DNA of 64,000 bases. Source: Parafrankia discariae (GTDB lineage: Bacteria; Actinomycetota; Actinomycetes; Frankiales; Frankiaceae). The DNA lies in assembly GCF_000373365.1 (NCBI RefSeq), contig NZ_KB891218.1, positions 1-64,000 on the forward strand, read 5' to 3'. The position numbers and the translations under genes were made by a program. The notes below the pieces were generated by a model. That model worked only from the letters and a program-made list of their open reading frames with translations. It had not been told where the DNA came from and ran no database searches. This document shows, piece after piece, positions 1 through 64,000 of this stretch; within the stretch, counting starts at the first letter, position 1, and each line of letters begins with the position of its first letter.

Positions 1-754
1 CGCCGAGCAGGTCGATGACGGTGCTGGGTGACTGGCTGGGGATGGTGGCGATGTGGGTGCGCCAGTGGGTTTCGGCGGCGTCGGTGTCGTGGCGGGCGAT
101 GAGGTCGAGGAGGTGGGTGTGGTCGTGGTGGTTGTGGGGGGTGGTGTGGGTGGGGAGGGTGGTGTGGGTGTCGAGGATGTGGCGGAGCATGCCGGCGATC
201 ATGGTGAGGGTCTGGTTGCCGGCGTGTTCGAGGAGTTGGTGGTGGAAGTGGGTGGGGTCGGGGTGGGTGAGGGCGGTGTGCAGGGTGGTGAGGGTGGTGT
301 CGGTGTGGTGGGTGGCGAGGAGTCGGACGGCGGCGGGTTCGAGCAGGGTGTGGGCGGTGTGGACGTCGGCGAGGGTGGTGTGGCGGTGTTCGAGGACGAG
401 GCCGGCGTAGCGGGCGGCGACCTGGCCGTCGGGGGTGTGGACGCGGGCGCCGCCGTGGGCGCCTCGGCGGACGGAGATGAGGGCTTCGGATTCGAGGACG
501 CGGAAGGCTTCGCGCAGGGTGGGTCGGGAGACGCCGAACTGTTCCATGAGGACGGCTTCGGGGGGTAGGGCGTCGCCTTCGACGAGCTCACCACGGACGA
601 TCTGGCGGCGGAGCTGGGCCGCGACGAGTTCGGCGGTCTTGGGCACGCGGACCTGCTGACCGAGGCCACCGCCGAGCGGGCCGCCAGTGGCCGCGGCACG
701 GCCGCCCGGGACTTTTGCCGTCCTGCCACCGCGCTGGTGCTCGGCTAATGTCAT
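1..754 (-). CDS. GntR/FadR-family transcriptional regulator, 3' end outside window
   Basis: The minus-strand frame opens at an ATG at 752-754, preceded by GGAGAGG nine bases upstream, and stays open to base 1, so about 251 residues are visible and the C-terminus is missing. Residues about 40-105 form a GntR winged helix-turn-helix (AAQLRRQIVRGELVEGD, then FGVSRPTLREAFRVLES and the wing RRGAHGGARVH). The rest is a helical FCD-type ligand domain rich in His and Thr. Such proteins are metabolite-responsive repressors; the ligand cannot be read here. The codon use is odd: of 13 Glu codons 11 are GAA, whereas neighbouring genes favour GAG, and CAC, ACC and CTC dominate. That makes the plus strand almost G/T-only and hints at a different origin. 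The family call is secure, the target unknown. Confidence 0.88.
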   Translation of the reverse strand, partial: MTLAEHQRGGRTAKVPGGRAAATGGPLGGGLGQQVRVPKTAELVAAQLRRQIVRGELVEGDALPPEAVLMEQFGVSRPTLREAFRVLESEALISVRRGAHGGARVHTPDGQVAARYAGLVLEHRHTTLADVHTAHTLLEPAAVRLLATHHTDTTLTTLHTALTHPDPTHFHHQLLEHAGNQTLTMIAGMLRHILDTHTTLPTHTTPHNHHDHTHLLDLIARHDTDAAETHWRTHIATIPSQSPSTVIDLLG

Positions 755-1403
755 TCTTCCGTGCCTCTCCGAACGGACGCGGCTCATCGCACCGCGGGCA
801 TTCCGCGTTCCCGCCGGTTCAGGTGTGCGGCCGGCCTAGATGCCCGCCCGTTGCCGGTGCCCGCTTGGTGCCCGGCGGAAGAATGATACACGTTCCGCAA
901 TGAGGAGACTGCCGAGCGCACCCTGTTCGCGTGGTCCTTCCGGTCTTCGACACTGATGTCGACCAAAGGTGTCCGTGGCAGTTGTCGGTCGCCGTTGTCG
1001 AGGGTCGTTGTCCGCCGTCGTTGTAGGTCGTCGCTGACGGGCGGTGTAGTCGGGCCGGTGGTGCGGCCGGGCGGTGCTGTCCAGCCGTGTTGTCCGACCT
1101 GGTTGTGTGGGCAACCGCGGTGCGGGGATGAGCAGTGCGGGCATGAGCGGTGCGGGCAACAAGTCGTGCGGGTGGTTGTCCGAGTACGGCTGTGCGCACA
1201 AGACCCCGCGGCGTCAACCGCGGCGCGAGTACCGGCATGGTGGCCGCGTGGCCGCGATCCGCTGTGGTCGACCGATACCCGCGCAATCGCCGGTGTATTC
1301 GACGCCGCGCTATCCGTTTCGCCGCTATGGCGTTCAGCGATGGTGCCGGTGCCGGCGGCGACACCGGCGCCGGTGCCGGCGGTGCGGTGCGGTGCTGGCG
1401 GCG
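755..1403. other. Gene-free spacer between two GntR regulators
   Basis: I see no convincing coding frame. The open frames here are shadows of high-GC sequence. The part nearest the first regulator holds a possible minus-strand -10 (TATCAT, reading 888 to 883) inside an inverted repeat at 875-898. The rest shows no recognised element. Confidence 0.5.
875..898. promoter_or_regulatory. Inverted repeat, possible GntR operator
   Basis: GCGGAA at 875-880 and TTCCGC at 893-898 form perfect arms separated by 12 bases. The spacer contains TATCAT on the minus strand, a TAnnnT-type -10 for the regulator at 1-754. FadR-type proteins commonly bind short palindromes at their own promoters, so autoregulation is a reasonable guess. 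No binding consensus was matched. Confidence 0.3.
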
Positions 1404-2348
1404 TCAGTGCCGGTGGGCGGTCGCCTCCTCGACGTGCCGCCGGATGCAGGACCGGGCGAGGTGCTCGGCGAGCGCGCCCTCGCCGCGGGTGATCGCGTCG
1501 ACGATCTCGGCGTGCAGCGGGTGCTGCCACCACTGCCCGAGCCGGTCGGCCTCCTCGCGGGGATGCGCGAGGTCCGCCAGAACCCGGATGAACAGCTCGG
1601 CGGCCGGATTGCCCGCCAGCCGGGCGATCTCGAGGTGCAACAGCACCGGGGCCTCCCCGGTGAAGCCCGCGGCGACCGGCGCCGGGCGGGTGCCGGCCGA
1701 CCGCGGCCGCGAACGCGCTCCCGCCGCCCGCCCGGCCGGCGCGGCCGGCTGGAGCGCGCCGCGCAACCGGGTCAGGCCGGCCGTGTCGATCCGTTCGGCG
1801 AGCCTGCGTACCGCCACTGCCTCCAGGGCGGACCAGGTCTCGCAGAGGTGCTCTGGCCGGGCGCGGGCGAAGTCGAGATAGACCCGGGCGACGTCGCGGA
1901 CGCCGTCGTGGTCGGGCGCGGTCACCACGAGGCCGCCGCCGGGGCCGGGCCGCGGGCGAGCCACCCAACGGCTCTCCAGCAGCCGGACGGCCTCACGCAG
2001 CACCGACCGCCCGACCTGGTAGCGCTCCATGAGCTGGGCCTCCGACCCGAGCCCCTCGCCGACCGGCCAGCCGCGCCGGATGATCTCCAGCTCGATGGTG
2101 CGCGCCAGCCTCGAGGCGAGGGTGCGCTGCCCGAACCGAGAGGTCGGTTCCTCCGGCTCGCCGACGACGAGGCCGACCGCCCCGCCGTCCTCCGGGCGGC
2201 CGCCGGTGGCGGCGCGGCGGCCCGCGGCGTGCCCGCCGCCGAGGGCGGGGCCGGCGGCGGGCGCGGCGCCGCGTGGAGAAGTCCGTGCTGCGCCGTGGAA
2301 CGTGCCGGACGCTGTATTCCGGCCGGCCGGCGATAGCCCGTCAGACAC
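1404..2348 (-). CDS. GntR/FadR-family transcriptional regulator
   Basis: The frame is open further upstream, but the start chosen is the GTG at 2346-2348, which has GGAGGAAGAGCA directly before it, an excellent Shine-Dalgarno. The upstream 87 codons look like random high-GC translation. This gives 314 residues. An Ala/Gly/Pro-rich N-terminus of about 70 residues precedes the winged helix (LASRLARTIELEIIRRG, SEAQLMERYQVGRSVLREAV, wing RPRPGPGGGLVV). A helical FCD domain follows, interrupted by an Ala/Arg-rich insertion of about 30 residues (starting QPAAPAGRAAGARS). Ligand and targets are unknown. It points the same way as the regulator at 1-754 but is separated from it by 649 bases, so they are probably separate units. 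Confidence 0.85.
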   Translation of the reverse strand: MSDGLSPAGRNTASGTFHGAARTSPRGAAPAAGPALGGGHAAGRRAATGGRPEDGGAVGLVVGEPEEPTSRFGQRTLASRLARTIELEIIRRGWPVGEGLGSEAQLMERYQVGRSVLREAVRLLESRWVARPRPGPGGGLVVTAPDHDGVRDVARVYLDFARARPEHLCETWSALEAVAVRRLAERIDTAGLTRLRGALQPAAPAGRAAGARSRPRSAGTRPAPVAAGFTGEAPVLLHLEIARLAGNPAAELFIRVLADLAHPREEADRLGQWWQHPLHAEIVDAITRGEGALAEHLARSCIRRHVEEATAHRH

Positions 2349-3394
2349 TGCTCTTCCTCCGGATGAACTCGTTGGCCGACGCCGGATTTTCCGGCGTCGC
2401 CGTGACTGCTCCGACGGCGGGCGGTCAGCGTCGCGCCGGCGACCTGTCGACGGCGTTCGCGATGACACCCACAGTGTGCTCGGATTCCTTTCCGGACGTG
2501 TTCCGTACCGTTCCGGAGAGTTCCCGGTAGACGGCACCGACGTTTGCCCCCCGGCATCGGAAGCGTGTTCCAGATAAGGGGCTCCAGTCAACCGATTGCA
2601 GCTACCCATGTGGGCCCGGGGCGCGTCGGTTTGGCATCTGTGCAGCTCCGCCGCTTCGTGTCACGGTGGCCCGGAAGCGTGACCGGTGGATGCCCGCCCG
2701 GCCGAGAATGCGCGTAGCCCGGCTGTTTCCACTGCGTGGCGGCTTCCGTCGTGCCGTCGACGCGGCGTGCGGCGGTGTCGTCGGTGGTGGACCGGGCCGG
2801 GCTCTCGACATCCGGCCGTGTGGCCCATGCCATCCACCGGGACCGGCACTTACAGGCCACCTACATCCCGTTCGACCGTTCGGGCGGAAAAACGACGCAC
2901 TTCCGGGCCGCTGATACGCGGTGGTCGCGCCCCGCCCCCGTTCTCGGCCCGTGAACCACTCCGGAGTGCCGGGTCAGGGTATCCGCGTTCATATTCACTG
3001 ACCACCCGCTGGGTTGCGCGCCGGGACGGATGGAATTCGCGGAGGGTCCGCGGCCGGTGGGTCGCGGAAAGAACGGGGCGATCTCGGGAGAAGGAACGGG
3101 GCGATCTCGGGAGGCTGGCGGGCCGGTCTCGGGGCCCCGCTCCGCAGGGATGCTCGTCGGAGCCGAGGGTAGCGGCTTGCTACTCAGGGTGACAAATTGA
3201 CTCCGTCGCGACGGATGAGTCGCCTGCCACAAGAGGTCTCCGGCCTGTCACCGTAGGGACCGAAGTCCTGATCTCGGGCCGCCGCGGCTCGGCGCGGTCT
3301 GCGTTACTTCCGCCCGTGTAATTCGGCGAGCAACTTTTCGCTAACTGAGAACTTGTGTTAGGAATGAGCGTCTTTTCGCTGGTCTGGGGGGAAA
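2349..3394. other. Gene-free region of about 1 kb
   Basis: No frame here encodes a recognisable protein. The stretch holds repeated TCCGGA/TTCCG words around 2491-2517 upstream of the GntR gene, a 20-base direct repeat at 3071-3113, and a locally AT-richer segment around 3320-3380 that probably carries the promoter of the MHYT gene. Nothing else was recognised. Confidence 0.5.
3071..3113. repeat. 20-base direct repeat
   Basis: The 20-base sequence GAACGGGGCGATCTCGGGAG occurs at 3071-3090 and again at 3094-3113, a period of 23. It lies in the gene-free region upstream of the MHYT gene. It could be a regulator's twin site or a simple duplication. Confidence 0.8.
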
Positions 3395-4453
3395 TTGATC
3401 ACGGTGCAGGTGGCTCATCAGCATTCGAGTCAGGATCTTCTGTTCGTCGTGGTGTCATTACTGCTGGCCGTGATCGGTTCGTTCGCCGCGCTGGTGAGCG
3501 CGATGCGGATACCTTCCGCCCAGGGGCGGGCGCGGCTGCGGTGGACGCTGCTGGCCGCGGTGTCGCTCGGCGGTGGCGCGATGTGGTCCATGCACTTCAT
3601 CGGAATGATCGGCTACCAGGTCGACAACCGCGACGTTCGGTACGACCTGCCGCTGACCGGGCTGTCCCTGCTCATCGCGATCGCCGTCTCCGCGGTGGGC
3701 CTGTCGCTGGTGGCCCGGCGCCCGGACAGCCCGCTGCGGCTGGCCGCCGGTGGTGTCGTCGCCGGCCTCGGCGTCGCCGCGATGCACTACACGGGTATGG
3801 CCGCGATGCGCGTCGGAAGTGACATCAGCTACCGACGAGGGCTGGTGGCCCTCTCTGTCGGCATCGCCATCGCCGCCGCGCTGGCCGCGTTGTGGATCAC
3901 CTTCCGGGTGACCACCGGGCTGCATGTCGCGCTGGCCTCGTTGGTCATGGCCGTGGCCGTCTGCGGGATGCACTACACGGCGATGGCCGCGACGCAGGTC
4001 CAGACGACCGCCGTGGTGGCCCCGGTCACCGGCGCGGACCCGATCACCCTGGCGATGCTGGTGTGCGTGATCGCCTTCTCCGTGCTCGCGGTCGTGATCT
4101 TCGCCGCGCTCGGTGGGGTCACCTATTCCGATCCGTTCTCCTCGGCGCAGGAGCGCAGCCGCCGTCGCGGCGGGCCCCGGCCGGCTTCCGAGCGGGTCGG
4201 GGGCGGCCCGTCCCACCGGCAGCGCGCCGATGACGCCGGCCGGGTCGGCGCGGGTGAGCGGCTGGAGCCGGTAGGCCGGGCGGATGTGGACGAGCGGCTG
4301 GAGCCGGTCGGCCGTGGTGGGCCCGAGCGGCCTGGGCCGGTCGGCCGTGGTGCCGGTGGCGGATGGCCCGAGACCGGTGACCAGGCCGCCTGGACGGCCC
4401 AGCGCGGCGACCGGCGACACCGCGGACCGGCGGGGCACCGGAGACTGGCGTGA
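3395..4453 (+). CDS. MHYT-domain integral membrane protein
   Basis: The protein has up to 352 residues. About seven hydrophobic segments fill residues 12-245 and carry the MHYT signatures MHFIGM (about 68), MHYTGM (about 130) and MHYTAM (about 192). These Met/His motifs are proposed to bind a metal such as copper, so the domain is regarded as a sensor of O2, CO or NO. In many proteins it is fused to a GGDEF/EAL or kinase output. Here there is none: the C-terminal 105 residues are a charged disordered tail with the phrase RLEPVGR repeated. The start is TTG at 3395 with GGGGGG close before it; a GTG at 3404 in the same frame has better spacing and is the alternative. The signal output is unknown. 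Confidence 0.82.
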
Positions 4454-4677
4454 TCCGCTGGACCAGCGGCGCCCGGCCGATCCGGTCGGCTGGACGGGTG
4501 ACGCCCACCACGGGCAGCGATGATCTCCGGAGGGCCCGTGGAGGCCGGATGTCGCGCGGTGGCCCTCGGCGTGGTTGTCGTCCGAGCTGCCGCCGTCCGA
4601 GCTGCCGCCGTCCGCCGGGTCGCGCGGCCGAGTGCTCGCCGTCCGCCGGCTCACGTAATGGTGTCGGACCTCGGTCG

Positions 4678-4690
4678 TACGGTGGGAGGG
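4678..4690 (+). promoter_or_regulatory. Leaderless promoter of rarA
   Basis: TACGGT at 4678-4683 fits the actinobacterial -10 pattern TAnnnT. Six bases follow, then the GTG start at 4690, so transcription would begin on the start codon. No clear -35 was seen. The same spacing recurs before gmk, rpe and argF. Confidence 0.55.
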
Positions 4691-6078
4691 TGAGTCTCTT
4701 CGACGCGGAGCTGGCCGAGACGCTGGCCTCCTCCGGCCCGCTCGCCGCCCGGTTGCGCCCGCGCAGCCTGGACGAGGTCGTCGGGCAGCGTCACCTGCTG
4801 GCGGAGGGCAGCCCGCTGCGCCGGCTGGTGGAGGGCGGCGGGACGACCTCGGTGGTGCTGTGGGGGCCGCCCGGCACCGGGAAGACCACGCTGGCGCACA
4901 TCGTCTCCCAGGCCACCCGGCGGCGGTTCCGTGAGCTCTCGGCCGTCACCGCGGGTGTCAAGGACGTCCGCGCGGTGGTGGACGAGGCCCGGGAGACGCT
5001 GTCGATGTCCGGAGTGCGGACGGTCCTGTTCATCGACGAGGTGCACCGGTTCACCCGTACCCAGCAGGACGCGCTGCTCCCGTCGGTGGAACGCGGGTGG
5101 GTGACGCTGGTCGCGGCGACCACGGAGAATCCCTTCTTCAGCGTTGTCTCCCCGTTGCTCTCCCGATCGTTGCTGCTGACTCTCGAGCCCCTGACCGACA
5201 GCGACATCGCCGAACTGGCGGAGCGCGCGGTGACCGATCCGCGCGGCTACGGCGGGCGCCTCGTGCTGGCCGAGGAGGCCCGCGAGCACCTGGTCCGCGT
5301 CGCCGGCGGGGATGCGCGGCGCGCGCTGACCGCGCTCGAGGCGGGCGCGGAGGCGGCGCTCGCGGCGGCGGCCGCGGCCGCGGCCGCGGCGGATCCTGCC
5401 GCGGCCGGTCCCGTCCGGCTCGAGCTCGAGCTGCTCGAACGGGCGGTGGACCGCGCCGCCGTCCGCTACGACCGGGAGGGCGACCAGCACTACGACATCG
5501 TCAGCGCCTTCATCAAGTCGATGCGTGGCGGCGACGTCGACGCGGCACTGCATTACCTGGCCAGGATGCTGGAAGCCGGCGAGGACCCGCGTTTCGTCGC
5601 CCGCCGGATGATCATCCTGGCGAGCGAGGACGTCGGGATGGCCGATCCCGGGGCGCTCGGGGTCGCCGTGGCGGCGGCTCAGGCCCTCGATCTCGTCGGG
5701 CTCCCGGAGGCACGGCTCGCCCTGGCCCAGGCGGTGATCCATCTGACCCTCGCGCCGAAGTCGAACGCGGTGATCATGGCGCTGGACGCGGCGACGGCCG
5801 ACATCCGGGCGGGCCGGGTCGGGCCGGTGCCGCCGCATCTGCGCGACGCGCACTACCCGGGCGCGGCGCGGCTGGGTCACGGCGAGCGCTACCGGTATCC
5901 GCACGATCACCCGGACGGGGTGGTCCGACAGCAGTACGCGCCGGACGTCCTCGCCGGGTCGGACTACTACCACCCGACCGGGCACGGGTTCGAGCGTCGG
6001 GCGGGGGAGCGGCTCCTGCGGCTGCGCGGAGTCCTGCGGGGACAGTCGCCGGACCCCCCGGCCGAGGCCTCCGGCTGA
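4690..6078 (+). CDS. rarA: Replication-associated recombination protein A (AAA+ ATPase)
   Basis: This is RarA/MgsA, a clamp-loader-like AAA+ ATPase that acts at stalled replication forks. Of 462 residues, 59-66 form Walker A (GPPGTGKT), Walker B is FIDEVHRF near 113, and the sensor-1 region TTENPFF follows near 140. The C-terminal MgsA-type domain carries [15 protein letters not shown] and the cluster PKSNAV. A run of about ten alanines (near residue 220) sits in the lid region. The frame is open for 80 codons upstream, but homologues begin close to SLFD, and the GTG at 4690 lies exactly seven bases past a TAnnnT box, so a leaderless start is preferred. The G-rich stretch touching the GTG is too close to be a ribosome binding site. 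Confidence 0.93.
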
Positions 6079-6367
6079 CCGCCCGGCGCCGGCCCGTCCG
6101 ACCGGGGACGGACACGGACGCCCCGGGGGTTACCGGTGGTGCGTGCACACCGGTCGGTAAGGTCACTGGCGAACAGCACCAGCATGCCACCCGGCGCCGT
6201 ACGAGGGCGCCGCACCGGACGGCGTAACGGCCGCGGTGGCAGGTGGGGCGGCGGGGTGGCCCGTCGGAGCGCGGCGGCCGGCCGGCCCCGGTGGTCGGTG
6301 CCACCAGGCGGCACCGACACAGGCGTCATCCACACAGGCGTTACCGACAACGATGGAGGCGAAGCAC

Positions 6368-6862
6368 ATGTCCGGTGGTGCGGTCGCGGGCCTGATCGCC
6401 TCTGGGGCGTTCGCGGTGCTCGTGCTCTTCGCCTGCTACGTCCTGTACAAGCTCGGCAAGATCTTCGACGAGGCCGCGGCCCGGGTTCGGCAGACCGGGA
6501 TCGTGATCGACGAGGGCACCGCCCGGGTCCGGCAGGCGGGGGCGACCGTCGACGAGGTCAACGTCGCGCTCGCCCACGTCAACAAGGAGCTCGACCGGAT
6601 CGACGCGATCACGGCCAACGTGCAGACGGTGACCACGAACGTCTCGTCGCTGACGTCGCTGTTCGCCGCCACGCTGGGCGGGCCGATCGTTCGGGTCGCC
6701 GCGTTCAGCTACGGCGTGCGCCAGGCGGTCGCGAAGCGGGCGAAGGCGGATGTCAGCGCGCGCGTGTCGGCCGAGATGAAGGCGGAGAAGTCGCAGCGCC
6801 GGGCCGCGCGCCGCGCGCCCGAGGTCACCGCGTCCGGCGCGGGTGTCCGGGGTCGTCGCTGA
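6368..6862 (+). CDS. DUF948 family membrane-anchored protein
   Basis: The ATG at 6368 has GGAGG eight bases before it; upstream codons in the frame look non-coding. The 164-residue product has one N-terminal transmembrane helix (about 5-27) followed by a long amphipathic helical region with heptad-like spacing (IVIDEGTARVRQAG, VNVALAHVNKELDRIDAI, VQTVTTNVSSLTSL), as in DUF948 proteins, and a basic Lys/Arg-rich end. Function is not established; the architecture suggests a coiled-coil protein at the membrane. The gene overlaps the next start by one base (TGATG). The pair upstream of alaS is also seen in other actinobacteria. Confidence 0.85.
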   Translation: MSGGAVAGLIASGAFAVLVLFACYVLYKLGKIFDEAAARVRQTGIVIDEGTARVRQAGATVDEVNVALAHVNKELDRIDAITANVQTVTTNVSSLTSLFAATLGGPIVRVAAFSYGVRQAVAKRAKADVSARVSAEMKAEKSQRRAARRAPEVTASGAGVRGRR

Positions 6863-7230
6863 TGGGGACGAGGATGTTCTACGTCGCCCTCGGCGCGGCC
6901 ACCGGGGTGCTGGTGGTGCGCCAGGTGGCCCGCGCGGTCTCCTCGCTGTCGCCGACGAGTCTGGCCGGGTCTCTCGTACAGTCGGTGCGGGAGTTCGCCG
7001 CCGACGTCGGCGAGGCGATGGCCGAGCGGGAGGAGGAGATCCGCTCCGCGCTCGGCCTCGACGGCGCGGACGGCTCCGACGCCGGCGAGAGCACCGGCGT
7101 CGCGACGAGCACGGGTGCCGCCACCAGCACGGGGGCAGCCGCGAGTGACCAGGACGCCGCTGCCCCGGGTCCTGACGAGTTCGACCCGGAACGGACGATG
7201 CGTCTGGTCCCCGGCGCGCGCCGGCCATGA
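6862..7230 (+). CDS. Small membrane-anchored protein partnered with the DUF948 protein
   Basis: The ATG at 6862 overlaps the preceding stop as TGATG; a second in-frame ATG at 6874 is possible. The 122 residues begin with a hydrophobic segment (MFYVALGAATGVLVVRQVA), continue with a short amphipathic stretch (LVQSVREFAADVGEAMAERE) and end in an acidic Ala/Ser/Thr-rich tail with STGAATSTGAA repeats. The position between a DUF948 gene and alaS matches the small DUF6167-type proteins of actinobacteria, but that assignment rests on context and general look. Function unknown. Confidence 0.72.
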   Translation: MGTRMFYVALGAATGVLVVRQVARAVSSLSPTSLAGSLVQSVREFAADVGEAMAEREEEIRSALGLDGADGSDAGESTGVATSTGAATSTGAAASDQDAAAPGPDEFDPERTMRLVPGARRP

Positions 7231-7323
7231 CCTCCGACCGGTCACGGCCGACCCCGGGCGCAGGCCCGGCGTCGGCGGGGTGGCCGGGTGCCTTATCCCG
7301 ACGACCCTGGACGACGTGAACCG

Positions 7324-9966
7324 ATGGACACGGCCGAGATCCGCCGCCGCTTTCTGAACCACTTCTCCGAGCGGGGTCACACCGTGGTCCCGAGTGCGTC
7401 CCTGGTGGCGCAGGACCCGACCCTGCTGCTGGTGAACGCCGGCATGGTTCCTTTCAAGCCCTACTTCCTCGGGGACCTGAAGGCGCCGTGGAACCGCGCG
7501 ACCAGCGTGCAGAAATGCGTGCGGACCGTGGACATCGACAACGTCGGCCGCACCGCCCGGCACGCCTCCTTCTTCCAGATGTGCGGGAACTTCTCCTTCG
7601 GCGACTACTTCAAGGCCGAGGCGATCCCGTTCGCCTTCGAGCTGATCGTCGACGGCTACGGCTTCAACCCCGACGACCTGTGGGCCACCGTCTACCTGGA
7701 CGACGACGAGGCCGAGTCGATCTGGCGCACCCTGCTGCCCGCCGAGCGCATCCAGCGGCGCGGCAAGAAGGACAACTTCTGGTCGATGGGCGTGCCCGGC
7801 CCGTGCGGCCCGTGCAGCGAGATCTACTTCGACCGCGGCCCGGCGTACGGGCGCGAGGGCGGCCCGGAGGCGGACGAGGACCGCTACCTGGAGATCTGGA
7901 ACCTCGTCTTCATGCAGTTCGCCCGGGGCGAGGGCAGCGAGTACGGCTACGAGATCGTCGGCGACCTGCCCGCCCGCAACATCGACACCGGGATGGGCCT
8001 GGAGCGGATGGCCACCATCCTGCAGGGTGTCGAGAACCTGTACGAGATCGACATCTCCCGTCCGGTGCTGGACGCCGCCGGCCGGCTCACCGGTGCCCGC
8101 TACGGCGCCGACCCGGCGGCCGACGTCCGGCTGCGGGTCGTCGCCGACCACACCCGGACCGCGGCGATGCTGATCTCGGACGGTGTCTCGCCGTCCAACG
8201 AGGGCCGCGGGTACGTGCTGCGGCGGATGCTGCGCCGGGCGGTGCGTGACGCCCGGCTGCTCGGCGCCCGCGAGCCGGTCATGGCCGAGCTGTTCGGCGT
8301 GGTCCGCGCGGCGATGGGCCCGATCTACCCGGAGCTGGTCGACCAGGCCGAGGCGATCACGGCGGTCGCGGTCGCCGAGGAGACGGCCTTCCTGGAGACG
8401 CTGCGCACGGGCACCAGCCTCTTCGACACCGCGGTCACCCAGGCCCGGTCCAGCGGGTCGTCCCAGCTCAGCGGCGAGTCGGCGTTCCGGCTGCACGATA
8501 CCTACGGGTTCCCGATCGACCTGACCATGGACATGGCGTCCGAGGCGGGCCTGACCGTGGACGAGGCGGGCTTCCGCCGGCTGATGGAGCGCCAGCGCCA
8601 GACGGCGAAGGCCGACCGGGCGTCCCGGCGGATCGGCAACCTGGACCTCTCCGCCTTCCGGCCGATCCTCGCCGCCTCCGGCCCGACCACGTTCACCGGC
8701 TACACCGAGCTCGGGCGCGAGTCCGGCATCGTCGGCATCGTCGGTATCGGCGACGGGGGCAGCCTGACCGCGGCCGGCGAGGGGGACGAGGTCGGCATCC
8801 TGCTCGACACGACCCCCTTCTACGCCGAGAGCGGTGGCCAGGAGGCCGACCTGGGCCGGATCCGGTTCGACGGCGGCGAGGCCGAGGTGCTCGACGTCCA
8901 GCGCCCGGTGCCCGACCTGGTCATGCACCGGGTCAAGATCCTCGGCGGCGAGCTGCGGGTGGGGGCGGACGTGTTCGCCGAGGTCGACGTCGAGCGCCGG
9001 CGCGCGGTGTCGCGCTCGCACACCGCCACCCATCTCGTGCACACCGCGTTCCGCCGGGCGCTCGGCGAGTCCGCGACGCAGGCCGGGTCGCTGAACTCGC
9101 CGGGCCGGCTGCGTTTCGACTTCCACGCGCTCGGCGCGGTGCCCGACTCCGTCCTCGCCGACGTCGAGGACGAGGTGAACGAGATCGCCCTGCGGGACCT
9201 GGAGGTCCGCTGGTACGTCACCTCCCAGGAGGAGGCGCGCCGGCTGGGCGCGATGGCGCTGTTCGGTGAGAAGTACGGCGACCGGGTCCGCGTCGTGGAC
9301 GTCGGGGACTACGCCCGCGAGCTGTGCGGTGGCACCCATGTGGCCAGCTCGGCCCAGCTGGGCGCGATCAAGTTGTTGTCCGAGTCGTCCATCTCGGCCG
9401 GGACCCGCCGGGTGGAGGCGCTGGTCGGCATGGACGCCTTCCGCTTCCTGGCCCGCGAGCACGTGCTCGTCTCGCAGCTCTCCAGCGCGCTCAAGGCCCG
9501 TCCGGACGAGCTCGCCGACCGGGTCGCCGACATCGTCGGGCGGCTGCGTGACGCCGAGAAGGAGCTGGAGCGGCTGCGGGCGCAGGCGGTGCTGGCCGGC
9601 GCGGCGGCGCTCGCCGCCGGCGCCGAGGACGTGGCCGGCGTGGCGCTGGTCACCGCGCAGGTGCCCGCGGGCACCCCGGCCGACGACGTCCGCCTGCTCG
9701 CCCTGGACGTGCGTGGCCGGCTCGCCGGCCGGCCGGCGGTGGTCGCGGTCGCCGAGGCGGCCGGCGCGGCCGTCGTCGTGGCGACCGACGAGACCGCGCG
9801 CACCCGCGGCCTGCGGGCCGGCGACCTGGTCCGGCACTCCTGGGCCGCGCTCGGCGGCAAGGGCGGCGGCAAGCCCGACGTCGCCCAGGGCGGCCGTGGC
9901 GACGCGGACATGATCCCGAAGGTCTTCGCCCGGCTGCGCGAGCTGGTCGCCGACCAGGGCGCGTGA
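7324..9966 (+). CDS. alaS: Alanyl-tRNA synthetase
   Basis: AlaS charges tRNA-Ala with alanine and edits mischarged Ser or Gly. The protein has 880 residues, normal for the family. The class II catalytic core carries [15 protein letters not shown] (motif 2 region) and GMGLERM (motif 3 region). The editing domain has the zinc ligands HTATHLVH near 565 and CGGTH near 667. The C-Ala domain follows, ending [12 protein letters not shown] chose ATG 7324, which gives the usual [14 protein letters not shown] start. The frame extends to a GTG at 7288 but those residues are not family-like, and the Shine-Dalgarno is weak for both. The last bases overlap ruvX as GTGA. Confidence 0.97.
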
Positions 9967-10496
9967 ACGACACCGGGGATTCCAGCACAGACCCGGATCC
10001 GGACGCGGGGCGCGGCGTGCGGATCGGGGTGGATGTCGGGTCGGTGCGGGTCGGTGTGGCGGTGAGCGATCCCGACGGTCTGCTCGCCGTCCCGGTGACA
10101 ACCCTGCGCCGAGATGTGTCCCGCCGTGGCTTTTCGGACGTCGACGAGCTTGCCGACATCGTTCGGGACAGGCACGCTGTCGAGGTTGTCGTCGGTCTGC
10201 CGCGTCACCTCTCCGGCCGGGAGGGCGAGGCCGTCCGGCTCGCGCGGCGGTACGCGGAGCTGCTGTCCGCGCGTGTCGCGCCCGTGCCGGTCCGTCTCGT
10301 CGACGAGCGGCTGACCACGGTCGTGGCGCATCGCAGAATGGCTGAGCGCGGACTGCGTTCCCGGGCCCGCCGTGATCTCGTGGATCAGGAGGCAGCAGTG
10401 CAGATCCTGCAGCAGCACCTGGACGTCCGCCGGGCACGCGGGGGAGCCGACGGCGCCGCCCCGGGCGGTACTGGGCGGCCCCTGGATCCGGCGTGA
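9963..10496 (+). CDS. ruvX: RuvX/YqgF-family Holliday junction resolvase-like nuclease
   Basis: This 177-residue RNase H-fold protein belongs to the YqgF/RuvX family, implicated in pre-16S rRNA 5'-end maturation and possibly recombination. The first catalytic Asp lies in [17 protein letters not shown] (about 20-36). [11 protein letters not shown] and [10 protein letters not shown] carry the second and third conserved acidic or substrate regions, and [15 protein letters not shown] the final Asp. The first 18 residues are a low-complexity Asp-rich extension. The GTG start overlaps the alaS stop and the gene overlaps mltG in the same way, so the three are translationally coupled. Confidence 0.92.
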
Positions 10497-11902
10497 TCCG
10501 GGACGGGGACGGATTCGACGAGCTGCTCGACGGCGCGGGCTACGACGACTACGACGACCGGGAGTACGGGGAACAGCGCCGGGCCGCGACGGGTGCCCGC
10601 CGGGGCCGCGGCGGCGGCCCGGACGACCGCGGCCGCAGCCGCGACCGGGCCGGCCTGGCGGCGGATGAGCACGATCCGGCGGGCTACGAGGAGGCCGGCC
10701 TCGAGGAGGCCGGCTTCGAGGCCGACGCGTACGGGGCGTACGGCGGCTACGACGACGTCGCCGGAGACGACCCCGAGGACGGGTCCGGCCCGCCGGGGCG
10801 TGGCCGCGGGCGCGGCGCGGCCCGGGGGCGGTCTGACGGACGTCGGCCGGGTTCGGCCCTGCCGAAGCTGATCGGTGTCCTGGTCGTGGTCGCCGCCCTG
10901 GTCGGCGCGGGGATCTTCGGCGTCGGCAAGGTCGTCGGCCGGATCGGCGGGGAGCCCGCGGCCGACTACGCGGGGTCCGGGGAGGGCCTCGTCGTCGTCC
11001 AGGTGCCCGCCGGCGCCACGTCGTCGGAGATCGCCGGCCGGCTGGCCGCCTCCGACGTGATCGCCAGCCGGCAGGCCTTCGTCAACGTCGCGTCGCGGGA
11101 TCAGCGCGCCCTGTCGATCCAGCCGGGCACCTACCGGCTGCGCTCGAAGATGAGCGCCGCGGCGGCGCTGGACGCGCTGCTCGACGACGCCTCCTCCGCG
11201 CTGTTCCGGTACACGATCAGCCCGGGGGACACGGTCCGGCAGGTGTTCAAGGAGCTGTCCACACGCACGGGCACGCCGGTGGCAGACCTGGAGGCGATCG
11301 CACGCAAGCCGTCGTCGCTGGGCCTGCCCGAGTACGCCACGGGGCTGGAGGGCTACCTCTTCCCGTCGACCTACGACGTCGCGCCCGGCACCGACCCGGT
11401 GGACGTGCTCAAGGAGGCGGTCGCCCGGTTCCGGGCCAATGCCGAGAAGATCAACCTCGCCGGCCGCGCGGCGTCCGGGCACGTCAGGCCCCAGGACATC
11501 GTGATCATCGCCTCGATCATCGAGAAGGAGGTGGCGAACCAGGACGAGGGGCCGAAGGTGGCGCGGGTCATCTACAACCGGCTGAACGACGAGACGGGCC
11601 GCTTCCGGCGGATCGACATGGACTCGACCACCCGGTACGCCTTCGACGAGTACGAGGGCCCGCTGAGCGACGCCCAGCTGCGCGCGAACAACCCGTACAA
11701 CACTCGCACGGTCGAGGGGCTGCCGCCCGGCGCGATCTCGAACCCGAGCTCCTGGGCGATCGAGTCCGCGCTCAGCCCGGCGCCCGGATCGTGGTTCTAC
11801 TTCGTCTCCATGCCGCAGACGCACGAGACGGTCTTCGCCACCACCGACGCGGAGTTCGAGGAGGCGTTGGCCGAATACCACCGCCAGGGAGGGGCTGAAT
11901 AG
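10493..11902 (+). CDS. mltG: MltG-type endolytic murein transglycosylase
   Basis: MltG cleaves nascent glycan strands in the periplasm-facing space and is thought to set glycan length. Of 469 residues, the first 120 are an acidic, Tyr/Asp/Gly-rich cytoplasmic region, longer than in model MltG. A single transmembrane helix follows (about 122-146, LIGVLVVVAALVGAGIFGV). A LysM-like subdomain (VVQVPAGATSSEIAGRLA) precedes the YceG catalytic domain with ASIIEKEV (catalytic Glu near 344) and the C-terminal NPYNTRTVEGLPPGAI/ISNPS signature. The GTG start overlaps the ruvX stop. Confidence 0.93.
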   Translation: MIRDGDGFDELLDGAGYDDYDDREYGEQRRAATGARRGRGGGPDDRGRSRDRAGLAADEHDPAGYEEAGLEEAGFEADAYGAYGGYDDVAGDDPEDGSGPPGRGRGRGAARGRSDGRRPGSALPKLIGVLVVVAALVGAGIFGVGKVVGRIGGEPAADYAGSGEGLVVVQVPAGATSSEIAGRLAASDVIASRQAFVNVASRDQRALSIQPGTYRLRSKMSAAAALDALLDDASSALFRYTISPGDTVRQVFKELSTRTGTPVADLEAIARKPSSLGLPEYATGLEGYLFPSTYDVAPGTDPVDVLKEAVARFRANAEKINLAGRAASGHVRPQDIVIIASIIEKEVANQDEGPKVARVIYNRLNDETGRFRRIDMDSTTRYAFDEYEGPLSDAQLRANNPYNTRTVEGLPPGAISNPSSWAIESALSPAPGSWFYFVSMPQTHETVFATTDAEFEEALAEYHRQGGAE

Positions 11903-11904
11903 CC

Positions 11905-12801
11905 GTGGTGATCAGCTCTCGTGACCGTGCGGAGCCGGCCGGGCCGGGTCCGCACGCCAGGCGGGCGGCGGTGCTCGGCTCGCCCATCGGCCACTCCCTG
12001 TCCCCGGTGCTGCACACCGCCGCCTACGAGCGGCTCGGCCTGGACCTGACCTACACGGCGATCGAGTGCGACGAGGCCGGCCTGCCGGGCATGCTCGACC
12101 GCCTGCGCGACGAGCCCGGCTGGGCCGGGGTCTCGCTGACGATGCCGCTCAAGACCGCGGCGGTCGACCTGCTCGACGACGTCGAACCCACCGCGGCCCT
12201 GCTCGGCGCGGTGAACACCGTGGTCGTCCGGGCGGACGGGCGGCTCGCCGGGTTCAACACCGACGTCGACGGCGTCGGGTACGCGCTGCGGCGGCTCACC
12301 GGCGGGGCGGCCCCGGTCCAGCCACTGGTCCTCGGGGCCGGCGGCACGGCGCGGGCGGTGGTCGCCGCGCTCGCCCGGGGCGGGGCCACCCGGGTCGCCG
12401 TCGTGGCGCGCCGCCCCGGCGCGGTCGCCGAACTCGTCGGCATCGGTGCCCGGCTCGGGGTCTCGGTCACGGCGCTGCCCTGGGACATCCTGACCGGCGG
12501 GATGCCGGCCGGGCCGGACCTGGTGGTCGCCACCACCCCCGCCGGGGTGACCGACGAGCTCGCGCGCCGCCCCTGGCCGGTGACCTGCGCGTTGCTGGAG
12601 CTGCTCTACCACCCCTGGCCCACGGCGCTGGCGGCCGGCGCCTACCGCGGCGGCGCGCGGGTGGTCGGCGGCCTCGAGGTGCTGGCCGGCCAGGCGGTCG
12701 GGCAGGTGTGCCACTTCACCGGCCGTCCCGTGGACGAAGGGGTCCTGCTCGCCGCCGGGCACGCGGCGCTGTCGGCCCGCGTCGCGAGCCGCACCGGGTG
12801 A
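11905..12801 (+). CDS. aroE: Shikimate dehydrogenase
   Basis: AroE reduces 3-dehydroshikimate to shikimate with NADPH in the shikimate pathway. The 298-residue protein shows the shikimate-binding SPIGHSLSPVLH near 27-38, catalytic Lys in LTMPLKTAAVD near 82, VNTVVV and FNTDVDG, and the dinucleotide loop GAGGTARA near 147. The GTG at 11905 lies two bases after the mltG stop, with GGAGGGG about ten bases upstream; a second GTG follows immediately. It belongs to the alaS-ruvX-mltG-aroE run, with other aro genes 0.8 kb downstream. Confidence 0.95.
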   Translation: MVISSRDRAEPAGPGPHARRAAVLGSPIGHSLSPVLHTAAYERLGLDLTYTAIECDEAGLPGMLDRLRDEPGWAGVSLTMPLKTAAVDLLDDVEPTAALLGAVNTVVVRADGRLAGFNTDVDGVGYALRRLTGGAAPVQPLVLGAGGTARAVVAALARGGATRVAVVARRPGAVAELVGIGARLGVSVTALPWDILTGGMPAGPDLVVATTPAGVTDELARRPWPVTCALLELLYHPWPTALAAGAYRGGARVVGGLEVLAGQAVGQVCHFTGRPVDEGVLLAAGHAALSARVASRTG

Positions 12802-12840
12802 GCCCGGTGACCGCGGCGGTCGGGTGAGCAGGGCGGTCGG

Positions 12841-13512
12841 GTGAGCACGGTGGTGGTCGCCGCCACCGTGACGGCCGGGGTCTGCGCCGCGGTGCCGATC
12901 CCGCTGCTGCCCCGGCTCGTCGGCTCCTTCGATCCGGTGGACGGCCGGCCGCCGTGCCGGGCGGCCCCCGCGCCGGCCGCTCTCAGCGCCGTCACGGCCG
13001 CCCTGATCGCCGCGGTGGCCGCGTCGACCTACCCGCACCCGGGACGTCTGCCCGCCTACCTGTACCTGACGGTTGTCGGGGTCGTGCTCGCCGCGGTGGA
13101 CCTGCGGGTGCACCGCCTGCCGGACGTGATCGTGCTGCCCTCCTACCCGGTGCTGGTCGGGCTGCTCGCCGTGCCCGCGCTGGCCGAGGGCGCGCCGGAC
13201 CGCTGGCCGCGGGCGCTGCTCGCCGGCGCCGTGGCCTGGCTGCTGTACGCGGGCCTGCGCCTGCTGCCGGGAGCCGGGCTGGGCCGGGGGGACGTGAAGC
13301 TCGCCGGGCTGCTCGGTGTGGCGACGGGCTGGCTGGGCTGGTCGGCCGTCGCGGTGTGGCTGGTCGCGACGACCATGATCTCCGGCGTGGTGGTGCTCGT
13401 GCTGCTGGCGCTGCGCCGGGTGTCCCGCCGTGATCCCATTGCCTACGGCCCGTTTCTGCTGGCCGGGGCGCTGATCGCGGTGCTCGGCGCCGGCTGGGAA
13501 CCGGCCGGCTGA
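12841..13512 (+). CDS. A24-family prepilin peptidase, short form
   Basis: This polytopic membrane aspartyl protease processes type IV prepilin-like signal peptides (TadV/PilD type). It has 223 residues and about six hydrophobic segments. The two catalytic Asp motifs are present: [10 protein letters not shown] near 80-90 and GRGDVKLAG near 148-156. The N-terminal cytoplasmic N-methyltransferase domain with its Cys pairs is absent, as in many actinobacterial short forms. No pilin or Tad genes are in view, so the substrate lies elsewhere. GTG start, 39 bases after aroE. Its place between aroE and aroC is seen in several actinobacteria and need not mean a shared function. Confidence 0.88.
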
Positions 13513-13570
13513 GCGATCTCCGGCCCGCGACGGGAGCTCGTACCGGACCGGCCGTGAAAGACTGGCGGGC

Positions 13571-14755
13571 ATGGTGCGTTGGTTGACGGCGGGGGAGTCA
13601 CACGGCCCTGCCCTGGTTGCGACGGTCGAGGGGTTGCCGGCGGGCATCCGGGTGTCCAGTGCGGACATCGGCGCCGAGCTGGCCCGGCGCCGTCTCGGCC
13701 ACGGCCGCGGCGCCCGGATGAAGTTCGAGCAGGACGAGATCGAGCTGCTCGGGGGCCTGCGGCACGGGGTCAGCCTGGGCGGCCCGGTGAGCGTCGTCGT
13801 GCGTAACACCGAGTGGCCGAAGTGGGAGCGGGTGATGGCCCCCGACCCGATCGACCCGGCGGAGCTGGAGGGGCTGGGCCGCAACGCCCCGCTCACCCGT
13901 CCACGCCCGGGCCACGCCGACCTCGCCGGCATGCAGAAGTACGGCTTCGACGACGCGCGGCCTGTGCTCGAGCGGGCGAGTGCCCGGGAGACGGCCGCCC
14001 GGGTCGCGCTGGGCACGGTCGCCAAGGCGCTGCTGCGCCAGGCGTACGGCATCGAGGTGGTCTCGCACGTCGTCGCGATCGGCGCGGTCGAGGTTCCCGA
14101 GGGCACGCCGCCGCCCACCTCGCTGGCCGCCGTCGACGCCGACCCGGTGCGCTGCGGCGATCCGGCCAGCAGCGCGCGCATGGTCGCCGAGATCGACGCC
14201 GCGCACCGCGACGCGGACACCCTCGGCGGCGTCGTCGAGGTGCTGGCCTACGGCTGCCCGCCAGGGCTGGGCAGCTACGTCCACGGCGACCGCCGGCTCG
14301 ACGCGCGGCTCGCCGGCGAGCTGATGGGCATCCAGGCGATCAAGGGCGTCGAGTTCGGTGACGGTTTCCGCACCGCCCGCCGGCGCGGATCGGTCGCCCA
14401 CGACGAGATCGAGCCGATCGAGGGGCCGGGCCGGCGGGTCCGCCGGGCCAGCGACCGCGCCGGCGGCGTCGAGGGCGGGATGACGACGGGCGAGCCGCTG
14501 CGGGTCCGCGCGGCGATGAAGCCGATCTCGTCCCTGTCGAAGCCACTGGCCACGATCGACGTCGCCACCGGCGACCCGGCCGTCGCCATCGCCCAGCGGT
14601 CGGACGTGTGCGCGGTGCCGGCGGCCGGCGTGGTCGCCGAGGCGATGGTCGCCCTCGTGCTGGCCGGCGCGGCCCTGGAGAAGTTCGGCGGCGACTCGGT
14701 GGAGGAGACCCGGCGTAACTGCGAGGCCTACCTGAAGTCGCTGGCGGTGCGCTGA
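13571..14755 (+). CDS. aroC: Chorismate synthase
   Basis: AroC makes chorismate from 5-enolpyruvylshikimate 3-phosphate using reduced FMN. The protein has 394 residues. N-terminal signature [10 protein letters not shown] is at 8-17, [12 protein letters not shown] near 40-51, a central region around [14 protein letters not shown], and a C-terminal KPISSL plus [19 protein letters not shown]. The ATG at 13571 starts directly at the family's canonical N-terminus ([12 protein letters not shown]). aroK follows after two bases and aroB overlaps aroK, so aroC-aroK-aroB form one unit. Confidence 0.96.
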
Positions 14756-14757
14756 CC

Positions 14758-15321
14758 ATGCGAGCGGAGAACGGGTCGCGAGCCGACGGGCGGGGGGCAG
14801 CCGTGGCCGGCCCGGTCGCCGTACTGGTCGGTGCGCCGGGAGCGGGCAAGAGCACCGTCGGCATGGCGGTCGCGGCGCGGCTCGGGGTGACCTTCCGGGA
14901 CACCGACGCCGACGTCGAGTCGAACCTCGGGATGAGCGTCTCCGACGTGTTCCTGGAACACGGCGAGGAGTACTTCCGCGCCGTGGAGCGGGCGGCGGTG
15001 CTGACGGCCCTGGCCGAGCACCCGGGTGTGCTCGCCCTCGGCGGCGGGGCGGTGCTCGACGCCGGCGTCCGCGCCGAGCTGGCCCGGCACTGGGTCGTCT
15101 ACCTCGACGTGACCGCGTCCGACGCGGCGAAGCGGGTCGGGCTCGCGCGCGACCGGCCGCTGCTCGTGGAGGGCCCGCGGACCAGGCTGGCCGCGCTGCT
15201 GAAAGCCCGCCGTCCGCTGTACGAGGAGGTGGCCGCGATCACGGTGGACACCGCCGCCCTCGGGATCGACGACGTCGTCGCCGCGATCCTGATCGAGCTC
15301 GCCGGGAAGGCGGGGCACTGA
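14758..15321 (+). CDS. aroK: Shikimate kinase
   Basis: AroK phosphorylates shikimate at the 3-hydroxyl with ATP. The 187-residue protein has Walker A GAPGAGKST at 25-33, the shikimate-binding Asp in FRDTDADVESNLG, the Arg in EEYFRAVER, GGGAVLD, and the lid Arg region AKRVGLARDRPLL. The first 20 residues are an extension with no family role. ATG start two bases after aroC; the stop overlaps the aroB start (TGATG). Confidence 0.95.
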   Translation: MRAENGSRADGRGAAVAGPVAVLVGAPGAGKSTVGMAVAARLGVTFRDTDADVESNLGMSVSDVFLEHGEEYFRAVERAAVLTALAEHPGVLALGGGAVLDAGVRAELARHWVVYLDVTASDAAKRVGLARDRPLLVEGPRTRLAALLKARRPLYEEVAAITVDTAALGIDDVVAAILIELAGKAGH

Positions 15322-16430
15322 TGTGCGCTATGAAGGTTTCCGACCTGGTCCGCATCCAGGTCACCCCGTCCGGTGACCGGGCCTACGACGTGGTGCTTGG
15401 CGAGGGCGCGCTCGACGAGCTGCCGGCGCTGGCCGTGGGGCGCACCCGGGTCATGGTCGTTCACCCGCGAGCGCTGCGGGCCACCGCCGCCGTGGTCCTC
15501 GCCGGGCTGCGTGGTGACGGCGGCGTCGAGGCACACGCCTTCGAGGTGCCCGACGGCGAGGAGGCCAAGCAGCTGCGGGTGGCCGGCGCCTGCTGGGACG
15601 CCCTCGGCCGCGTCGGCTTCACCCGTGACGACCTGGTGGTCGGGCTCGGCGGCGGGACGACGACCGACCTGGCCGGGTTCGTCGCGGCGGGCTGGCTGCG
15701 CGGCGTCGACGTCATCCAGATCCCCACCACCGTGCTCGGGATGGTCGACGCGGCGGTCGGAGGCAAGACGGGCATCGACATCGCGGCGGGCAAGAACCTG
15801 GTCGGCGCCTTCCACCAGCCGCTGGCGGTGCTCTGTGACCTGTCGACCCTGGCCAGCCTGCCGGCGGTCGAGGTCCGCGCCGGGCTCGCCGAGGTCGTCA
15901 AGACCGGGTTCATCGCCGATCCACGCATCCTCGAGCTGCTGGAGGCCGATCCGACCGGCTCGGCGCGGCTGCCCGAGCTCGTCGAGCGGTCGATCCGGGT
16001 CAAGGCGGAGGTGGTGTCCGGCGACCCGCGCGAGTCCGGCCGGCGCGAGATCCTGAACTACGGGCACACCCTCGCCCACGCGATCGAGAAGGTCGAGAAC
16101 TTCTCCTGGCGGCATGGTGCGGCGGTCTCGGTCGGCATGGTCTTCGCCGCCGAGCTCTCCCGGCTGGTCGCCGGGCTCGACCGCGCGACCGCCGACCGTC
16201 ACCGTGAGCTGCTGCGGGCCATCGGGCTGCCGGTGGAGTACCGGGGGGACCGCTGGCCGGTGCTGCTCGACGCGATGCGGGTGGACAAGAAGACCCGGGG
16301 CCGGCGGCTGCGTTTCGTCGTGCTCGAGGAGCTCGGCCGGCCGCGCGGCTTCGACGACCCCGAGCCCGGCCTGCTGCTGGCCGCGTACGGCTCGGTGGCC
16401 GCGGGCGGTGTGAGTGCCGGCGAGAACTGA
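15321..16430 (+). CDS. aroB: 3-dehydroquinate synthase
   Basis: AroB converts DAHP to 3-dehydroquinate, the second step of the shikimate pathway, using NAD and a divalent metal. The 369-residue protein shows [16 protein letters not shown], the signature [29 protein letters not shown], and the metal-ligand segment [16 protein letters not shown] 15321 overlaps the aroK stop; another ATG at 15330 is possible. No aroQ/aroD dehydroquinase is adjacent, so that step is encoded elsewhere. Confidence 0.96.
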
Positions 16431-16566
16431 CCGTTCGGCTGGCAGCGCGGGCGGGTCAGCCGTGGGCTGCGAGGCGGCCATGCCCTCCATCTGTAGACTT
16501 TGCCGCGGCCTGGCCCGGTGACGAACGGCGGGCCGACGACCGACCAGCTGACGGTCGGTCGACAAC

Positions 16567-16617
16567 ACGGCGATCGGCCCTACGGCGTTACGGCGATCAG
16601 GCATACGGCGATCGGCC
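16567..16617. repeat. 13-base direct repeats in the efp leader
   Basis: ACGGCGATCGGCC occurs at 16567-16579 and 16605-16617, with a related copy around 16590-16601. They lie between a possible -10 (TAGACT near 16493) and the efp start. No role is known. Confidence 0.6.
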
Positions 16618-16648
16618 GGACGGCGACCGGAACGGAGAGACACGCGCA

Positions 16649-17212
16649 GTGGCGACAACGAACGACCTGAAGAACGGCATGACGCTCGACATCGACGGGG
16701 TGTTGTGGAACGTCGTCGGATTCCAGCACGTCAAGCCGGGCAAGGGCGGGGCGTTCGTCCGGACGACGCTGAAGAACGTGCTCACCGGCAAGGTGGTCGA
16801 CCGGACGTTCAACGCCGGAATCAAGGTGGACGTCGCGACCGTCGACCGCCGCGAGATGACCTACCTCTACCGTGACGGCGCCGACTTCGTGTTCATGGAC
16901 AGCGAGTCCTACGACCAGATCCCGGTCCCGCCGGGCGTGGTGGGCGGGGTCGCCGACTACATGCTGGAGAACACGGTCGCCACCGTCGCGCTGCACGACG
17001 ACGCGCCGCTGTACGTCGAGCTTCCGGCGAGCGTCGAGCTGACCATCGCCGCGACGGATCCGGGCGTCCAGGGTGACCGCTCGACCGGTGGCACCAAGCC
17101 GGCGACGCTCGAGACCGGCGCGAACATCCAGGTGCCGCTGTTCATCACCACCGGTGAGAAGGTCAAGGTCGACACCCGCGACGGCCGGTACCTGGGCCGG
17201 GTGACGAGCTGA
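16649..17212 (+). CDS. efp: Translation elongation factor P
   Basis: EF-P binds between the P and E sites and relieves ribosome stalling at polyproline. The 187-residue three-domain protein is typical. Domain I begins [17 protein letters not shown] and the loop that reaches the peptidyl-transferase centre is [13 protein letters not shown], with Lys at the tip position. Domain III carries the EF-P signature region [25 protein letters not shown] start with GGAGAG about ten bases before. The last codons overlap nusB. Several proline-rich proteins in this window, such as that at 44483, would be natural clients; that link is inference. Confidence 0.96.
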
Positions 17213-17640
17213 GCGCCAGGTCCAAGGCCCGTAAGCGGGCGCTGGACGTCCTCTACGAGGCGGACATGCGCTCGGTGCGGGCGATGGAGACCCTTGCCGC
17301 GCACCGGGCCCAGGCCGACCCGCCGGTGCCGGACTACACCTCGGACCTGGTCGAGGGTGTGGTGGCCCATCTGGCCGAGATAGACGCGCACATCGCCCGG
17401 TTCGCCCAGGGTTGGACACTGGACCGGATGCCCCCGGTGGACCGGAACATCCTGCGGATCGCCGTGCTGGAGCTGTTCTGGCGTTCCGACGTGCCGGACC
17501 GGGTCGTCATCGACGAGGCGGTGCGGCTGGCCAAGACCATCTCCACCGAGCGGTCGCCGGCGTTCGTCAACGGTCTGCTGGCGAGCCTGCTCAAGGAGAA
17601 GCCGGTGCCGGAGGGAAGCTCCGAGTCGGCCGAGGCCTGA
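17209..17640 (+). CDS. nusB: Transcription antitermination factor NusB, CTG start
   Basis: NusB binds boxA with S10 in rRNA antitermination complexes. The first ATG or GTG in the frame (17266) would delete the conserved first helix. Extending upstream gives [18 protein letters not shown], the usual NusB N-terminus, ending at a CTG at 17209-17211 that overlaps the efp stop as CTGA and has GGTGA four bases before it. I therefore call CTG as the start: 143 residues. The C-terminal half carries [19 protein letters not shown] and [14 protein letters not shown], both family-typical. It is coupled to efp and followed by a strong hairpin at 17654-17683. Confidence 0.9.
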
Positions 17641-17653
17641 GCTGATGCGGTGT

Positions 17654-17683
17654 CCCGGTACGTCACGGATGTGACGTACCGGG
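17654..17683. terminator. Strong hairpin between convergent nusB and bldD
   Basis: CCCGGTACGTCAC (17654-17666) and its exact complement (17671-17683) form a perfect 13-base-pair stem with loop GGAT, 13 bases after the nusB stop. No U-run follows on either side. Position between convergent genes suggests a bidirectional terminator. The arms also contain GTCAC/GTGAC words, so a protein-binding site is the alternative. Confidence 0.65.
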
Positions 17684-17763
17684 TCGTCCCCCAGAAGATC
17701 CCTGGTGCTGGTGCTGGTGCGACGGTACCCCCCGGTGACCGTTCGCCCATGGTGCTCGGAGCT

Positions 17764-17790
17764 TCCGGACACCCGGGCCGGGTATCCGGA
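17764..17790. terminator. Second hairpin before the bldD 3' end
   Basis: TCCGGA-C-ACCCG (17764-17775) pairs with CGGGT-A-TCCGGA (17779-17790), one mismatch, loop GGC. It lies 24 bases beyond the bldD stop and would act on bldD transcripts. Confidence 0.5.
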
Positions 17791-17813
17791 GGTCGGACCA
17801 GCCGACGGCGGGA

Positions 17814-18311
17814 CTAGGCGTCCGACGCGGCAGGCTCGCTGCCCTGCTCCGGTGAGAGAACACCCCAGGAGACGAGCTGCTCGGTGAGCTTGCTCGGTGA
17901 GGTGTCATAGATGACCGCGAGGGAACGCAGGTCCTCGTAACGGATGGAGAGCACCCGGCCGTTGTAGTCGCCGCGCTGGCTCTGGATGGTGGCGGCGTAC
18001 CGCGCGAGCGGCCCGCCCTGCTCCTTGGGAACCTGCGCGAGACGTTCGAGGTCGAGGACGATGCGCGGGGACTGCTCGAGGGGCGCCACGGTGGAGCCTT
18101 CGGGGAGCAGCTCCCCTACCGGCACGCCGTAGAACTCGGCCAGTTCAGACAGGCGCTGGACGGTGACGGCGCGGTCTCCACGCTCGTAGGAGCCCACCAC
18201 GACGGCCTTCCAGCGACCGTGCGACTTCTCCTCGACGCCATGAAGCGAGAGCCCCTGCTGGGTGCGTATCGCGCGCAGCCGAGCACCGAGCGCCTTCGCA
18301 TAGTCGGACAT
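17814..18311 (-). CDS. bldD: Developmental regulator BldD
   Basis: BldD is the c-di-GMP-controlled master repressor of development in sporulating actinobacteria. The 165-residue protein has an N-terminal XRE-type helix-turn-helix (LRAIRTQQGLSLHGVEEKS, VVVGSYERGDRAVTVQRLSE). The C-terminal domain holds the full c-di-GMP signature: RGD at 113-115, eight residues, then RYED at 124-127, matching RGD-X8-RxxD of Streptomyces BldD. ATG 18311 is chosen because the longer GTG at 18323 overlaps the Shine-Dalgarno AGGAG and adds residues absent from homologues. A TACTAT box on the minus strand around 18387 is a plausible -10. Confidence 0.95.
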   Translation of the reverse strand: MSDYAKALGARLRAIRTQQGLSLHGVEEKSHGRWKAVVVGSYERGDRAVTVQRLSELAEFYGVPVGELLPEGSTVAPLEQSPRIVLDLERLAQVPKEQGGPLARYAATIQSQRGDYNGRVLSIRYEDLRSLAVIYDTSPSKLTEQLVSWGVLSPEQGSEPAASDA

Positions 18312-18711
18312 CGAAGTGCCCACTCCTGTCGTGGTCGATCAGCTGGAACCGGGGCTCTTGCCGCCGGCGGTTACCGATAGTAGTGCCCGCCAGGTTGCGG
18401 CTCGACACCCGGGGGGTCGTGTCGCCTCTTTCTTTGTACCACTTTCTGTAGCCTCCTGGTTGCGGCTGGCATTAGCGCCGCTGGTACTTCCCGGATGGAG
18501 CGTTGGTCGACGCGTTTCGTCTATCTACGGTGACCTGTAGTAACGATTTCGGTCCTCGGTATGCGGAGCATCGTGACCCGTGTCACTCTCAGCAACGGCT
18601 CTCGCGAGCTGGTTGAAACGCCGGTGGAATCCGTCCGTACCGGGCCGACGCCCTGGGTGGCCCCGGCCCTCAGGCCTGCTCGACCGGTCCCTTGGGCCCG
18701 TGGACGGCTGG

Positions 18712-18717
18712 TACGGT
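18712..18717 (+). promoter_or_regulatory. Putative -10 of the pyr operon
   Basis: TACGGT fits TAnnnT. Transcription would start near 18724, giving a leader of about 50 bases that consists almost entirely of the PyrR hairpin. No convincing -35 was found. Confidence 0.45.
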
Positions 18718-18728
18718 CGCGTGGACCG

Positions 18729-18765
18729 CTCCTTTAAGGACCGTCCAGTGAGGCGGGGAAGGAGG
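18729..18765 (+). promoter_or_regulatory. PyrR-binding hairpin that sequesters the pyrR ribosome binding site
   Basis: CTCCTT (18729-18734) is the exact complement of AAGGAG (18759-18764), the core of the pyrR Shine-Dalgarno. Inside, CCG (18741-18743) pairs with CGG (18754-18756) and exposes the loop TCCAGTGAGG, close to the known PyrR recognition loop (UCCAGnGAGG). In mycobacteria PyrR bound with UMP stabilises such a hairpin and blocks translation. The same UMP-dependent repression is the natural reading here. No attenuator terminator is seen. Confidence 0.8.
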
Positions 18766-18773
18766 GACACCTC

Positions 18774-19466
18774 GTGGCCTCGGCCGCGCAAGGCGACCCT
18801 GCCCGGGACATGTCCGGGCGTACCGGGAGTACCACCCGTCCACGAGACGAGCTCCGTGCCGGGACGGCCGATGCGAGCAGCACGCCCGCCGGCGCCGAGG
18901 GGCTCGCCGGGCCCGAAGGGTCGAACGTCACCCGCACCGTGCTCTCCGCCACGGACATGAGCCGGGTCGTGAGCCGGATGGCGCACCAGGTGCTGGAGAA
19001 GACCTCCGGCGGCGACGATGTGGTCCTGCTGGGTATCCCGACCCGTGGTGTGCCGCTCGCGCAGCGGCTGGCCCGCCGGGTGGAGGCGGTCGAGGGTGTG
19101 ATCCTTCCCGTGGGCTCCCTGGATCCGACGATGTACCGGGACGACCTTCGGTTGCGCGGTGTCCGCCCACTCGAGGTGACCGAGATCCCCGACTGCGGGG
19201 TCGACGGGATGGTCGTCGTCCTGGTCGACGACGTCCTCTACTCCGGGCGCACCGTCCGGGCCGCGCTCGACGCACTGTCCGCCTATGGCCGCCCGCGCGC
19301 GGTGCAGCTCGCCGTCCTGGTCGACCGGGGCCACCGCGAGCTGCCCATCCGCGCCGACTACGTGGGGAAGAACATGCCCACCTCGCGCCGCGAGTCGGTC
19401 GCCGTCCGGCTCCGTGAGGTCGACGGCGCCGACGCCGTCCTCATCGTCTCGCCGGACGCGCCGTGA
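18774..19466 (+). CDS. pyrR: Bifunctional pyr operon regulator / uracil phosphoribosyltransferase
   Basis: PyrR binds pyr mRNA when UMP is abundant and has weak uracil phosphoribosyltransferase activity. The GTG at 18774 has AAGGAGG eight to nine bases before it, giving 230 residues. About 50 N-terminal residues are a Ser/Thr/Gly-rich extension missing from most PyrR; the core starts at [19 protein letters not shown]. The type I PRTase PRPP loop [19 protein letters not shown] lies near 147-165, and the basic RNA-binding face includes [19 protein letters not shown]. First gene of the pyr operon; 43 bases separate it from pyrB. Confidence 0.95.
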
Positions 19467-19509
19467 CCGCCGAAGCGGCACCGAGCCGCCGTCCGAGGTG
19501 GTGGGCGTG

Positions 19510-20439
19510 ATGAACCACCTGCTCTCCACCGCGGATCTCAAGCTCGACGACGCGCTGCTGGTGCTCGACACGGCGGACCGCATGGCGCGGGTCGCGGACG
19601 CACCGGTCCGCAAGCTCCCGACGCTGCGCGGCCGGACCGTGGTCAATCTGTTCTTCGAGGACTCCACCCGTACCCGCACGTCCTTCGAGGTCGCCGCCAA
19701 GAGACTGTCGGCAGATGTGATCAATTTTTCGGCCCGGGGGTCAAGCGTGTCGAAGGGTGAGAGCCTGAAGGACACGGCGCAGACCCTCGAGGCGATGGGC
19801 GCGGACGCCGTCGTCTGCCGCCATCCCGCCAGCGGCGCCCCGCACCGGCTGGCCAGCTGGGTGCGCGGCAGCGTCGTGAACGCCGGTGACGGCACCCACG
19901 AGCACCCCACCCAGGCGCTGCTCGACGCGTTCACCATCCGTCGCCGGCTCGGCCGACTGGACGGGCTGGCCGTGACGATCGTCGGGGACGTCCTGCACTC
20001 CCGGGTGGCCCGCTCCAACGTCTGGCTGCTGACCACCCTCGGCGCGCGGGTGACCGTGGTCGCCCCGCCCACCCTGGTGCCGCTGGGTATCTCCGGGTGG
20101 CCCGTCGAGGTGTCCTACGACCTCGACGCCGTCCTGCCCAAGACCGACGTGGTCATGATGCTGCGTGTGCAGCGGGAGCGGATGTCGGCGGCGTTCTTCC
20201 CGACCGAGCGGGAGTACAGCCGCCGGTACGGCCTCGACGCGGACCGGGCCGCGCTGATGCCCGAGCACGCCCTGGTCATGCACCCCGGCCCGATGGTCCG
20301 CGGGATGGAGATCGCCTCCTCGGTGGCCGACTCGCCGCGCTCGACGGTGGTCGAGCAGGTCGCGAACGGGGTGAGCGTCCGCATGGCCGTCCTCTACCTG
20401 CTGCTCGGCGGCAGCGGCGCCGAACGGGAGTCCTCATGA
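19510..20439 (+). CDS. pyrB: Aspartate carbamoyltransferase catalytic subunit
   Basis: PyrB joins carbamoyl phosphate and aspartate, the second step of UMP synthesis. The protein has 309 residues. Carbamoyl-phosphate binding is at [12 protein letters not shown] (49-60), with [11 protein letters not shown] and [10 protein letters not shown] further on; [10 protein letters not shown] is the aspartate-side loop. The frame is open upstream but ATG 19510 starts at the family N-terminus ([10 protein letters not shown]). A GTG three bases earlier is an alternative. No pyrI regulatory subunit is present, usual for actinobacteria. The stop overlaps pyrC (ATGA). Confidence 0.96.
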
Positions 20440-21791
20440 CAGCGGTGATCGTGGTGCGTGGCGTCCGTCCGCTGGGCGGGGACGCGCGGGATCTGGTGCT
20501 CGCCGGCGGGACGATCGCCGCGGTCACGCCGGTCGGGGGCGCCGAGCACACCGGTGTCGTGGCCGAGGCCGCCGCGGGCTGCGCCGACGGGACCCGCCCC
20601 GCCCCGCTGGTCGTCGACGCCACCGGGCTGGTCGCGCTGCCCGGGCTCGTCGACCTGCACACCCACCTGCGTGAGCCCGGGCGGGAGGACGCCGAGACGG
20701 TCGAGTCCGGCACCCGCTCGGCGGCGCTCGGCGGGTACACGACGGTGTTCGCGATGGCCAACACCGACCCGGTCGCCGACACCGCCGGCGTGGTCGAGCA
20801 GGTGTGGCGGCTCGGCCAGGACGCCGGGCACTGCGACGTGCGCCCGGTCGGCGCGGTGACCAGGGGGCTGGCCGGCGAACGGCTCGCCGAGCTCGGCGCC
20901 ATGGCCTCCTCCGCGGCGGCGGTCCGGATGTTCTCCGACGACGGTCACTGTGTGTCCGACGCGTTGCTCATGCGCCGCGCGCTCGAGTACGTCAAGGCGT
21001 TCGACGGCGTGATCGCGCAGCACGCGGAGGAGCCGCGGCTGACCACCGGGGCGCAGATGAACGAGGGTGCCATGGCCGCCCGGCTGGGCCTGCCCGGCTG
21101 GCCGGCCGTGGCCGAGGAGGCGATCATCGCCCGGGACGCCCTGCTGACCGGGCACGTCGGGTCGCGCCTGCACATCTGCCACGTCTCCACGGCGGGCTCG
21201 GTCGAGCTCATCCGATGGGCCAAGGCGAAGGGCTGGCGGGTGACCGCGGAGGTCACCCCGCACCACCTGCTGCTCACCGAGGAACTCGTCGCCTCGTACG
21301 ACCCGGTGTACAAGGTCAATCCGCCACTGCGGACCGAGGCCGACACAGAGGCACTGCGAGCCGGCCTCGCGGACGGCACGATCGACTGTGTGGCCACCGA
21401 TCACGCCCCGCACGCCTCCGAGGACAAGGAGACGGAGTGGGCCGCGGCCCGGCCCGGGATGCTCGGCCTCGAGACGGCGCTGTCCATCGTGATCCAGACC
21501 ATGGTCGAGACCGGCCGGCTCGACTGGGCCGGCGTCGCCGACCGGATGGCGCTGGCGCCGGCCCGGATCGGCGCCGTCGCCGACACGCCGCGTGACACCG
21601 CGGGCTTCGCCCAGGTGGGCGCGCCCGCCACCCTGACCCTGCTCGACCCGCAGGCGCGCCGGGTGATCGATCCACTCGCCGTCGCCAGCCGGAGCAGCAA
21701 CACTCCGTACGGTGGCCGCACGCTGCCCGGTGCCATCCGGGCGACGTTCCTTCGGGGCCGGCCCACCGTGCTCGACGGGAAGATCATATGA
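20436..21791 (+). CDS. pyrC: Dihydroorotase
   Basis: PyrC closes carbamoyl aspartate to dihydroorotate. The 451-residue protein is a type I dihydroorotase. Metal ligands lie in LHTHLREPG near 75, the conserved HAEEP region follows, ICHVSTAGS near 248 supplies another His, and CVATDHAPH supplies the catalytic Asp. The C-terminal part shows [13 protein letters not shown] overlaps the pyrB stop, and the stop overlaps the next gene, so translation is coupled. Confidence 0.96.
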
Positions 21792-23665
21792 CCTCCGCCT
21801 CTCGGCCCATGTCCCTGCCGGGGATCACCCCGTTCGCGCTGGCCGGCCCCGTGCTGGCCGCCGGTGGCAAGGATCAGACGGGCCTGCACCTGCTCCTCGC
21901 CTTCGGCCTGTTGCTCCTGGTCGTGGCGGTCGTGGGCGCGATGCGACGGGCCTGGCGCGGCCGGTCGCAACAGCAGGAGGAGAACCTGCCGGACCTGCCC
22001 GAGCCGCCGGAGCAGACCGGGAACGTGCTGGCCGCCCCCCTGCGCGGCCGCTACCTCGGCACGGTGGACGCCGGCCACTGGCGGGAGTGGATCGCGGCGC
22101 GCGGGCTGGCCGGGCACGACGGCGACTACATCGCCGTCTACGAGCTGGGAGTGCGGGTCGACCGGGACGGCGAGGCGTTCTGGATCCCCCGCGAGGCCGT
22201 GCGGGGTGCCCGGCTCGAACGGGCGCACGCCGGTAAGGTCTCCGCGCCCAGCCGGCTGATCGTGGTCGCCTGGTCGTTCGAGGGCCGGGAGCTGGAGGCC
22301 GGTTTCCGCGGCGAGGACCGGGCCCGCCAGCCGAAGGTCGTCCGCTCCGTGCACGACCTCATCGGGCCGGCGCCCGCCCAGCCGATGTCCGGCGACATCA
22401 CCTCGCCGCACGCCCTGCCCCGGCCGCGCAACCGGCTGCGGCCCCGCGTGCCGGCGGCGGCCCGCCCGGGCGCGCCCGGCGCCGCGGCCTCCGCCCGCGG
22501 GCAGCGTCCTGATCTCGCCGCGGTGGCCCCGGGCGGGCCCGCGACGATGCCGATCCCGGTCAATGGTCGCCAGCCCCGGGGGGAGCGGGCCGGGTGGCGC
22601 CGCGGTGGCGCCGGCGCGGCGGCCACCGGATCCGGCGAGGCCGGCCCCACCGGTGCCTACGAGACGGGTGCCGGCACGGGTGCCTACGAGACGGGTGCCG
22701 GCACGGGTGCCTACGAGACGGGTGCCGGCACGGGTGCCTACGAGACGGGTGCCGGCACGGGTGCCTACGACATCCGTGCCCACGTCACCGGTGCGCACAG
22801 TGTCAGCGCCCCTGGCACTGTCGGCCACGGCACCGCCGCTCACGAGACCGGCTCCCCCTCCACCGGCGGGTACGACACCGGCTCCCACCGCGCGGGCGGC
22901 TACGACACCGGCGCCAACCGGGCGGGTGGGTACGACACCGGCGGTTACCGGACCGGCGCCTACGACGTGAGCGTCCAGGGGACGGGCTCCCAGCCCGTGA
23001 GCGGCGCGACGGCCGGTTACGACACGGCCGGATACAGCACGGCCGGCTATGACACGGGCGGATACAGCACGGGCGGGTACAACCCGCCCGGATACAGCCC
23101 TCCCGGCTACGGGACTGACAGCTACGACCTGCGGGGCCAGGGCCAGGGCACCGGCGCGCTGGAGGCGCGCGGTCCGGACGCCCGCGGTTACGGCACCGGT
23201 GGTTACGGCACCGGTGGGTACGAGCGTCCCGGCACTCCCGGACCGCCCGCCGCCGACCCGGGGGCGCCGGACCCGGCCGCGTACCACCTGGGCGCCGGCG
23301 ACACCGGCGCCTACGACACCGGTTCCTACGGCACCGGCGCGTACAACACTGGTTCCTACGACACCGGCGCCCGTGGCACCGGCGCTTACGACACCGGTTC
23401 CTACGGGTCCGGCGGCCACGGCGCGGGCGCCGGTGTCGCGGGATCCCCCGCCCCGCGTGGCTACGGTCAGGGTGCCTACGACCAGGGTGGACGCGGCCCG
23501 AGCGGGCGGGACCAGGGCGGGCGGGACCAGGGCGGACGTGACCAGGGCGGATACGGCCGGGACGGGTACGACGTCGACCCGGCGGGGCGGCCGCGCGAGC
23601 AGCGGGCCGACACCTTCACCGTGCCACCCGGCGAGGCCTCGTACCGGCGGGAGGAGTACCCGTGA
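21788..23665 (+). CDS. Membrane-anchored PH-like domain protein with a long Tyr/Gly/Thr repeat tail
   Basis: An ATGA overlap couples it to pyrC. The 625-residue protein has a transmembrane helix near 32-52 (LHLLLAFGLLLLVVAVVGA) and a PH-like globular region of about 120 residues (GRYLGTVDAGHWREWIAARG, YELGVRVDRDGEAFWIP, LIVVAWSFEGRELEAGF). That part matches the small protein found between pyrC and carA in other actinobacteria. The remaining roughly 400 residues are low complexity: exact GAYETGAGT repeats, then GGYDTG, GAYDTGSYGTG and GGRDQGGRDQ variants, with Tyr spaced every 5-9 residues and almost no bulky hydrophobics. It is probably disordered. The short orthologues lack such a tail. Function unknown. 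Confidence 0.8.
   Translation: MTSASRPMSLPGITPFALAGPVLAAGGKDQTGLHLLLAFGLLLLVVAVVGAMRRAWRGRSQQQEENLPDLPEPPEQTGNVLAAPLRGRYLGTVDAGHWREWIAARGLAGHDGDYIAVYELGVRVDRDGEAFWIPREAVRGARLERAHAGKVSAPSRLIVVAWSFEGRELEAGFRGEDRARQPKVVRSVHDLIGPAPAQPMSGDITSPHALPRPRNRLRPRVPAAARPGAPGAAASARGQRPDLAAVAPGGPATMPIPVNGRQPRGERAGWRRGGAGAAATGSGEAGPTGAYETGAGTGAYETGAGTGAYETGAGTGAYETGAGTGAYDIRAHVTGAHSVSAPGTVGHGTAAHETGSPSTGGYDTGSHRAGGYDTGANRAGGYDTGGYRTGAYDVSVQGTGSQPVSGATAGYDTAGYSTAGYDTGGYSTGGYNPPGYSPPGYGTDSYDLRGQGQGTGALEARGPDARGYGTGGYGTGGYERPGTPGPPAADPGAPDPAAYHLGAGDTGAYDTGSYGTGAYNTGSYDTGARGTGAYDTGSYGSGGHGAGAGVAGSPAPRGYGQGAYDQGGRGPSGRDQGGRDQGGRDQGGYGRDGYDVDPAGRPREQRADTFTVPPGEASYRREEYP
22652..22770. repeat. Four perfect 27-base tandem repeats
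   Basis: Units start at 22652, 22679, 22706 and 22733, each beginning GGTGCCTACGAGACGGGTG and encoding GAYETGAGT; a fifth partial copy begins at 22760. Identity at DNA level suggests recent expansion by slippage or recombination. Confidence 0.97.
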
Positions 23666-23750
23666 CAGCGGCGTCCTGGCAGTCGGCCAGGCGTGAAGGA
23701 GGAGGCCTGGCCGCAGGCCGGGCCCTACGGATCGATGCGGGGGTGAGCCG

Positions 23751-24944
23751 GTGACCGGCTTGGACAGGCAGCCGGCTCCGCCGGAGTGGGAACAGGCCCG
23801 GCGCGGGCCGGGAGCGCCCCGGCGCGCGGTGCTCATGCTCGAGGACGGCCGGAGCTTCGCCGGGGACGCGTTCGGCTCGGTCGGCGAGGCGTTCGGCGAG
23901 GCGGTCTTCTCCACCGGGATGACCGGCTACCAGGAGACCCTCACCGACCCGTCGTTCCACCGCCAGGTCGTGATCATGACGGCGCCGCACATCGGCAACA
24001 CGGGGGTGAACGACACCGACTACGAGTCGGACCGCATCCAGGTGGCCGGCTTCGTCGTGCGGGACCCGAGCCGGCTGGCGTCGAACTGGCGCGCCCAGCG
24101 CACCCTGGACGACGAGCTCGAGAATGCCGGGGTGGTCGGGATCAGCGGGGTCGACACCCGTGCGCTGACCCGGCACCTGCGCGAGCGCGGCGCGATGCGG
24201 TGCGGGGTCAGCAGCACCGACACCGATCTCGACTCGCTGCTCGACCGGGTGCGCGAGTCGCCGGAGATGGTCGGCGCCGACCTCGCCCCGGAGGTCAGCA
24301 CGGACCAGCCCTATGTCGTCGAGGCGCGGTCGGGCCTGCCGGTCTTCACCGTCGCCGCGCTGGACCTGGGCATCAAGCGGAACACCCCGCTGTCCATGGC
24401 CGCGCTGGGCTGCGAGGTGCACGTGCTGCCGGCCCGCAGCACGGCCGCCGAGCTGCTCGCCCTCTCGCCCGACGGGGTCTTCCTGTCGAACGGCCCGGGT
24501 GACCCGGCCCGCGCGGACTACGCGGTCGAGACGCTCACCGGGATCCTGGCGGCCGGTGTCCCGGTCTTCGGGATCTGTTTCGGCAACCAGGTGCTCGCCC
24601 GGGCCCTGGGCTTCGAGACGTACAAGCTGACCTACGGCCACCGCGGCGTGAACCAGCCCGTGGCCGACACCCGGACCGGCCGGATCGCGGTCACCAGCCA
24701 CAACCACGGCTTCGCGGTGCGTGCGCCGCTGACCGGCACGACCGACACCCCCCACGGGCGGGTCGAGGTTAGCCACGTGGCGCTCAACGACGACGTGGTC
24801 GAGGGCCTGACCTGCCTGGACGTGCCGGCGTTCAGTGTCCAGTTCCATCCCGAGGCGGCGCCTGGCCCGCACGACGCCCAGGGACTGTTCGACCGGTTCT
24901 GCGGCCTGATGGCGGCCGGCCGGCGGAAGCGGGGAGAAGGCTGA
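23751..24944 (+). CDS. carA: Carbamoyl-phosphate synthase small subunit
   Basis: CarA is the glutaminase that supplies ammonia to CarB. The protein has 397 residues. The N-terminal domain carries [17 protein letters not shown] and [15 protein letters not shown]. The class I glutamine amidotransferase domain has the catalytic Cys in GICFGNQ near 276 (many bacteria have GICLGHQ) and the His/Glu pair in FHPEAAPGP near 366. The GTG at 23751 is chosen by GGGGTGAG just upstream; the first 20 residues are an extension. Stop overlaps carB (TGATG). carA follows the PH-like gene after 85 bases. Confidence 0.96.
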
Positions 24945-27900
24945 TGCCCAGGCGCGAGGATCTGCGCTCCGTGCTGGTGATCGGCTCCGGGCCGATCGTC
25001 ATCGGCCAGGCGTGCGAGTTCGACTATTCCGGGACGCAGGCGTGCCGGGTGCTGCGGGCCGAGGGCCTGCGGGTGATCCTGGTCAACAGCAACCCGGCCA
25101 CGATCATGACGGACCCGGAGATCGCCGACGCGACCTACGTCGAGCCGATCACCCCGGACATCGTCACGAAGATCATCGAACGGGAGCGGCCGGATGCCAT
25201 CCTGGCCACGATGGGCGGGCAGACCGCGCTGAACACCGCGGTCGCCCTGCACGACGCCGGGGTGCTCGAGCGGTTCGGCGTCCGGCTCATCGGCGCCAAC
25301 ATCGACGCGATCCGCTCCGGCGAGGACCGGCAGGCCTTCAAGGACATCGTCGCCGCCGTCGGCGGCGAGACGGCCCGCAGCGCGATCTGCACGACCGTGG
25401 ACGAGTGCCTGGCCGCGGCCGAGGAGTTCTCCTACCCGGTCGTGGTGCGCCCGAGCTACACCCTCGGCGGCGCCGGCAGCGGGTTCGCGCACGACCCCGC
25501 CGAGCTGCGCCGGATGTCCGCGGACGGGCTGGCGGCCAGCCCGACCACCGAGGTGCTCGTCGAGGAGTCGGTGCTCGGCTGGAAGGAGTTCGAGCTCGAA
25601 CTGATGCGCGACCGCGCCGACAACGTGGTCGTCGTGTGTTCGATCGAGAACATCGACCCGATGGGCGTGCACACCGGCGACTCGGTGACCGTCGCCCCGG
25701 CGATGACCCTGACCGACCGCGAGTACCAGTGCATGCGGGACATGTCGATCGCCGTCATGCGCGCCGTCGGGGTCGACGCGGGCGGCTGCAACATCCAGTT
25801 CGCGGTCGACCCGGCCACCGGGCGGCTCGTCGTCATCGAGATGAACCCGCGGGTGTCCCGTTCGTCCGCGCTGGCCTCGAAGGCGACCGGCTTCCCGATC
25901 GCGAAGATCTCGGCCAAGCTGGCGCTGGGCTACACCCTCGACGAGATCCCCAACGACATCACCCGCACCACGCCGGCGGCCTTCGAGCCGACCCTCGACT
26001 ACGTCGTGGTGAAGGTGCCGCGCTTCGCGTTCGAGAAGTTCCCGGGCGCCGACACGATGTTGACCACGACGATGAAGTCCGTCGGGGAGGCGATGGGGGT
26101 CGGGCGCAGCTTCGCCGAGGCGCTGCAGAAGGCGCTGCGCTCGATGGAGCAGTCGGGCCTGTCGTTCACCTTCGAACCGCCCGACCGGTCCGCGGCGGAG
26201 CTGCTCGACGCGGCCCGCACCCCGCACGACGGGCGGCTGCACACCGTCCAGCAGGCGCTGCTGGCCGGTGCGACGGCCGCCGAGGTGACCGAGACCACCG
26301 GCATCGACCCCTGGTTCGTCGACCAGATCGTGTTCATCAACGAGGTCGCCGCGTCGCTGGCCCGCAACCCGGAGGGCATCCGCCGCGCCAAGCGCGCCGG
26401 ATTCTCCGACGCCCAGCTCGCGGGCCTGCTCGGCACCAAGGAGGACGTGGTCCGGTCGTTCCGGCACCGCGCGGGCATCCGTCCCGTCTACAAGACGGTC
26501 GACACCTGCGCCGCCGAGTTCGCCTCGGAGACGCCCTACCACTACTCGTCCTACGACTCCGAGACCGAGGTCGCGCCGAGCGACAAGCCCCGGGTGATCG
26601 TGCTCGGCAGCGGGCCGAACCGGATCGGGCAGGGCATCGAGTTCGACTACGCCTGCTGCCACGCCGTGATGGCGCTCTCCGACGCCGGCTACGAGACCGT
26701 GATGGTCAACTGCAACCCGGAGACGGTCTCCACCGACTACGACACCGCGGACCGCCTCTACGTCGAGCCGCTGACCGTCGAGGACGTCCTGGAGGTCGTG
26801 CACGCCGAGTCGCAGGCGGGGCCGCTGGCCGGGGTGATCGTGTCGCTGGGCGGCCAGACCCCGCTGGGTATCGCCGCCGCGCTCGCCGACGCCGGCGTCC
26901 CGCTCGTCGGCACGCCGCCGAAGGCCATCCACCTCGCGGAGGACCGCGGCCAGTTCGGGCAGGTGCTCGCCACCGCCGGCCTGCCCTCGCCGCCGCACGG
27001 GGTGGCCACCTCCTACGCCGAGGCGCGCACGGTCGCCGACCGGATCGGCTACCCGGTGCTGGTGCGGCCGTCCTACGTGCTCGGCGGGCGGGGCATGGAG
27101 ATCGTCTACGACGATCCGATGCTGCGCGACTACATCGAGCGCGCCACCCAGATCTCGCCGGAGCACCCCGTGCTGGTGGACCGCTTCCTCGACGACGCGG
27201 TCGAGATCGACGTGGACGCGCTCTACGACGGCACCGAGCTCTACCTCGCGGGCGTGATGGAGCACATCGAGGAGGCCGGGGTGCACTCCGGCGACTCCGC
27301 CTGCGCGCTGCCGCCGATCACCCTCGGGCGCTCCGAGCTCGACCGGATTCGCGAGTCCACCCGGCTGATCGCCGAGGGGGTGGGCGTGCGCGGGCTGCTC
27401 AACGTGCAGTACGCGCTGCAGTCCGACGTGCTCTACGTGCTGGAGGCCAACCCGCGCGCCTCGCGCACGGTGCCGTTCGTCTCCAAGGCGACGGCCGTGC
27501 CGCTGGCCAAGGCCGCGGCCCGGGTGATGCTCGGCGCGACCGTGCCCGAGCTGCGGGCCGAGGGCCTGCTGCCGGAGTACGGCGACGGCGCCACCCTGCC
27601 GCTGGACTCGCACATCTCGGTCAAGGAGGCCGTGCTGCCCTTCGGCCGGTTCCGGGACGCGGGCGGGCGCGGGGTGGACACGGTGCTCGGCCCGGAGATG
27701 CGCTCCACCGGCGAGGTGATGGGCATCGACGACGGCTTCGGCACCGCGTACGCCAAGTCGCAGGCCGCGGCCTACGCGTCGCTGCCGACCTACGGCCGGG
27801 TGTTCGTCTCCGTCGCCAACCGCGACAAGCGAGCGATGATCTTCCCGATCAAACGGCTGGCGGACCTCGGCTTCGTCGTCTACGCGACCGAGGGCACCGC

Positions 27901-28387
27901 CGACGTGCTGCGGCGCAACGGGGTCAAGGCCGTGGTTCTCGGCAAGCATCGGGCTCCCAGCGAGAACCTCATCGACTGCGTCGAAATGATCATGTCTGGC
28001 CAGATCGACCTGGTCATCAACACGCCGTGGGGTGTCGGGCCACGGCTGGACGGCTACGAGATCCGCACCGCCTGCGTCAGCGCCGGGGTGCCCTGCATCA
28101 CCACCATTCAGGGCGCCGCCGCGTGCGTGCAGGGTATCGAGTCGCTGGTACGGGGCGAACTGGGGGTGCGCCCGCTGCAGGAGTACCACGCGGCCCTGCG
28201 GTCGACCTGGGGGACGACCCCCGAGGGGCTGCCCGGAGCGACCTCCGCCGCCGGCTCCCGCGCGGTCCGCGAGCCGGGGGCGCGGCCCGATTCGGGTGCC
28301 GGGTCGCGGACCGGCACCGATGCCGATGCCGGGTCGGACTCCGGCCCGGCCGGTGGGGCGCCCGCCTCGACCGTGGCGGACCGGTGA
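24944..28387 (+). CDS. carB: Carbamoyl-phosphate synthase large subunit
   Basis: CarB makes carbamoyl phosphate for pyrimidine and arginine synthesis from bicarbonate, ammonia and two ATP. The 1147 residues contain two ATP-grasp halves: ARQ-type signatures [18 protein letters not shown] (first) and [18 protein letters not shown] (second), plus [18 protein letters not shown] and [18 protein letters not shown]. The MGS-like allosteric domain follows ([18 protein letters not shown]), the usual site of UMP control. About 45 residues at the C-terminus are an extra Gly/Ser/Ala-rich tail. ATG overlaps carA; the stop overlaps pyrF. Confidence 0.97.
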
Positions 28388-29223
28388 CCTCATCGGGCGC
28401 CCCCCGTCGGTGGGCGCCACCGGCGGGCCGCGCCCCGGTCGCGGTCGCGCTCGACGCCCCGGACGCTGCCACGGCGCTGGGCTGGGCCCGGGCGGTGGCG
28501 CCGCATGTGGCCGTGCTGAAGATCGGCCTGGAGCTCTTCTACCGGGCCGGGCCGGCGATCGTGACTGCGCTGCGTGACGAAGGGCTGCTGGCGCCGGCTC
28601 GGCCGGCGGAGCCCTCGGCGCCCGCTCGGGTGGTGAGTTCCGTCACGAAGGGTGACGCCGCGAACGGCCCGGGTGAGTCGGACGGCCACCCGGCACCCGA
28701 GCTCTTCCTCGATCTGAAACTCCATGACATCCCGGCGACCGTGGCCGGCGGGATGCGCTCGCTGGCCACGCTGGGACCCCGTTTCGTGACCGTGCACGCG
28801 GCCGGCGGCGCGGCGATGGTGCGGGCGGCGGTCGACGCCGGGCCCGATGTTCATGTAACCGCGGTCACGGTGTTGACGTCGTTGGACGACGCCGCGCTCG
28901 CCGCCGTCGGGCTGTCCGGACCCCCCTCGGACGCCGTCCGCAGGCTCGCGGTGCTCGCTGTCGAGGCCGGCGCGAGGGCGCTCGTCTGCAGCCCGAAAGA
29001 GGTCTCCTTGGTCCGTGCGGAGCTCGGTGAAACTGTGACTCTCATCACGCCTGGAGTGCGTCCGGAGGGGTCTGAGCGGGCTGACCAGGCCCGGGTCGCC
29101 ACCCCGGAACGGGCCCTCGCCGACGGTTCGGACCTCCTTGTGATCGGCCGTCCGATCACCTCCGCGGCCGATCGGGCCGTGGCCGCCGCCACTATCGCCA
29201 CCAGGGTTACTCCACTCCGGTAG
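28384..29223 (+). CDS. pyrF: Orotidine 5'-phosphate decarboxylase
   Basis: PyrF makes UMP from OMP, the last pathway step. The GTG at 28384 overlaps the carB stop as GTGA, giving 279 residues. VAVALDAPD opens the barrel, the catalytic motif [13 protein letters not shown] (Lys near 112) is intact, and [21 protein letters not shown] with LLVIGRPIT bind phosphate. Between the substrate Lys (VLKIGLELF) and the DLKLHD strand there is an insertion of about 37 Ala/Pro/Gly-rich residues that the compact enzyme normally lacks. The frame is open far upstream only as a shadow of carB. Confidence 0.93.
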
Positions 29224-29469
29224 GCCCTTGACCTGCGTAAACGCCACTACGGGTGGATCTGGGCCGCTCTGGGGGCCCGAGTACCGGTACGGTGGGGCCG
29301 CTACGGACCGAATGCGTCCGGCGCGTGCGACGCAGGTCATTCATCCGGGCAAAGGCTGTGTCTTGTGGGGACAATACGGGGCACCCCCGTGATGCAGCAC
29401 CGGCTGGACCGAGGAGCCTCTTCCTCGCTAGTTTGCGCGGCGCGATCACCGAATTGAGGAGGCGTACCC

Positions 29470-29790
29470 GTGACCCTGCCGCCCCTGACGCCTGAGCAGA
29501 GGGCCGCCGCCCTCGAGAAAGCCGCGCTGGCCCGTAAGCAGCGCGCCGAACTCAAGGAGCGGTTGAAGAAGGGGGAGATCAGTCTTGCCGCCGTTCTCGA
29601 GCTGGCGGACAGCGATGAGATCGTCGGCAAGATGAAGGTTTCCGCGGTCTTGGAGTCGCTTCCCGGAGTGGGCCGTGTTCGGGCCCAGAAGATCCGGGAG
29701 CGACTCGGTATCAGCCCGACCCGCCGCTTGCGCGGGCTCGGGGCCAAGCAGCGTGCCGCGCTCCTCGAGGAGTTCGGCACGGGCGCCTGA
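29470..29790 (+). CDS. mihF: Actinobacterial integration host factor mIHF
   Basis: mIHF is a small nucleoid-associated protein unrelated to HU/IHF, required for phage integration in mycobacteria and shaping the chromosome in Streptomyces. The 106 residues match: a basic N-terminal helix (PPLTPEQRAAALEKAA, RKQRAELKERLKKGE), then the helix-two-turn-helix core VSAVLESLPGVGRVRAQKI and ERLGISPTRRLRGLG. GTG start with GAGGAGG eight bases upstream. The upstream 246 bases hold its promoter; a hairpin follows at 29822-29842, so it is probably monocistronic. Confidence 0.96.
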   Translation: MTLPPLTPEQRAAALEKAALARKQRAELKERLKKGEISLAAVLELADSDEIVGKMKVSAVLESLPGVGRVRAQKIRERLGISPTRRLRGLGAKQRAALLEEFGTGA

Positions 29791-30268
29791 CTGTGGCGTG
29801 ATGCATAGGCGTTCCGATTGCCGGGCCGTTGGTAACGGCCCGTAACGGACGCCGCCGGAAGGTGCTGAGGTCGTGAGGCGTCGACACGTTCCGGTGCCGT
29901 CGGCGTTCAATGCGTCGCGGATTCGCGCCACCCGATCAATCGCCAGCGGGCCGTGAGGAGTTGTCGCCGAATGTCTTGGGACTAAAGTCCCAGGGTTCGG
30001 TGATGGCGATCCCGATCCGTTTGGCGTGCACCGGCCGGGTCCACCCGTGTGGTCACCCGACCGGGTTCCCATTGACGGCCGCATACCATCAGGGCGAACG
30101 GGGGAACCCGTACTTTGATGGCATCTTGATGACGATGGTCCGTTGGCTGACGGTAGGGGACGGCGGGCGCCGGGGGGCGCCGGGCCGGCCGTCGCCGGCG
30201 CGGCCCGTCCACCCCGTCCACCCCGTCCGGACCTGCGTGACCCCGTGGAGGGGCTCTAAGGTGTCGGA
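29791..30268. other. Gene-free spacer between mihF and gmk
   Basis: Apart from the mihF hairpin and the gmk promoter at the far end, I see nothing recognisable. A GTCC/CCCC pyrimidine-rich stretch lies near 30200-30235. Confidence 0.5.
29822..29842 (+). terminator. Hairpin downstream of mihF
   Basis: CGGGCCGTT and AACGGCCCG form a perfect nine-base-pair stem with loop GGT, 31 bases past the mihF stop. No U-run follows. Confidence 0.55.
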
Positions 30269-30269
30269 A
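30257..30269 (+). promoter_or_regulatory. Leaderless promoter of gmk
   Basis: TAAGGT at 30257-30262, six bases, then ATG at 30269. Same geometry as at rarA, rpe and argF. No Shine-Dalgarno is present before the ATG, consistent with a leaderless message. Confidence 0.6.
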
Positions 30270-30847
30270 TGGGACTGACCGTGTTGTCGGGGCCGTCCGG
30301 AGTAGGGAAGGGCACGGTCGTCGCCGCCGTCCGCCGGCTGCACCCCGAGGTGTGGGTGTCGGTGAGCGTGACGACGCGAGCGCCACGGCCGGGCGAGACG
30401 GACGGCGTCGAGTACCACTTCGCCGACGCGGAGGAGTTCGCCCACATGGTCAAGGTGGGGGAGTTCGTCGAGCACGCGATGTTCGCGGGGCACGCCTATG
30501 GCACTCCTCGGGGACCGCTCGAGGAGCGGCTGGCACAGGGCGTTCCCTGCCTGCTGGAGATCGAGCTGCAGGGCGCCCGGCAGGTCCGGTCGGCGATGCC
30601 GGGCGCCCGGTTCGTCTTCCTCGCCCCACCCACCTGGGACGAGCTCGTCCGTCGCCTCACCGGTCGGGGCACCGAGGCACCCGATGTGGTCCGTCGGCGC
30701 CTCGACCGGGCCCGCATCGAGCTGGCGGCCGAGACGGAGTTCGACGAGGTCGTGGTGAACGACGAGGTCACGGCCGCGGCCGCGAAGCTGGTCGGGCTGA
30801 TGACCGGTCGCCCGCGCGACGCGCACCGCGCGGCGGACGTCTCGTGA
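30269..30847 (+). CDS. gmk: Guanylate kinase
   Basis: Gmk phosphorylates GMP to GDP. The 192-residue protein has the P-loop GPSGVGKGT at 8-16, the GMP-binding [34 protein letters not shown], and the ATP-side [10 protein letters not shown]. The ATG at 30269 gives the compact family start; there is no upstream alternative that fits. It heads the gmk-rpoZ-coaBC-metK stretch, an order common in actinobacteria. Confidence 0.96.
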
Positions 30848-31027
30848 CCGGCGGCCCGCCGCCGGCCCCTCGACCACCGGCCCTTCTGGTGCCACACCTC
30901 CCGGCCGCGAACGGCTCGGTGACGGGCTGTACCGGTTCTGGCTGTACTGTTACCCGGGACAGGGCTCGGCCCAGGCCGCCCACGGCAGGCCTGGAGCCGC
31001 CCGACCGCCCCACCCCGGAAGGACACC

Positions 31028-31312
31028 GTGTCCGGTACTGTCGCCCAGCCCGAGGGCATCACGAACCCGCCGATCGACGAGCTGCTCGAGGCCACCGACT
31101 CGAAGTACAGCCTCGTCATCTACGCGGCGAAGCGGGCCCGCCAGATCAACGCCTACTACTCCCAGCTCGGCGAGGGCCTGCTGGAGTACGTCGGCCCGCT
31201 GGTGGAGACGACCAGCGCCCAGGAGAAGCCGCTGTCGATCGCGCTCCGCGAGATCAACTCCGGTCTGCTCACGCACGAGACGATCACCGACCCGCTGCCG
31301 CCGGTCTCCTGA
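31028..31312 (+). CDS. rpoZ: RNA polymerase omega subunit
   Basis: Omega helps fold and assemble the beta-prime subunit. The 94 residues contain the family core [32 protein letters not shown] in pieces and the actinobacterial C-terminal part [19 protein letters not shown] start with AAGGA about five bases before. A hairpin lies 13 bases after the stop. A TACTGT box near 30940 could give it its own promoter. Confidence 0.96.
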
Positions 31313-31325
31313 CCCGCACGGTCAC

Positions 31326-31345
31326 CACGGGCCGCTCGGCCCGTG
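31326..31345 (+). terminator. Hairpin after rpoZ
   Basis: CACGGGCCG (31326-31334) and CGGCCCGTG (31337-31345) pair perfectly around CT, 13 bases past the rpoZ stop and followed by TT. It probably limits read-through into coaBC. Confidence 0.55.
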
Positions 31346-31409
31346 TTGGCGGCTCGGCCCGGGTCCGTTCCGCCGGTCCGGCTCGTCCCGCTCTGCTCGG
31401 CTGTCGCGC

Positions 31410-32714
31410 GTGACGGGCGGCGGGGTGGGGGTGACCGGCGCCGACCCGGCCGGGCCGCCGCGGCGGCCGCGGGTCGTGCTCGGCGTGTCCGGCGGCATCG
31501 CCTCGTACAAGGCCGTCGAGGTGCTGCGCCAGCTGACCGAGTCCGGCCACGACGTCCGCGTCGTGCCGACCGCCGCGGCGCTGCGCTTCGTCGGTGAAGT
31601 CACCTGGGCGGCGCTGTCCGGCCAGCCGGTGGTGACCGACCTGTTCACCGACGCGGAGGACGTGGCGCACGTCCGGGTCGGGCGGGAAGCCGACCTGGTG
31701 CTGATCGTGCCCGCCACCGCGGACCTGATGGCGCGGGCCGCGGCGGGGCGGGCGGACGACCTGCTCACCGGCACGTTGCTCACCGCCACCTGCCCGGTGC
31801 TCTTCGCTCCCGCCATGCACACCGAGATGTGGCAGCACCCGGCGACCCGGGCCAACGTCGCCCTGCTCCGCGAGCGGGGCGCCCTCGTGCTGGAGCCGGC
31901 CGTCGGCCGGCTGACCGGCGCCGACTCCGGGCCGGGTCGGCTGCCGGAGCCCGCCGAGATCGCCGCGGTCGCCCGGGCGGTCCTCGCCCGTGGGCGCGAC
32001 GGCGTGCGGCCCGACCTCGCCGGCCGCCACGTGCTCGTCAGCGCCGGCGGCACCCGCGAGTACCTCGACCCGGTGCGCTTCCTCGGCAACGCCTCCAGCG
32101 GGCGGCAGGGGTACGCCCTAGCCCGCGCGGCGGTGGCCCGCGGCGCGGCGGTCACCGTCGTGGCCGCCAACGTCGCCCTGCCCGACGTGGCCGGCGCGAC
32201 CACGGTGCCGGTGGGCTCGGCGGCCCAGTTGCGCGACGCGGTGCACGCCGCCGCCCCGCGCGCCGACGTCGTGATCATGTCGGCGGCGGTCGCCGACTTC
32301 CGGCCCGCCACCGAGCACAAATACAAGATCAAGAAGGAGTCGGCGGCGCCGGACGCCATCGAGCTGATCCGTAACCCGGACGTTCTGGCCGAGCTTGTCG
32401 CGAACCGCCGGCCCGGTCAGGTGCTGGTCGGGTTCGCGGCCGAGACGGGCGGACCCGACGCCGGGGTCCTCGACCTCGCCCGGGCGAAGCTCGCCCGCAA
32501 GCCGGTGGACCTGCTGGTGGTGAACCGGGTCGGGTCCGGGCTGGGATTCGAGGTGGAGCAGAACAGTGCCGTCCTCCTCGACGGCTCGGGCGGAGCGGCG
32601 GAGATCCCGCTGACCAGCAAGGATCTTCTCGCCCACCAGGTTCTCGACCGGATTGTCGGCGCACTGCGCGATCGAACCCGGCCGGTGCGAGTACCCCTGA
32701 GCGAACCTCGGTAA
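31410..32714 (+). CDS. coaBC: Bifunctional phosphopantothenoylcysteine decarboxylase / phosphopantothenate-cysteine ligase
   Basis: CoaBC carries out two steps of coenzyme A synthesis. Of 434 residues, the N-terminal CoaC flavoprotein part shows VVLGVSGGIASYKAVEVLRQL, the catalytic His region and PAMHTEMW; the CoaB part has VLVSAGGTREYLDPVRFLGN, NASSGRQGYA and the cytidylyl-acceptor motif AAVADFRP with KIKK. The GTG at 31410 has no clear ribosome binding site, and in-frame GTGs at 31425 and 31431 follow a G-rich stretch, so the exact start is uncertain by a few residues. Confidence 0.94.
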   Translation: MTGGGVGVTGADPAGPPRRPRVVLGVSGGIASYKAVEVLRQLTESGHDVRVVPTAAALRFVGEVTWAALSGQPVVTDLFTDAEDVAHVRVGREADLVLIVPATADLMARAAAGRADDLLTGTLLTATCPVLFAPAMHTEMWQHPATRANVALLRERGALVLEPAVGRLTGADSGPGRLPEPAEIAAVARAVLARGRDGVRPDLAGRHVLVSAGGTREYLDPVRFLGNASSGRQGYALARAAVARGAAVTVVAANVALPDVAGATTVPVGSAAQLRDAVHAAAPRADVVIMSAAVADFRPATEHKYKIKKESAAPDAIELIRNPDVLAELVANRRPGQVLVGFAAETGGPDAGVLDLARAKLARKPVDLLVVNRVGSGLGFEVEQNSAVLLDGSGGAAEIPLTSKDLLAHQVLDRIVGALRDRTRPVRVPLSEPR

Positions 32715-32756
32715 ACTGCGTCGGTATCAGTCCTGATCTCCCCAGGGGGTAGTCCA

Positions 32757-33953
32757 GTGGCGACGCGCCTTTTCACGTCCGAGTCCGTCACGGAAGGACA
32801 CCCGGACAAGATCGCTGACCAGGTCAGCGACTCCATCCTCGATGCCATGCTCAAGGACGACCCGAAGAGCCGGGTCGCCGTCGAGACCATGATCACCACC
32901 GGCCAGGTGCACGTCGCCGGCGAGGTGACCACCAAGACCTACGTCGACATCGCCTCGGTGGTCCGCGAGCGGATCCTGGAGATCGGTTACGACTCCTCCA
33001 AGAAGGGCTTCGACGGCGCGTCCTGCGGCGTGAGCGTCTCGATCGGCTCGCAGTCGCCCGATATCGCGCAGGGCGTCGACACCGCGCACGAGGCCCGCGT
33101 CGAGGGCTCCACCGAGGACGACCTCGACCGTCAGGGCGCCGGTGACCAGGGCCTGATGTTCGGGTTCGCCTGCGACGAGACCCCCGAGCTCATGCCGCTG
33201 CCGATCGCCCTGGCGCACAGGCTCGCCCGGCGGCTGTCCGCCGTCCGCAAGGACGGCCAGGTCGGCTACCTGCGTCCGGACGGCAAGACCCAGGTCACCA
33301 TCGAGTACGAGGACGGCAAGCCGGTCCGGCTGGACACGGTCGTCGTCTCCTCGCAGCACGCCGCCGACATCGACCTCGACACCCTGCTCGCGCCCGACGT
33401 CGCCGAGTACGTCGTGGAGCCGGAGCTCGCCCTCCTCGAGATCAGCACCGAGGGTCGCCGTCTGCTGGTGAACCCGACCGGCCGCTTCGAGATCGGTGGC
33501 CCCATGGGCGACGCCGGCCTCACCGGCCGCAAGATCATCGTTGACACCTACGGCGGGTACGCCCGGCATGGCGGCGGCGCCTTCTCGGGCAAGGACCCGT
33601 CCAAGGTCGACCGCTCGGCCGCCTACGCCATGCGCTGGGTCGCCAAGAACGTCGTGGCCGCGGGCCTGGCCAGCCGCTGTGAGGTCCAGGTCGCCTACGC
33701 GATCGGCAAGGCCCACCCGGTCGGTCTGTTCGTCGAGACCTTCGGCACGGGCAAGGTGCCGGACTCGCAGATCCAGGACGCCGTCACCCAGGTCTTCGAC
33801 CTCCGCCCGGCCGCGATCGTGCGGGACCTCGACCTGCTGCGCCCGATCTACGCGCAGACCGCCGCCTACGGGCACTTCGGCCGTCCCGAGCTGGACTTCA
33901 CCTGGGAGGCGACCTCCCGGGCCGACGCGCTCTCGGCCGCCGTCAAGGGCTGA
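32757..33953 (+). CDS. metK: S-adenosylmethionine synthase
   Basis: MetK makes SAM from methionine and ATP. The 398 residues carry [19 protein letters not shown], the ATP-binding [13 protein letters not shown], and the phosphate-binding [22 protein letters not shown] start with AGGGGG upstream. TAAACT near 32713 may be a -10 giving a leader of about 35 bases; no SAM riboswitch fold is evident in that short space. A classic terminator follows at 33970. Confidence 0.97.
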
Positions 33954-33969
33954 CGTCACCTGATCCGCC

Positions 33970-34024
33970 CGCAGGGGCGGAGTCGACCCCGGTGTGGGTC
34001 GGCTCCGCCCCTGCGCCTTTTCCG
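33970..34024 (+). terminator. Rho-independent terminator of metK
   Basis: CGCAGGGGCGGAG (33970-33982) pairs with CTCCGCCCCTGCG (34003-34015). A T-G wobble and six more pairs (CGACCC/GGGTCG) extend the stem to about 20 pairs with loop CGGTGT. CCTTTT follows. This is the clearest intrinsic terminator in the window. Confidence 0.92.
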
Positions 34025-34055
34025 GACGATCTGCTCTGCCGGACGATCTGCTCTG
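34022..34055. repeat. 17-base tandem duplication
   Basis: CCGGACGATCTGCTCTG occurs twice in tandem (34022-34038 and 34039-34055) between the metK terminator and priA. Confidence 0.9.
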
Positions 34056-34124
34056 CCGGGCGGGCGGCGGCGCGCGGGTGCCGGGGAGGCCGATCCTGTC
34101 CGCCGCGACTGGTACGAATGCGGC

Positions 34125-36557
34125 ATGGACGACGAGAGCGCGGTGATTCCGGGCCTTGCCGGCGCTGGGGCCGGTGTCGGCGCTGGCGTCGGCGTGGCCG
34201 CGGGCTCCCGTTCAGCGAGGCCGGGGGCGACCGCGGCGAAGTCGGGAACTGCCGCGGCGCGGGCGGCGACCGTCGCGGCGAAGCCGGGCGGCTCCGAGAA
34301 GCCCGGCGCGGTGGTCCCGGCTGACGAGCTGCCGATCGCCCGGGTCGTGGTCGACACCCCGCTCGTCCACCTCGACCGCCCGTTCGACTACCTCGTACCG
34401 GCCGCCATGGCCGGTACCGCGGTGCCCGGCTCGCGGGTGCGCGTCCGCTTCGGCGGGCGCCTGGTGGACGGGTTCGTCCTCGAGCGGTCCGAGCGGTCCG
34501 AGCACCCCGGGCGCCTCGCGCCGCTGGCCCGGTCGGTGTCGGCGGAACCGGTGCTCTCCGGGCCGGTCGCCCGCCTCGCCCGCGCCGTCGCCGACAGGTA
34601 CGCCGGGACGATGGCCGACGTGCTGCGCCTGGCCGTCCCGCCGCGTCACGCCCGCGCCGAGGCGGAGCCGGCCGTCACCGCGCCCGGGGATGCTTCCGGC
34701 ACTGGCGCCGCCGCGGTTTCTGCCCCGGACGCTGCGCCGGCCGTCACGGAGTGGTCGAGCTACCCCGACGGCCCCGACTTCCTGGCCGCGCTGTCCGGCG
34801 GGCACTCACCGAGGGCGATCTGGTGGGCGCCGCCGGGGCCCTCCTGGCCAGCCATGATCGCCGCGGCGGTCGCGGCCACGGTCGCCTCCGGGCGGGGCGC
34901 GCTCATCGTCGTTCCCGATCACCGGGACGCCGACCGCGTCGCCGCGGCGTTGACGCCTGCCGCGTCCGGGCCTGGGCCTGGGGCGGTGGGGGGAGGCGTA
35001 CCGGCCGTGCTGCGGGCCGATCTCGGCCCGGCGGAGCGGTACCGGCGCTTCCTGGCGGTCCGCCGCGGGCAGACGCGGGTGGTCGTGGGGACCCGTGCCG
35101 CGGTGTTCGCGCCCGTCGCCGACCTCGGCCTGCTCGTCGTCTGGGACGACGGGGACGACCTGCACTCCGAACTCCGGGCGCCCTACCCCCACACGCGCGA
35201 CGTGGCGGTCCTGCGGGCCCGGGAGGAGGGCTGCGCGGTGCTGGTCGGTGGGTTCTCCCCGTCGGTGGACGCCGAGGCCCTGGCCCGGGTGGGCTGGGCC
35301 GGCCGGCTGGCGACCGGCCGGGACGCCGCGCGGCGGCTCGCGCCCCGGGTGGAGGCGGTCGGCTCCGACTTCGAGGCGTCCATCGATCCGGCCGCGCGGG
35401 CGGCCCGGCTGCCCTCGCTCGCCGTGCGCGCCGCGCGCGCCGCGCTGGCCGGCGGCGCGCCGGTGCTGGTCCAGGTACCGCGGCGTGGATACCACCCGTC
35501 CATCGCGTGCGCGGACTGCCGCCGGCCGGCCCGATGTCGGAACTGCTCGGGCCCGCTGGGCCGGTCCGCCGCCGGGGCCGCACTGGCCTGCCGCTGGTGC
35601 GGCCGTCCGGTGCCGCGCCCCGCCGGCCATCCGCCGGTGGCCGGGCGGGAGCCCGTCCCGGGGCGGGCCGCGGTTTCCGCCGCCGGCGTGATGTCCGGCC
35701 GCGCGGTGTCCGGCCGTTCCGCGGTGTCCGGAGACTCCGCGGTGTCCGGGGGCGGCCCGGGTGGATGGCGGTGCGCGGGCTGCGGTGGGGCACGCCTGCG
35801 GGCGTCGGTGACCGGCGACCGCCGCACCGCCGAGGAACTGGGCCGGGCGTTTCCCGGCGTCCCGGTACGGATTTCCGGTCGTGACACGGTGCTGGCCACG
35901 GTGCCGGCCGAGCCGGCACTCGTGATCGCGACACCGGGCGCGGAGCCGGTCACCCAGGCGGGCTACGGGGCGGTCCTGCTCCTCGACGGCTGGGCGCTGC
36001 TCGGGCGCCCCGATCTGCGCGCCGGTGAGGAGACGCTGCGGCGGTGGATGGCCGCGGCCGCGCTGGCCCGGCCGGCGTCGGCCGGCGGGTTGGTGGTCGT
36101 GGCGGCGGATCTCGGGCTCGGCCCGGTGCAGGCGCTGGTGCGCTGGGATCCCGGGCTGTTCGTCGCCCGGGAGTCGGACGAGCGTGCCGAGCTTGGTTTC
36201 CCCCCGGTGAGCCGGGTGGCGGCGGTGGAGGGCACCCCCGCCGCGCTCGACGACCTGCTGGCGGCGGCCACGCTGCCGGCCGGCGCGGAGGTCCTGGGCC
36301 CGGTGCCGGTCCCGCGGCGGGAGTCGGGCCGTGGGGCCGGCGCGGAGCAGGCTGCCGGCCCCGGGCCCCCTCCCGGACCTGGGGCGGGGCCCGGCACCGG
36401 CCCGGGCCCGGGGGAGGAGTCCGAGCGTCTGATCATCCGGGTGCGCCGGGAACAGGGCGCCGACCTCGCCGCCGCGTTGCGGGCCGCCCGCGGCGTGCTG
36501 GACGCCCGCCGCGCCGGTCGGGTGCGCGTCCAGCTCGATCCGCTGATGATCGGCTGA
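34125..36557 (+). CDS. priA: PriA-like primosomal protein lacking a helicase active site
   Basis: Homologous to the replication-restart protein PriA, 810 residues. The 3'-DNA-binding domain starts at ARVVVDTPLVHLDRPFDYLVP near 74. The helicase signature is lost: where PriA has GxTGSGKTE, this protein has WAPPGPSWPAM, and the DEEH box is replaced by VVWDDGDDLH. The zinc region keeps eight Cys in four CxxC pairs (CADC, CRNC, CRWC, CAGC), split by a Ser/Val/Gly-rich insertion with repeated AVSG. A 70-residue low-complexity N-terminus precedes the core. Actinobacterial PriA proteins are known to lack helicase motifs. ATG start; TACGAA lies six bases before it. Confidence 0.9.
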   Translation: MDDESAVIPGLAGAGAGVGAGVGVAAGSRSARPGATAAKSGTAAARAATVAAKPGGSEKPGAVVPADELPIARVVVDTPLVHLDRPFDYLVPAAMAGTAVPGSRVRVRFGGRLVDGFVLERSERSEHPGRLAPLARSVSAEPVLSGPVARLARAVADRYAGTMADVLRLAVPPRHARAEAEPAVTAPGDASGTGAAAVSAPDAAPAVTEWSSYPDGPDFLAALSGGHSPRAIWWAPPGPSWPAMIAAAVAATVASGRGALIVVPDHRDADRVAAALTPAASGPGPGAVGGGVPAVLRADLGPAERYRRFLAVRRGQTRVVVGTRAAVFAPVADLGLLVVWDDGDDLHSELRAPYPHTRDVAVLRAREEGCAVLVGGFSPSVDAEALARVGWAGRLATGRDAARRLAPRVEAVGSDFEASIDPAARAARLPSLAVRAARAALAGGAPVLVQVPRRGYHPSIACADCRRPARCRNCSGPLGRSAAGAALACRWCGRPVPRPAGHPPVAGREPVPGRAAVSAAGVMSGRAVSGRSAVSGDSAVSGGGPGGWRCAGCGGARLRASVTGDRRTAEELGRAFPGVPVRISGRDTVLATVPAEPALVIATPGAEPVTQAGYGAVLLLDGWALLGRPDLRAGEETLRRWMAAAALARPASAGGLVVVAADLGLGPVQALVRWDPGLFVARESDERAELGFPPVSRVAAVEGTPAALDDLLAAATLPAGAEVLGPVPVPRRESGRGAGAEQAAGPGPPPGPGAGPGTGPGPGEESERLIIRVRREQGADLAAALRAARGVLDARRAGRVRVQLDPLMIG

Positions 36558-36685
36558 TGTCGGCGGCCCGGCCCGGGGCAGTCGGTCCGGTCCGCCGGGG
36601 CGCCGGTTCCCACGCGACCCGTAGCATGAAAGCGTCCGATCTCACTGGACCGAGGTCGGTCAGGTGACGACTTTTGGGAGTGACC

Positions 36686-37237
36686 GTGTCCGTCCGCGAT
36701 ATCCGCCTCCTCGGGGATCCGGTGCTGCGTACGGTCGCCGACCCGGTGGCGACCTTCGACCGGGAGCTGCGCCGCCTCGTTGACGATCTCGCCGACACCA
36801 TGCGCGACGCCGGCGGCGTCGGCCTCGCCGCGCCGCAGCTGGGGGTGTCGTTGCGCGTCTTCACGTACCTCGACGACTCGGACGACGTCGGGCACCTGAT
36901 CAACCCGGTCCTGGGGCCCTTCAGCGAGGAGATGATGGACGGCGAGGAGGGCTGCCTGTCGATGCCGGGGCTGGCATTCGACCTGCGCCGTCCGGAACGC
37001 GTCCTCGCCGTCGGCCAGAACTCCCACGGTGACCCGGTCACCGTCGAGGGCAGTGGCATCCTGTCCCGATGCCTGCAACACGAGACCGATCACCTCGACG
37101 GGATCCTGTTCATCGACCGTCTCGACAAGGAGACGAAGCGGGCGGCCATGAAGGCGATCCGCGAGGCGGAGTGGTCGGACGAGCCGAAGCCCACGGTCAA
37201 GGTGTCGCCGCACCCCCTGTTCGGCCGCGGGCGCTGA
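36686..37237 (+). CDS. def: Peptide deformylase
   Basis: Def removes the formyl group from nascent proteins. Three family motifs are intact: GVGLAAPQ (44-51), EEGCLSMPG with metal ligand Cys90, and QHETDHLDG with His132, Glu133 and His136. I chose the GTG at 36686, which follows GGGAG by five bases and gives MSVRDIRLLGDPVLRT (183 residues). A TTG at 36674 and a GTG at 36680 lie in the same frame. fmt follows 183 bases later, pairing formylation with deformylation. Confidence 0.95.
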   Translation: MSVRDIRLLGDPVLRTVADPVATFDRELRRLVDDLADTMRDAGGVGLAAPQLGVSLRVFTYLDDSDDVGHLINPVLGPFSEEMMDGEEGCLSMPGLAFDLRRPERVLAVGQNSHGDPVTVEGSGILSRCLQHETDHLDGILFIDRLDKETKRAAMKAIREAEWSDEPKPTVKVSPHPLFGRGR

Positions 37238-37407
37238 GCCGGCAGGCAAAGATCATCGCATTGGCCGTCCTCACCGCGATGGCCACCGGAACGGTGATCG
37301 GCACAGCGGTAGGGTCGACGATCGGGTCCGCCGCCGGGTCGATGATCGTGATGATGGTCGGGACGATTGGGTCCGCCGCCGGGAATCCGGCTCGGGAACG
37401 GCGCTGA
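37234..37407 (+). CDS. Possible small glycine-zipper membrane peptide
   Basis: Between def and fmt a frame opens at a CTG (37234) overlapping the def stop as CTGA, or at an ATG at 37279, and ends at 37407, 13 bases before fmt. The longer form has 57 residues: a short basic start (SRQAK), a hydrophobic stretch, then [16 protein letters not shown], a GxxxG-type glycine zipper, and a basic end (NPARERR). The DNA repeats GGGTCCGCCGCCGGG. It could be a genuine small membrane protein or chance high-GC coding. No homologue recognised. Confidence 0.25.
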
Positions 37408-37420
37408 GGGAGCTGCGGTC

Positions 37421-38356
37421 ATGCGTCTTGTCTTCGCCGGTACGCCGGCGGTCGCGCTGCCCAGTCTGCGCGCCCTGCTCGACAGTCCCCGCCATCAGGT
37501 GGTCGCAGTGGTGACCCGTCCCGACCGGCCCGCCGGCCGCGGCCGGCACCAGCGATCCTCACCGGTCCGCGAACTGGCGGACGAGCGTGGCCTGGAGGTG
37601 CTCGCCCCGGCCCGTGCCGGTGACCCCGACTTCCTCGCCCGGCTCGGCGAGATCGCCCCCGACTGCTGCCCGGTGGTCGCCTACGGCGCGCTGCTGCCCC
37701 GGCCGGCCCTCGACATCCCGAAGCGTGGCTGGGTGAACCTGCACTTCTCGCTGCTGCCCGCCTACCGCGGCGCGGCGCCGGTGCAGCGCGCCGTCCTCGC
37801 CGGGGAGGACATGACCGGCGCCAGCGTGTTCGAGATCGAGCCGGCCCTGGACTCCGGCCCGGTCTACGGGGTGCTCACCGAGCGGATCCGTCCCACGGAC
37901 ACCTCCGGGGACCTGCTCGACCGCCTCGCCGTCGCCGGCGCGCGGCTGCTGGAGGCGGTCATGGACGGCATCGAGGACGGCACCCTGCAGGCCCGCCCGC
38001 AGCCGTCCGACGGGGTCTCGCTGGCCCCGAAGCTCGCCGTCGAGGACGTCCGCGTCGACTGGTCGGCCCCGGCCGTCGCGGTCGACCGGCTGGTGCGGGC
38101 CGCCACACCGGCGCCGGGTGCCTGGACGACCTTCCGCGACCGGCGGGTCAAGCTCGGTCCCGTGCGGCCGGCGCCCGCGGGGCACGCTTCGCTGCCCCCC
38201 GGGCGGATCGCGGTGCCCGAGCGTGGGCTCGTACTGGTGGGGACGGCCACCGCGCCGGTGGTCCTCGACGAGGTCCGTCCCGAGGGGAAGGCGCCGATGC
38301 CGGCGGCCGACTGGATCCGCGGCCTGCGGCCCGGCTCGGACGAGGCGTTCGCGTGA
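37421..38356 (+). CDS. fmt: Methionyl-tRNA formyltransferase
   Basis: Fmt formylates initiator Met-tRNA. The 311-residue protein opens [16 protein letters not shown], and carries the folate-binding and catalytic region [19 protein letters not shown] and [13 protein letters not shown]. The C-terminal tRNA-binding domain includes [16 protein letters not shown] 37421 has GAGGGAG eight bases upstream; the longer frame upstream is not family-like. The stop overlaps rsmB (GTGA). Confidence 0.96.
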
Positions 38357-39828
38357 GCGTCTCCGCGCCCCGCAGGGGCGGCACCACGGACCCGGCCCGC
38401 CTGCTCGCCTGGGAGGTGCTGCGCGCCGTCGACGAGCGGGGCGCCTACGCCAACCTGCTGCTGCCCGCGCTGCTGTCCGGGCGCCGGCTCTCCCCCCGCG
38501 ACCGGGGTTTCGCCACCGAGCTGACCTACGGATCGCTGCGGGCCCAGGGCACGCTGGACGGCGTCCTGAACACGGTGACCAGCCGGCCCGTCGCCAGCGT
38601 CGACCCGCCGGTGCGCGACGCGCTCCGGCTGGGCGCCTACCAGCTGCTGTCGACCCGGGTGCCGCCCCGCGCGGCGGTCGCCTCGACGGTCGACCTGGTC
38701 CGGGCCACCTGCGGGGAGCGCCCGGTGCGTTTCGCGAACGCGGTGCTGCGCCGGGTCGCCGCGCGGATCGAGGCGGCGGCCGGCGACATCGCGGTCCTGC
38801 TCTCGGCCCCGGACATCGCCGCGGACCCGGCCGGCCATCTCGCGGTGGTCACCGCGCACCCTCGCTGGATCGTCGACGTCGTGCTCGACGCCCTGGGCGG
38901 GGACGTCGCCGGCGCGCACGCCGCGCTGGCCGCCAACGACACCCGGCCGACCGTGCACCTGGTCGCCAGGCCAGGCCGGATCGACGCCGAGACGCTGGTG
39001 GCGCAGGCCGCCTCGGTCGGCCTGGGGGCGCGGCGCGGCGCCGGCTCGCCCTACGCCGTCCACCTGGACGGGGGAGACCCGGGCACGCTGCCCGCCGTCG
39101 CGGCCGGCGACGCCTCGGTGCAGGACGAGGGCAGCCAGCTGGTCACCCTGGCGCTCGCCTCGGTCTCCACCGTCGGCCGGGACACCGGGCTGACCGTGGA
39201 CCTGTGCGCCGGGCCCGGCGGCAAGTCCGCCCTGCTGGCCGCGCTGCAGGCCGCCGGTGGTCCGGCGCGGGCTCTCGATAATCCGGCGCGGGTCGCCGGT
39301 GATCCGGCGCCGGCCGGTCGGCTGCTCGCGCTCGAACCGCGAGCGGCGCGGGCCGGCCTGGTCGCCGCCTCGCTCGCCGGGTTCCCGGCCGCCCTGGCGG
39401 TGCGCGCCGACGGGCGGTTCCCGCCGGTGCGCCCCGGTACGGCCGACCGGGTGCTGGTGGACGTGCCGTGCTCCGGCCTCGGCGCGCTCCGGCGCCGGCC
39501 CGAGGCCCGCTGGCGGCGCACGCCCACGGACGTCGCCGCGCTGGTGCCGTTGCAGCGCCAGCTCCTCGTCGCCGCGCTGGACCTGGTCCGCCCGGGCGGG
39601 GCGGTGGCCTATGTCACCTGCTCGCCGCACCCGGAGGAGACGTCCGAGGTGGTCACCGCGATCGCCCAGCAGCGGGGGGACGTGGCCATCCTCGACGCCC
39701 GGCGCTGCCCGCCGTTCGCCGACGGTCTGCCGGGCGGCCTCGGGGACGGCCCGTTCGTCCAGCTCTGGCCGCACCTGCACGGCACCGACGCGATGTTCCT
39801 GGCGCTGCTGCGCCGGGCGGACCGCTGA
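38353..39828 (+). CDS. rsmB: 16S rRNA (cytosine-967-C5)-methyltransferase
   Basis: RsmB (Sun/Fmu) methylates C967 of 16S rRNA. Of 491 residues, the N-terminal NusB-like RNA-binding domain spans about 10-140 ([35 protein letters not shown]). The SAM domain begins with [15 protein letters not shown]. The two catalytic cysteines lie in [19 protein letters not shown] and [11 protein letters not shown] short Ala/Gly/Pro insertion ([20 protein letters not shown]) follows the SAM loop. Coupled to fmt by GTGA. Confidence 0.94.
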
Positions 39829-39842
39829 CCGGCGGGCCTGGA

Positions 39843-39855
39843 TACGCTCGCCGCG
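39843..39855 (+). promoter_or_regulatory. Leaderless promoter of rpe
   Basis: TACGCT at 39843-39848 is followed by exactly six bases and the GTG at 39855. No Shine-Dalgarno precedes the GTG. Confidence 0.6.
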
Positions 39856-40601
39856 TGGCAACCGCGCAGATATATCCCAGCATGCTGGCCGCCGACTTCG
39901 GCCGGATCGCGGACGCGGCGCGTGCCGTGGCCGGGCACGCGGACTGGCTGCACGTCGATGTCATGGACTACCACTTCGTGCCCAACCTGGCGTTCTCCCC
40001 GGACACGGTCGACGCCCTGCGCCGGGTCACCGACACCCCGCTCGACTGCCACCTGATGATCGAGAACCCGGACCGCTGGGCGCCCGGCTTCGCCGAGCGG
40101 GGCGCGGCGAACGTGACGATCCACGCCGAGGCGGTCGGCGACATCGCGCGCACCACCGACGCGATCCGCGCGGCCGGTGCCCGCACCGGGCTGGCGGTCA
40201 AGCCGGCGACCCCGGTCGAGCACTACCTGGACGACCTGCACCGTTTCGACCTGCTGCTGTTGATGACCATCGAGCCGGGCTTCGGTGGCCAGAAGTTCAT
40301 GGACGAGGTCCTGCCGAAGATCGCCGCGGCCCGCCGCCTGATCGACGAGCGTGGCCTGGACCTGTGGCTCCAGATCGACGGTGGGGTCAACCGGGAGACC
40401 ATCGAGCGCTCCGCCGAGGCGGGGGTGGACGTCTTCGTCGCCGGCACGGCGGTCTTCGGTCTGGACGACCCGGCGGCGGCGGTCGAGTCCCTGCGAGCGC
40501 TCGCGCTGGCGGCCGCGCCGCGGCTCACCGCCCCGTCCGCGGCCTCGTCCGGCGCCCCACGCGCGGCCTCGTCCGCCGCCGACGACGGGGTACCGGCGTG
40601 A
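39855..40601 (+). CDS. rpe: Ribulose-phosphate 3-epimerase
   Basis: Rpe interconverts ribulose-5-P and xylulose-5-P; ribulose-5-P is also the substrate of RibB encoded downstream. The 248 residues show the TIM-barrel metal ligands in [12 protein letters not shown] and CHLMIENP, the loop [11 protein letters not shown], and [12 protein letters not shown] with GTAVFG near the end. About 25 residues of Ala/Ser tail follow. GTG 39855 is fixed by the family N-terminus ([14 protein letters not shown]) and the -10 spacing. The stop overlaps the next gene (GTGA). Confidence 0.95.
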
Positions 40602-41083
40602 GCGGGATGCGCCCCGCGGCCGGCGGGCCGCCGCCCGGCACCCCCGACGGCGACCGGCACTGGCTGGGCCGGGCCGTCGAGCTGAGCCGGCGCTGCCCGC
40701 CGTCGGTCACCGCCTTCGCCGTCGGCGCGCTCGTCGTCGCCGCCGACGGGACGCCGCTCGCCGAGGGCTACTCGCGGGCCGAGGAGCCGGCCGACCACGC
40801 CGAGGAGGTGGCGCTGCGTCGGCTGCCGCCGGGCGGCCTGCCCGCGGGCGCGACCGTGTACAGCTCGCTGGAGCCGTGCAGCGCCCGCGCCTCCCGCCCG
40901 CGGACCTGCACCGAGCTGCTGCTGGCCGCCGGGGTCCGCCGGGTGGTCTTCGCCTGGCGGGAGCCGGCCCTGTTCGTCGACTGCGACGGCGCCGAGCGGC
41001 TGGCCGCCGCCGGTGTCGAGGTGCTCGAGCTCGCCGAGCTCGCCGAAGGTGTGCGGGCGGTGAACGGCCACCTGATGCGGTGA
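40598..41083 (+). CDS. Stand-alone RibD-type deaminase domain protein
   Basis: The GTG at 40598 overlaps the rpe stop (GTGA); an ATG at 40607 is the alternative. The 161-residue cytidine-deaminase-fold protein has [11 protein letters not shown] (zinc His and catalytic Glu), and [20 protein letters not shown] supplying two zinc cysteines, then [19 protein letters not shown]. In RibD this domain is followed by a reductase domain; none is present. Given rpe on one side and ribE-ribBA-ribH on the other, the diaminohydroxyphosphoribosylaminopyrimidine deaminase step is the likely role. The Cys spacing differs somewhat from classic RibD, so another nucleotide-type deaminase is possible. It lies upstream of the FMN riboswitch. 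Confidence 0.8.
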
Positions 41084-41210
41084 CCGCCGCGGACGTCCCA
41101 CGAGGTTCCCGGCGGGGCGGTCCTCAGCGGGGTGGTCCCCGGCGAGGATGACGTGGATTACGGTCCGTGCCCCGAGCATTCAAGGCGCCCGTATGTCAGA
41201 CTTAACCGTG

Positions 41211-41216
41211 TACTAA
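41211..41216 (+). promoter_or_regulatory. Possible -10 of the rib operon
   Basis: TACTAA sits about seven bases before the first base of the FMN riboswitch, placing the transcript start at the riboswitch P1 stem. The last base departs from TAnnnT, and no -35 is clear. Confidence 0.35.
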
Positions 41217-41222
41217 CAACAG

Positions 41223-41356
41223 CACGCGCGCTCCGGGGTCGGTGAAACTCCGAGCCGGCGGTGACAGTCCGCGACCCGTCCACCCTTGTGGTGGCCGGTT
41301 GACCTGGTGGAATTCCGGGACCGACGGTGAAAGTCCGGATGGGAGGACGCGCGCGG
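41223..41356 (+). promoter_or_regulatory. FMN riboswitch (RFN element)
   Basis: All conserved RFN blocks are present in order: CCGGGGTCGGTGAAACTCCG, CCGGCGGTGACAGTCCGCGA, TGGTGGAATTCCGGGACCGA, and CGGTGAAAGTCCGGATGGGA. The P1 stem is formed by CGCGCG at about 41225-41230 and 41348-41353. It controls ribE-ribBA-ribH. Downstream, a TCCCGG/CCGGGA hairpin (41445-41461) touches the ribE Shine-Dalgarno GGAGGTG, so translational control is more likely than termination. FMN binding should turn the operon down. Confidence 0.97.
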
Positions 41357-41479
41357 GGCACCGCTGTGCCGGCCACGTGTGCGTGGCCGTCCTGGCGTGG
41401 GTCGGCGCGAGCGCGCCGGCCCTGACCCGCGTGACCTTCTTGCGTCCCGGACGTGCCGGGACCGGAGGTGCGGGGTCGG

Positions 41480-42168
41480 ATGTTCACCGGCATCGTCGAA
41501 GAACTCGGCGTGGTGACCGCCATCGAGCCGCGGCAGGACGCCGCGTCGCTCACCGTCGAGTGTCATGGCGTACTCGATGACGTGGCACACGGCGCCTCTG
41601 TCGCCGTGAACGGGGTCTGTCTCACGGTGACCTCGTTCGTCCTCCCTCCGGACACCGCGGCCGGCGGGGACGTGTCCGGGCCGGGCGGTTCCGCCGGTTC
41701 CGCCGGGGCGGCCGGCGGCTTCACCGCGGACGTGATGCTCGAAACGCTGCGCAGGTCCGCCCTGGGCGACCTCGCGGTCGGGGACCGGGTGAACCTCGAA
41801 CGCCCCGTCCGCCTCTCCGACCGGCTCGGCGGGCACCTGGTGCAGGGGCACGTCGACGGGGTCGGCGTCGTCCTCGAGCGGGTACCGGCCGAGCACTGGG
41901 AGGTCGTGCGCGTCAGCCTGCCACCGGGGCTGGACCGCTACCTCGTCGAGAAGGGCTCGGTGACCGTGGACGGGGTCAGCCTGACCATCGTCGACGTCCG
42001 CGCCGCGGCCGGCGGTGAGCCGGCCAGTTTCTCCGTCAGCCTCATCCCGACCACCCTCGCCGTGACGACGCTGGGCACCCGCGCCGTCGGCGACAAGGTC
42101 AACATCGAGGTGGACGTCGTGGCCAAGTATGTCGAGAAGCTCCACGCCGACCTGAACGGATCACACTG

Positions 42169-42169
<1 letters not shown>
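41480..42169 (+). CDS. ribE: Riboflavin synthase alpha chain
   Basis: Dismutates two 6,7-dimethyl-8-ribityllumazine molecules to riboflavin. ATG 41480 has GGAGGTG nine bases upstream and gives the canonical [10 protein letters not shown] start; 229 residues. Two lumazine-binding repeats are visible: [13 protein letters not shown] with [11 protein letters not shown], and [13 protein letters not shown] with [14 protein letters not shown] Gly/Ala-rich insertion ([19 protein letters not shown]) lies in the first repeat. The stop overlaps ribBA (TGATG). Confidence 0.96.
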
Positions 42170-44111
<1,942 letters not shown>

Positions 44112-44482
44112 CGGGCCACCGCCCCGCTGGCCGGCCGGCGGGTGTGGGCCCGTGGTGGGCCGTCGGTAGCCCGGCCGTCGCCGCCGGGGTGGTGCCGGCC
44201 CGGCGTACTTGTGATGTCGTACGTTCCGCGAGAGTCTGGTTTCGAACCGTATCGGTGACCTCGCGCGGCCGGGCCCGGTGCGGCCGGGCCTGGCCAGGCG
44301 CGTCGCCGGCGGGGCGTACGGTTGCCGCACGGTGGTGGTTGCGGGAGCGGGTCTGAGGGGGATCGCCGCGTCCGTGTCACCTCATGGCGAGGTTCCGGTG
44401 CGACAGGTCGGAACCGGCGGTGGGCGGGGGGCTCACCACCGGTGCCGACCTTTCGGACGGTCGACACACATGAGGTGGGGAC
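44112..44482. other. Spacer between ribH and the EspI-like gene
   Basis: No coding frame of merit. It ends in a large hairpin at 44405-44451 that lies only 31 bases before the next ATG. Some TAnnnT-like words are present but none is compelling. Confidence 0.5.
44405..44453 (+). terminator. Large imperfect hairpin, terminator or leader element
   Basis: Two 21-base arms (44405-44425 and 44431-44451) pair at 18 positions plus one G-T wobble, around a five-G loop, and are followed by TT then C. It could end the rib operon, but it lies almost 300 bases past ribH and 31 bases before the ATG at 44483, so a 5' leader structure of that gene is equally possible. Confidence 0.5.
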
Positions 44483-46186
44483 ATGCAGGTGACGGGCCAC
44501 GGATCTGAGCGTGACGCGGGCGGCGGGCCGCCCTCGCGCGATTCCGGCTCCGCGGGGTCCGACCACCGGGGAGCCGGTCGCGACCCGTTCGGCGCCGAAC
44601 CGGAGCCGGTGCCGTCCGAGGCGGGCGGCGAGAGCGACTCCGAGGGCGACGCCCGCCCGGTCTCCCTGCTGGGCATGCGGATGTCGCAGGAGACCGAGCC
44701 CGGCCGGGCGACCGTCGGTCGCCGGCAGACCCGCAGCCGCCCGCGCCCGCCGCGGCCCGAGCCGGGGCGCGGGGCGCCGGCCCCGAATCCGCCGGCCGTC
44801 CGACGGACGGCCGCCCCGGCCGGCCCGACCCCAATCCCCGCGGGGTCTTCCCCCCCTGAGCAGCCCCAGGAACCCCCGCCTGTCCGGCAGGTGCGGCCCG
44901 ATCGGCCGGCGCCGCCTGTCCGGCAGGTGCCGCCGGGCGTGCCCGCTCCAGCACCGGTCTCCGGCCGGCCGGCCGGCCCGCCGCCGCCCGCCCCGCCGGT
45001 CTCCGGGCGGGAGGTGATCGAGGGCGAGGCCACCGTTCCCTCGCCCGGCACCGCCCCGCCGTCCGCGGGTGGCTGGACGCCCGATGTCGGGACCACCGCC
45101 CCGCCGACGGCTGGGCGGCCTCCGGCCCAGTGGGAGCGCGCCGCGTCCTTCGGATCACTGCCCACGCTGCCGCCCTCGGTCCCGCTCCCGCCCGCCGCGC
45201 CGCCGCCGTCGCCACCGCCGTCGCCGTCGCCGTCGTCGCCATCGGCACCGGCGACCCGGGCAGTGGTGCCGTCACGAGCCGTGGAACAGGTCGTCCCGGC
45301 ACCCGCACCGCCGGCGGCGGCCCGGCCGGCCCTGCCCCGCCCGGTCCCGCCGGCGGCGGCCCGGCCGTCGGCCGAGGTCGTTCCCGCGGCGGACCGGCGT
45401 CCGGCGGTGCGCGCCCTGCGGGTCCTGGTCGGCGGTTTCGGCGGTGGTTGCGGCCGCACGACGGTGACGGCCGGCCTCGGCATGGCGCTCGCCGCGCGCG
45501 CCCACTCCCGCGTCGCCGCCGTCGACGCCTGCCCGGACCCGTACGGCACGCTGACCCAGCGGGTCGGACTGCGCCCGCGCCGGATCGGGCTGCGCGAGCT
45601 GGCGGGGGCCCGGCCCCCGGTCGCGTCGCTGACCGAGCTGCGGCGCTACCTGGCCGCCGACGGCCCGGGTGGGCTCGAAGTGCTGCCCGGGGTGCACGAT
45701 CTCACCGCGCCCGGCCTGGCCGGCGACGAGCTGGCCGCGGCCGTCGACCTGCTCGCCCGGTGGTTCCCGGTGGTCATCGCGGACGGGCCGTCGGGCTGGA
45801 GCCAGCCCGTGCCGACCACCCTGCTCGCGCGCAGTGATCTCGTTGTGGTCACCACCCGGGCCGGCGAGGCCGAGCTGGCCGCGACGGATGACGCGCTCAC
45901 CGCGCTCGGCGCGGCCGGCCGGCCGGACCTCGCCGCCTCGGCGCTCGTGGCCGTGGTCGAGACCTACCCCACCCGGCTGACCCGCTCCGCCCGGCAGCGC
46001 CTGGACGACCTGGCAGGCCGGGCCCGGCTCGTGGCGGTCGTCCCGTTCGACCCCGCGCTGACGGACGGCCGTCCGTTCGACTGGCGGGGCCTGCGCAGGC
46101 GCACCCGGGCCGCGTTCGACGATCTCGCGACCGCCGTCGACCCGGCGTCCGCGGGCCCCGGCGGCGGTCCGCCGGGCACCGGTTGA
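44483..46186 (+). CDS. Proline-rich EspI-like protein with MinD/ParA-type domain and degenerate P-loop
   Basis: The 567 residues begin with about 300 low-complexity Pro/Ala/Arg-rich residues (several PPPSP and PPVRQV runs), followed by a MinD/ParA-like domain near 310-540: VLVGGFGGGCGRTTVTAG, then VAAVDACPDPYGTLTQRVG, VVIADGPSGWSQPVPTTLLARSD in pieces, and VVVTTRAGEAEL. The architecture resembles EspI of ESX-type secretion loci. The Walker A is altered: ParA/MinD proteins have KGGxGKT, here GGGCGRTT, so both the signature Lys and the P-loop Lys are replaced (Gly and Arg). ATP hydrolysis is doubtful. No type VII secretion genes are in view. ATG start with GAGGTGGGG upstream. Confidence 0.72.
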   Translation: MQVTGHGSERDAGGGPPSRDSGSAGSDHRGAGRDPFGAEPEPVPSEAGGESDSEGDARPVSLLGMRMSQETEPGRATVGRRQTRSRPRPPRPEPGRGAPAPNPPAVRRTAAPAGPTPIPAGSSPPEQPQEPPPVRQVRPDRPAPPVRQVPPGVPAPAPVSGRPAGPPPPAPPVSGREVIEGEATVPSPGTAPPSAGGWTPDVGTTAPPTAGRPPAQWERAASFGSLPTLPPSVPLPPAAPPPSPPPSPSPSSPSAPATRAVVPSRAVEQVVPAPAPPAAARPALPRPVPPAAARPSAEVVPAADRRPAVRALRVLVGGFGGGCGRTTVTAGLGMALAARAHSRVAAVDACPDPYGTLTQRVGLRPRRIGLRELAGARPPVASLTELRRYLAADGPGGLEVLPGVHDLTAPGLAGDELAAAVDLLARWFPVVIADGPSGWSQPVPTTLLARSDLVVVTTRAGEAELAATDDALTALGAAGRPDLAASALVAVVETYPTRLTRSARQRLDDLAGRARLVAVVPFDPALTDGRPFDWRGLRRRTRAAFDDLATAVDPASAGPGGGPPGTG

Positions 46187-46304
46187 GTCGGCCACCGGGC
46201 ACCGGCTGATCCGGCCGCGCGGTCGGGACCGTACCCGGCGGGCCCCGGCCCGCGTACCCCGCCAAAGGCGACGGGTGTGGTGCCGGAGCGGCACTTTCAC
46301 GCAC

Positions 46305-46318
46305 TACAGTCGATGGGG
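46305..46318 (+). promoter_or_regulatory. Probable leaderless promoter of the SseB-family gene
   Basis: TACAGT at 46305-46310 is followed by seven bases and the GTG at 46318. The spacing is one base longer than in the rarA/gmk/rpe/argF group. Confidence 0.5.
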
Positions 46319-47379
46319 TGTCCCCTGACCTGTTGACGCCGCCCGGGCAGGGTGATCACGGCCGCGCCGACTCCGCGTTGCTGGCGGCCCTGCGCTCGGG
46401 TGACCACGCCGCCCTCACCGCCGCGCTCCCGGGCGCCCGGGTGTTCGTCGGGGTGGAGGCCCGGGCGCTCGCCACCGACGCCCTGACCGGCGCCGACAAG
46501 AAGAGCGACATGGTTCTGGTCACGCTGCGTACGCCGTCCGGCTCCGGTGCGCTGCCGGTGTTCAGCGCGGTGGACGTGATGGCGGCCTGGCGTCCCTCGG
46601 TGCGCCCGGTTCCGGTGACGCTGCCCGACGCGTGCGCGGAGGCCGTCCGGATGGGCCTGGCCGCCGTCGTGATCGACCTCGGCGGCCCGTCCCCGGTCAC
46701 CCTGGACGTCCGACCCGCCGCCGGGGACGTCGGCGGCGGGGGCGGCCGGCGCGGCCCGCGGCCCTTCAGCGGCGGCGAGGGCATGTGGATCTCGTCGGGC
46801 GACCCGGGAAGGCCCGCCGCCGCGCCCGGTGCGGCGGGTCCCACGGCCGCCGCCGACGGGCGTGCCGACGAGCTGATCGTCGCGGCCGACCTGGAGGGTG
46901 GTCTGCTCCGCCCGCGCCCGGTGCCGCTCGGCGCGCGGGGGCGCCGGCGGATCCGCGCCGCCCTCGTCGGCCTGCCGCCCGGGACGGAGGTCTGGCCCGC
47001 GGAGCTGGCGGAGTCGATGGGGCAGCGCTGGCCAGCCCGCCCGGTCCTGGCCGTCGCGGTGAGCGGTGTTCCCAGCACCACGGCGACCACCGGGGCTATC
47101 GGGGGCAACGGGAACCTCGCGGACAACGCGGATCCCGAGGGCGCCGCGGATCCCGAGGGCGCCGCGGCCTGCGGGGACGACATGATCACCGAGATCGTGC
47201 GCCGGCTCCGCCTGGTGATCGAGGACGGGCCCGGCGGATCCGCGGCGGGTGGCGGGGCCCCGGAGGCCGCGGTGCTCGTCGTCGACCCCACCGAGGTGCC
47301 AGCGGTACGCGCCCATCTCGGCCGCGGGGTACGCCCCCCGCGGCGTTCACCGTTCCGCCGCCGGGCCGGCGGCGCCTGA
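46318..47379 (+). CDS. SseB-family protein
   Basis: The GTG start gives 353 residues. The N-terminal 140 residues look like an SseB domain (DSALLAALRSGDHAALTAALP, VFVGVEARALATD, LPVFSAVDVMAAWRPSVRPV, RMGLAAVVIDLGGPSPVTL). A Gly-rich linker leads to a second, SseB_C-like region (RPRPVPLGARGRRRIRAAL, and a last segment EAAVLVVDPTEVPAVRAHLG). The biochemical role of this family is unclear. SseB-type genes precede infC in other actinobacteria, so the neighbourhood supports the call. Confidence 0.72.
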   Translation: MSPDLLTPPGQGDHGRADSALLAALRSGDHAALTAALPGARVFVGVEARALATDALTGADKKSDMVLVTLRTPSGSGALPVFSAVDVMAAWRPSVRPVPVTLPDACAEAVRMGLAAVVIDLGGPSPVTLDVRPAAGDVGGGGGRRGPRPFSGGEGMWISSGDPGRPAAAPGAAGPTAAADGRADELIVAADLEGGLLRPRPVPLGARGRRRIRAALVGLPPGTEVWPAELAESMGQRWPARPVLAVAVSGVPSTTATTGAIGGNGNLADNADPEGAADPEGAAACGDDMITEIVRRLRLVIEDGPGGSAAGGGAPEAAVLVVDPTEVPAVRAHLGRGVRPPRRSPFRRRAGGA

Positions 47380-47911
47380 CCCGTGGCCACGCGACCGGCG
47401 CAGGTCGGCCGGGTCCGCGCCGGGCGTCCCGCGGACATCCCGCCGCATCGGCACGGTGCCCGGCCGGCCCGCGCCGGGTCGGGGCGGGCCGCGCCGGGCC
47501 GCCGGCCCCGGTGTTGATCGGTCCTGTCGCGCATCTCTGCTAGGCTGGGCCGCAGACCGCCTGATGGCGGGTCCTGACGTCGTGCTCGGGCACGACATGT
47601 CACTGAGTCGGTCCGGTCCCTGAGTAGACACCATCACTCGGGTGGCGGGGTCGCCGAGGTGGCATGAGTCCCGGTGGCACGCCGCTCGGGTCCCGTGGTC
47701 GGGTCAAAGCGGGGGTTCGCCCTCCACCCGTCGTCGCCGCGGCACAGTACAGCCGGCCGGTCGTCAACCGACCGGCTCGCCCACGGCGGCCGGGTCGCCG
47801 GTCGGCCGAGCCGTTTCCACGGCGTTGTCGGCCGGGAGCCCGGGATGTCCCGGGCTTGGTGCTCCGCTGCGGTGAGGTCGTGCCCGCGCGTCGAGCCACG
47901 GAGGAAAGCAC
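47380..47911. other. Long structured leader of infC
   Basis: A -10-like TAGGCT at 47541-47546 would start transcription near 47553, giving about 360 bases of leader. Hairpins include CCGCC/GGCGG around 47557-47571 and a perfect GTCGTGC-TCGG-GCACGAC at 47579-47596. No leader ORF stands out. Long leaders before infC-rpmI-rplT often mediate L20 or IF3 feedback; which applies here is not visible. Confidence 0.5.
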
Positions 47912-48463
47912 ATCAGCACAGAGTCACGTATCAACGACCGGATCCGCGTTCCGGAGGTTCGCCTCGTCGGTGCGGAGGGCGAGCAGATCGGCATCGTCTC
48001 CATCGGGGAGGCCATGCGCCTGGCGCAGGAGTCCGACCTCGACCTCGTCGAGGTGGCACCCACTGCCCGTCCGCCGGTCTGCAAGCTGATGGACTATGGG
48101 AAATTCAAGTACGAGTCCGACCAGAAGCGTCGTGAGGCTCGTAAGAACCAGGTCCAGACGGTCATCAAGGAGATGAAACTCCGACCGAAGATCGATCCGC
48201 ACGACTACGAGACCAAGAAGGGTCACGTGGTGCGGTTCCTCAAGGCCGGCGACAAGGTCAAGATCACCATCATGTTCCGAGGTCGGGAGCAGTCCCGTCC
48301 CGAGCTCGGCATCCGGCTGCTGCAGCGGCTGTCCACCGACGTGGCCGACCTCGGCTACGTCGAGGCCCAGCCCAAGCAGGACGGCCGGAACATGACGATG
48401 GTCATGGCCCCGCACAAGGGCGCCAAGCCCCAGCGGCTCCCGGAGTCCGCCAGCCAGGTGTAG
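47912..48463 (+). CDS. infC: Translation initiation factor IF-3, ATC start
   Basis: IF-3 checks the start codon on the 30S subunit. The first ATG in frame (48014) would delete the conserved N-terminus [15 protein letters not shown]. Reading upstream, that segment runs to an ATC at 47912-47914 with GGAGG seven bases before it; no ATG, GTG or TTG intervenes. I call ATC as the start: 183 residues, initiating [13 protein letters not shown]. coli infC likewise uses a rare AUU for autoregulation. Other motifs are [37 protein letters not shown] and [11 protein letters not shown]. Confidence 0.93.
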
Positions 48464-48565
48464 GTCACGACCGGGCGAAGTCGCAACGACGTGCACACAG
48501 CACGGGTAATGCCGAACAGGCGCGCCAGCGGCGCGTGCCCGCAATCCACCCACAGGGACACGATC

Positions 48566-48760
48566 ATGCCCAAGATGAAGACCCACACCGGTACCGGGAA
48601 GCGTTTCCGGGTCACCGGCACCGGCAAGATCATGCGTCGGCGCGCCAACCGCGCCCACCTGCTCGAGCACAAGACGAGCCGCCGCACCCGCCGGCTGTAC
48701 GACGAGGTCCCGCTGAGCTCCGCGGACAACCGGCGGATCAAGCGCCTGCTGGCTCGCTGA
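48566..48760 (+). CDS. rpmI: 50S ribosomal protein L35
   Basis: The 64-residue basic protein starts [19 protein letters not shown] and continues [14 protein letters not shown], the L35 signature. ATG 48566 has AGGGA about eight bases before it; the upstream frame is not L35-like. It sits in the standard infC-rpmI-rplT order. Confidence 0.97.
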
Positions 48761-48835
48761 CGGTTCCGCCTCCGCCGACGCTCCCTGGCGGGTCCGGGGG
48801 CCGGAAGTGAACGAACGAAGGAGACAGGTGCCCTC

Positions 48836-49216
48836 ATGGCACGCGTGAAGCGGGCGGTCAACGCCCAGAAGAAGCGCCGCGAGGTCCTCGAGGCCGCCAG
48901 CGGTTACCGGGGCCAGCGCTCGCGGCTCTACCGCAAGGCCAAGGAGCAGATGCTCCACTCGATGACCTACTCCTACCGGGACCGTCGCGCTCGCAAGGGC
49001 GACTTCCGGCAGCTGTGGATCACTCGTATCAACGCCGCGGCGCGCGCGAACGGTCTGACCTACAACCGCTTCGTCCAGGGCCTGCGACTGGCCGGCGTCG
49101 AGGTGGACCGCAAGATCCTCGCCGATCTCGCCGTCAACGACGCGGCCGCGTTCGCCGCCCTCGTCGAGGTCGCCCGCGCGGCGCTGCCCGCGGCGGCCGA
49201 GACCTCGGCCGCCTGA
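48836..49216 (+). CDS. rplT: 50S ribosomal protein L20
   Basis: The 126-residue protein has the L20 N-terminal basic extension ([38 protein letters not shown]) and the globular part [23 protein letters not shown] start with GGAGACAGG upstream. L20 binds 23S rRNA early in assembly and in many bacteria represses its own operon. Confidence 0.97.
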
Positions 49217-49236
49217 GGCACCGCGGGCTTCCTCCG

Positions 49237-50145
49237 GTGTCGCCTCGCCACCCGCAGAGCCGGTCCACGGCCCGGCCGACGGCTCTCGCCGGTGGCCGGC
49301 CCGCCGGCCCGCCGGCCGAGCGGGTGGACGGGCTGCGCTCGGCCCGCGTCGCCGCCGCCCGTCGGCTGCGGCGACCCGCGGATCGCCGCGGCGAGGGCCT
49401 GTTCCTCGTCGAGGGCGCTCAGGCGGTCACCGCGGCGCTGGCCGTGGGCGCCCTGGTGGAGCTTTTCGTCGGCGAGTCGGCGGCGGCGCGGCACACGGAG
49501 CTGCTGGCCGCGGCCGACCTGCCGGTCCGGCTCGTGACGGACGCCGCCGCCGCCGCGCTGTCGGAGACGGTGACCCCCCAGGGCCTGGTCGGCGTGGCCG
49601 AGCTGCCCCGCCACGAGCTGACGGATCTGGGCCGGCCGCGCCTGGTCGCGGTCTGCGAGGGCGCGAACGATCCGGGGAACGCCGGTACCGTGATCCGCTC
49701 GGCCGACGCGGCCGGCGCCGACGCGGTCGTGTTCACCGGGAACAGTGTCGACCCCTACGGGGGCAAGTGCGTCCGGGCGTCCGCGGGGAGCCTGTTCCAC
49801 CTGCCGGTCGTGGTCGCCGAGGACGGCCCCGCCGTCGTCGGGGCGCTGCGCGCGGCCGGGTGCCTGGTGCTGGCGGCCTCGGGTCGTGCGGCCCGCGACC
49901 TCGACGACCTGGCCGGCGCGGGCACGCTGGCGGGACCGACGGCCTGGGTCTTCGGTAACGAGGCACGGGGGCTCACACCGGCGACGGCGGCGTCCGCGGA
50001 CGCGGCGGTGCGGGTACCGGTGTACGGTCAGGCCGAGTCGCTGAATCTTGCGGTTGCGTCAGCACTGTGTCTGTATGCGTCGGCGCGGGCGCAGAGAATG
50101 GTCGGGTCCGCTACGTCCGGCGCCGGGGGAGGTGGGGCGCATTGA
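49237..50145 (+). CDS. SpoU/TrmH-family RNA 2'-O-methyltransferase
   Basis: The GTG at 49237 (20 bases after rplT) gives 302 residues; the frame upstream is a shadow of rplT. An Arg-rich N-terminal part with the RNA-binding substrate domain (GEGLFLVEGAQAVTAAL) precedes the SPOUT knot. The three SpoU motifs are intact: NDPGNAGTVIRSADAAGAD, WVFGNEARGL and AESLNLAVASALCLY. It probably methylates 23S rRNA 2'-OH groups; the nucleotide cannot be told from sequence. The C-terminal Gly-rich bases double as a strong ribosome binding site for the next gene. Confidence 0.9.
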   Translation: MSPRHPQSRSTARPTALAGGRPAGPPAERVDGLRSARVAAARRLRRPADRRGEGLFLVEGAQAVTAALAVGALVELFVGESAAARHTELLAAADLPVRLVTDAAAAALSETVTPQGLVGVAELPRHELTDLGRPRLVAVCEGANDPGNAGTVIRSADAAGADAVVFTGNSVDPYGGKCVRASAGSLFHLPVVVAEDGPAVVGALRAAGCLVLAASGRAARDLDDLAGAGTLAGPTAWVFGNEARGLTPATAASADAAVRVPVYGQAESLNLAVASALCLYASARAQRMVGSATSGAGGGGAH

Positions 50146-51368
50146 CGCGCATCGTCGCGTCCACTTCCGGGCATTACGTCGCGGATGACGACCAGGTCGT
50201 CGTGGTACCGGATGCCGGTGTCACGGAGGGTGACGCCGTAGCCCCCGGTGCCCCCGACGGCGGCGCCCTGGCGCACGGGGCTGGTGAGACCGAGACCGAG
50301 ACCGCGGAGGAGTCGGTGGACGTGCTTTCTCCGGCGGCCCTCGACCTGCTGCCCGACCCGGTGGTCGTCACCGACGCGACGGGCACCGTGGAGCTGTTCA
50401 ACGCCGCCGCGACGAAGATGACCGGGCTGTCCGCCGGGTACGCGGTCGGCCGGCACGTCACCGACGTCCTGCCGCTGCTCGACGAGCGCGGCAACGACTG
50501 GTGGGAGTGCTCGCAGCCGAGCCGCGAGCTGCCGCGGGTCACCGGGCAGCCCGAACGCCGGCTGACCTACGCCGGCCCCGCCTCCGACCACGACTTCAAC
50601 GTCACCACCCGGTTTACCCGGGTCGAGGGCGCCCTGGTGCGGGTCGCCGTCTGCCTGCGGGACACGGTCAGCCGGGAACGGATCGAGCGCAACCGCGCCG
50701 ACCTCATCGCCACCGTCGCGCACGAGCTGCGCTCGCCGCTGACCAGCGTGAAGGGGTTCACGGCGACCCTGCTCGCCCGGTGGGACAGATTCACCGACGA
50801 GCAGAAGAAGCTCATGCTCAACACGGTCAACACCGACGCCGACCGGGTCACCAGGCTGCTGACCGAGCTGCTCGACGTCTCCCGCATCGACGCCGGCCGG
50901 GTGCAGATCCGCAAGCAGATCGTGGACATGCGCACCGCCGTCCGCCGGGTGGTCGAGGGCAAGATCGCGGCCGGCTCCGCGCCGGCGGAGCGGTTCGCCG
51001 TCCGGATGGAGGGCGACCTGCCCGAGATGTGGGTCGACCCCGACAAGATCGAGCAGGTGCTCCACAACCTCGTCGACAACGCGTTGCGCCACGGCGCGGG
51101 TACTGTGACCGTCGTGCTCAGCGGTACGGGGACAGGCGCCGAGGTGACGGTCGGCGACGAGGGCGATGGAGTCCCGGAGGCCAACGCCACCCGGGTGTTC
51201 GCCAAGTTCTGGCGCGGCGCGAGCCGCGGGAACGGCACCGGTCTCGGGCTGTACATCGCCAAGGCGCTGATCGACGCGCACGGTGGGACGATCTCGGTCG
51301 GCAAGGCGCCGGGCGGCGGGGCGGAGTTCCGATTTTTCGTGCCCGCCGGCGGGCCCGTGTTCGGCTGA
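50142..51368 (+). CDS. Orphan cytoplasmic PAS-type sensor histidine kinase
   Basis: A TTG at 50142 overlaps the methyltransferase stop (TTGA) and has GGAGGTG seven bases upstream, so it is preferred over a GTG at 50067. The 408 residues have no transmembrane segment. A PAS-like domain (LDLLPDPVVVTDATGTVELF, MTGLSAGYAVGRHVTD) precedes the HisKA box with phospho-acceptor His in VAHELRSPLTSVKGF near 195. The ATPase domain has HNLVDNALRHG (N box), VGDEGDGVP (G1), FAKFWRG (F) and GTGLGLYIAKALI (G2). No response regulator is adjacent. A kinase in this position, between rplT/methyltransferase and pheS, is conserved in streptomycetes. Confidence 0.9.
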   Translation: MTRIVASTSGHYVADDDQVVVVPDAGVTEGDAVAPGAPDGGALAHGAGETETETAEESVDVLSPAALDLLPDPVVVTDATGTVELFNAAATKMTGLSAGYAVGRHVTDVLPLLDERGNDWWECSQPSRELPRVTGQPERRLTYAGPASDHDFNVTTRFTRVEGALVRVAVCLRDTVSRERIERNRADLIATVAHELRSPLTSVKGFTATLLARWDRFTDEQKKLMLNTVNTDADRVTRLLTELLDVSRIDAGRVQIRKQIVDMRTAVRRVVEGKIAAGSAPAERFAVRMEGDLPEMWVDPDKIEQVLHNLVDNALRHGAGTVTVVLSGTGTGAEVTVGDEGDGVPEANATRVFAKFWRGASRGNGTGLGLYIAKALIDAHGGTISVGKAPGGGAEFRFFVPAGGPVFG

Positions 51369-51422
51369 GGCCGCGTACGACGAACCACCGGCGGGCGCCC
51401 CGGAGAACCGACCCATCCATTC

Positions 51423-51445
51423 GGGCGGGCTGTGCCAGCCCGCCC
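51423..51445 (+). terminator. Perfect hairpin in the pheS leader
   Basis: GGGCGGGCTG and CAGCCCGCCC form a perfect ten-base-pair stem around TGC, 54 bases after the kinase stop and 22 bases before the pheS GTG. No U-run follows. It may end the upstream transcript or be a leader structure of pheS. Confidence 0.55.
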
Positions 51446-51467
51446 ACCGTCGATGAGGATGATCATC

Positions 51468-52583
51468 GTGCCCGCCCCCAACGAGACCGCTGATCCCGTG
51501 GATCAGCCTGTGGATCTCGGTGCCCTGGATCCCGGACGGCTCGACGGTGCCGCGGCCGCGGCCCTCGCCGCGATCGCCGGGGCCGACGACCTGACCGCGC
51601 TGTCCACCGTGCGTACCGCCCACGTGGACGGACAGCAGGCGCCGCTGATGCTCGCCCGCCGCGAGCTCGGTGCTCTGCCCCGAGAGCACCGGGCGGAGGC
51701 CGGCCGCGCGCACAACGCCGCGACCGCGAAGGTCCGGGCCGCCTACGAGGCCCGGCTGGCCGAGCTCACCGCCCGGCGTGACGCCGAGATCCTGGTCGCC
51801 GAGCGGGTCGACGTGACCCTGCCGGTCGACCGCCGCCGCCGTGGCGCCCGGCACCCGCTGAGTCTGCTCTCCGACCGGCTCACCGACGTCTTCGTGGCCA
51901 TGGGCTACGAGGTCGCCGAGGGCCCCGAGGTGGAGCACGACTGGTTCAACTTCGAGGCGCTCAACATGGCGCCCGACCATCCCGCGCGCAGCGAGCACGA
52001 CACGCTCTACGTCGAGCCGACCGCGTCCGGCCGGCTGCTGCGCACGCACACCTCGCCGGTGCAGATCCGCTCGCTGCTGTCCCGCCCGCTGCCGGTCTAC
52101 GTGGTCTGCCCCGGGCGCACCTACCGCAACGACACGATCGACGCGACGCATTCGCCGGTGTTCGGCCAGCTCGAGTGCCTCGCCGTCGACGAGGGCATCA
52201 CCATGGCCGACCTGCGCGGCACCCTGGAGGTGTTCGCCCAGGCGCTGTTCGGCTCCGGGCTGTCCACCCGGCTGCGGCCGTCGTTCTTCCCGTTCACCGA
52301 GCCGTCCGCCGAGCTGGACGTCCAGTGCTTCGCCTGCCGCGGCGACGCCGCCCGCCAGCCGTGCCGGGTCTGCTCCGACGAGGGCTGGATCGAGGCCGGT
52401 GGCTGCGGGATGGTCGACCCGAACGTGCTGCGGGCCTGCGGGGTCGACCCCGCGCGATACAGCGGCTTCGCCTTCGGGATGGGCCTGGAACGGGCCGCGA
52501 TGACCCGGCACGACGTCCGCGAGATCCGCGACTTCGTCGACGGGGACGTCCGTTTCGGCCTGCCGTTCGGAAGCGAGGGCTGA
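51468..52583 (+). CDS. pheS: Phenylalanyl-tRNA synthetase alpha subunit
   Basis: The catalytic subunit charging tRNA-Phe. The GTG at 51468 follows GAGGA by eight bases and gives 371 residues; ATGs at 51453 and 51459 are in frame, so the start is uncertain by five residues. An N-terminal coiled coil (EHRAEAGRAHNAATAKVRAA) is followed by the class II core: HPLSLLSDRLTDVFVAMGYE, LLRTHTSPVQIRSL (motif 2 region), PGRTYRNDTIDATHSPVFGQ and GFAFGMGLERAAM (motif 3). Four bases separate it from pheT. Confidence 0.95.
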   Translation: MPAPNETADPVDQPVDLGALDPGRLDGAAAAALAAIAGADDLTALSTVRTAHVDGQQAPLMLARRELGALPREHRAEAGRAHNAATAKVRAAYEARLAELTARRDAEILVAERVDVTLPVDRRRRGARHPLSLLSDRLTDVFVAMGYEVAEGPEVEHDWFNFEALNMAPDHPARSEHDTLYVEPTASGRLLRTHTSPVQIRSLLSRPLPVYVVCPGRTYRNDTIDATHSPVFGQLECLAVDEGITMADLRGTLEVFAQALFGSGLSTRLRPSFFPFTEPSAELDVQCFACRGDAARQPCRVCSDEGWIEAGGCGMVDPNVLRACGVDPARYSGFAFGMGLERAAMTRHDVREIRDFVDGDVRFGLPFGSEG

Positions 52584-52587
52584 CCCG

Positions 52588-55170
52588 GTGAGAATCGTCA
52601 TGTCGTGGCTGCGTGAGCTCGTCGGCGGCCTGCCGCCGGCGAAGGCCGTGGCCGACGCGCTGATCCGCGCCGGTTTCGAGGTCGAGGGCCTGGAGACCGT
52701 CGGCGGCGACCTGGCCGGCGTGGTCGTCGGCGAGGTGCTCTCGATCGAGGTCGTCGCGGCGAAGAAGAAGGACGTCCGTTTCTGTCGGGTGCGGGTCGCC
52801 GACCTCGGGGCGCCGGGTGAGCCCGCCGCGTCCGGGCCGGGGGAGTCCGGGCCGGGGGAGACCGAGCCCGGTGTGCGCGGGATCGTCTGCGGCGCGTTCA
52901 ACTTCGAGGTCGGCGACCGGGTGCCGGTCGCGCTGCCCGGCGCGGTGCTGCCCGGAGGGTTCGAGATCAGCTCCCGTAAGACGTACGGGCGTGTCAGCGA
53001 CGGGATGATCTGCTCGGCCCGGGAGCTGGGTCTCGGGGAGGACCACAGCGGGATCCTCGTCCTGCCCGCGGACTCCCGGATCGGGATGGACGTCGCCGAG
53101 CTGCTCGGCCTCGGCGACGAGGTACTCGACATCGCCGTCACCCCGGACCGGGGCTACGGCCTGTCGGTGCGCGGCATCGCCCGCGAGGCGGCGACGGCCT
53201 TCGGCCTGCCGTTCGACGATCCCGGTGTGTGGGGCGCCTCCGGTGCCGGCGGCGGGGACGCGGCCGGGTACCCGGTGCGGGTCGAGGACCCGGTCGCCTG
53301 CGACCGCTACGTCGCCCGGACGGTCAGCGGTGTCGACTCCGCCGCGCGCACCCCGCTGGGTTGGTCGCGGCGGCTGTCGCTGGCCGGCATGCGGCCGATC
53401 TCCGCGCCGGTCGACGTCACCAACATCATCATGCTTGGCCTCGGGCAGCCGCTGCACGCGTTCGACCGGGCGAAGCTGACCGGCCCGATCGTCGTCCGCC
53501 GGGCCCGGGCGGGGGAGCGGCTGCTGACACTGGACGGCGTCGACCGCGCGCTCGACCCGGAGGACCTCGTCATCGCCGACGACTCCGGGCCGGTCGCGCT
53601 CGCCGGGGTGATGGGCGGCGCCGCGACGGAGATCTCCGCGGCGACCACCGACATCGTCCTGGAGTCCGCGCACTTCGACGCGGTCACGGTCGCCCGGACC
53701 GCCCGCCGGCACCGCCTCGGCTCCGAAGCGTCGCGCCGGTTCGAGCGCGGGGTCGACCCGGCGCTCGCGCCGGTCGCCGCGCAGCGGGCCGTCGACCTGC
53801 TGCGCGAGCTGGCCGCGGCCACCGCCGAGCCCGGCGTCACCGACGTCGACCACCGGATGGCCGCGGAGCCGATCGTGTTCCCGCTCGGCGAGCCCGAGCG
53901 GCTGGCCGGCCGTCACTACCCGGCAGACGCGATCCGCCGCCGTCTCACCGACGTCGGCTGCCTGCCGCGCGACCCGGAGCCCGCCGGGGCACCAGGTGCG
54001 CCGGCCGAGCCCGCCGAGCTGCTGGTGACGCCGCCGTCCTGGCGGCCCGACCTGCTCCGTCCCGCGGACCTGGTCGAGGAGGTCGTCCGGCTCGAGGGGT
54101 ACGACACCATCCCGGTGACGCTGCCGCTGCTGCCCGCCGGGCGTGGTCTCACCGCCGCCCAGCAGCTGCGGCGGGCCGTCGGGCGGGCGCTCGCCGCCGA
54201 CGGACATGTCGAGGTGCTCACCCTCCCGTTCGTCGCCGAGGACGCCGCCGACGCGCTCGGCCTGCCCGCCGGCGACGAGCGTCGGGCGGCGGTGCGGGTG
54301 GCGAACCCGATCGCCCAGGACGCCTCCTACCTGCGCACCACGCTGCTGTCCGGGCTGATCGCCGCGGCCGTGCGCAACATCGGCCGCGGCCAGACCGATC
54401 TCGCGCTGTTCGAGATCGGCCTGGTCTTCCGGGAGCCGGACGACGCGCCGGCCGTGCCGGTCGCGGTGGTCACGCCGCCGGTCGACCGCCGTCCCGGCGA
54501 GGACGAGATCAACGCGCTGAACGCGGCCCTGCCCCGCCAGCCGCGCCACGTCGCGGTGGTGCTCACCGGCCTGCGTGAACCCGCCGGCTGGTGGGGTCCG
54601 GGGCGGGCGGCCGACTGGGGCGACGCCCTGGCCGCCGCGCAGGCCACCGCCGCCGCGGTCGGCGTCGAGCTGACCGTCGCCGCCGGGGAGGTCATGCCCT
54701 GGCACCCCGGCCGCTGCGCCGAACTGTCCGTCGACGGCCGGGTCGTCGGGTACGCCGGCGAGCTGCACCCGCGGGTCCTCGGGTCCGTCGGGCTGCCGGC
54801 CCGTACCTGCGCGATGGAGCTGGACCTGGACGCGCTGATCGGCGCCGCGCTCGAGCGGCCGCCGGTCGTGGCTCCCGCGATCTCCACCTTCCCGCCGGCC
54901 GACCGCGACGTCGCGCTGGTCACCGCGGTGGACGTCCCCGTCGCCACGGTGACCGAGGCGTTGCGGGCGGGGGCCGGGGACCTGCTGGAGGCGCTGTCGC
55001 TGTTCGACGTCTACGAGGGGGACCAGGTCGGTCCCGAACGCCGCTCGCTGGCGTTCGGCCTGCGGCTGCGGGCCCCGGACCGGACGCTGACCGCCGCCGA
55101 GGCGAACGACGCCCGCGACGCCGCGGTGGCCGAGGCCACCAGCCGGACGGGCGCCGTCCTGCGCGGCTGA
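52588..55170 (+). CDS. pheT: Phenylalanyl-tRNA synthetase beta subunit
   Basis: The 860-residue subunit carries tRNA binding and editing. In order: SWLRELVGG start, EMAP/OB-fold tRNA-binding domain (VVVGEVLSIEVV, CGAFNFEVGDRVPVALPGAV), B1 (DIAVTPDRGYGLSVRGIAREA), B3/B4 editing core (RRLSLAGMRPISAPVDVTN, HAFDRAKL), B5 (DVGCLPRDP), catalytic-like core, and the C-terminal anticodon-binding fold (PPADRDVALV). GTG 52588 is chosen over ATG 52600 because RIVMSWLRE matches the family. Its 3' end is duplicated in tandem. Confidence 0.96.
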   Translation: MRIVMSWLRELVGGLPPAKAVADALIRAGFEVEGLETVGGDLAGVVVGEVLSIEVVAAKKKDVRFCRVRVADLGAPGEPAASGPGESGPGETEPGVRGIVCGAFNFEVGDRVPVALPGAVLPGGFEISSRKTYGRVSDGMICSARELGLGEDHSGILVLPADSRIGMDVAELLGLGDEVLDIAVTPDRGYGLSVRGIAREAATAFGLPFDDPGVWGASGAGGGDAAGYPVRVEDPVACDRYVARTVSGVDSAARTPLGWSRRLSLAGMRPISAPVDVTNIIMLGLGQPLHAFDRAKLTGPIVVRRARAGERLLTLDGVDRALDPEDLVIADDSGPVALAGVMGGAATEISAATTDIVLESAHFDAVTVARTARRHRLGSEASRRFERGVDPALAPVAAQRAVDLLRELAAATAEPGVTDVDHRMAAEPIVFPLGEPERLAGRHYPADAIRRRLTDVGCLPRDPEPAGAPGAPAEPAELLVTPPSWRPDLLRPADLVEEVVRLEGYDTIPVTLPLLPAGRGLTAAQQLRRAVGRALAADGHVEVLTLPFVAEDAADALGLPAGDERRAAVRVANPIAQDASYLRTTLLSGLIAAAVRNIGRGQTDLALFEIGLVFREPDDAPAVPVAVVTPPVDRRPGEDEINALNAALPRQPRHVAVVLTGLREPAGWWGPGRAADWGDALAAAQATAAAVGVELTVAAGEVMPWHPGRCAELSVDGRVVGYAGELHPRVLGSVGLPARTCAMELDLDALIGAALERPPVVAPAISTFPPADRDVALVTAVDVPVATVTEALRAGAGDLLEALSLFDVYEGDQVGPERRSLAFGLRLRAPDRTLTAAEANDARDAAVAEATSRTGAVLRG

Positions 55171-55193
55171 ACGGGCGCCGTCCGCGCGGCTGA
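55147..55193. repeat. Tandem duplication of the pheT 3' end
   Basis: The 24 bases ending at the pheT stop (55147-55170) are repeated immediately as 23 bases (55171-55193), with one T missing and a second TGA. Confidence 0.85.
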
Positions 55194-55217
55194 CGAGCCC
55201 GCCCCACCGGGCGCTCG
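55194..55217. terminator. Weak hairpin between convergent pheT and DUF692 genes
   Basis: CGAGCCCG and CGGGCGCTCG can pair with a two-base bulge around CCCCAC. It lies in the 48-base gap between convergent genes and may serve both. Confidence 0.35.
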
Positions 55218-55218
55218 C

Positions 55219-56595
55219 TCAGGCGTCCACCGCCGCCGACCCGGGCGAGCGGACCAGCGGGGCGAGCAGAGGGAGCCGCAGGCCGATCATGGTCGGCCCG
55301 CCGGGGACCCGGTCGACGATCACGGCGAGCCGCCGTGGCGCCAGCCGGGCGGTGAGCACCTCCCGGCGGGCCGGCGGCGCGAGCTGGTCGTGGACGGCGG
55401 CGGCGAAACCCAGCGCGTCCGCCCGGGTGCCGGCCGATGGACGGCTCCGGGCGAACCGGGCGAACCGGTCCGGGAAGCCGCTCGTGGCAGCGAGACCGGG
55501 CCAGGCCCGGGCGACCGCCGCGCGCCGCTTGTCGATCAGCGTCATCCGGACCGCCTCGAACCGTTCCGGGTCGAAGCCGTCGGCCGGTCCGGCCCCGCTC
55601 ACCAGGTCGGCCACCATCGCCGCCTGCCGTCCCGCGAGCGCCGCGGTGCCCGCGGTGTCCACCGCGTCGTCGGCCGCGTCGGCGCCGGCGTCGTCGGCGT
55701 CGGCGGTTTCCGCCGTCCGCCGGCGCGGGGCGGCTGGACGTCGGTGGGGCCCGGGCCGTCCCGGGCCGGGCCCCAGAGCGGCGGCGTGGATCGCGTCGAG
55801 CTCCGCGTGGAGCTCGGCCGCCCGGGGGTAGTTCCCGTCCCGCTCGAGCAGGACGGCGGGCGTCCCCGACCAGCGTGCCGCCGCCTCGGCCACCAGGCCC
55901 AGGACCTCGGGTGACACCGGGTGCAGGTGGGTGTCGAAGTAGATCCCGTCCGCCACCCGGCCACCGGCGACATGGGCGTACGCCACCTGCTCCCAGGGCA
56001 GCGCGTCGAGGAACCGCAGCGGGTCGACGCCGTGGTTGACGGCGTCCCCGTGCAGGTTGGCGACGTCCACGAGCAGCAGCGCGCCGGTGCGCTCGGCGAG
56101 CTCGGTCAGGAAGGCGGCCGGGTCCAGCTCGTCGTCCGGCCAGGCGAGCACGCTCGCCGCGTTCTCCAGCGCGAGCGGGACGGGCAGCTCGGCCCGCAGG
56201 TCGGCGATGTTGCGGGCCAGCACGCGCAGTGCCGCCCGGGTGCGCGGGACGCCGAGCAGGTGCCCGGCCTCCACCCCGCCCGCCCGGACGAAGGCGACAT
56301 GCTCGCTGACCAGCGGCGAGCCGAGCCGTTCGGCGAGCGCGGCCAGCCGCGCCACCCGGGACGGGTCGAGCGGCTCGGCACCGCCGAGGGAGAGCCTCGT
56401 GCCGTGCGGGACGACCGGTACACCGAGCCCGGTGAGGGCGGGTGGCAGCGGTGCCTCCGGGTGCACGAGCTCCGCGATCACCTCGACGAAGCCCAGATCG
56501 GACCGTTCGGCGAGCACGGCGCCGAGCTCGGGCCGCCACCCGGCACCGAGCCCCGCCAGCGCCCCGGCGGCCGCGACCCGGTCAGCCTCCGCCAC
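55219..56595 (-). CDS. DUF692 multinuclear iron enzyme (MNIO) fused to a C-terminal helical domain
   Basis: DUF692 proteins are TIM-barrel enzymes with two or three iron ions; characterised members (MbnB, TglH) modify Cys in peptides. GTG 56595 follows GGAGG and overlaps the upstream gene's stop by 14 bases; the frame upstream is a repeat-driven shadow. Of 458 residues, 10-285 form the barrel with expected metal-ligand regions: LGFVEVIAE, VPHGTRLSLGG, PLVSEHVAFVR, LALENAAS, VDVANLHGDAVNHG, AHVAGGRVADGIYFDTHLHP and LLERDGNYP. After a 50-residue Arg/Asp/Ala linker, residues 345-450 form a second domain (MVADLVSGAGPADGFDPERF, RAAVARAWPGLAATSG, AARREVL-type helices). This resembles the helical partner proteins encoded next to other MNIO enzymes. 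The substrate is probably the tail of the protein encoded at 56582-57625. Confidence 0.85.
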   Translation of the reverse strand: MAEADRVAAAGALAGLGAGWRPELGAVLAERSDLGFVEVIAELVHPEAPLPPALTGLGVPVVPHGTRLSLGGAEPLDPSRVARLAALAERLGSPLVSEHVAFVRAGGVEAGHLLGVPRTRAALRVLARNIADLRAELPVPLALENAASVLAWPDDELDPAAFLTELAERTGALLLVDVANLHGDAVNHGVDPLRFLDALPWEQVAYAHVAGGRVADGIYFDTHLHPVSPEVLGLVAEAAARWSGTPAVLLERDGNYPRAAELHAELDAIHAAALGPGPGRPGPHRRPAAPRRRTAETADADDAGADAADDAVDTAGTAALAGRQAAMVADLVSGAGPADGFDPERFEAVRMTLIDKRRAAVARAWPGLAATSGFPDRFARFARSRPSAGTRADALGFAAAVHDQLAPPARREVLTARLAPRRLAVIVDRVPGGPTMIGLRLPLLAPLVRSPGSAAVDA

Positions 56596-57625
56596 AACCG
56601 CCACCGCCTCCGCCACAACCGCCACCGCCTCCGCCACAACCGCCACCGCCGCCTCCGCACCCGCCGCCGTGCCCGCCGCCGTGCCCGCCTCCGCCGCCTC
56701 CGCCGCCGTGGCCACCGCCCCAACCGCCCCAGCTGTGGCCACCGCCCCAGCCGTCGCTGCCGCCATGGTGCGAGTCGTCCCCGCCGAAGGCCAGCCAGCC
56801 GGCGATTCCACCGAACGCGCTGTCGCCCGCGTCGGTCGAGCGGGTGTACTCGCGGGCCGGGCCGCCGCGGCCGCCGCCGCGGACGTCCTGGGGCCGGGGG
56901 CCGACCCCCAGCCGGTTCGCGACGGTGGCGTCGGCCCGCCACAGGGCCGCCGGCCCGAACAGCGCGACGGCGACCGCGCGCTGGCCGGGGACGCCCCCGT
57001 CCGCGTAGCCGGCCCGGCGGATCCGGGCGGCCTCGACGAGCCGGCGGCCGTCCCGCGTCGCCGGCGCCGGCCCGGCCAGGACGATCACGGCCAGCACGCC
57101 GGCGAGCGCCACCGGCACGACGAGACCCGGCACGCCCGCGCCGTAGCCGAGCAGCGTGAGGGCCGCGACGGCGATCGACACCGGCAGCAGCAGACGCAGT
57201 ACGGACAGCACGCCGACCAGGCCGGCGGGCGGGACGTGGCCGGCGGCGGCCAGCCGTGCCCGCGCGGCCCGCAGCTCGGGACCGTCGGCGAGCCGCTGGA
57301 GGATCACGCGGACGCGCGGCTGGCCGGCGGCCGCGATCAGCCGGTGCGCGCTCGCGGCGAGCGGCGTGCTGCCCGCCGGGAGCGGACCTGACACGCCGAG
57401 CCGCCAGGTCAGCGGGATGTGGATCGCACCGGCCTCGTAGAGGCCCACGAGGGCGGTCAGCGCGGCGCGCTTCGGCCCGGCGCCGATCAGCGCCAGGTCC
57501 TCGGCTGGAACCGACTGCGGATCGGGCTGCCCGGCGCCGTGGCCGCGCACCGCCGCCGCGCGCAGCGCCACCAGGGCGGCGATGGCGGCAAGCACTGTGA
57601 ACAGGTAACCGAGTGAGATCGCCAT
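56582..57625 (-). CDS. TIGR04222-type membrane protein with His/Gly and Cys-Gly6 repeat tail
   Basis: ATG 57625 follows GGGAG by five bases and gives 347 residues; an ATG at 57637 is alternative. An N-terminal membrane helix (SLGYLFTVLAAIAALVAL) precedes a cytoplasmic-looking region (LIGAGPKRAALTALVGLYEAGAI), then two or three hydrophobic segments around 150-200 (LLLPVSIAVAALTLLGYGAG, VVPVALAGVLAVIVLAG). The C-terminal 75 residues are extraordinary: GGDDSHHGGSDGWGGGHSW, more His/Gly, and finally Cys every seven residues separated by six Gly, four Cys in all, ending CGGG. This fits the TIGR04222 family as I recall it. It is encoded just upstream of, and overlapping, a DUF692 enzyme, which suggests the tail is modified post-translationally or binds metal. 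Confidence 0.8.
   Translation of the reverse strand: MAISLGYLFTVLAAIAALVALRAAAVRGHGAGQPDPQSVPAEDLALIGAGPKRAALTALVGLYEAGAIHIPLTWRLGVSGPLPAGSTPLAASAHRLIAAAGQPRVRVILQRLADGPELRAARARLAAAGHVPPAGLVGVLSVLRLLLPVSIAVAALTLLGYGAGVPGLVVPVALAGVLAVIVLAGPAPATRDGRRLVEAARIRRAGYADGGVPGQRAVAVALFGPAALWRADATVANRLGVGPRPQDVRGGGRGGPAREYTRSTDAGDSAFGGIAGWLAFGGDDSHHGGSDGWGGGHSWGGWGGGHGGGGGGGGHGGGHGGGCGGGGGGCGGGGGGCGGGGGGCGGG
56585..56647. repeat. Three perfect 21-base repeats encoding C-G6
   Basis: Units at 56585, 56606 and 56627 are identical (GCCTCCGCCACAACCGCCAC plus C on the plus strand). On the minus strand they encode the Cys-Gly tail, and the last unit contains the GTG start of the DUF692 gene in another frame. 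Confidence 0.95.
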
Positions 57626-58075
57626 CGTCACTCCCATCCTGGGTCGGCTCGACGCCGGGATGGTGGCATCCCGGCCCGGGAGCCGACTGTCAGGTGACTG
57701 ACGGTTTGTTGTCGAAACCTCAACACCGGTGCGCTCGGTGGGGCGCAGGGCCGCCATGGGAGATCCGCCGGTGCCTCATCGTGATCCGGTCGGGCCGTTC
57801 GCCGCCGGGATCAGCCAGGCGATGTGACGATCGGGGTGGACGGCCATGGCCGCCCACCCCGACCCGCCTCCGGAACGCCGTTGTCCGGAATGGCGCTGGG
57901 ACCAGTGTGCCCACAGTGGTCCCCCGGGGCGTCAACCGTCGCTCAACGGGCAGGTAGGCCGCTGTTCCAGGGAGGTTCTCGATGGCGGAGACACGGTGAG
58001 GGCGCTGCGTGCGGATGGCGGCGCGCTCGGTAAACCCTTGTATCTTCATAGGGTCGTGTGTATAAAGTTGCAGTC
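57626..58075. other. Divergent promoter region between the TIGR04222 gene and argC
   Basis: No gene. The argC end is AT-richer and holds the arg promoter and possible ArgR site. The other end has no clear -10 for the minus-strand operon. CTGTCAGGTGACTGACGG near 57687 is a small inverted repeat. Confidence 0.5.
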
Positions 58076-58076
58076 A
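58037..58076 (+). promoter_or_regulatory. argC promoter with possible ArgR boxes
   Basis: TTGTAT (58039-58044) and TATAAA (58061-58066), 16 bases apart, make a plausible promoter placing the start near 58073, almost on the ATG. The same stretch holds two AT-rich imperfect palindromes of the ARG-box type (CTTGTATCTTCATAGGG and GTGTATAAAGTTGCAG). Repression by the ArgR encoded at the end of the operon is expected from other actinobacteria. Confidence 0.4.
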
Positions 58077-59140
58077 TGGGAGTGACTGCGGCGGTGGCGG
58101 GCGCGAGCGGGTACGGCGGCGGCGAGCTGCTGAGGCTGCTGCTCGGCCATCCCGGCATCGAGATCGGTGACCTGGCGGCGAACACCTCCGCCGGGGCGGA
58201 CGTGACCGACATCCACCCGCACCTGCCCGACCTGGCCGGCCGGGTCTTCGTCGACGCCGCCGCGCTGGCGGAGACCAGCGCCGACATCGTGTTCCTGGCG
58301 CTTCCGCACGGGCAGTCGGCCGCGGTCGCCGCCACCCTCCCGGCCGGCGTCCGCGTCGTCGACCTCGGCGCGGACCACCGCCTCCTCGACCCGCGGGCCT
58401 GGCGCCGGGCGTACGGCGGCGAGCACGCCGGCACCTGGACGTACGGCATGCCCGAGCTGCCCGGGGCGCGGGACGAGATCCGGGTCAGCAACCGGGTCGC
58501 CGCGCCCGGGTGCTACCCGACCGCGGTGAGCCTCGCGCTGGTCCCGCTGGTCGCGGCGGGTGCCGTCGACCCGTCCGACCTCGTCGTGGTCGCGGCGAGC
58601 GGGACCAGCGGCGCCGGCCGGGCGGCGAAGGTCAACCTCATCGGCAGCGAGGTCATGGGCGACCTGACCGCCTACAAGGTCGGCACCCACCAGCACCGTC
58701 CCGAGATCGTCCAGACGCTCACCCGGTACGCCCGCTCGCCGGTGTCGCTGTCGTTCACCCCCGTGCTCGCGCCGATGCCCCGCGGCATCCTGGCGACCTG
58801 CACCGCCCGGCCCGCCGCCGACCTCGTCGCCGGTGACGACCTGGGCACGGGCCTTGGCGCCGACGCCGACACGATCACCGGCATCCTGCGCGCCTTCTAC
58901 GACGACGAGCCGTTCGTGCGCGTGCTGCCGCCCGGGCGGTGGCCGCGCACGTCGTCGACGCTCGGCAGCAACTGCGTCCACCTGCAGGCGACGGTGGACG
59001 ACGAGGCGGGCCGGGTGGTCGTCGTCGCCGCGATCGACAACCTCACCAAGGGAGCCGCCGGGCAGGCGGTCCAGTGCGCCAACCTCATGCTCGGCCAGCC
59101 GGAGACCACCGGCCTGAGCGTTCAGGGCCTCGCGCCGTGA
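58076..59140 (+). CDS. argC: N-acetyl-gamma-glutamyl-phosphate reductase
   Basis: ArgC reduces N-acetylglutamyl phosphate to the semialdehyde. ATG 58076 gives the family start (MGVTAAVAGASGYGGGELLR, NADP loop GASGYGG) and 354 residues; a GTG at 58058 adds six residues and is less likely given the promoter position. The catalytic Cys is in APGCYPTAVSL near 146, and GTSGAGRAAKVN and HQHRPEI with LAPMPRGILAT follow. First gene of argCJBDFR. Confidence 0.95.
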   Translation: MGVTAAVAGASGYGGGELLRLLLGHPGIEIGDLAANTSAGADVTDIHPHLPDLAGRVFVDAAALAETSADIVFLALPHGQSAAVAATLPAGVRVVDLGADHRLLDPRAWRRAYGGEHAGTWTYGMPELPGARDEIRVSNRVAAPGCYPTAVSLALVPLVAAGAVDPSDLVVVAASGTSGAGRAAKVNLIGSEVMGDLTAYKVGTHQHRPEIVQTLTRYARSPVSLSFTPVLAPMPRGILATCTARPAADLVAGDDLGTGLGADADTITGILRAFYDDEPFVRVLPPGRWPRTSSTLGSNCVHLQATVDDEAGRVVVVAAIDNLTKGAAGQAVQCANLMLGQPETTGLSVQGLAP

Positions 59141-59189
59141 CCGCCCCCGTGGCAGTGAGTGAAATGGCCGCGAGGGAAGGGGAGCAACA

Positions 59190-60362
59190 GTGAGCGTCAC
59201 CGCCGCCCGGGGGTTCCGGGCCGCCGGGGCCGCCGCCGGGCTGAAACCGTCCGGGCGTCCGGATGTCGCGCTCGTCGTGAACGACGGTCCCGCCGACGCC
59301 GCCGCGGGTGTGTTCACCCGCAACCGCGTGCAGGCCGCGCCCGTGCTGTGGACCCGTCAGGTGCTGACCACCGGCCGGCTGCGCGCGGTCGTGCTCAACT
59401 CCGGTGGGGCCAACGCCTGCACCGGCCCGGCGGGGTTCGCCGACACCCACGCGACCGCCGAGCACGTCGGCGCGGCGCTCGGTATCGGCGCCGGTGAGGT
59501 CGCGGTCTGCTCCACCGGGCTGATCGGCGTGCGGCTCCCGATGGATCTGCTGCTCCCCGGCGTCACCCAGGCGGTCGGGGCACTCTCGCCGGCCGGCGGC
59601 GACGCCGCGGCCGAGGCGATCCGCACCACGGACACCGTCGCCAAGCAGGCGGTGCGCACCAGCACCCCCGACGCTGCCGGCGGCGGTGTCGTCACGGTCG
59701 GCGGGATGGGCAAGGGCGCGGCGATGCTCGCGCCGTCGCTGGCGACGATGCTCGTCGTCGTCACCACCGACGCCGTCGCCGACAGCGCCACGCTGGACCG
59801 GGTCGTCCGGGAGGCGTGCCGGACGACGTTCGAGCGCGTCGACTCCGACGGCTGCCTGTCGACGAACGACACAGTGCTGCTGCTCGCCTCGGGCGCGTCC
59901 GGGCGGTCCCTGCCCGAGGCGGAGTTGACCGGGCTGGTCACCGCCGTCTGTGACGACCTGGCCGGCCAGATGCTCGGCGACGCAGAGGGATCCACCAAGA
60001 CGATCTCCATCACGGTCACCGGCGCGGCCTCCGAGGCGGACGCCCTCGAGGTCGGCCGCTCGGTGGCCCGCAACAACCTGCTCAAGTGCGCGCTCTACGG
60101 CAAGGACCCGAACTGGGGCCGGGTGCTCGCCGCGATCGGCACGACCGCCGCGGCCTTCGAGCCCGACCGCCTCGATGTGACCATGAACGGCGTCCAGGTG
60201 TGCCGCGGTGGCGCGCCCGGTGAGCCCCGGGAGCTCGTCGACCTCGGCGGGCGGGAGATCAGCATCATCGCCGACCTGCACGCCGGAGACGTCGAGCTGA
60301 CGGTGCGCACGAACGACCTCACCGAAGGCTACGTCTACGAGAACTCGGCGTACTCGACATGA
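59190..60362 (+). CDS. argJ: Bifunctional glutamate N-acetyltransferase / amino-acid acetyltransferase
   Basis: ArgJ recycles the acetyl group from N-acetylornithine to glutamate. The 390-residue precursor self-cleaves before the Thr in LAPSLATML near 187 to give two chains; GGMGKGAAM precedes it. Other motifs are [24 protein letters not shown] and [16 protein letters not shown] start with GGGGAG upstream. The stop overlaps argB (ATGA). Confidence 0.95.
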
Positions 60363-61417
60363 GCGCGGAGCCGAATCCGGCCAAGCCCGTGGGGTGGGCC
60401 GGGGCGAACATCCCCGCGCCGCCGCGCGGCCCGGCGGCCACCGCCCGCGGGCATTCCGCGCTGGCCAAGACCACCGTGCTCATCGAGGCGCTGCCCTGGC
60501 TGTCCCGGTTCCACGGCGCCACCATGGTGATCAAGTACGGCGGGAACGCGATGACCCGCCCGGAGCTGCGCGAGGCGTTCGCCGCGGACATCGTCTTCCT
60601 GCGCTACGCGGGCATCCGGGTCGTCGTCGTGCACGGCGGAGGCCCGCAGATCACCGCCCACCTGGAGCGGCTCGGGGTGCGCTCGGAGTTCGTCGGCGGC
60701 CTGCGGGTCACCACCCCGGAGACCATGGAGGTCGTCCGGATGGTCCTGGTCGGCCAGGTCAACCGGGATGTCGTCGGCATGGTCAACAACCACGGCCCGT
60801 TCGCCGTCGGCCTGTCGGGGGAGGACGCCAACCTGTTCACCGCCCGGCGCCGCCCGGCGATGGTGGACGGCCGCCCGGTCGACGTCGGTCTGGTCGGCGA
60901 CGTCGTCGACGTCCAGCCGGAGACCGTCAACGCGCTGCTCGACTCGGGCAAGGTGCCGGTGGTGGCCTCGGTGGCCCGCGGCCTCGACGGCGGCGTCTAC
61001 AACGTCAACGCGGACACCGCGGCGGCGGTGCTGGCGCTCTCACTGGGCGCGGCCAAGCTCGTCGTGCTCACCGACGTGGAGGGCCTCTACGCCGACTGGC
61101 CGGCGAGCGACGAGGTGATCAGCGAACTGACCGTCGGCGAGCTCGAGCGGCTGCTGCCCACCCTGTCCTCGGGCATGATCCCGAAGATGGAGGCCTGCCT
61201 GCGCGCCGTCGCCGGCGGCGTCCCCCAGGCCCACGTGCTCGACGGGCGGGTCGCGCACGCGCTGCTGCTCGAGATCTTCACCGACGAGGGCATCGGAACG
61301 CTGATCCGCGCCGACCCGCCCGTCGCCGTCGGCGGCGACGCTCCAGCCATCGCGACAGCTACCAGTGCCGGCGTCGGTGATCCGGCCGCGGCGGACATCA
61401 TCGGGGGAGGATCGTGA
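60359..61417 (+). CDS. argB: Acetylglutamate kinase
   Basis: ArgB phosphorylates N-acetylglutamate and is the usual target of arginine feedback. The 352 residues show [66 protein letters not shown] and [15 protein letters not shown]. An N-terminal extension of about 35 residues with [16 protein letters not shown] resembles the kinked helix of arginine-sensitive hexameric enzymes. About 35 low-complexity residues end the protein. Coupled to argJ and argD. Confidence 0.95.
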
Positions 61418-62658
61418 ACGCCGACCTGCTCGACCGGCGCGACGCCGTCATCATGGCCACCTACGGCCGGCCCTCCATCGCCCTGACCCGCGGGTCAGGC
61501 GCGCACGTGTGGGACGCCGACGGCCGCGAGTACGTGGACCTGATCGCCGGTGTGGCGGTCAGCGTCCTCGGCCACTGCCCCCCGGCGGTGCGCGCGGCGG
61601 TCGTCGCACAGCTCGACACCCTGGGCCACACGTCCAACCTGTACGTGAACACCCCGCAGCTCCTGCTCGCCGAGCGCCTGATCGAGCTGCTGGGCGTGGA
61701 CGGCCGCGCCTTCTTCTGCAACTCGGGCGCCGAGGCGAACGAGACCGCGATCAAGATCAGCCGGCGGACCGGCCGGTCGGAGATCATCGCGGCCGAGGGG
61801 GCCTTCCACGGCCGGACCATGGGCGCCCTGTCGATCACCGGCCAGCCCGGGAAACGGGCACCGTTCGAGCCGCTGCTGCCGGGCGTGCGCTTCGTCCCGT
61901 ACGGCGACGCCGCCGCGCTGGCCGCCGCGGTCAGCGAGCGCACCGCCGCCGTCTTCCTGGAGCCGACCCTGGGCGAGGCCGGGGTGATCCCGTCGCCGCC
62001 CGGCTACCTGGCCGCCGCCCGCGCCGCCTGCGACGCGCACGGCGCGCTGCTCGTGTTCGACGAGGTCCAGAGCGGCGTCGGTCGCACCGGAGCGTGGTTC
62101 GCCCACCAGACCGAGGGTGTCGTCCCCGACGTGATCACCCTGGCCAAGGGCCTCGGCGGTGGTCTGCCCATCGGGGTCTGCGTCGGGATCGGCGCGGCCG
62201 GCCACCTGCTGCGTCCCGGCGACCACGGCAGCACCTTCGGCGGCGGGCCGGTGGTGTGCTCGGCCGCCCTCGCCGTGCTCGACACGATCGTCGCCGAGGG
62301 CCTGCTCGAGCACGCCGTGACGCTGGGCGGCGTGCTGCGCGACGGCATCCTCGCCGCGGGCGCCGCCGGGGTGACCGGGGTACGCGGCGTCGGCCTGTGG
62401 CTCGCCATCGAGCTCGACGCCCCGTTCGCGCCCGAGCTGGAGACCGCCGCCCGCGAGGCCGGTTTCCTGGTGAACGCGGTCGCGGCGGACGCCGTCCGGC
62501 TAGCCCCGCCACTCGTGCTCACCGCGGCGGACGTCGACGCGTTCGTCGCCGCGCTGCCCGGCATCGCCGACCGGGCGCGGGCGGCCCGCGCCCACGCGGA
62601 TCAGACGGCGGCGACAGGCCCGAAGAAGTCGGACGAAGGCTCTAAGGTCAGCGCATGA
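61414..62658 (+). CDS. argD: Acetylornithine aminotransferase
   Basis: This PLP enzyme makes N-acetylornithine. The 414 residues carry [16 protein letters not shown] (PLP phosphate loop), [24 protein letters not shown] and the PLP Lys in [12 protein letters not shown], then [17 protein letters not shown] start overlaps the argB stop (GTGA). The last codons contain the argF promoter. Confidence 0.96.
62643..62655 (+). promoter_or_regulatory. Internal leaderless promoter of argF inside argD
   Basis: TAAGGT at 62643-62648, six bases, then the argF ATG at 62655. It lies in the last codons of argD. The sequence TCTAAGGT is identical to the one at gmk. Confidence 0.55.
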
Positions 62659-63608
62659 CGGCCCGACACTTCCTGCTCGACACCGACCTGACCTCGTCCG
62701 AGCAGGCCACCCTACTGGATCTCGCCGACCAGCTCAAGGCGACGCGCCGCGACCGGACGCCCGCCCGGCGCCCGCTCGAGGGCCGCTCGGTCGCGCTGAT
62801 CTTCGAGAAGCCGTCGACCCGGACGAGGCTGTCCTTCGACGTGGCGGTGGCGGAGCTCGGCGGCCACCCCATCGTGATCGACTCCGGCTCCTCCCAGCTC
62901 GGCCGCGGTGAGACCATCGAGGACACCGCCGCCGTCCTGAGCCGCTACGTCGACGCGATCGTCATCCGCACCTTCGCCCAGGACAGGGTCGACCGGATGG
63001 CGGCGGCGGCCAGCGTGCCCGTCATCAACGCGCTCTCCGACCACACCCACCCCTGTCAGGCGCTCGCCGACCTGCAGACCATCCGCGAGATCCGCGGCCG
63101 GCTCGCCGGTGTGACCCTGGCCTACCTGGGGGACGGCAACAACGTCGCCCACTCGCTGCTGCTCGCCGGTGCGATCGCCGGACTGCGGGTACACGTCGCC
63201 TCGCCGCCGGGCTACGAGCCGATCGAGCAGGTCGTGCGGCACGCCAACGAGATCGGCGCGGTCACCGGCGGCGAGGCGCTGGTGATGCACGACGCGCTCG
63301 AGGCCGCGGCCGGCGCGGACGTGCTCTACACCGACGTCTGGGCGTCGATGGGGCAGGACACCGAGTCCGACAACCGGGCCCTGGTCTTCCAGCCCTACCG
63401 CCTCGACGAGAAGGTCGTCGAGGCGGCCCGGCCGGACGCGATCGTCATGCACTGCCTGCCCGCGCACCGGGAGATGGAGATCTCCGCGGCCGTGCTCGAC
63501 GGTCCGCGCTCCGTGGTGTTCGATCAGGCGGAGAACCGGCTGCACGCGCAGAAGGCCCTGCTGTCGTTCCTGCTGGACGAGACCGCGGCGGGTGTCGGTT
63601 CCCGATGA
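62655..63608 (+). CDS. argF: Ornithine carbamoyltransferase
   Basis: ArgF makes citrulline from ornithine and carbamoyl phosphate. The 317 residues contain [16 protein letters not shown] (carbamoyl phosphate), [20 protein letters not shown] and the ornithine-side [15 protein letters not shown] overlaps the argD stop (ATGA), and the stop overlaps argR in the same way. An additional promoter lies just upstream. Confidence 0.96.
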
Positions 63609-64000
63609 CCATCCGCTCGGCCGCGCCGCTGACGAAACACGCCCGGCAGGCCCGCCTCGCCGCGCTGATCGCCGCGCGGTCGGTACGGTCGCAGGCGGAG
63701 CTCGCGCGGCTGCTCGCCGAGGAAGGCGTGCAGGTCACCCAGGCCACCCTGTCCCGCGATCTGGAGGACATCGGCGCGACGAAGGTCCGCGGGGCCAACG
63801 GCGCGCTCGTCTACTCGGTCGACGTGAACCTGGCGCCGGCCGAGACGGTGCGCATCCCGCTGGCCCGGCTCTGCGAGGAGCTCCTCGTCTCGGCCGAGGC
63901 CAACGGCGATCTGGTCGTGCTGCGTACCCCGCCGGGGGCCGCGCAGCTGTTCGCCTCCGCGCTCGACCGGGCGGCCCTGCCGGAGGTGATGGGCACCATC
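63605..64000 (+). CDS. argR: Arginine repressor, 3' end outside window
   Basis: ATG 63605 overlaps the argF stop. The visible 132 residues hold the winged helix-turn-helix DNA-binding domain ([40 protein letters not shown]) and the start of the arginine-binding hexamerisation domain ([19 protein letters not shown], then VMGTI at the edge). Only the last 25 or so residues are missing. ArgR binds ARG boxes at arg promoters when arginine is plentiful. Confidence 0.95.

Follow-up and report, generated by a model that had tools for sequence, protein, structure and literature searches.

What does an iron enzyme do whose gene overlaps that of a membrane protein with a cysteine-rich tail, and on which side of the membrane might it act? 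The question is raised by a pair of genes in the window, a stretch of 64,000 nucleotides of Parafrankia discariae. The open reading frames place both genes on the minus strand, that for a TIGR04222 membrane protein (56582..57625, 347 amino acids from ATG 57625) upstream and that for an MNIO/DUF692 enzyme (55219..56595, 458 amino acids from GTG 56595) downstream, with a 14-base overlap at 56582-56595. The source genome was found to hold one TIGR04222 protein and one MNIO. The ATG at 57625 adjoins the start of the TIGR04222 domain; an upstream alternative start, ATG 57757, would add 44 amino acids. On the opposite strand the pair is flanked by genes which, named from reading their ORFs, resemble pheST (51432-55170) and an argC-argJ-argB cluster (58058-61417). 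The 24-bp sequence that ends the pheT-like gene, stop codon included, is duplicated once directly downstream (55147-55193).

The sequence-only reading of this locus had described a membrane protein with a His/Gly-rich stretch and four Cys spaced by six Gly, overlapped over 14 bases by a DUF692 gene, and the sequence confirms that description. It missed that the pairing is published, that the membrane protein belongs to the TIGR04222 family and that the enzyme carries a fused partner domain of the MbnC/TglI type. The pairing itself is not new, since Antoine et al. 2025 (PMC12452194) report >3,500 TIGR04222 proteins, mostly actinobacterial and often encoded beside MNIO genes, and propose the Cys-tailed subset as MNIO substrates with the tail placed in the periplasm. 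They also state that one third of the TIGR04222 genomes lack any MNIO, and that PME-type 2 partners occur in at least 10% of TIGR04222-MNIO clusters, many of which appear to be partnerless. The Parafrankia pair is a real and probably functional member of this family pairing; new here are the fused-partner architecture and, probably, a corrected topology.

The membrane protein scores 101 bits against the TIGR04222 model (NCBIfam curated cut-off 43, E 7e-29). Hydropathy and the AlphaFold model (residues 1-255, pLDDT 87) agree on three transmembrane helices, which are followed by a low-complexity C-terminal tail as is typical of the family. Helix 1 comprises residues 2-27 (57545..57622), and helices 2 and 3 comprise about residues 134-160 and 164-183 (57077..57226; residues 134-160 and 169-183 in the model). 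The protein ends in a His/Gly-rich stretch (residues 286-322; 56660..56770) and then CGGGGGGCGGGGGGCGGGGGGCGGG, that is, a C(G6C)x3-GGG tail of four Cys with six Gly between each (residues 323-347; 56585..56659). The underlying DNA (56585-56669) is a 21-bp tandem repeat of four copies with 92% matches. Cys-Gly tails are present across many genera among the TIGR04222 relatives. The relatives commonly space their Cys by 3-7 residues, and a strict Cys-Gly6 spacing rule was rejected.

PF05114 is the MNIO family, formerly called DUF692. Residues 16-272 of the enzyme (55780..56550) match it with 240 bits against a gathering score of 25 (E 3e-71), and its PDB matches include 3bww (5e-23) and TglH (8hci, 2e-14). 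His64, His99, Glu144, Asp177, Asn180, His208, Asp221 and His223, as aligned with 3bww, are invariant in all 78 MNIOs compared, and Glu251 is kept in 76 of them, with gaps in the other two. We take these positions to be the iron ligands from knowledge of the fold, and the alignment supports the view that they are intact in the window's enzyme. Its top NCBIfam model is BufB (E 5e-49), under the cut-off of that model; it is under the HvfB cut-off as well. Other MNIOs were also encountered, namely a different MNIO (about 1e-110 to PF05114) away from TIGR04222 genes in three genomes (L074, L075 and L076 in G266, G232 and G217), and, in each of two genomes that share the window's genus (L039 and L040 in G002 and G003), a second and more distant MNIO.

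The enzyme has about 185 extra residues at its C-terminus, 142 of which form a conserved core (about residues 317-458; 55222..55647). Neither Pfam nor NCBIfam gave a match for this core, and its profile found chance matches only among PDB sequences; fold comparison was therefore needed for identifying it. The AlphaFold model of the domain has a pLDDT of 92.4. In VIA-align comparison with the PDB its top five entries are all TglI or MbnC (TglI 8hi7_A, Z 6.3 with 139 aligned residues, and 8hci_A, 6.2; then MbnC 7dz9_C, 5.3, 7fc0_C, 4.5, and 7tcr_C, 4.2), values that are middling in absolute terms, and the next row, which is unrelated, has a Z of 3.0. The identity of the TglI chain rests on its length, 269 amino acids versus 304 for TglH. 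Foldseek alone also placed MbnC first, with E 0.048. The DUF2063 (PME-type 1) signature gave no match in the window's domain and matched weakly in 3 of 57 homologues (best E 0.04), which is consistent with a PME-type 2 partner. Altogether, predicted fold and homology support the assignment of the C-terminal ~140 residues as a fused MNIO partner of the TglI/MbnC type.

The domain is homologous to stand-alone ORFs that lie downstream of other MNIO genes. Of 79 MNIO loci, 78 have a match to its core profile, either within the MNIO chain itself or in an ORF of its own downstream. A second scan took in named genomes, some of which may belong to this first set as well; there 28 loci have a fused and 51 a separate partner, 79 of 80 in all, and the 80th runs off its contig. 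At least six switches between the fused and separate states are seen on the MNIO tree. The partner is thus nearly universal at these loci, contrary to the published impression of many partnerless clusters. The Parafrankia pair shares with the published Actinomycetota clusters the family pairing and the Cys in a Gly/Ser-rich C-terminal tail; those clusters are described as having a periplasmic tail and a PME-type 2 partner in at least 10% of cases (PMC12452194), whereas the Parafrankia MNIO carries its partner within its own chain.

We then asked whether the Cys tail and the MNIO go together. Tail Cys were counted and gene neighbourhoods compared for 152 TIGR04222 proteins in 119 genomes, from a survey of 395 genomes of the class and its relatives. 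In the initial table 65 genomes had both tail and MNIO, 2 the tail without MNIO, 22 an MNIO without the tail and 30 neither (Fisher p 6e-12, uncorrected for ancestry). Both exceptions disappeared on inspection: one genome (G041) had initially been outside the MNIO search and has an MNIO adjoining the tail gene, and in the other (G092) the start of an MNIO is present, cut by the contig end. All 67 genomes with a Cys-Gly tail therefore have an MNIO, one of them truncated. Within a single family (f17), both are present in 15 genomes from 8 genera, and 19 further genomes lack the two. Tails in MNIO genomes contain 302 Cys in 2625 residues, as against none in the nine true Gly tails of MNIO-free genomes, which are Gly-rich and mostly end in GGGGGGD or E; a tenth protein that passed the filter (from G171) does not have a Gly tail.

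These counts bear on the idea that the tail is a low-complexity slippage product, its Cys having drifted from Gly or Ser codons and the pairing reflecting shared ancestry. The 21-bp repeat fits such an origin, as does the single base that separates Gly, Ser and Cys codons. The pattern also rests on few independent evolutionary events: on the TIGR04222 tree an independent-pairs test found about six independent tail changes and lacked power, and its informative pairings, nearly all in the expected direction, were not significant. The difference in Cys content between tails with and without an MNIO nevertheless disfavours chance drift, and tails occur repeatedly in many genera; we consider this origin very improbable. 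The Cys-Gly tail of the Parafrankia protein exceeds chance, since such tails are found in many genera and the Gly-rich tails of MNIO-free relatives have no Cys. The earlier proposal that the tail is the substrate of the MNIO is likewise supported as likely by the occurrence of the two genes, within the limits set by so few independent events.

The co-occurrence expected by the sequence-only reading holds from tail to MNIO; the reverse implication fails. Twenty Streptomyces have an MNIO and only Cys-poor TIGR04222 paralogues, and in one member of the Frankia family (G022) the MNIO adjoins a Cys-free TIGR04222 tail, so that the enzyme may have another substrate. At 19 Streptomyces MNIO loci, a search for a remnant of a Cys-tailed gene or another Cys-Gly ORF showed no second TIGR04222 copy nearby, and a few ORFs there carry four or more [GSA]C[GSA] motifs. 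These genomes would suit an alternative in which the tail binds metal unmodified through its Cys, together with the His that are also present, and the MNIO acts on another peptide or protein. Under that alternative, the confinement of Cys-bearing tails to genomes with an MNIO would be hard to understand, and the Cys-free Gly tails of MNIO-free relatives would be odd if a metal-binding tail were self-sufficient. We regard the alternative as improbable, and the Cys-Gly tail as the likely MNIO substrate. In five tailed genomes of the Frankia family the MNIO lies elsewhere in the genome.

Several variants of the gene order were seen. Streptomyces loci such as L159, L162 and L223 have the order MNIO, Cys-tailed TIGR04222, second and Cys-free TIGR04222 ending in ELRAAL, and many Streptomyces retain just the MNIO and the second TIGR04222, which ends in GEPDLRAAFAHRE. 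At three Frankia/Pseudofrankia loci (L298, L299 and L300) an MNIO with a separate partner has no TIGR04222 detected within 4.5 kb; at least one such genome (G023) has a Cys tail elsewhere.

The tail had earlier been placed either at the surface or at the cytoplasmic face. Of these, the cytoplasmic position is the better supported, by three lines of sequence and model comparison. First, Lys and Arg are more numerous on the side that holds the ends of loop 1 and the segment after helix 3 in 78 of 79 three-helix proteins (mean 8.4 versus 2.2), an excess that comes partly from the larger number of residues counted on that side and is about twofold per residue. Second, TIGR04222 aligns with DUF2207_C (hhalign 96%, E 4e-9, 178 columns; reversed and unrelated controls at most 0.5%). 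In E. coli YciQ and other DUF2207 proteins an external domain follows an N-terminal segment that resembles a signal sequence, and their Gly/Ser-rich C-terminus is predicted to be intracellular (PMC10457818). TIGR04222 proteins have a similar Gly/Ser-rich tail; they differ in that DUF2207 proteins have the extracytoplasmic N-terminal domain and tails without Cys.

Third, residues 41-133 between helices 1 and 2 (57227..57505) form a predicted soluble domain that resembles GOLPH3/GPP34 proteins. GPP34 is a family of cytosolic domains in eukaryotes. VIA-align gave GOLPH3 9qpq_B at Z 8.5 (147 aligned), 3kn1 at 8.1 and Vps74 2zih at 7.2, values near background for helical models, which makes this the weakest of the three lines. 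The domain aligns with bacterial GPP34 (hhalign 85%, E 6e-6, 76 columns; controls at most 0.3%). The similarity is remote; the window's TIGR04222 protein has no match to Pfam GPP34. Foldseek returned nothing significant for its model.

Taken together, the positive-inside pattern, the DUF2207_C homology and the GPP34-like domain suggest that the N-terminus is likely outside, that the domain between helices 1 and 2 is likely cytosolic and that the tail is probably on the cytoplasmic side instead of the published periplasmic one, which would bring it within reach of a cytosolic MNIO. The published placement, with the tail in the periplasm or at the surface after modification before or during export, was derived by Antoine et al. 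from predicted transmembrane topology in selected models (PMC12452194), and it has the parallel of bufferins, which are exported. Such a placement has to be reconciled with the charge distribution in 78 of 79 proteins, with the relationship to proteins that have a signal sequence followed by an external N-terminal domain and with a loop resembling a cytosolic family, and it seems unlikely to us. If the tail is indeed cytosolic, the published topology would be corrected, and the product and role to be expected would change.

With fair confidence, we propose that the membrane protein is an anchored substrate, and that a self-contained fusion of MNIO and partner oxidises its tail Cys on the cytosolic side of the membrane. 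The two-gene cluster would supply a TIGR04222 protein held in the membrane by its three helices, with the GPP34-like domain and Cys-Gly tail on the cytosolic side, and, from the overlapping gene, an iron enzyme carrying a substrate-recognition partner on its C-terminus, as homology and predicted fold suggest. The flexible tail would be bound by, or threaded into, the MNIO and its Cys oxidatively converted, most likely into thiooxazole-type or related copper-binding groups, a suggestion by analogy with the bufferin and captophorin enzymes only. The closest characterised enzymes, BufB, HvfB and FonB, make a thiooxazole-type copper ligand, thiooxazole having a UV signal at about 305 nm (PMC13097082), and this is why such a ligand is our first guess. 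The product would stay anchored in the membrane, and its tail would offer several metal- or redox-binding sites. More tentatively, and with the balance of our judgement somewhat against it, the metal-binding heterocycles so formed could buffer or sense metal inside the cell from a fixed position at the membrane, with no peptide released.

The proposed system differs in several respects from those already characterised. Bufferins and captophorins/oxazolin (BufB/BufC, HvfB/HvfC, FonB/FonC) likewise combine a related MNIO with a required partner and repeated Cys that often precede Gly; their enzymes, however, act on short peptides that carry a Sec signal and are secreted, a PME-type 1 (DUF2063) protein serves as the separate partner, and thiooxazoles have been shown. 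The window's pair, with a three-helix putative substrate and a fused non-DUF2063 partner, thus lacks the Sec-signal precursor and PME-type 1 partner gene of a bufferin gene cluster. TglHI and MbnBC have an MNIO and a partner of the same fold (Z 6.3 and 5.3 in VIA-align), but as separate subunits that act on soluble peptides without a membrane anchor. The ChrH subfamily of MNIOs modifies the C-termini of proteins >30 kDa (PMC12636315), and so resembles the proposed system in acting on a C-terminal motif of a large protein; it is another MNIO subfamily with another motif, and its carriers are lipoproteins or soluble proteins.

If our proposal is correct, MNIO chemistry would not be limited to released peptides and would also build permanent parts of membrane proteins in many actinobacteria. 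For specialists this would be useful more than startling, and the question is now directly testable. Most MNIOs require partner proteins, and HvfB and HvfC joined artificially in one chain are active (PMC13419390); the natural fusion described here would similarly provide a single-chain enzyme for testing.

A different kind of fusion was seen in one further genome (G009), where an ORF (L110, 1775-2792) continues in frame from a TIGR04222 Cys-Gly tail into part of a partner domain, ELIDKRRSAVAEHWPALAAT. It looks as if the intervening MNIO had been deleted; the other MNIO match of that genome is partial.
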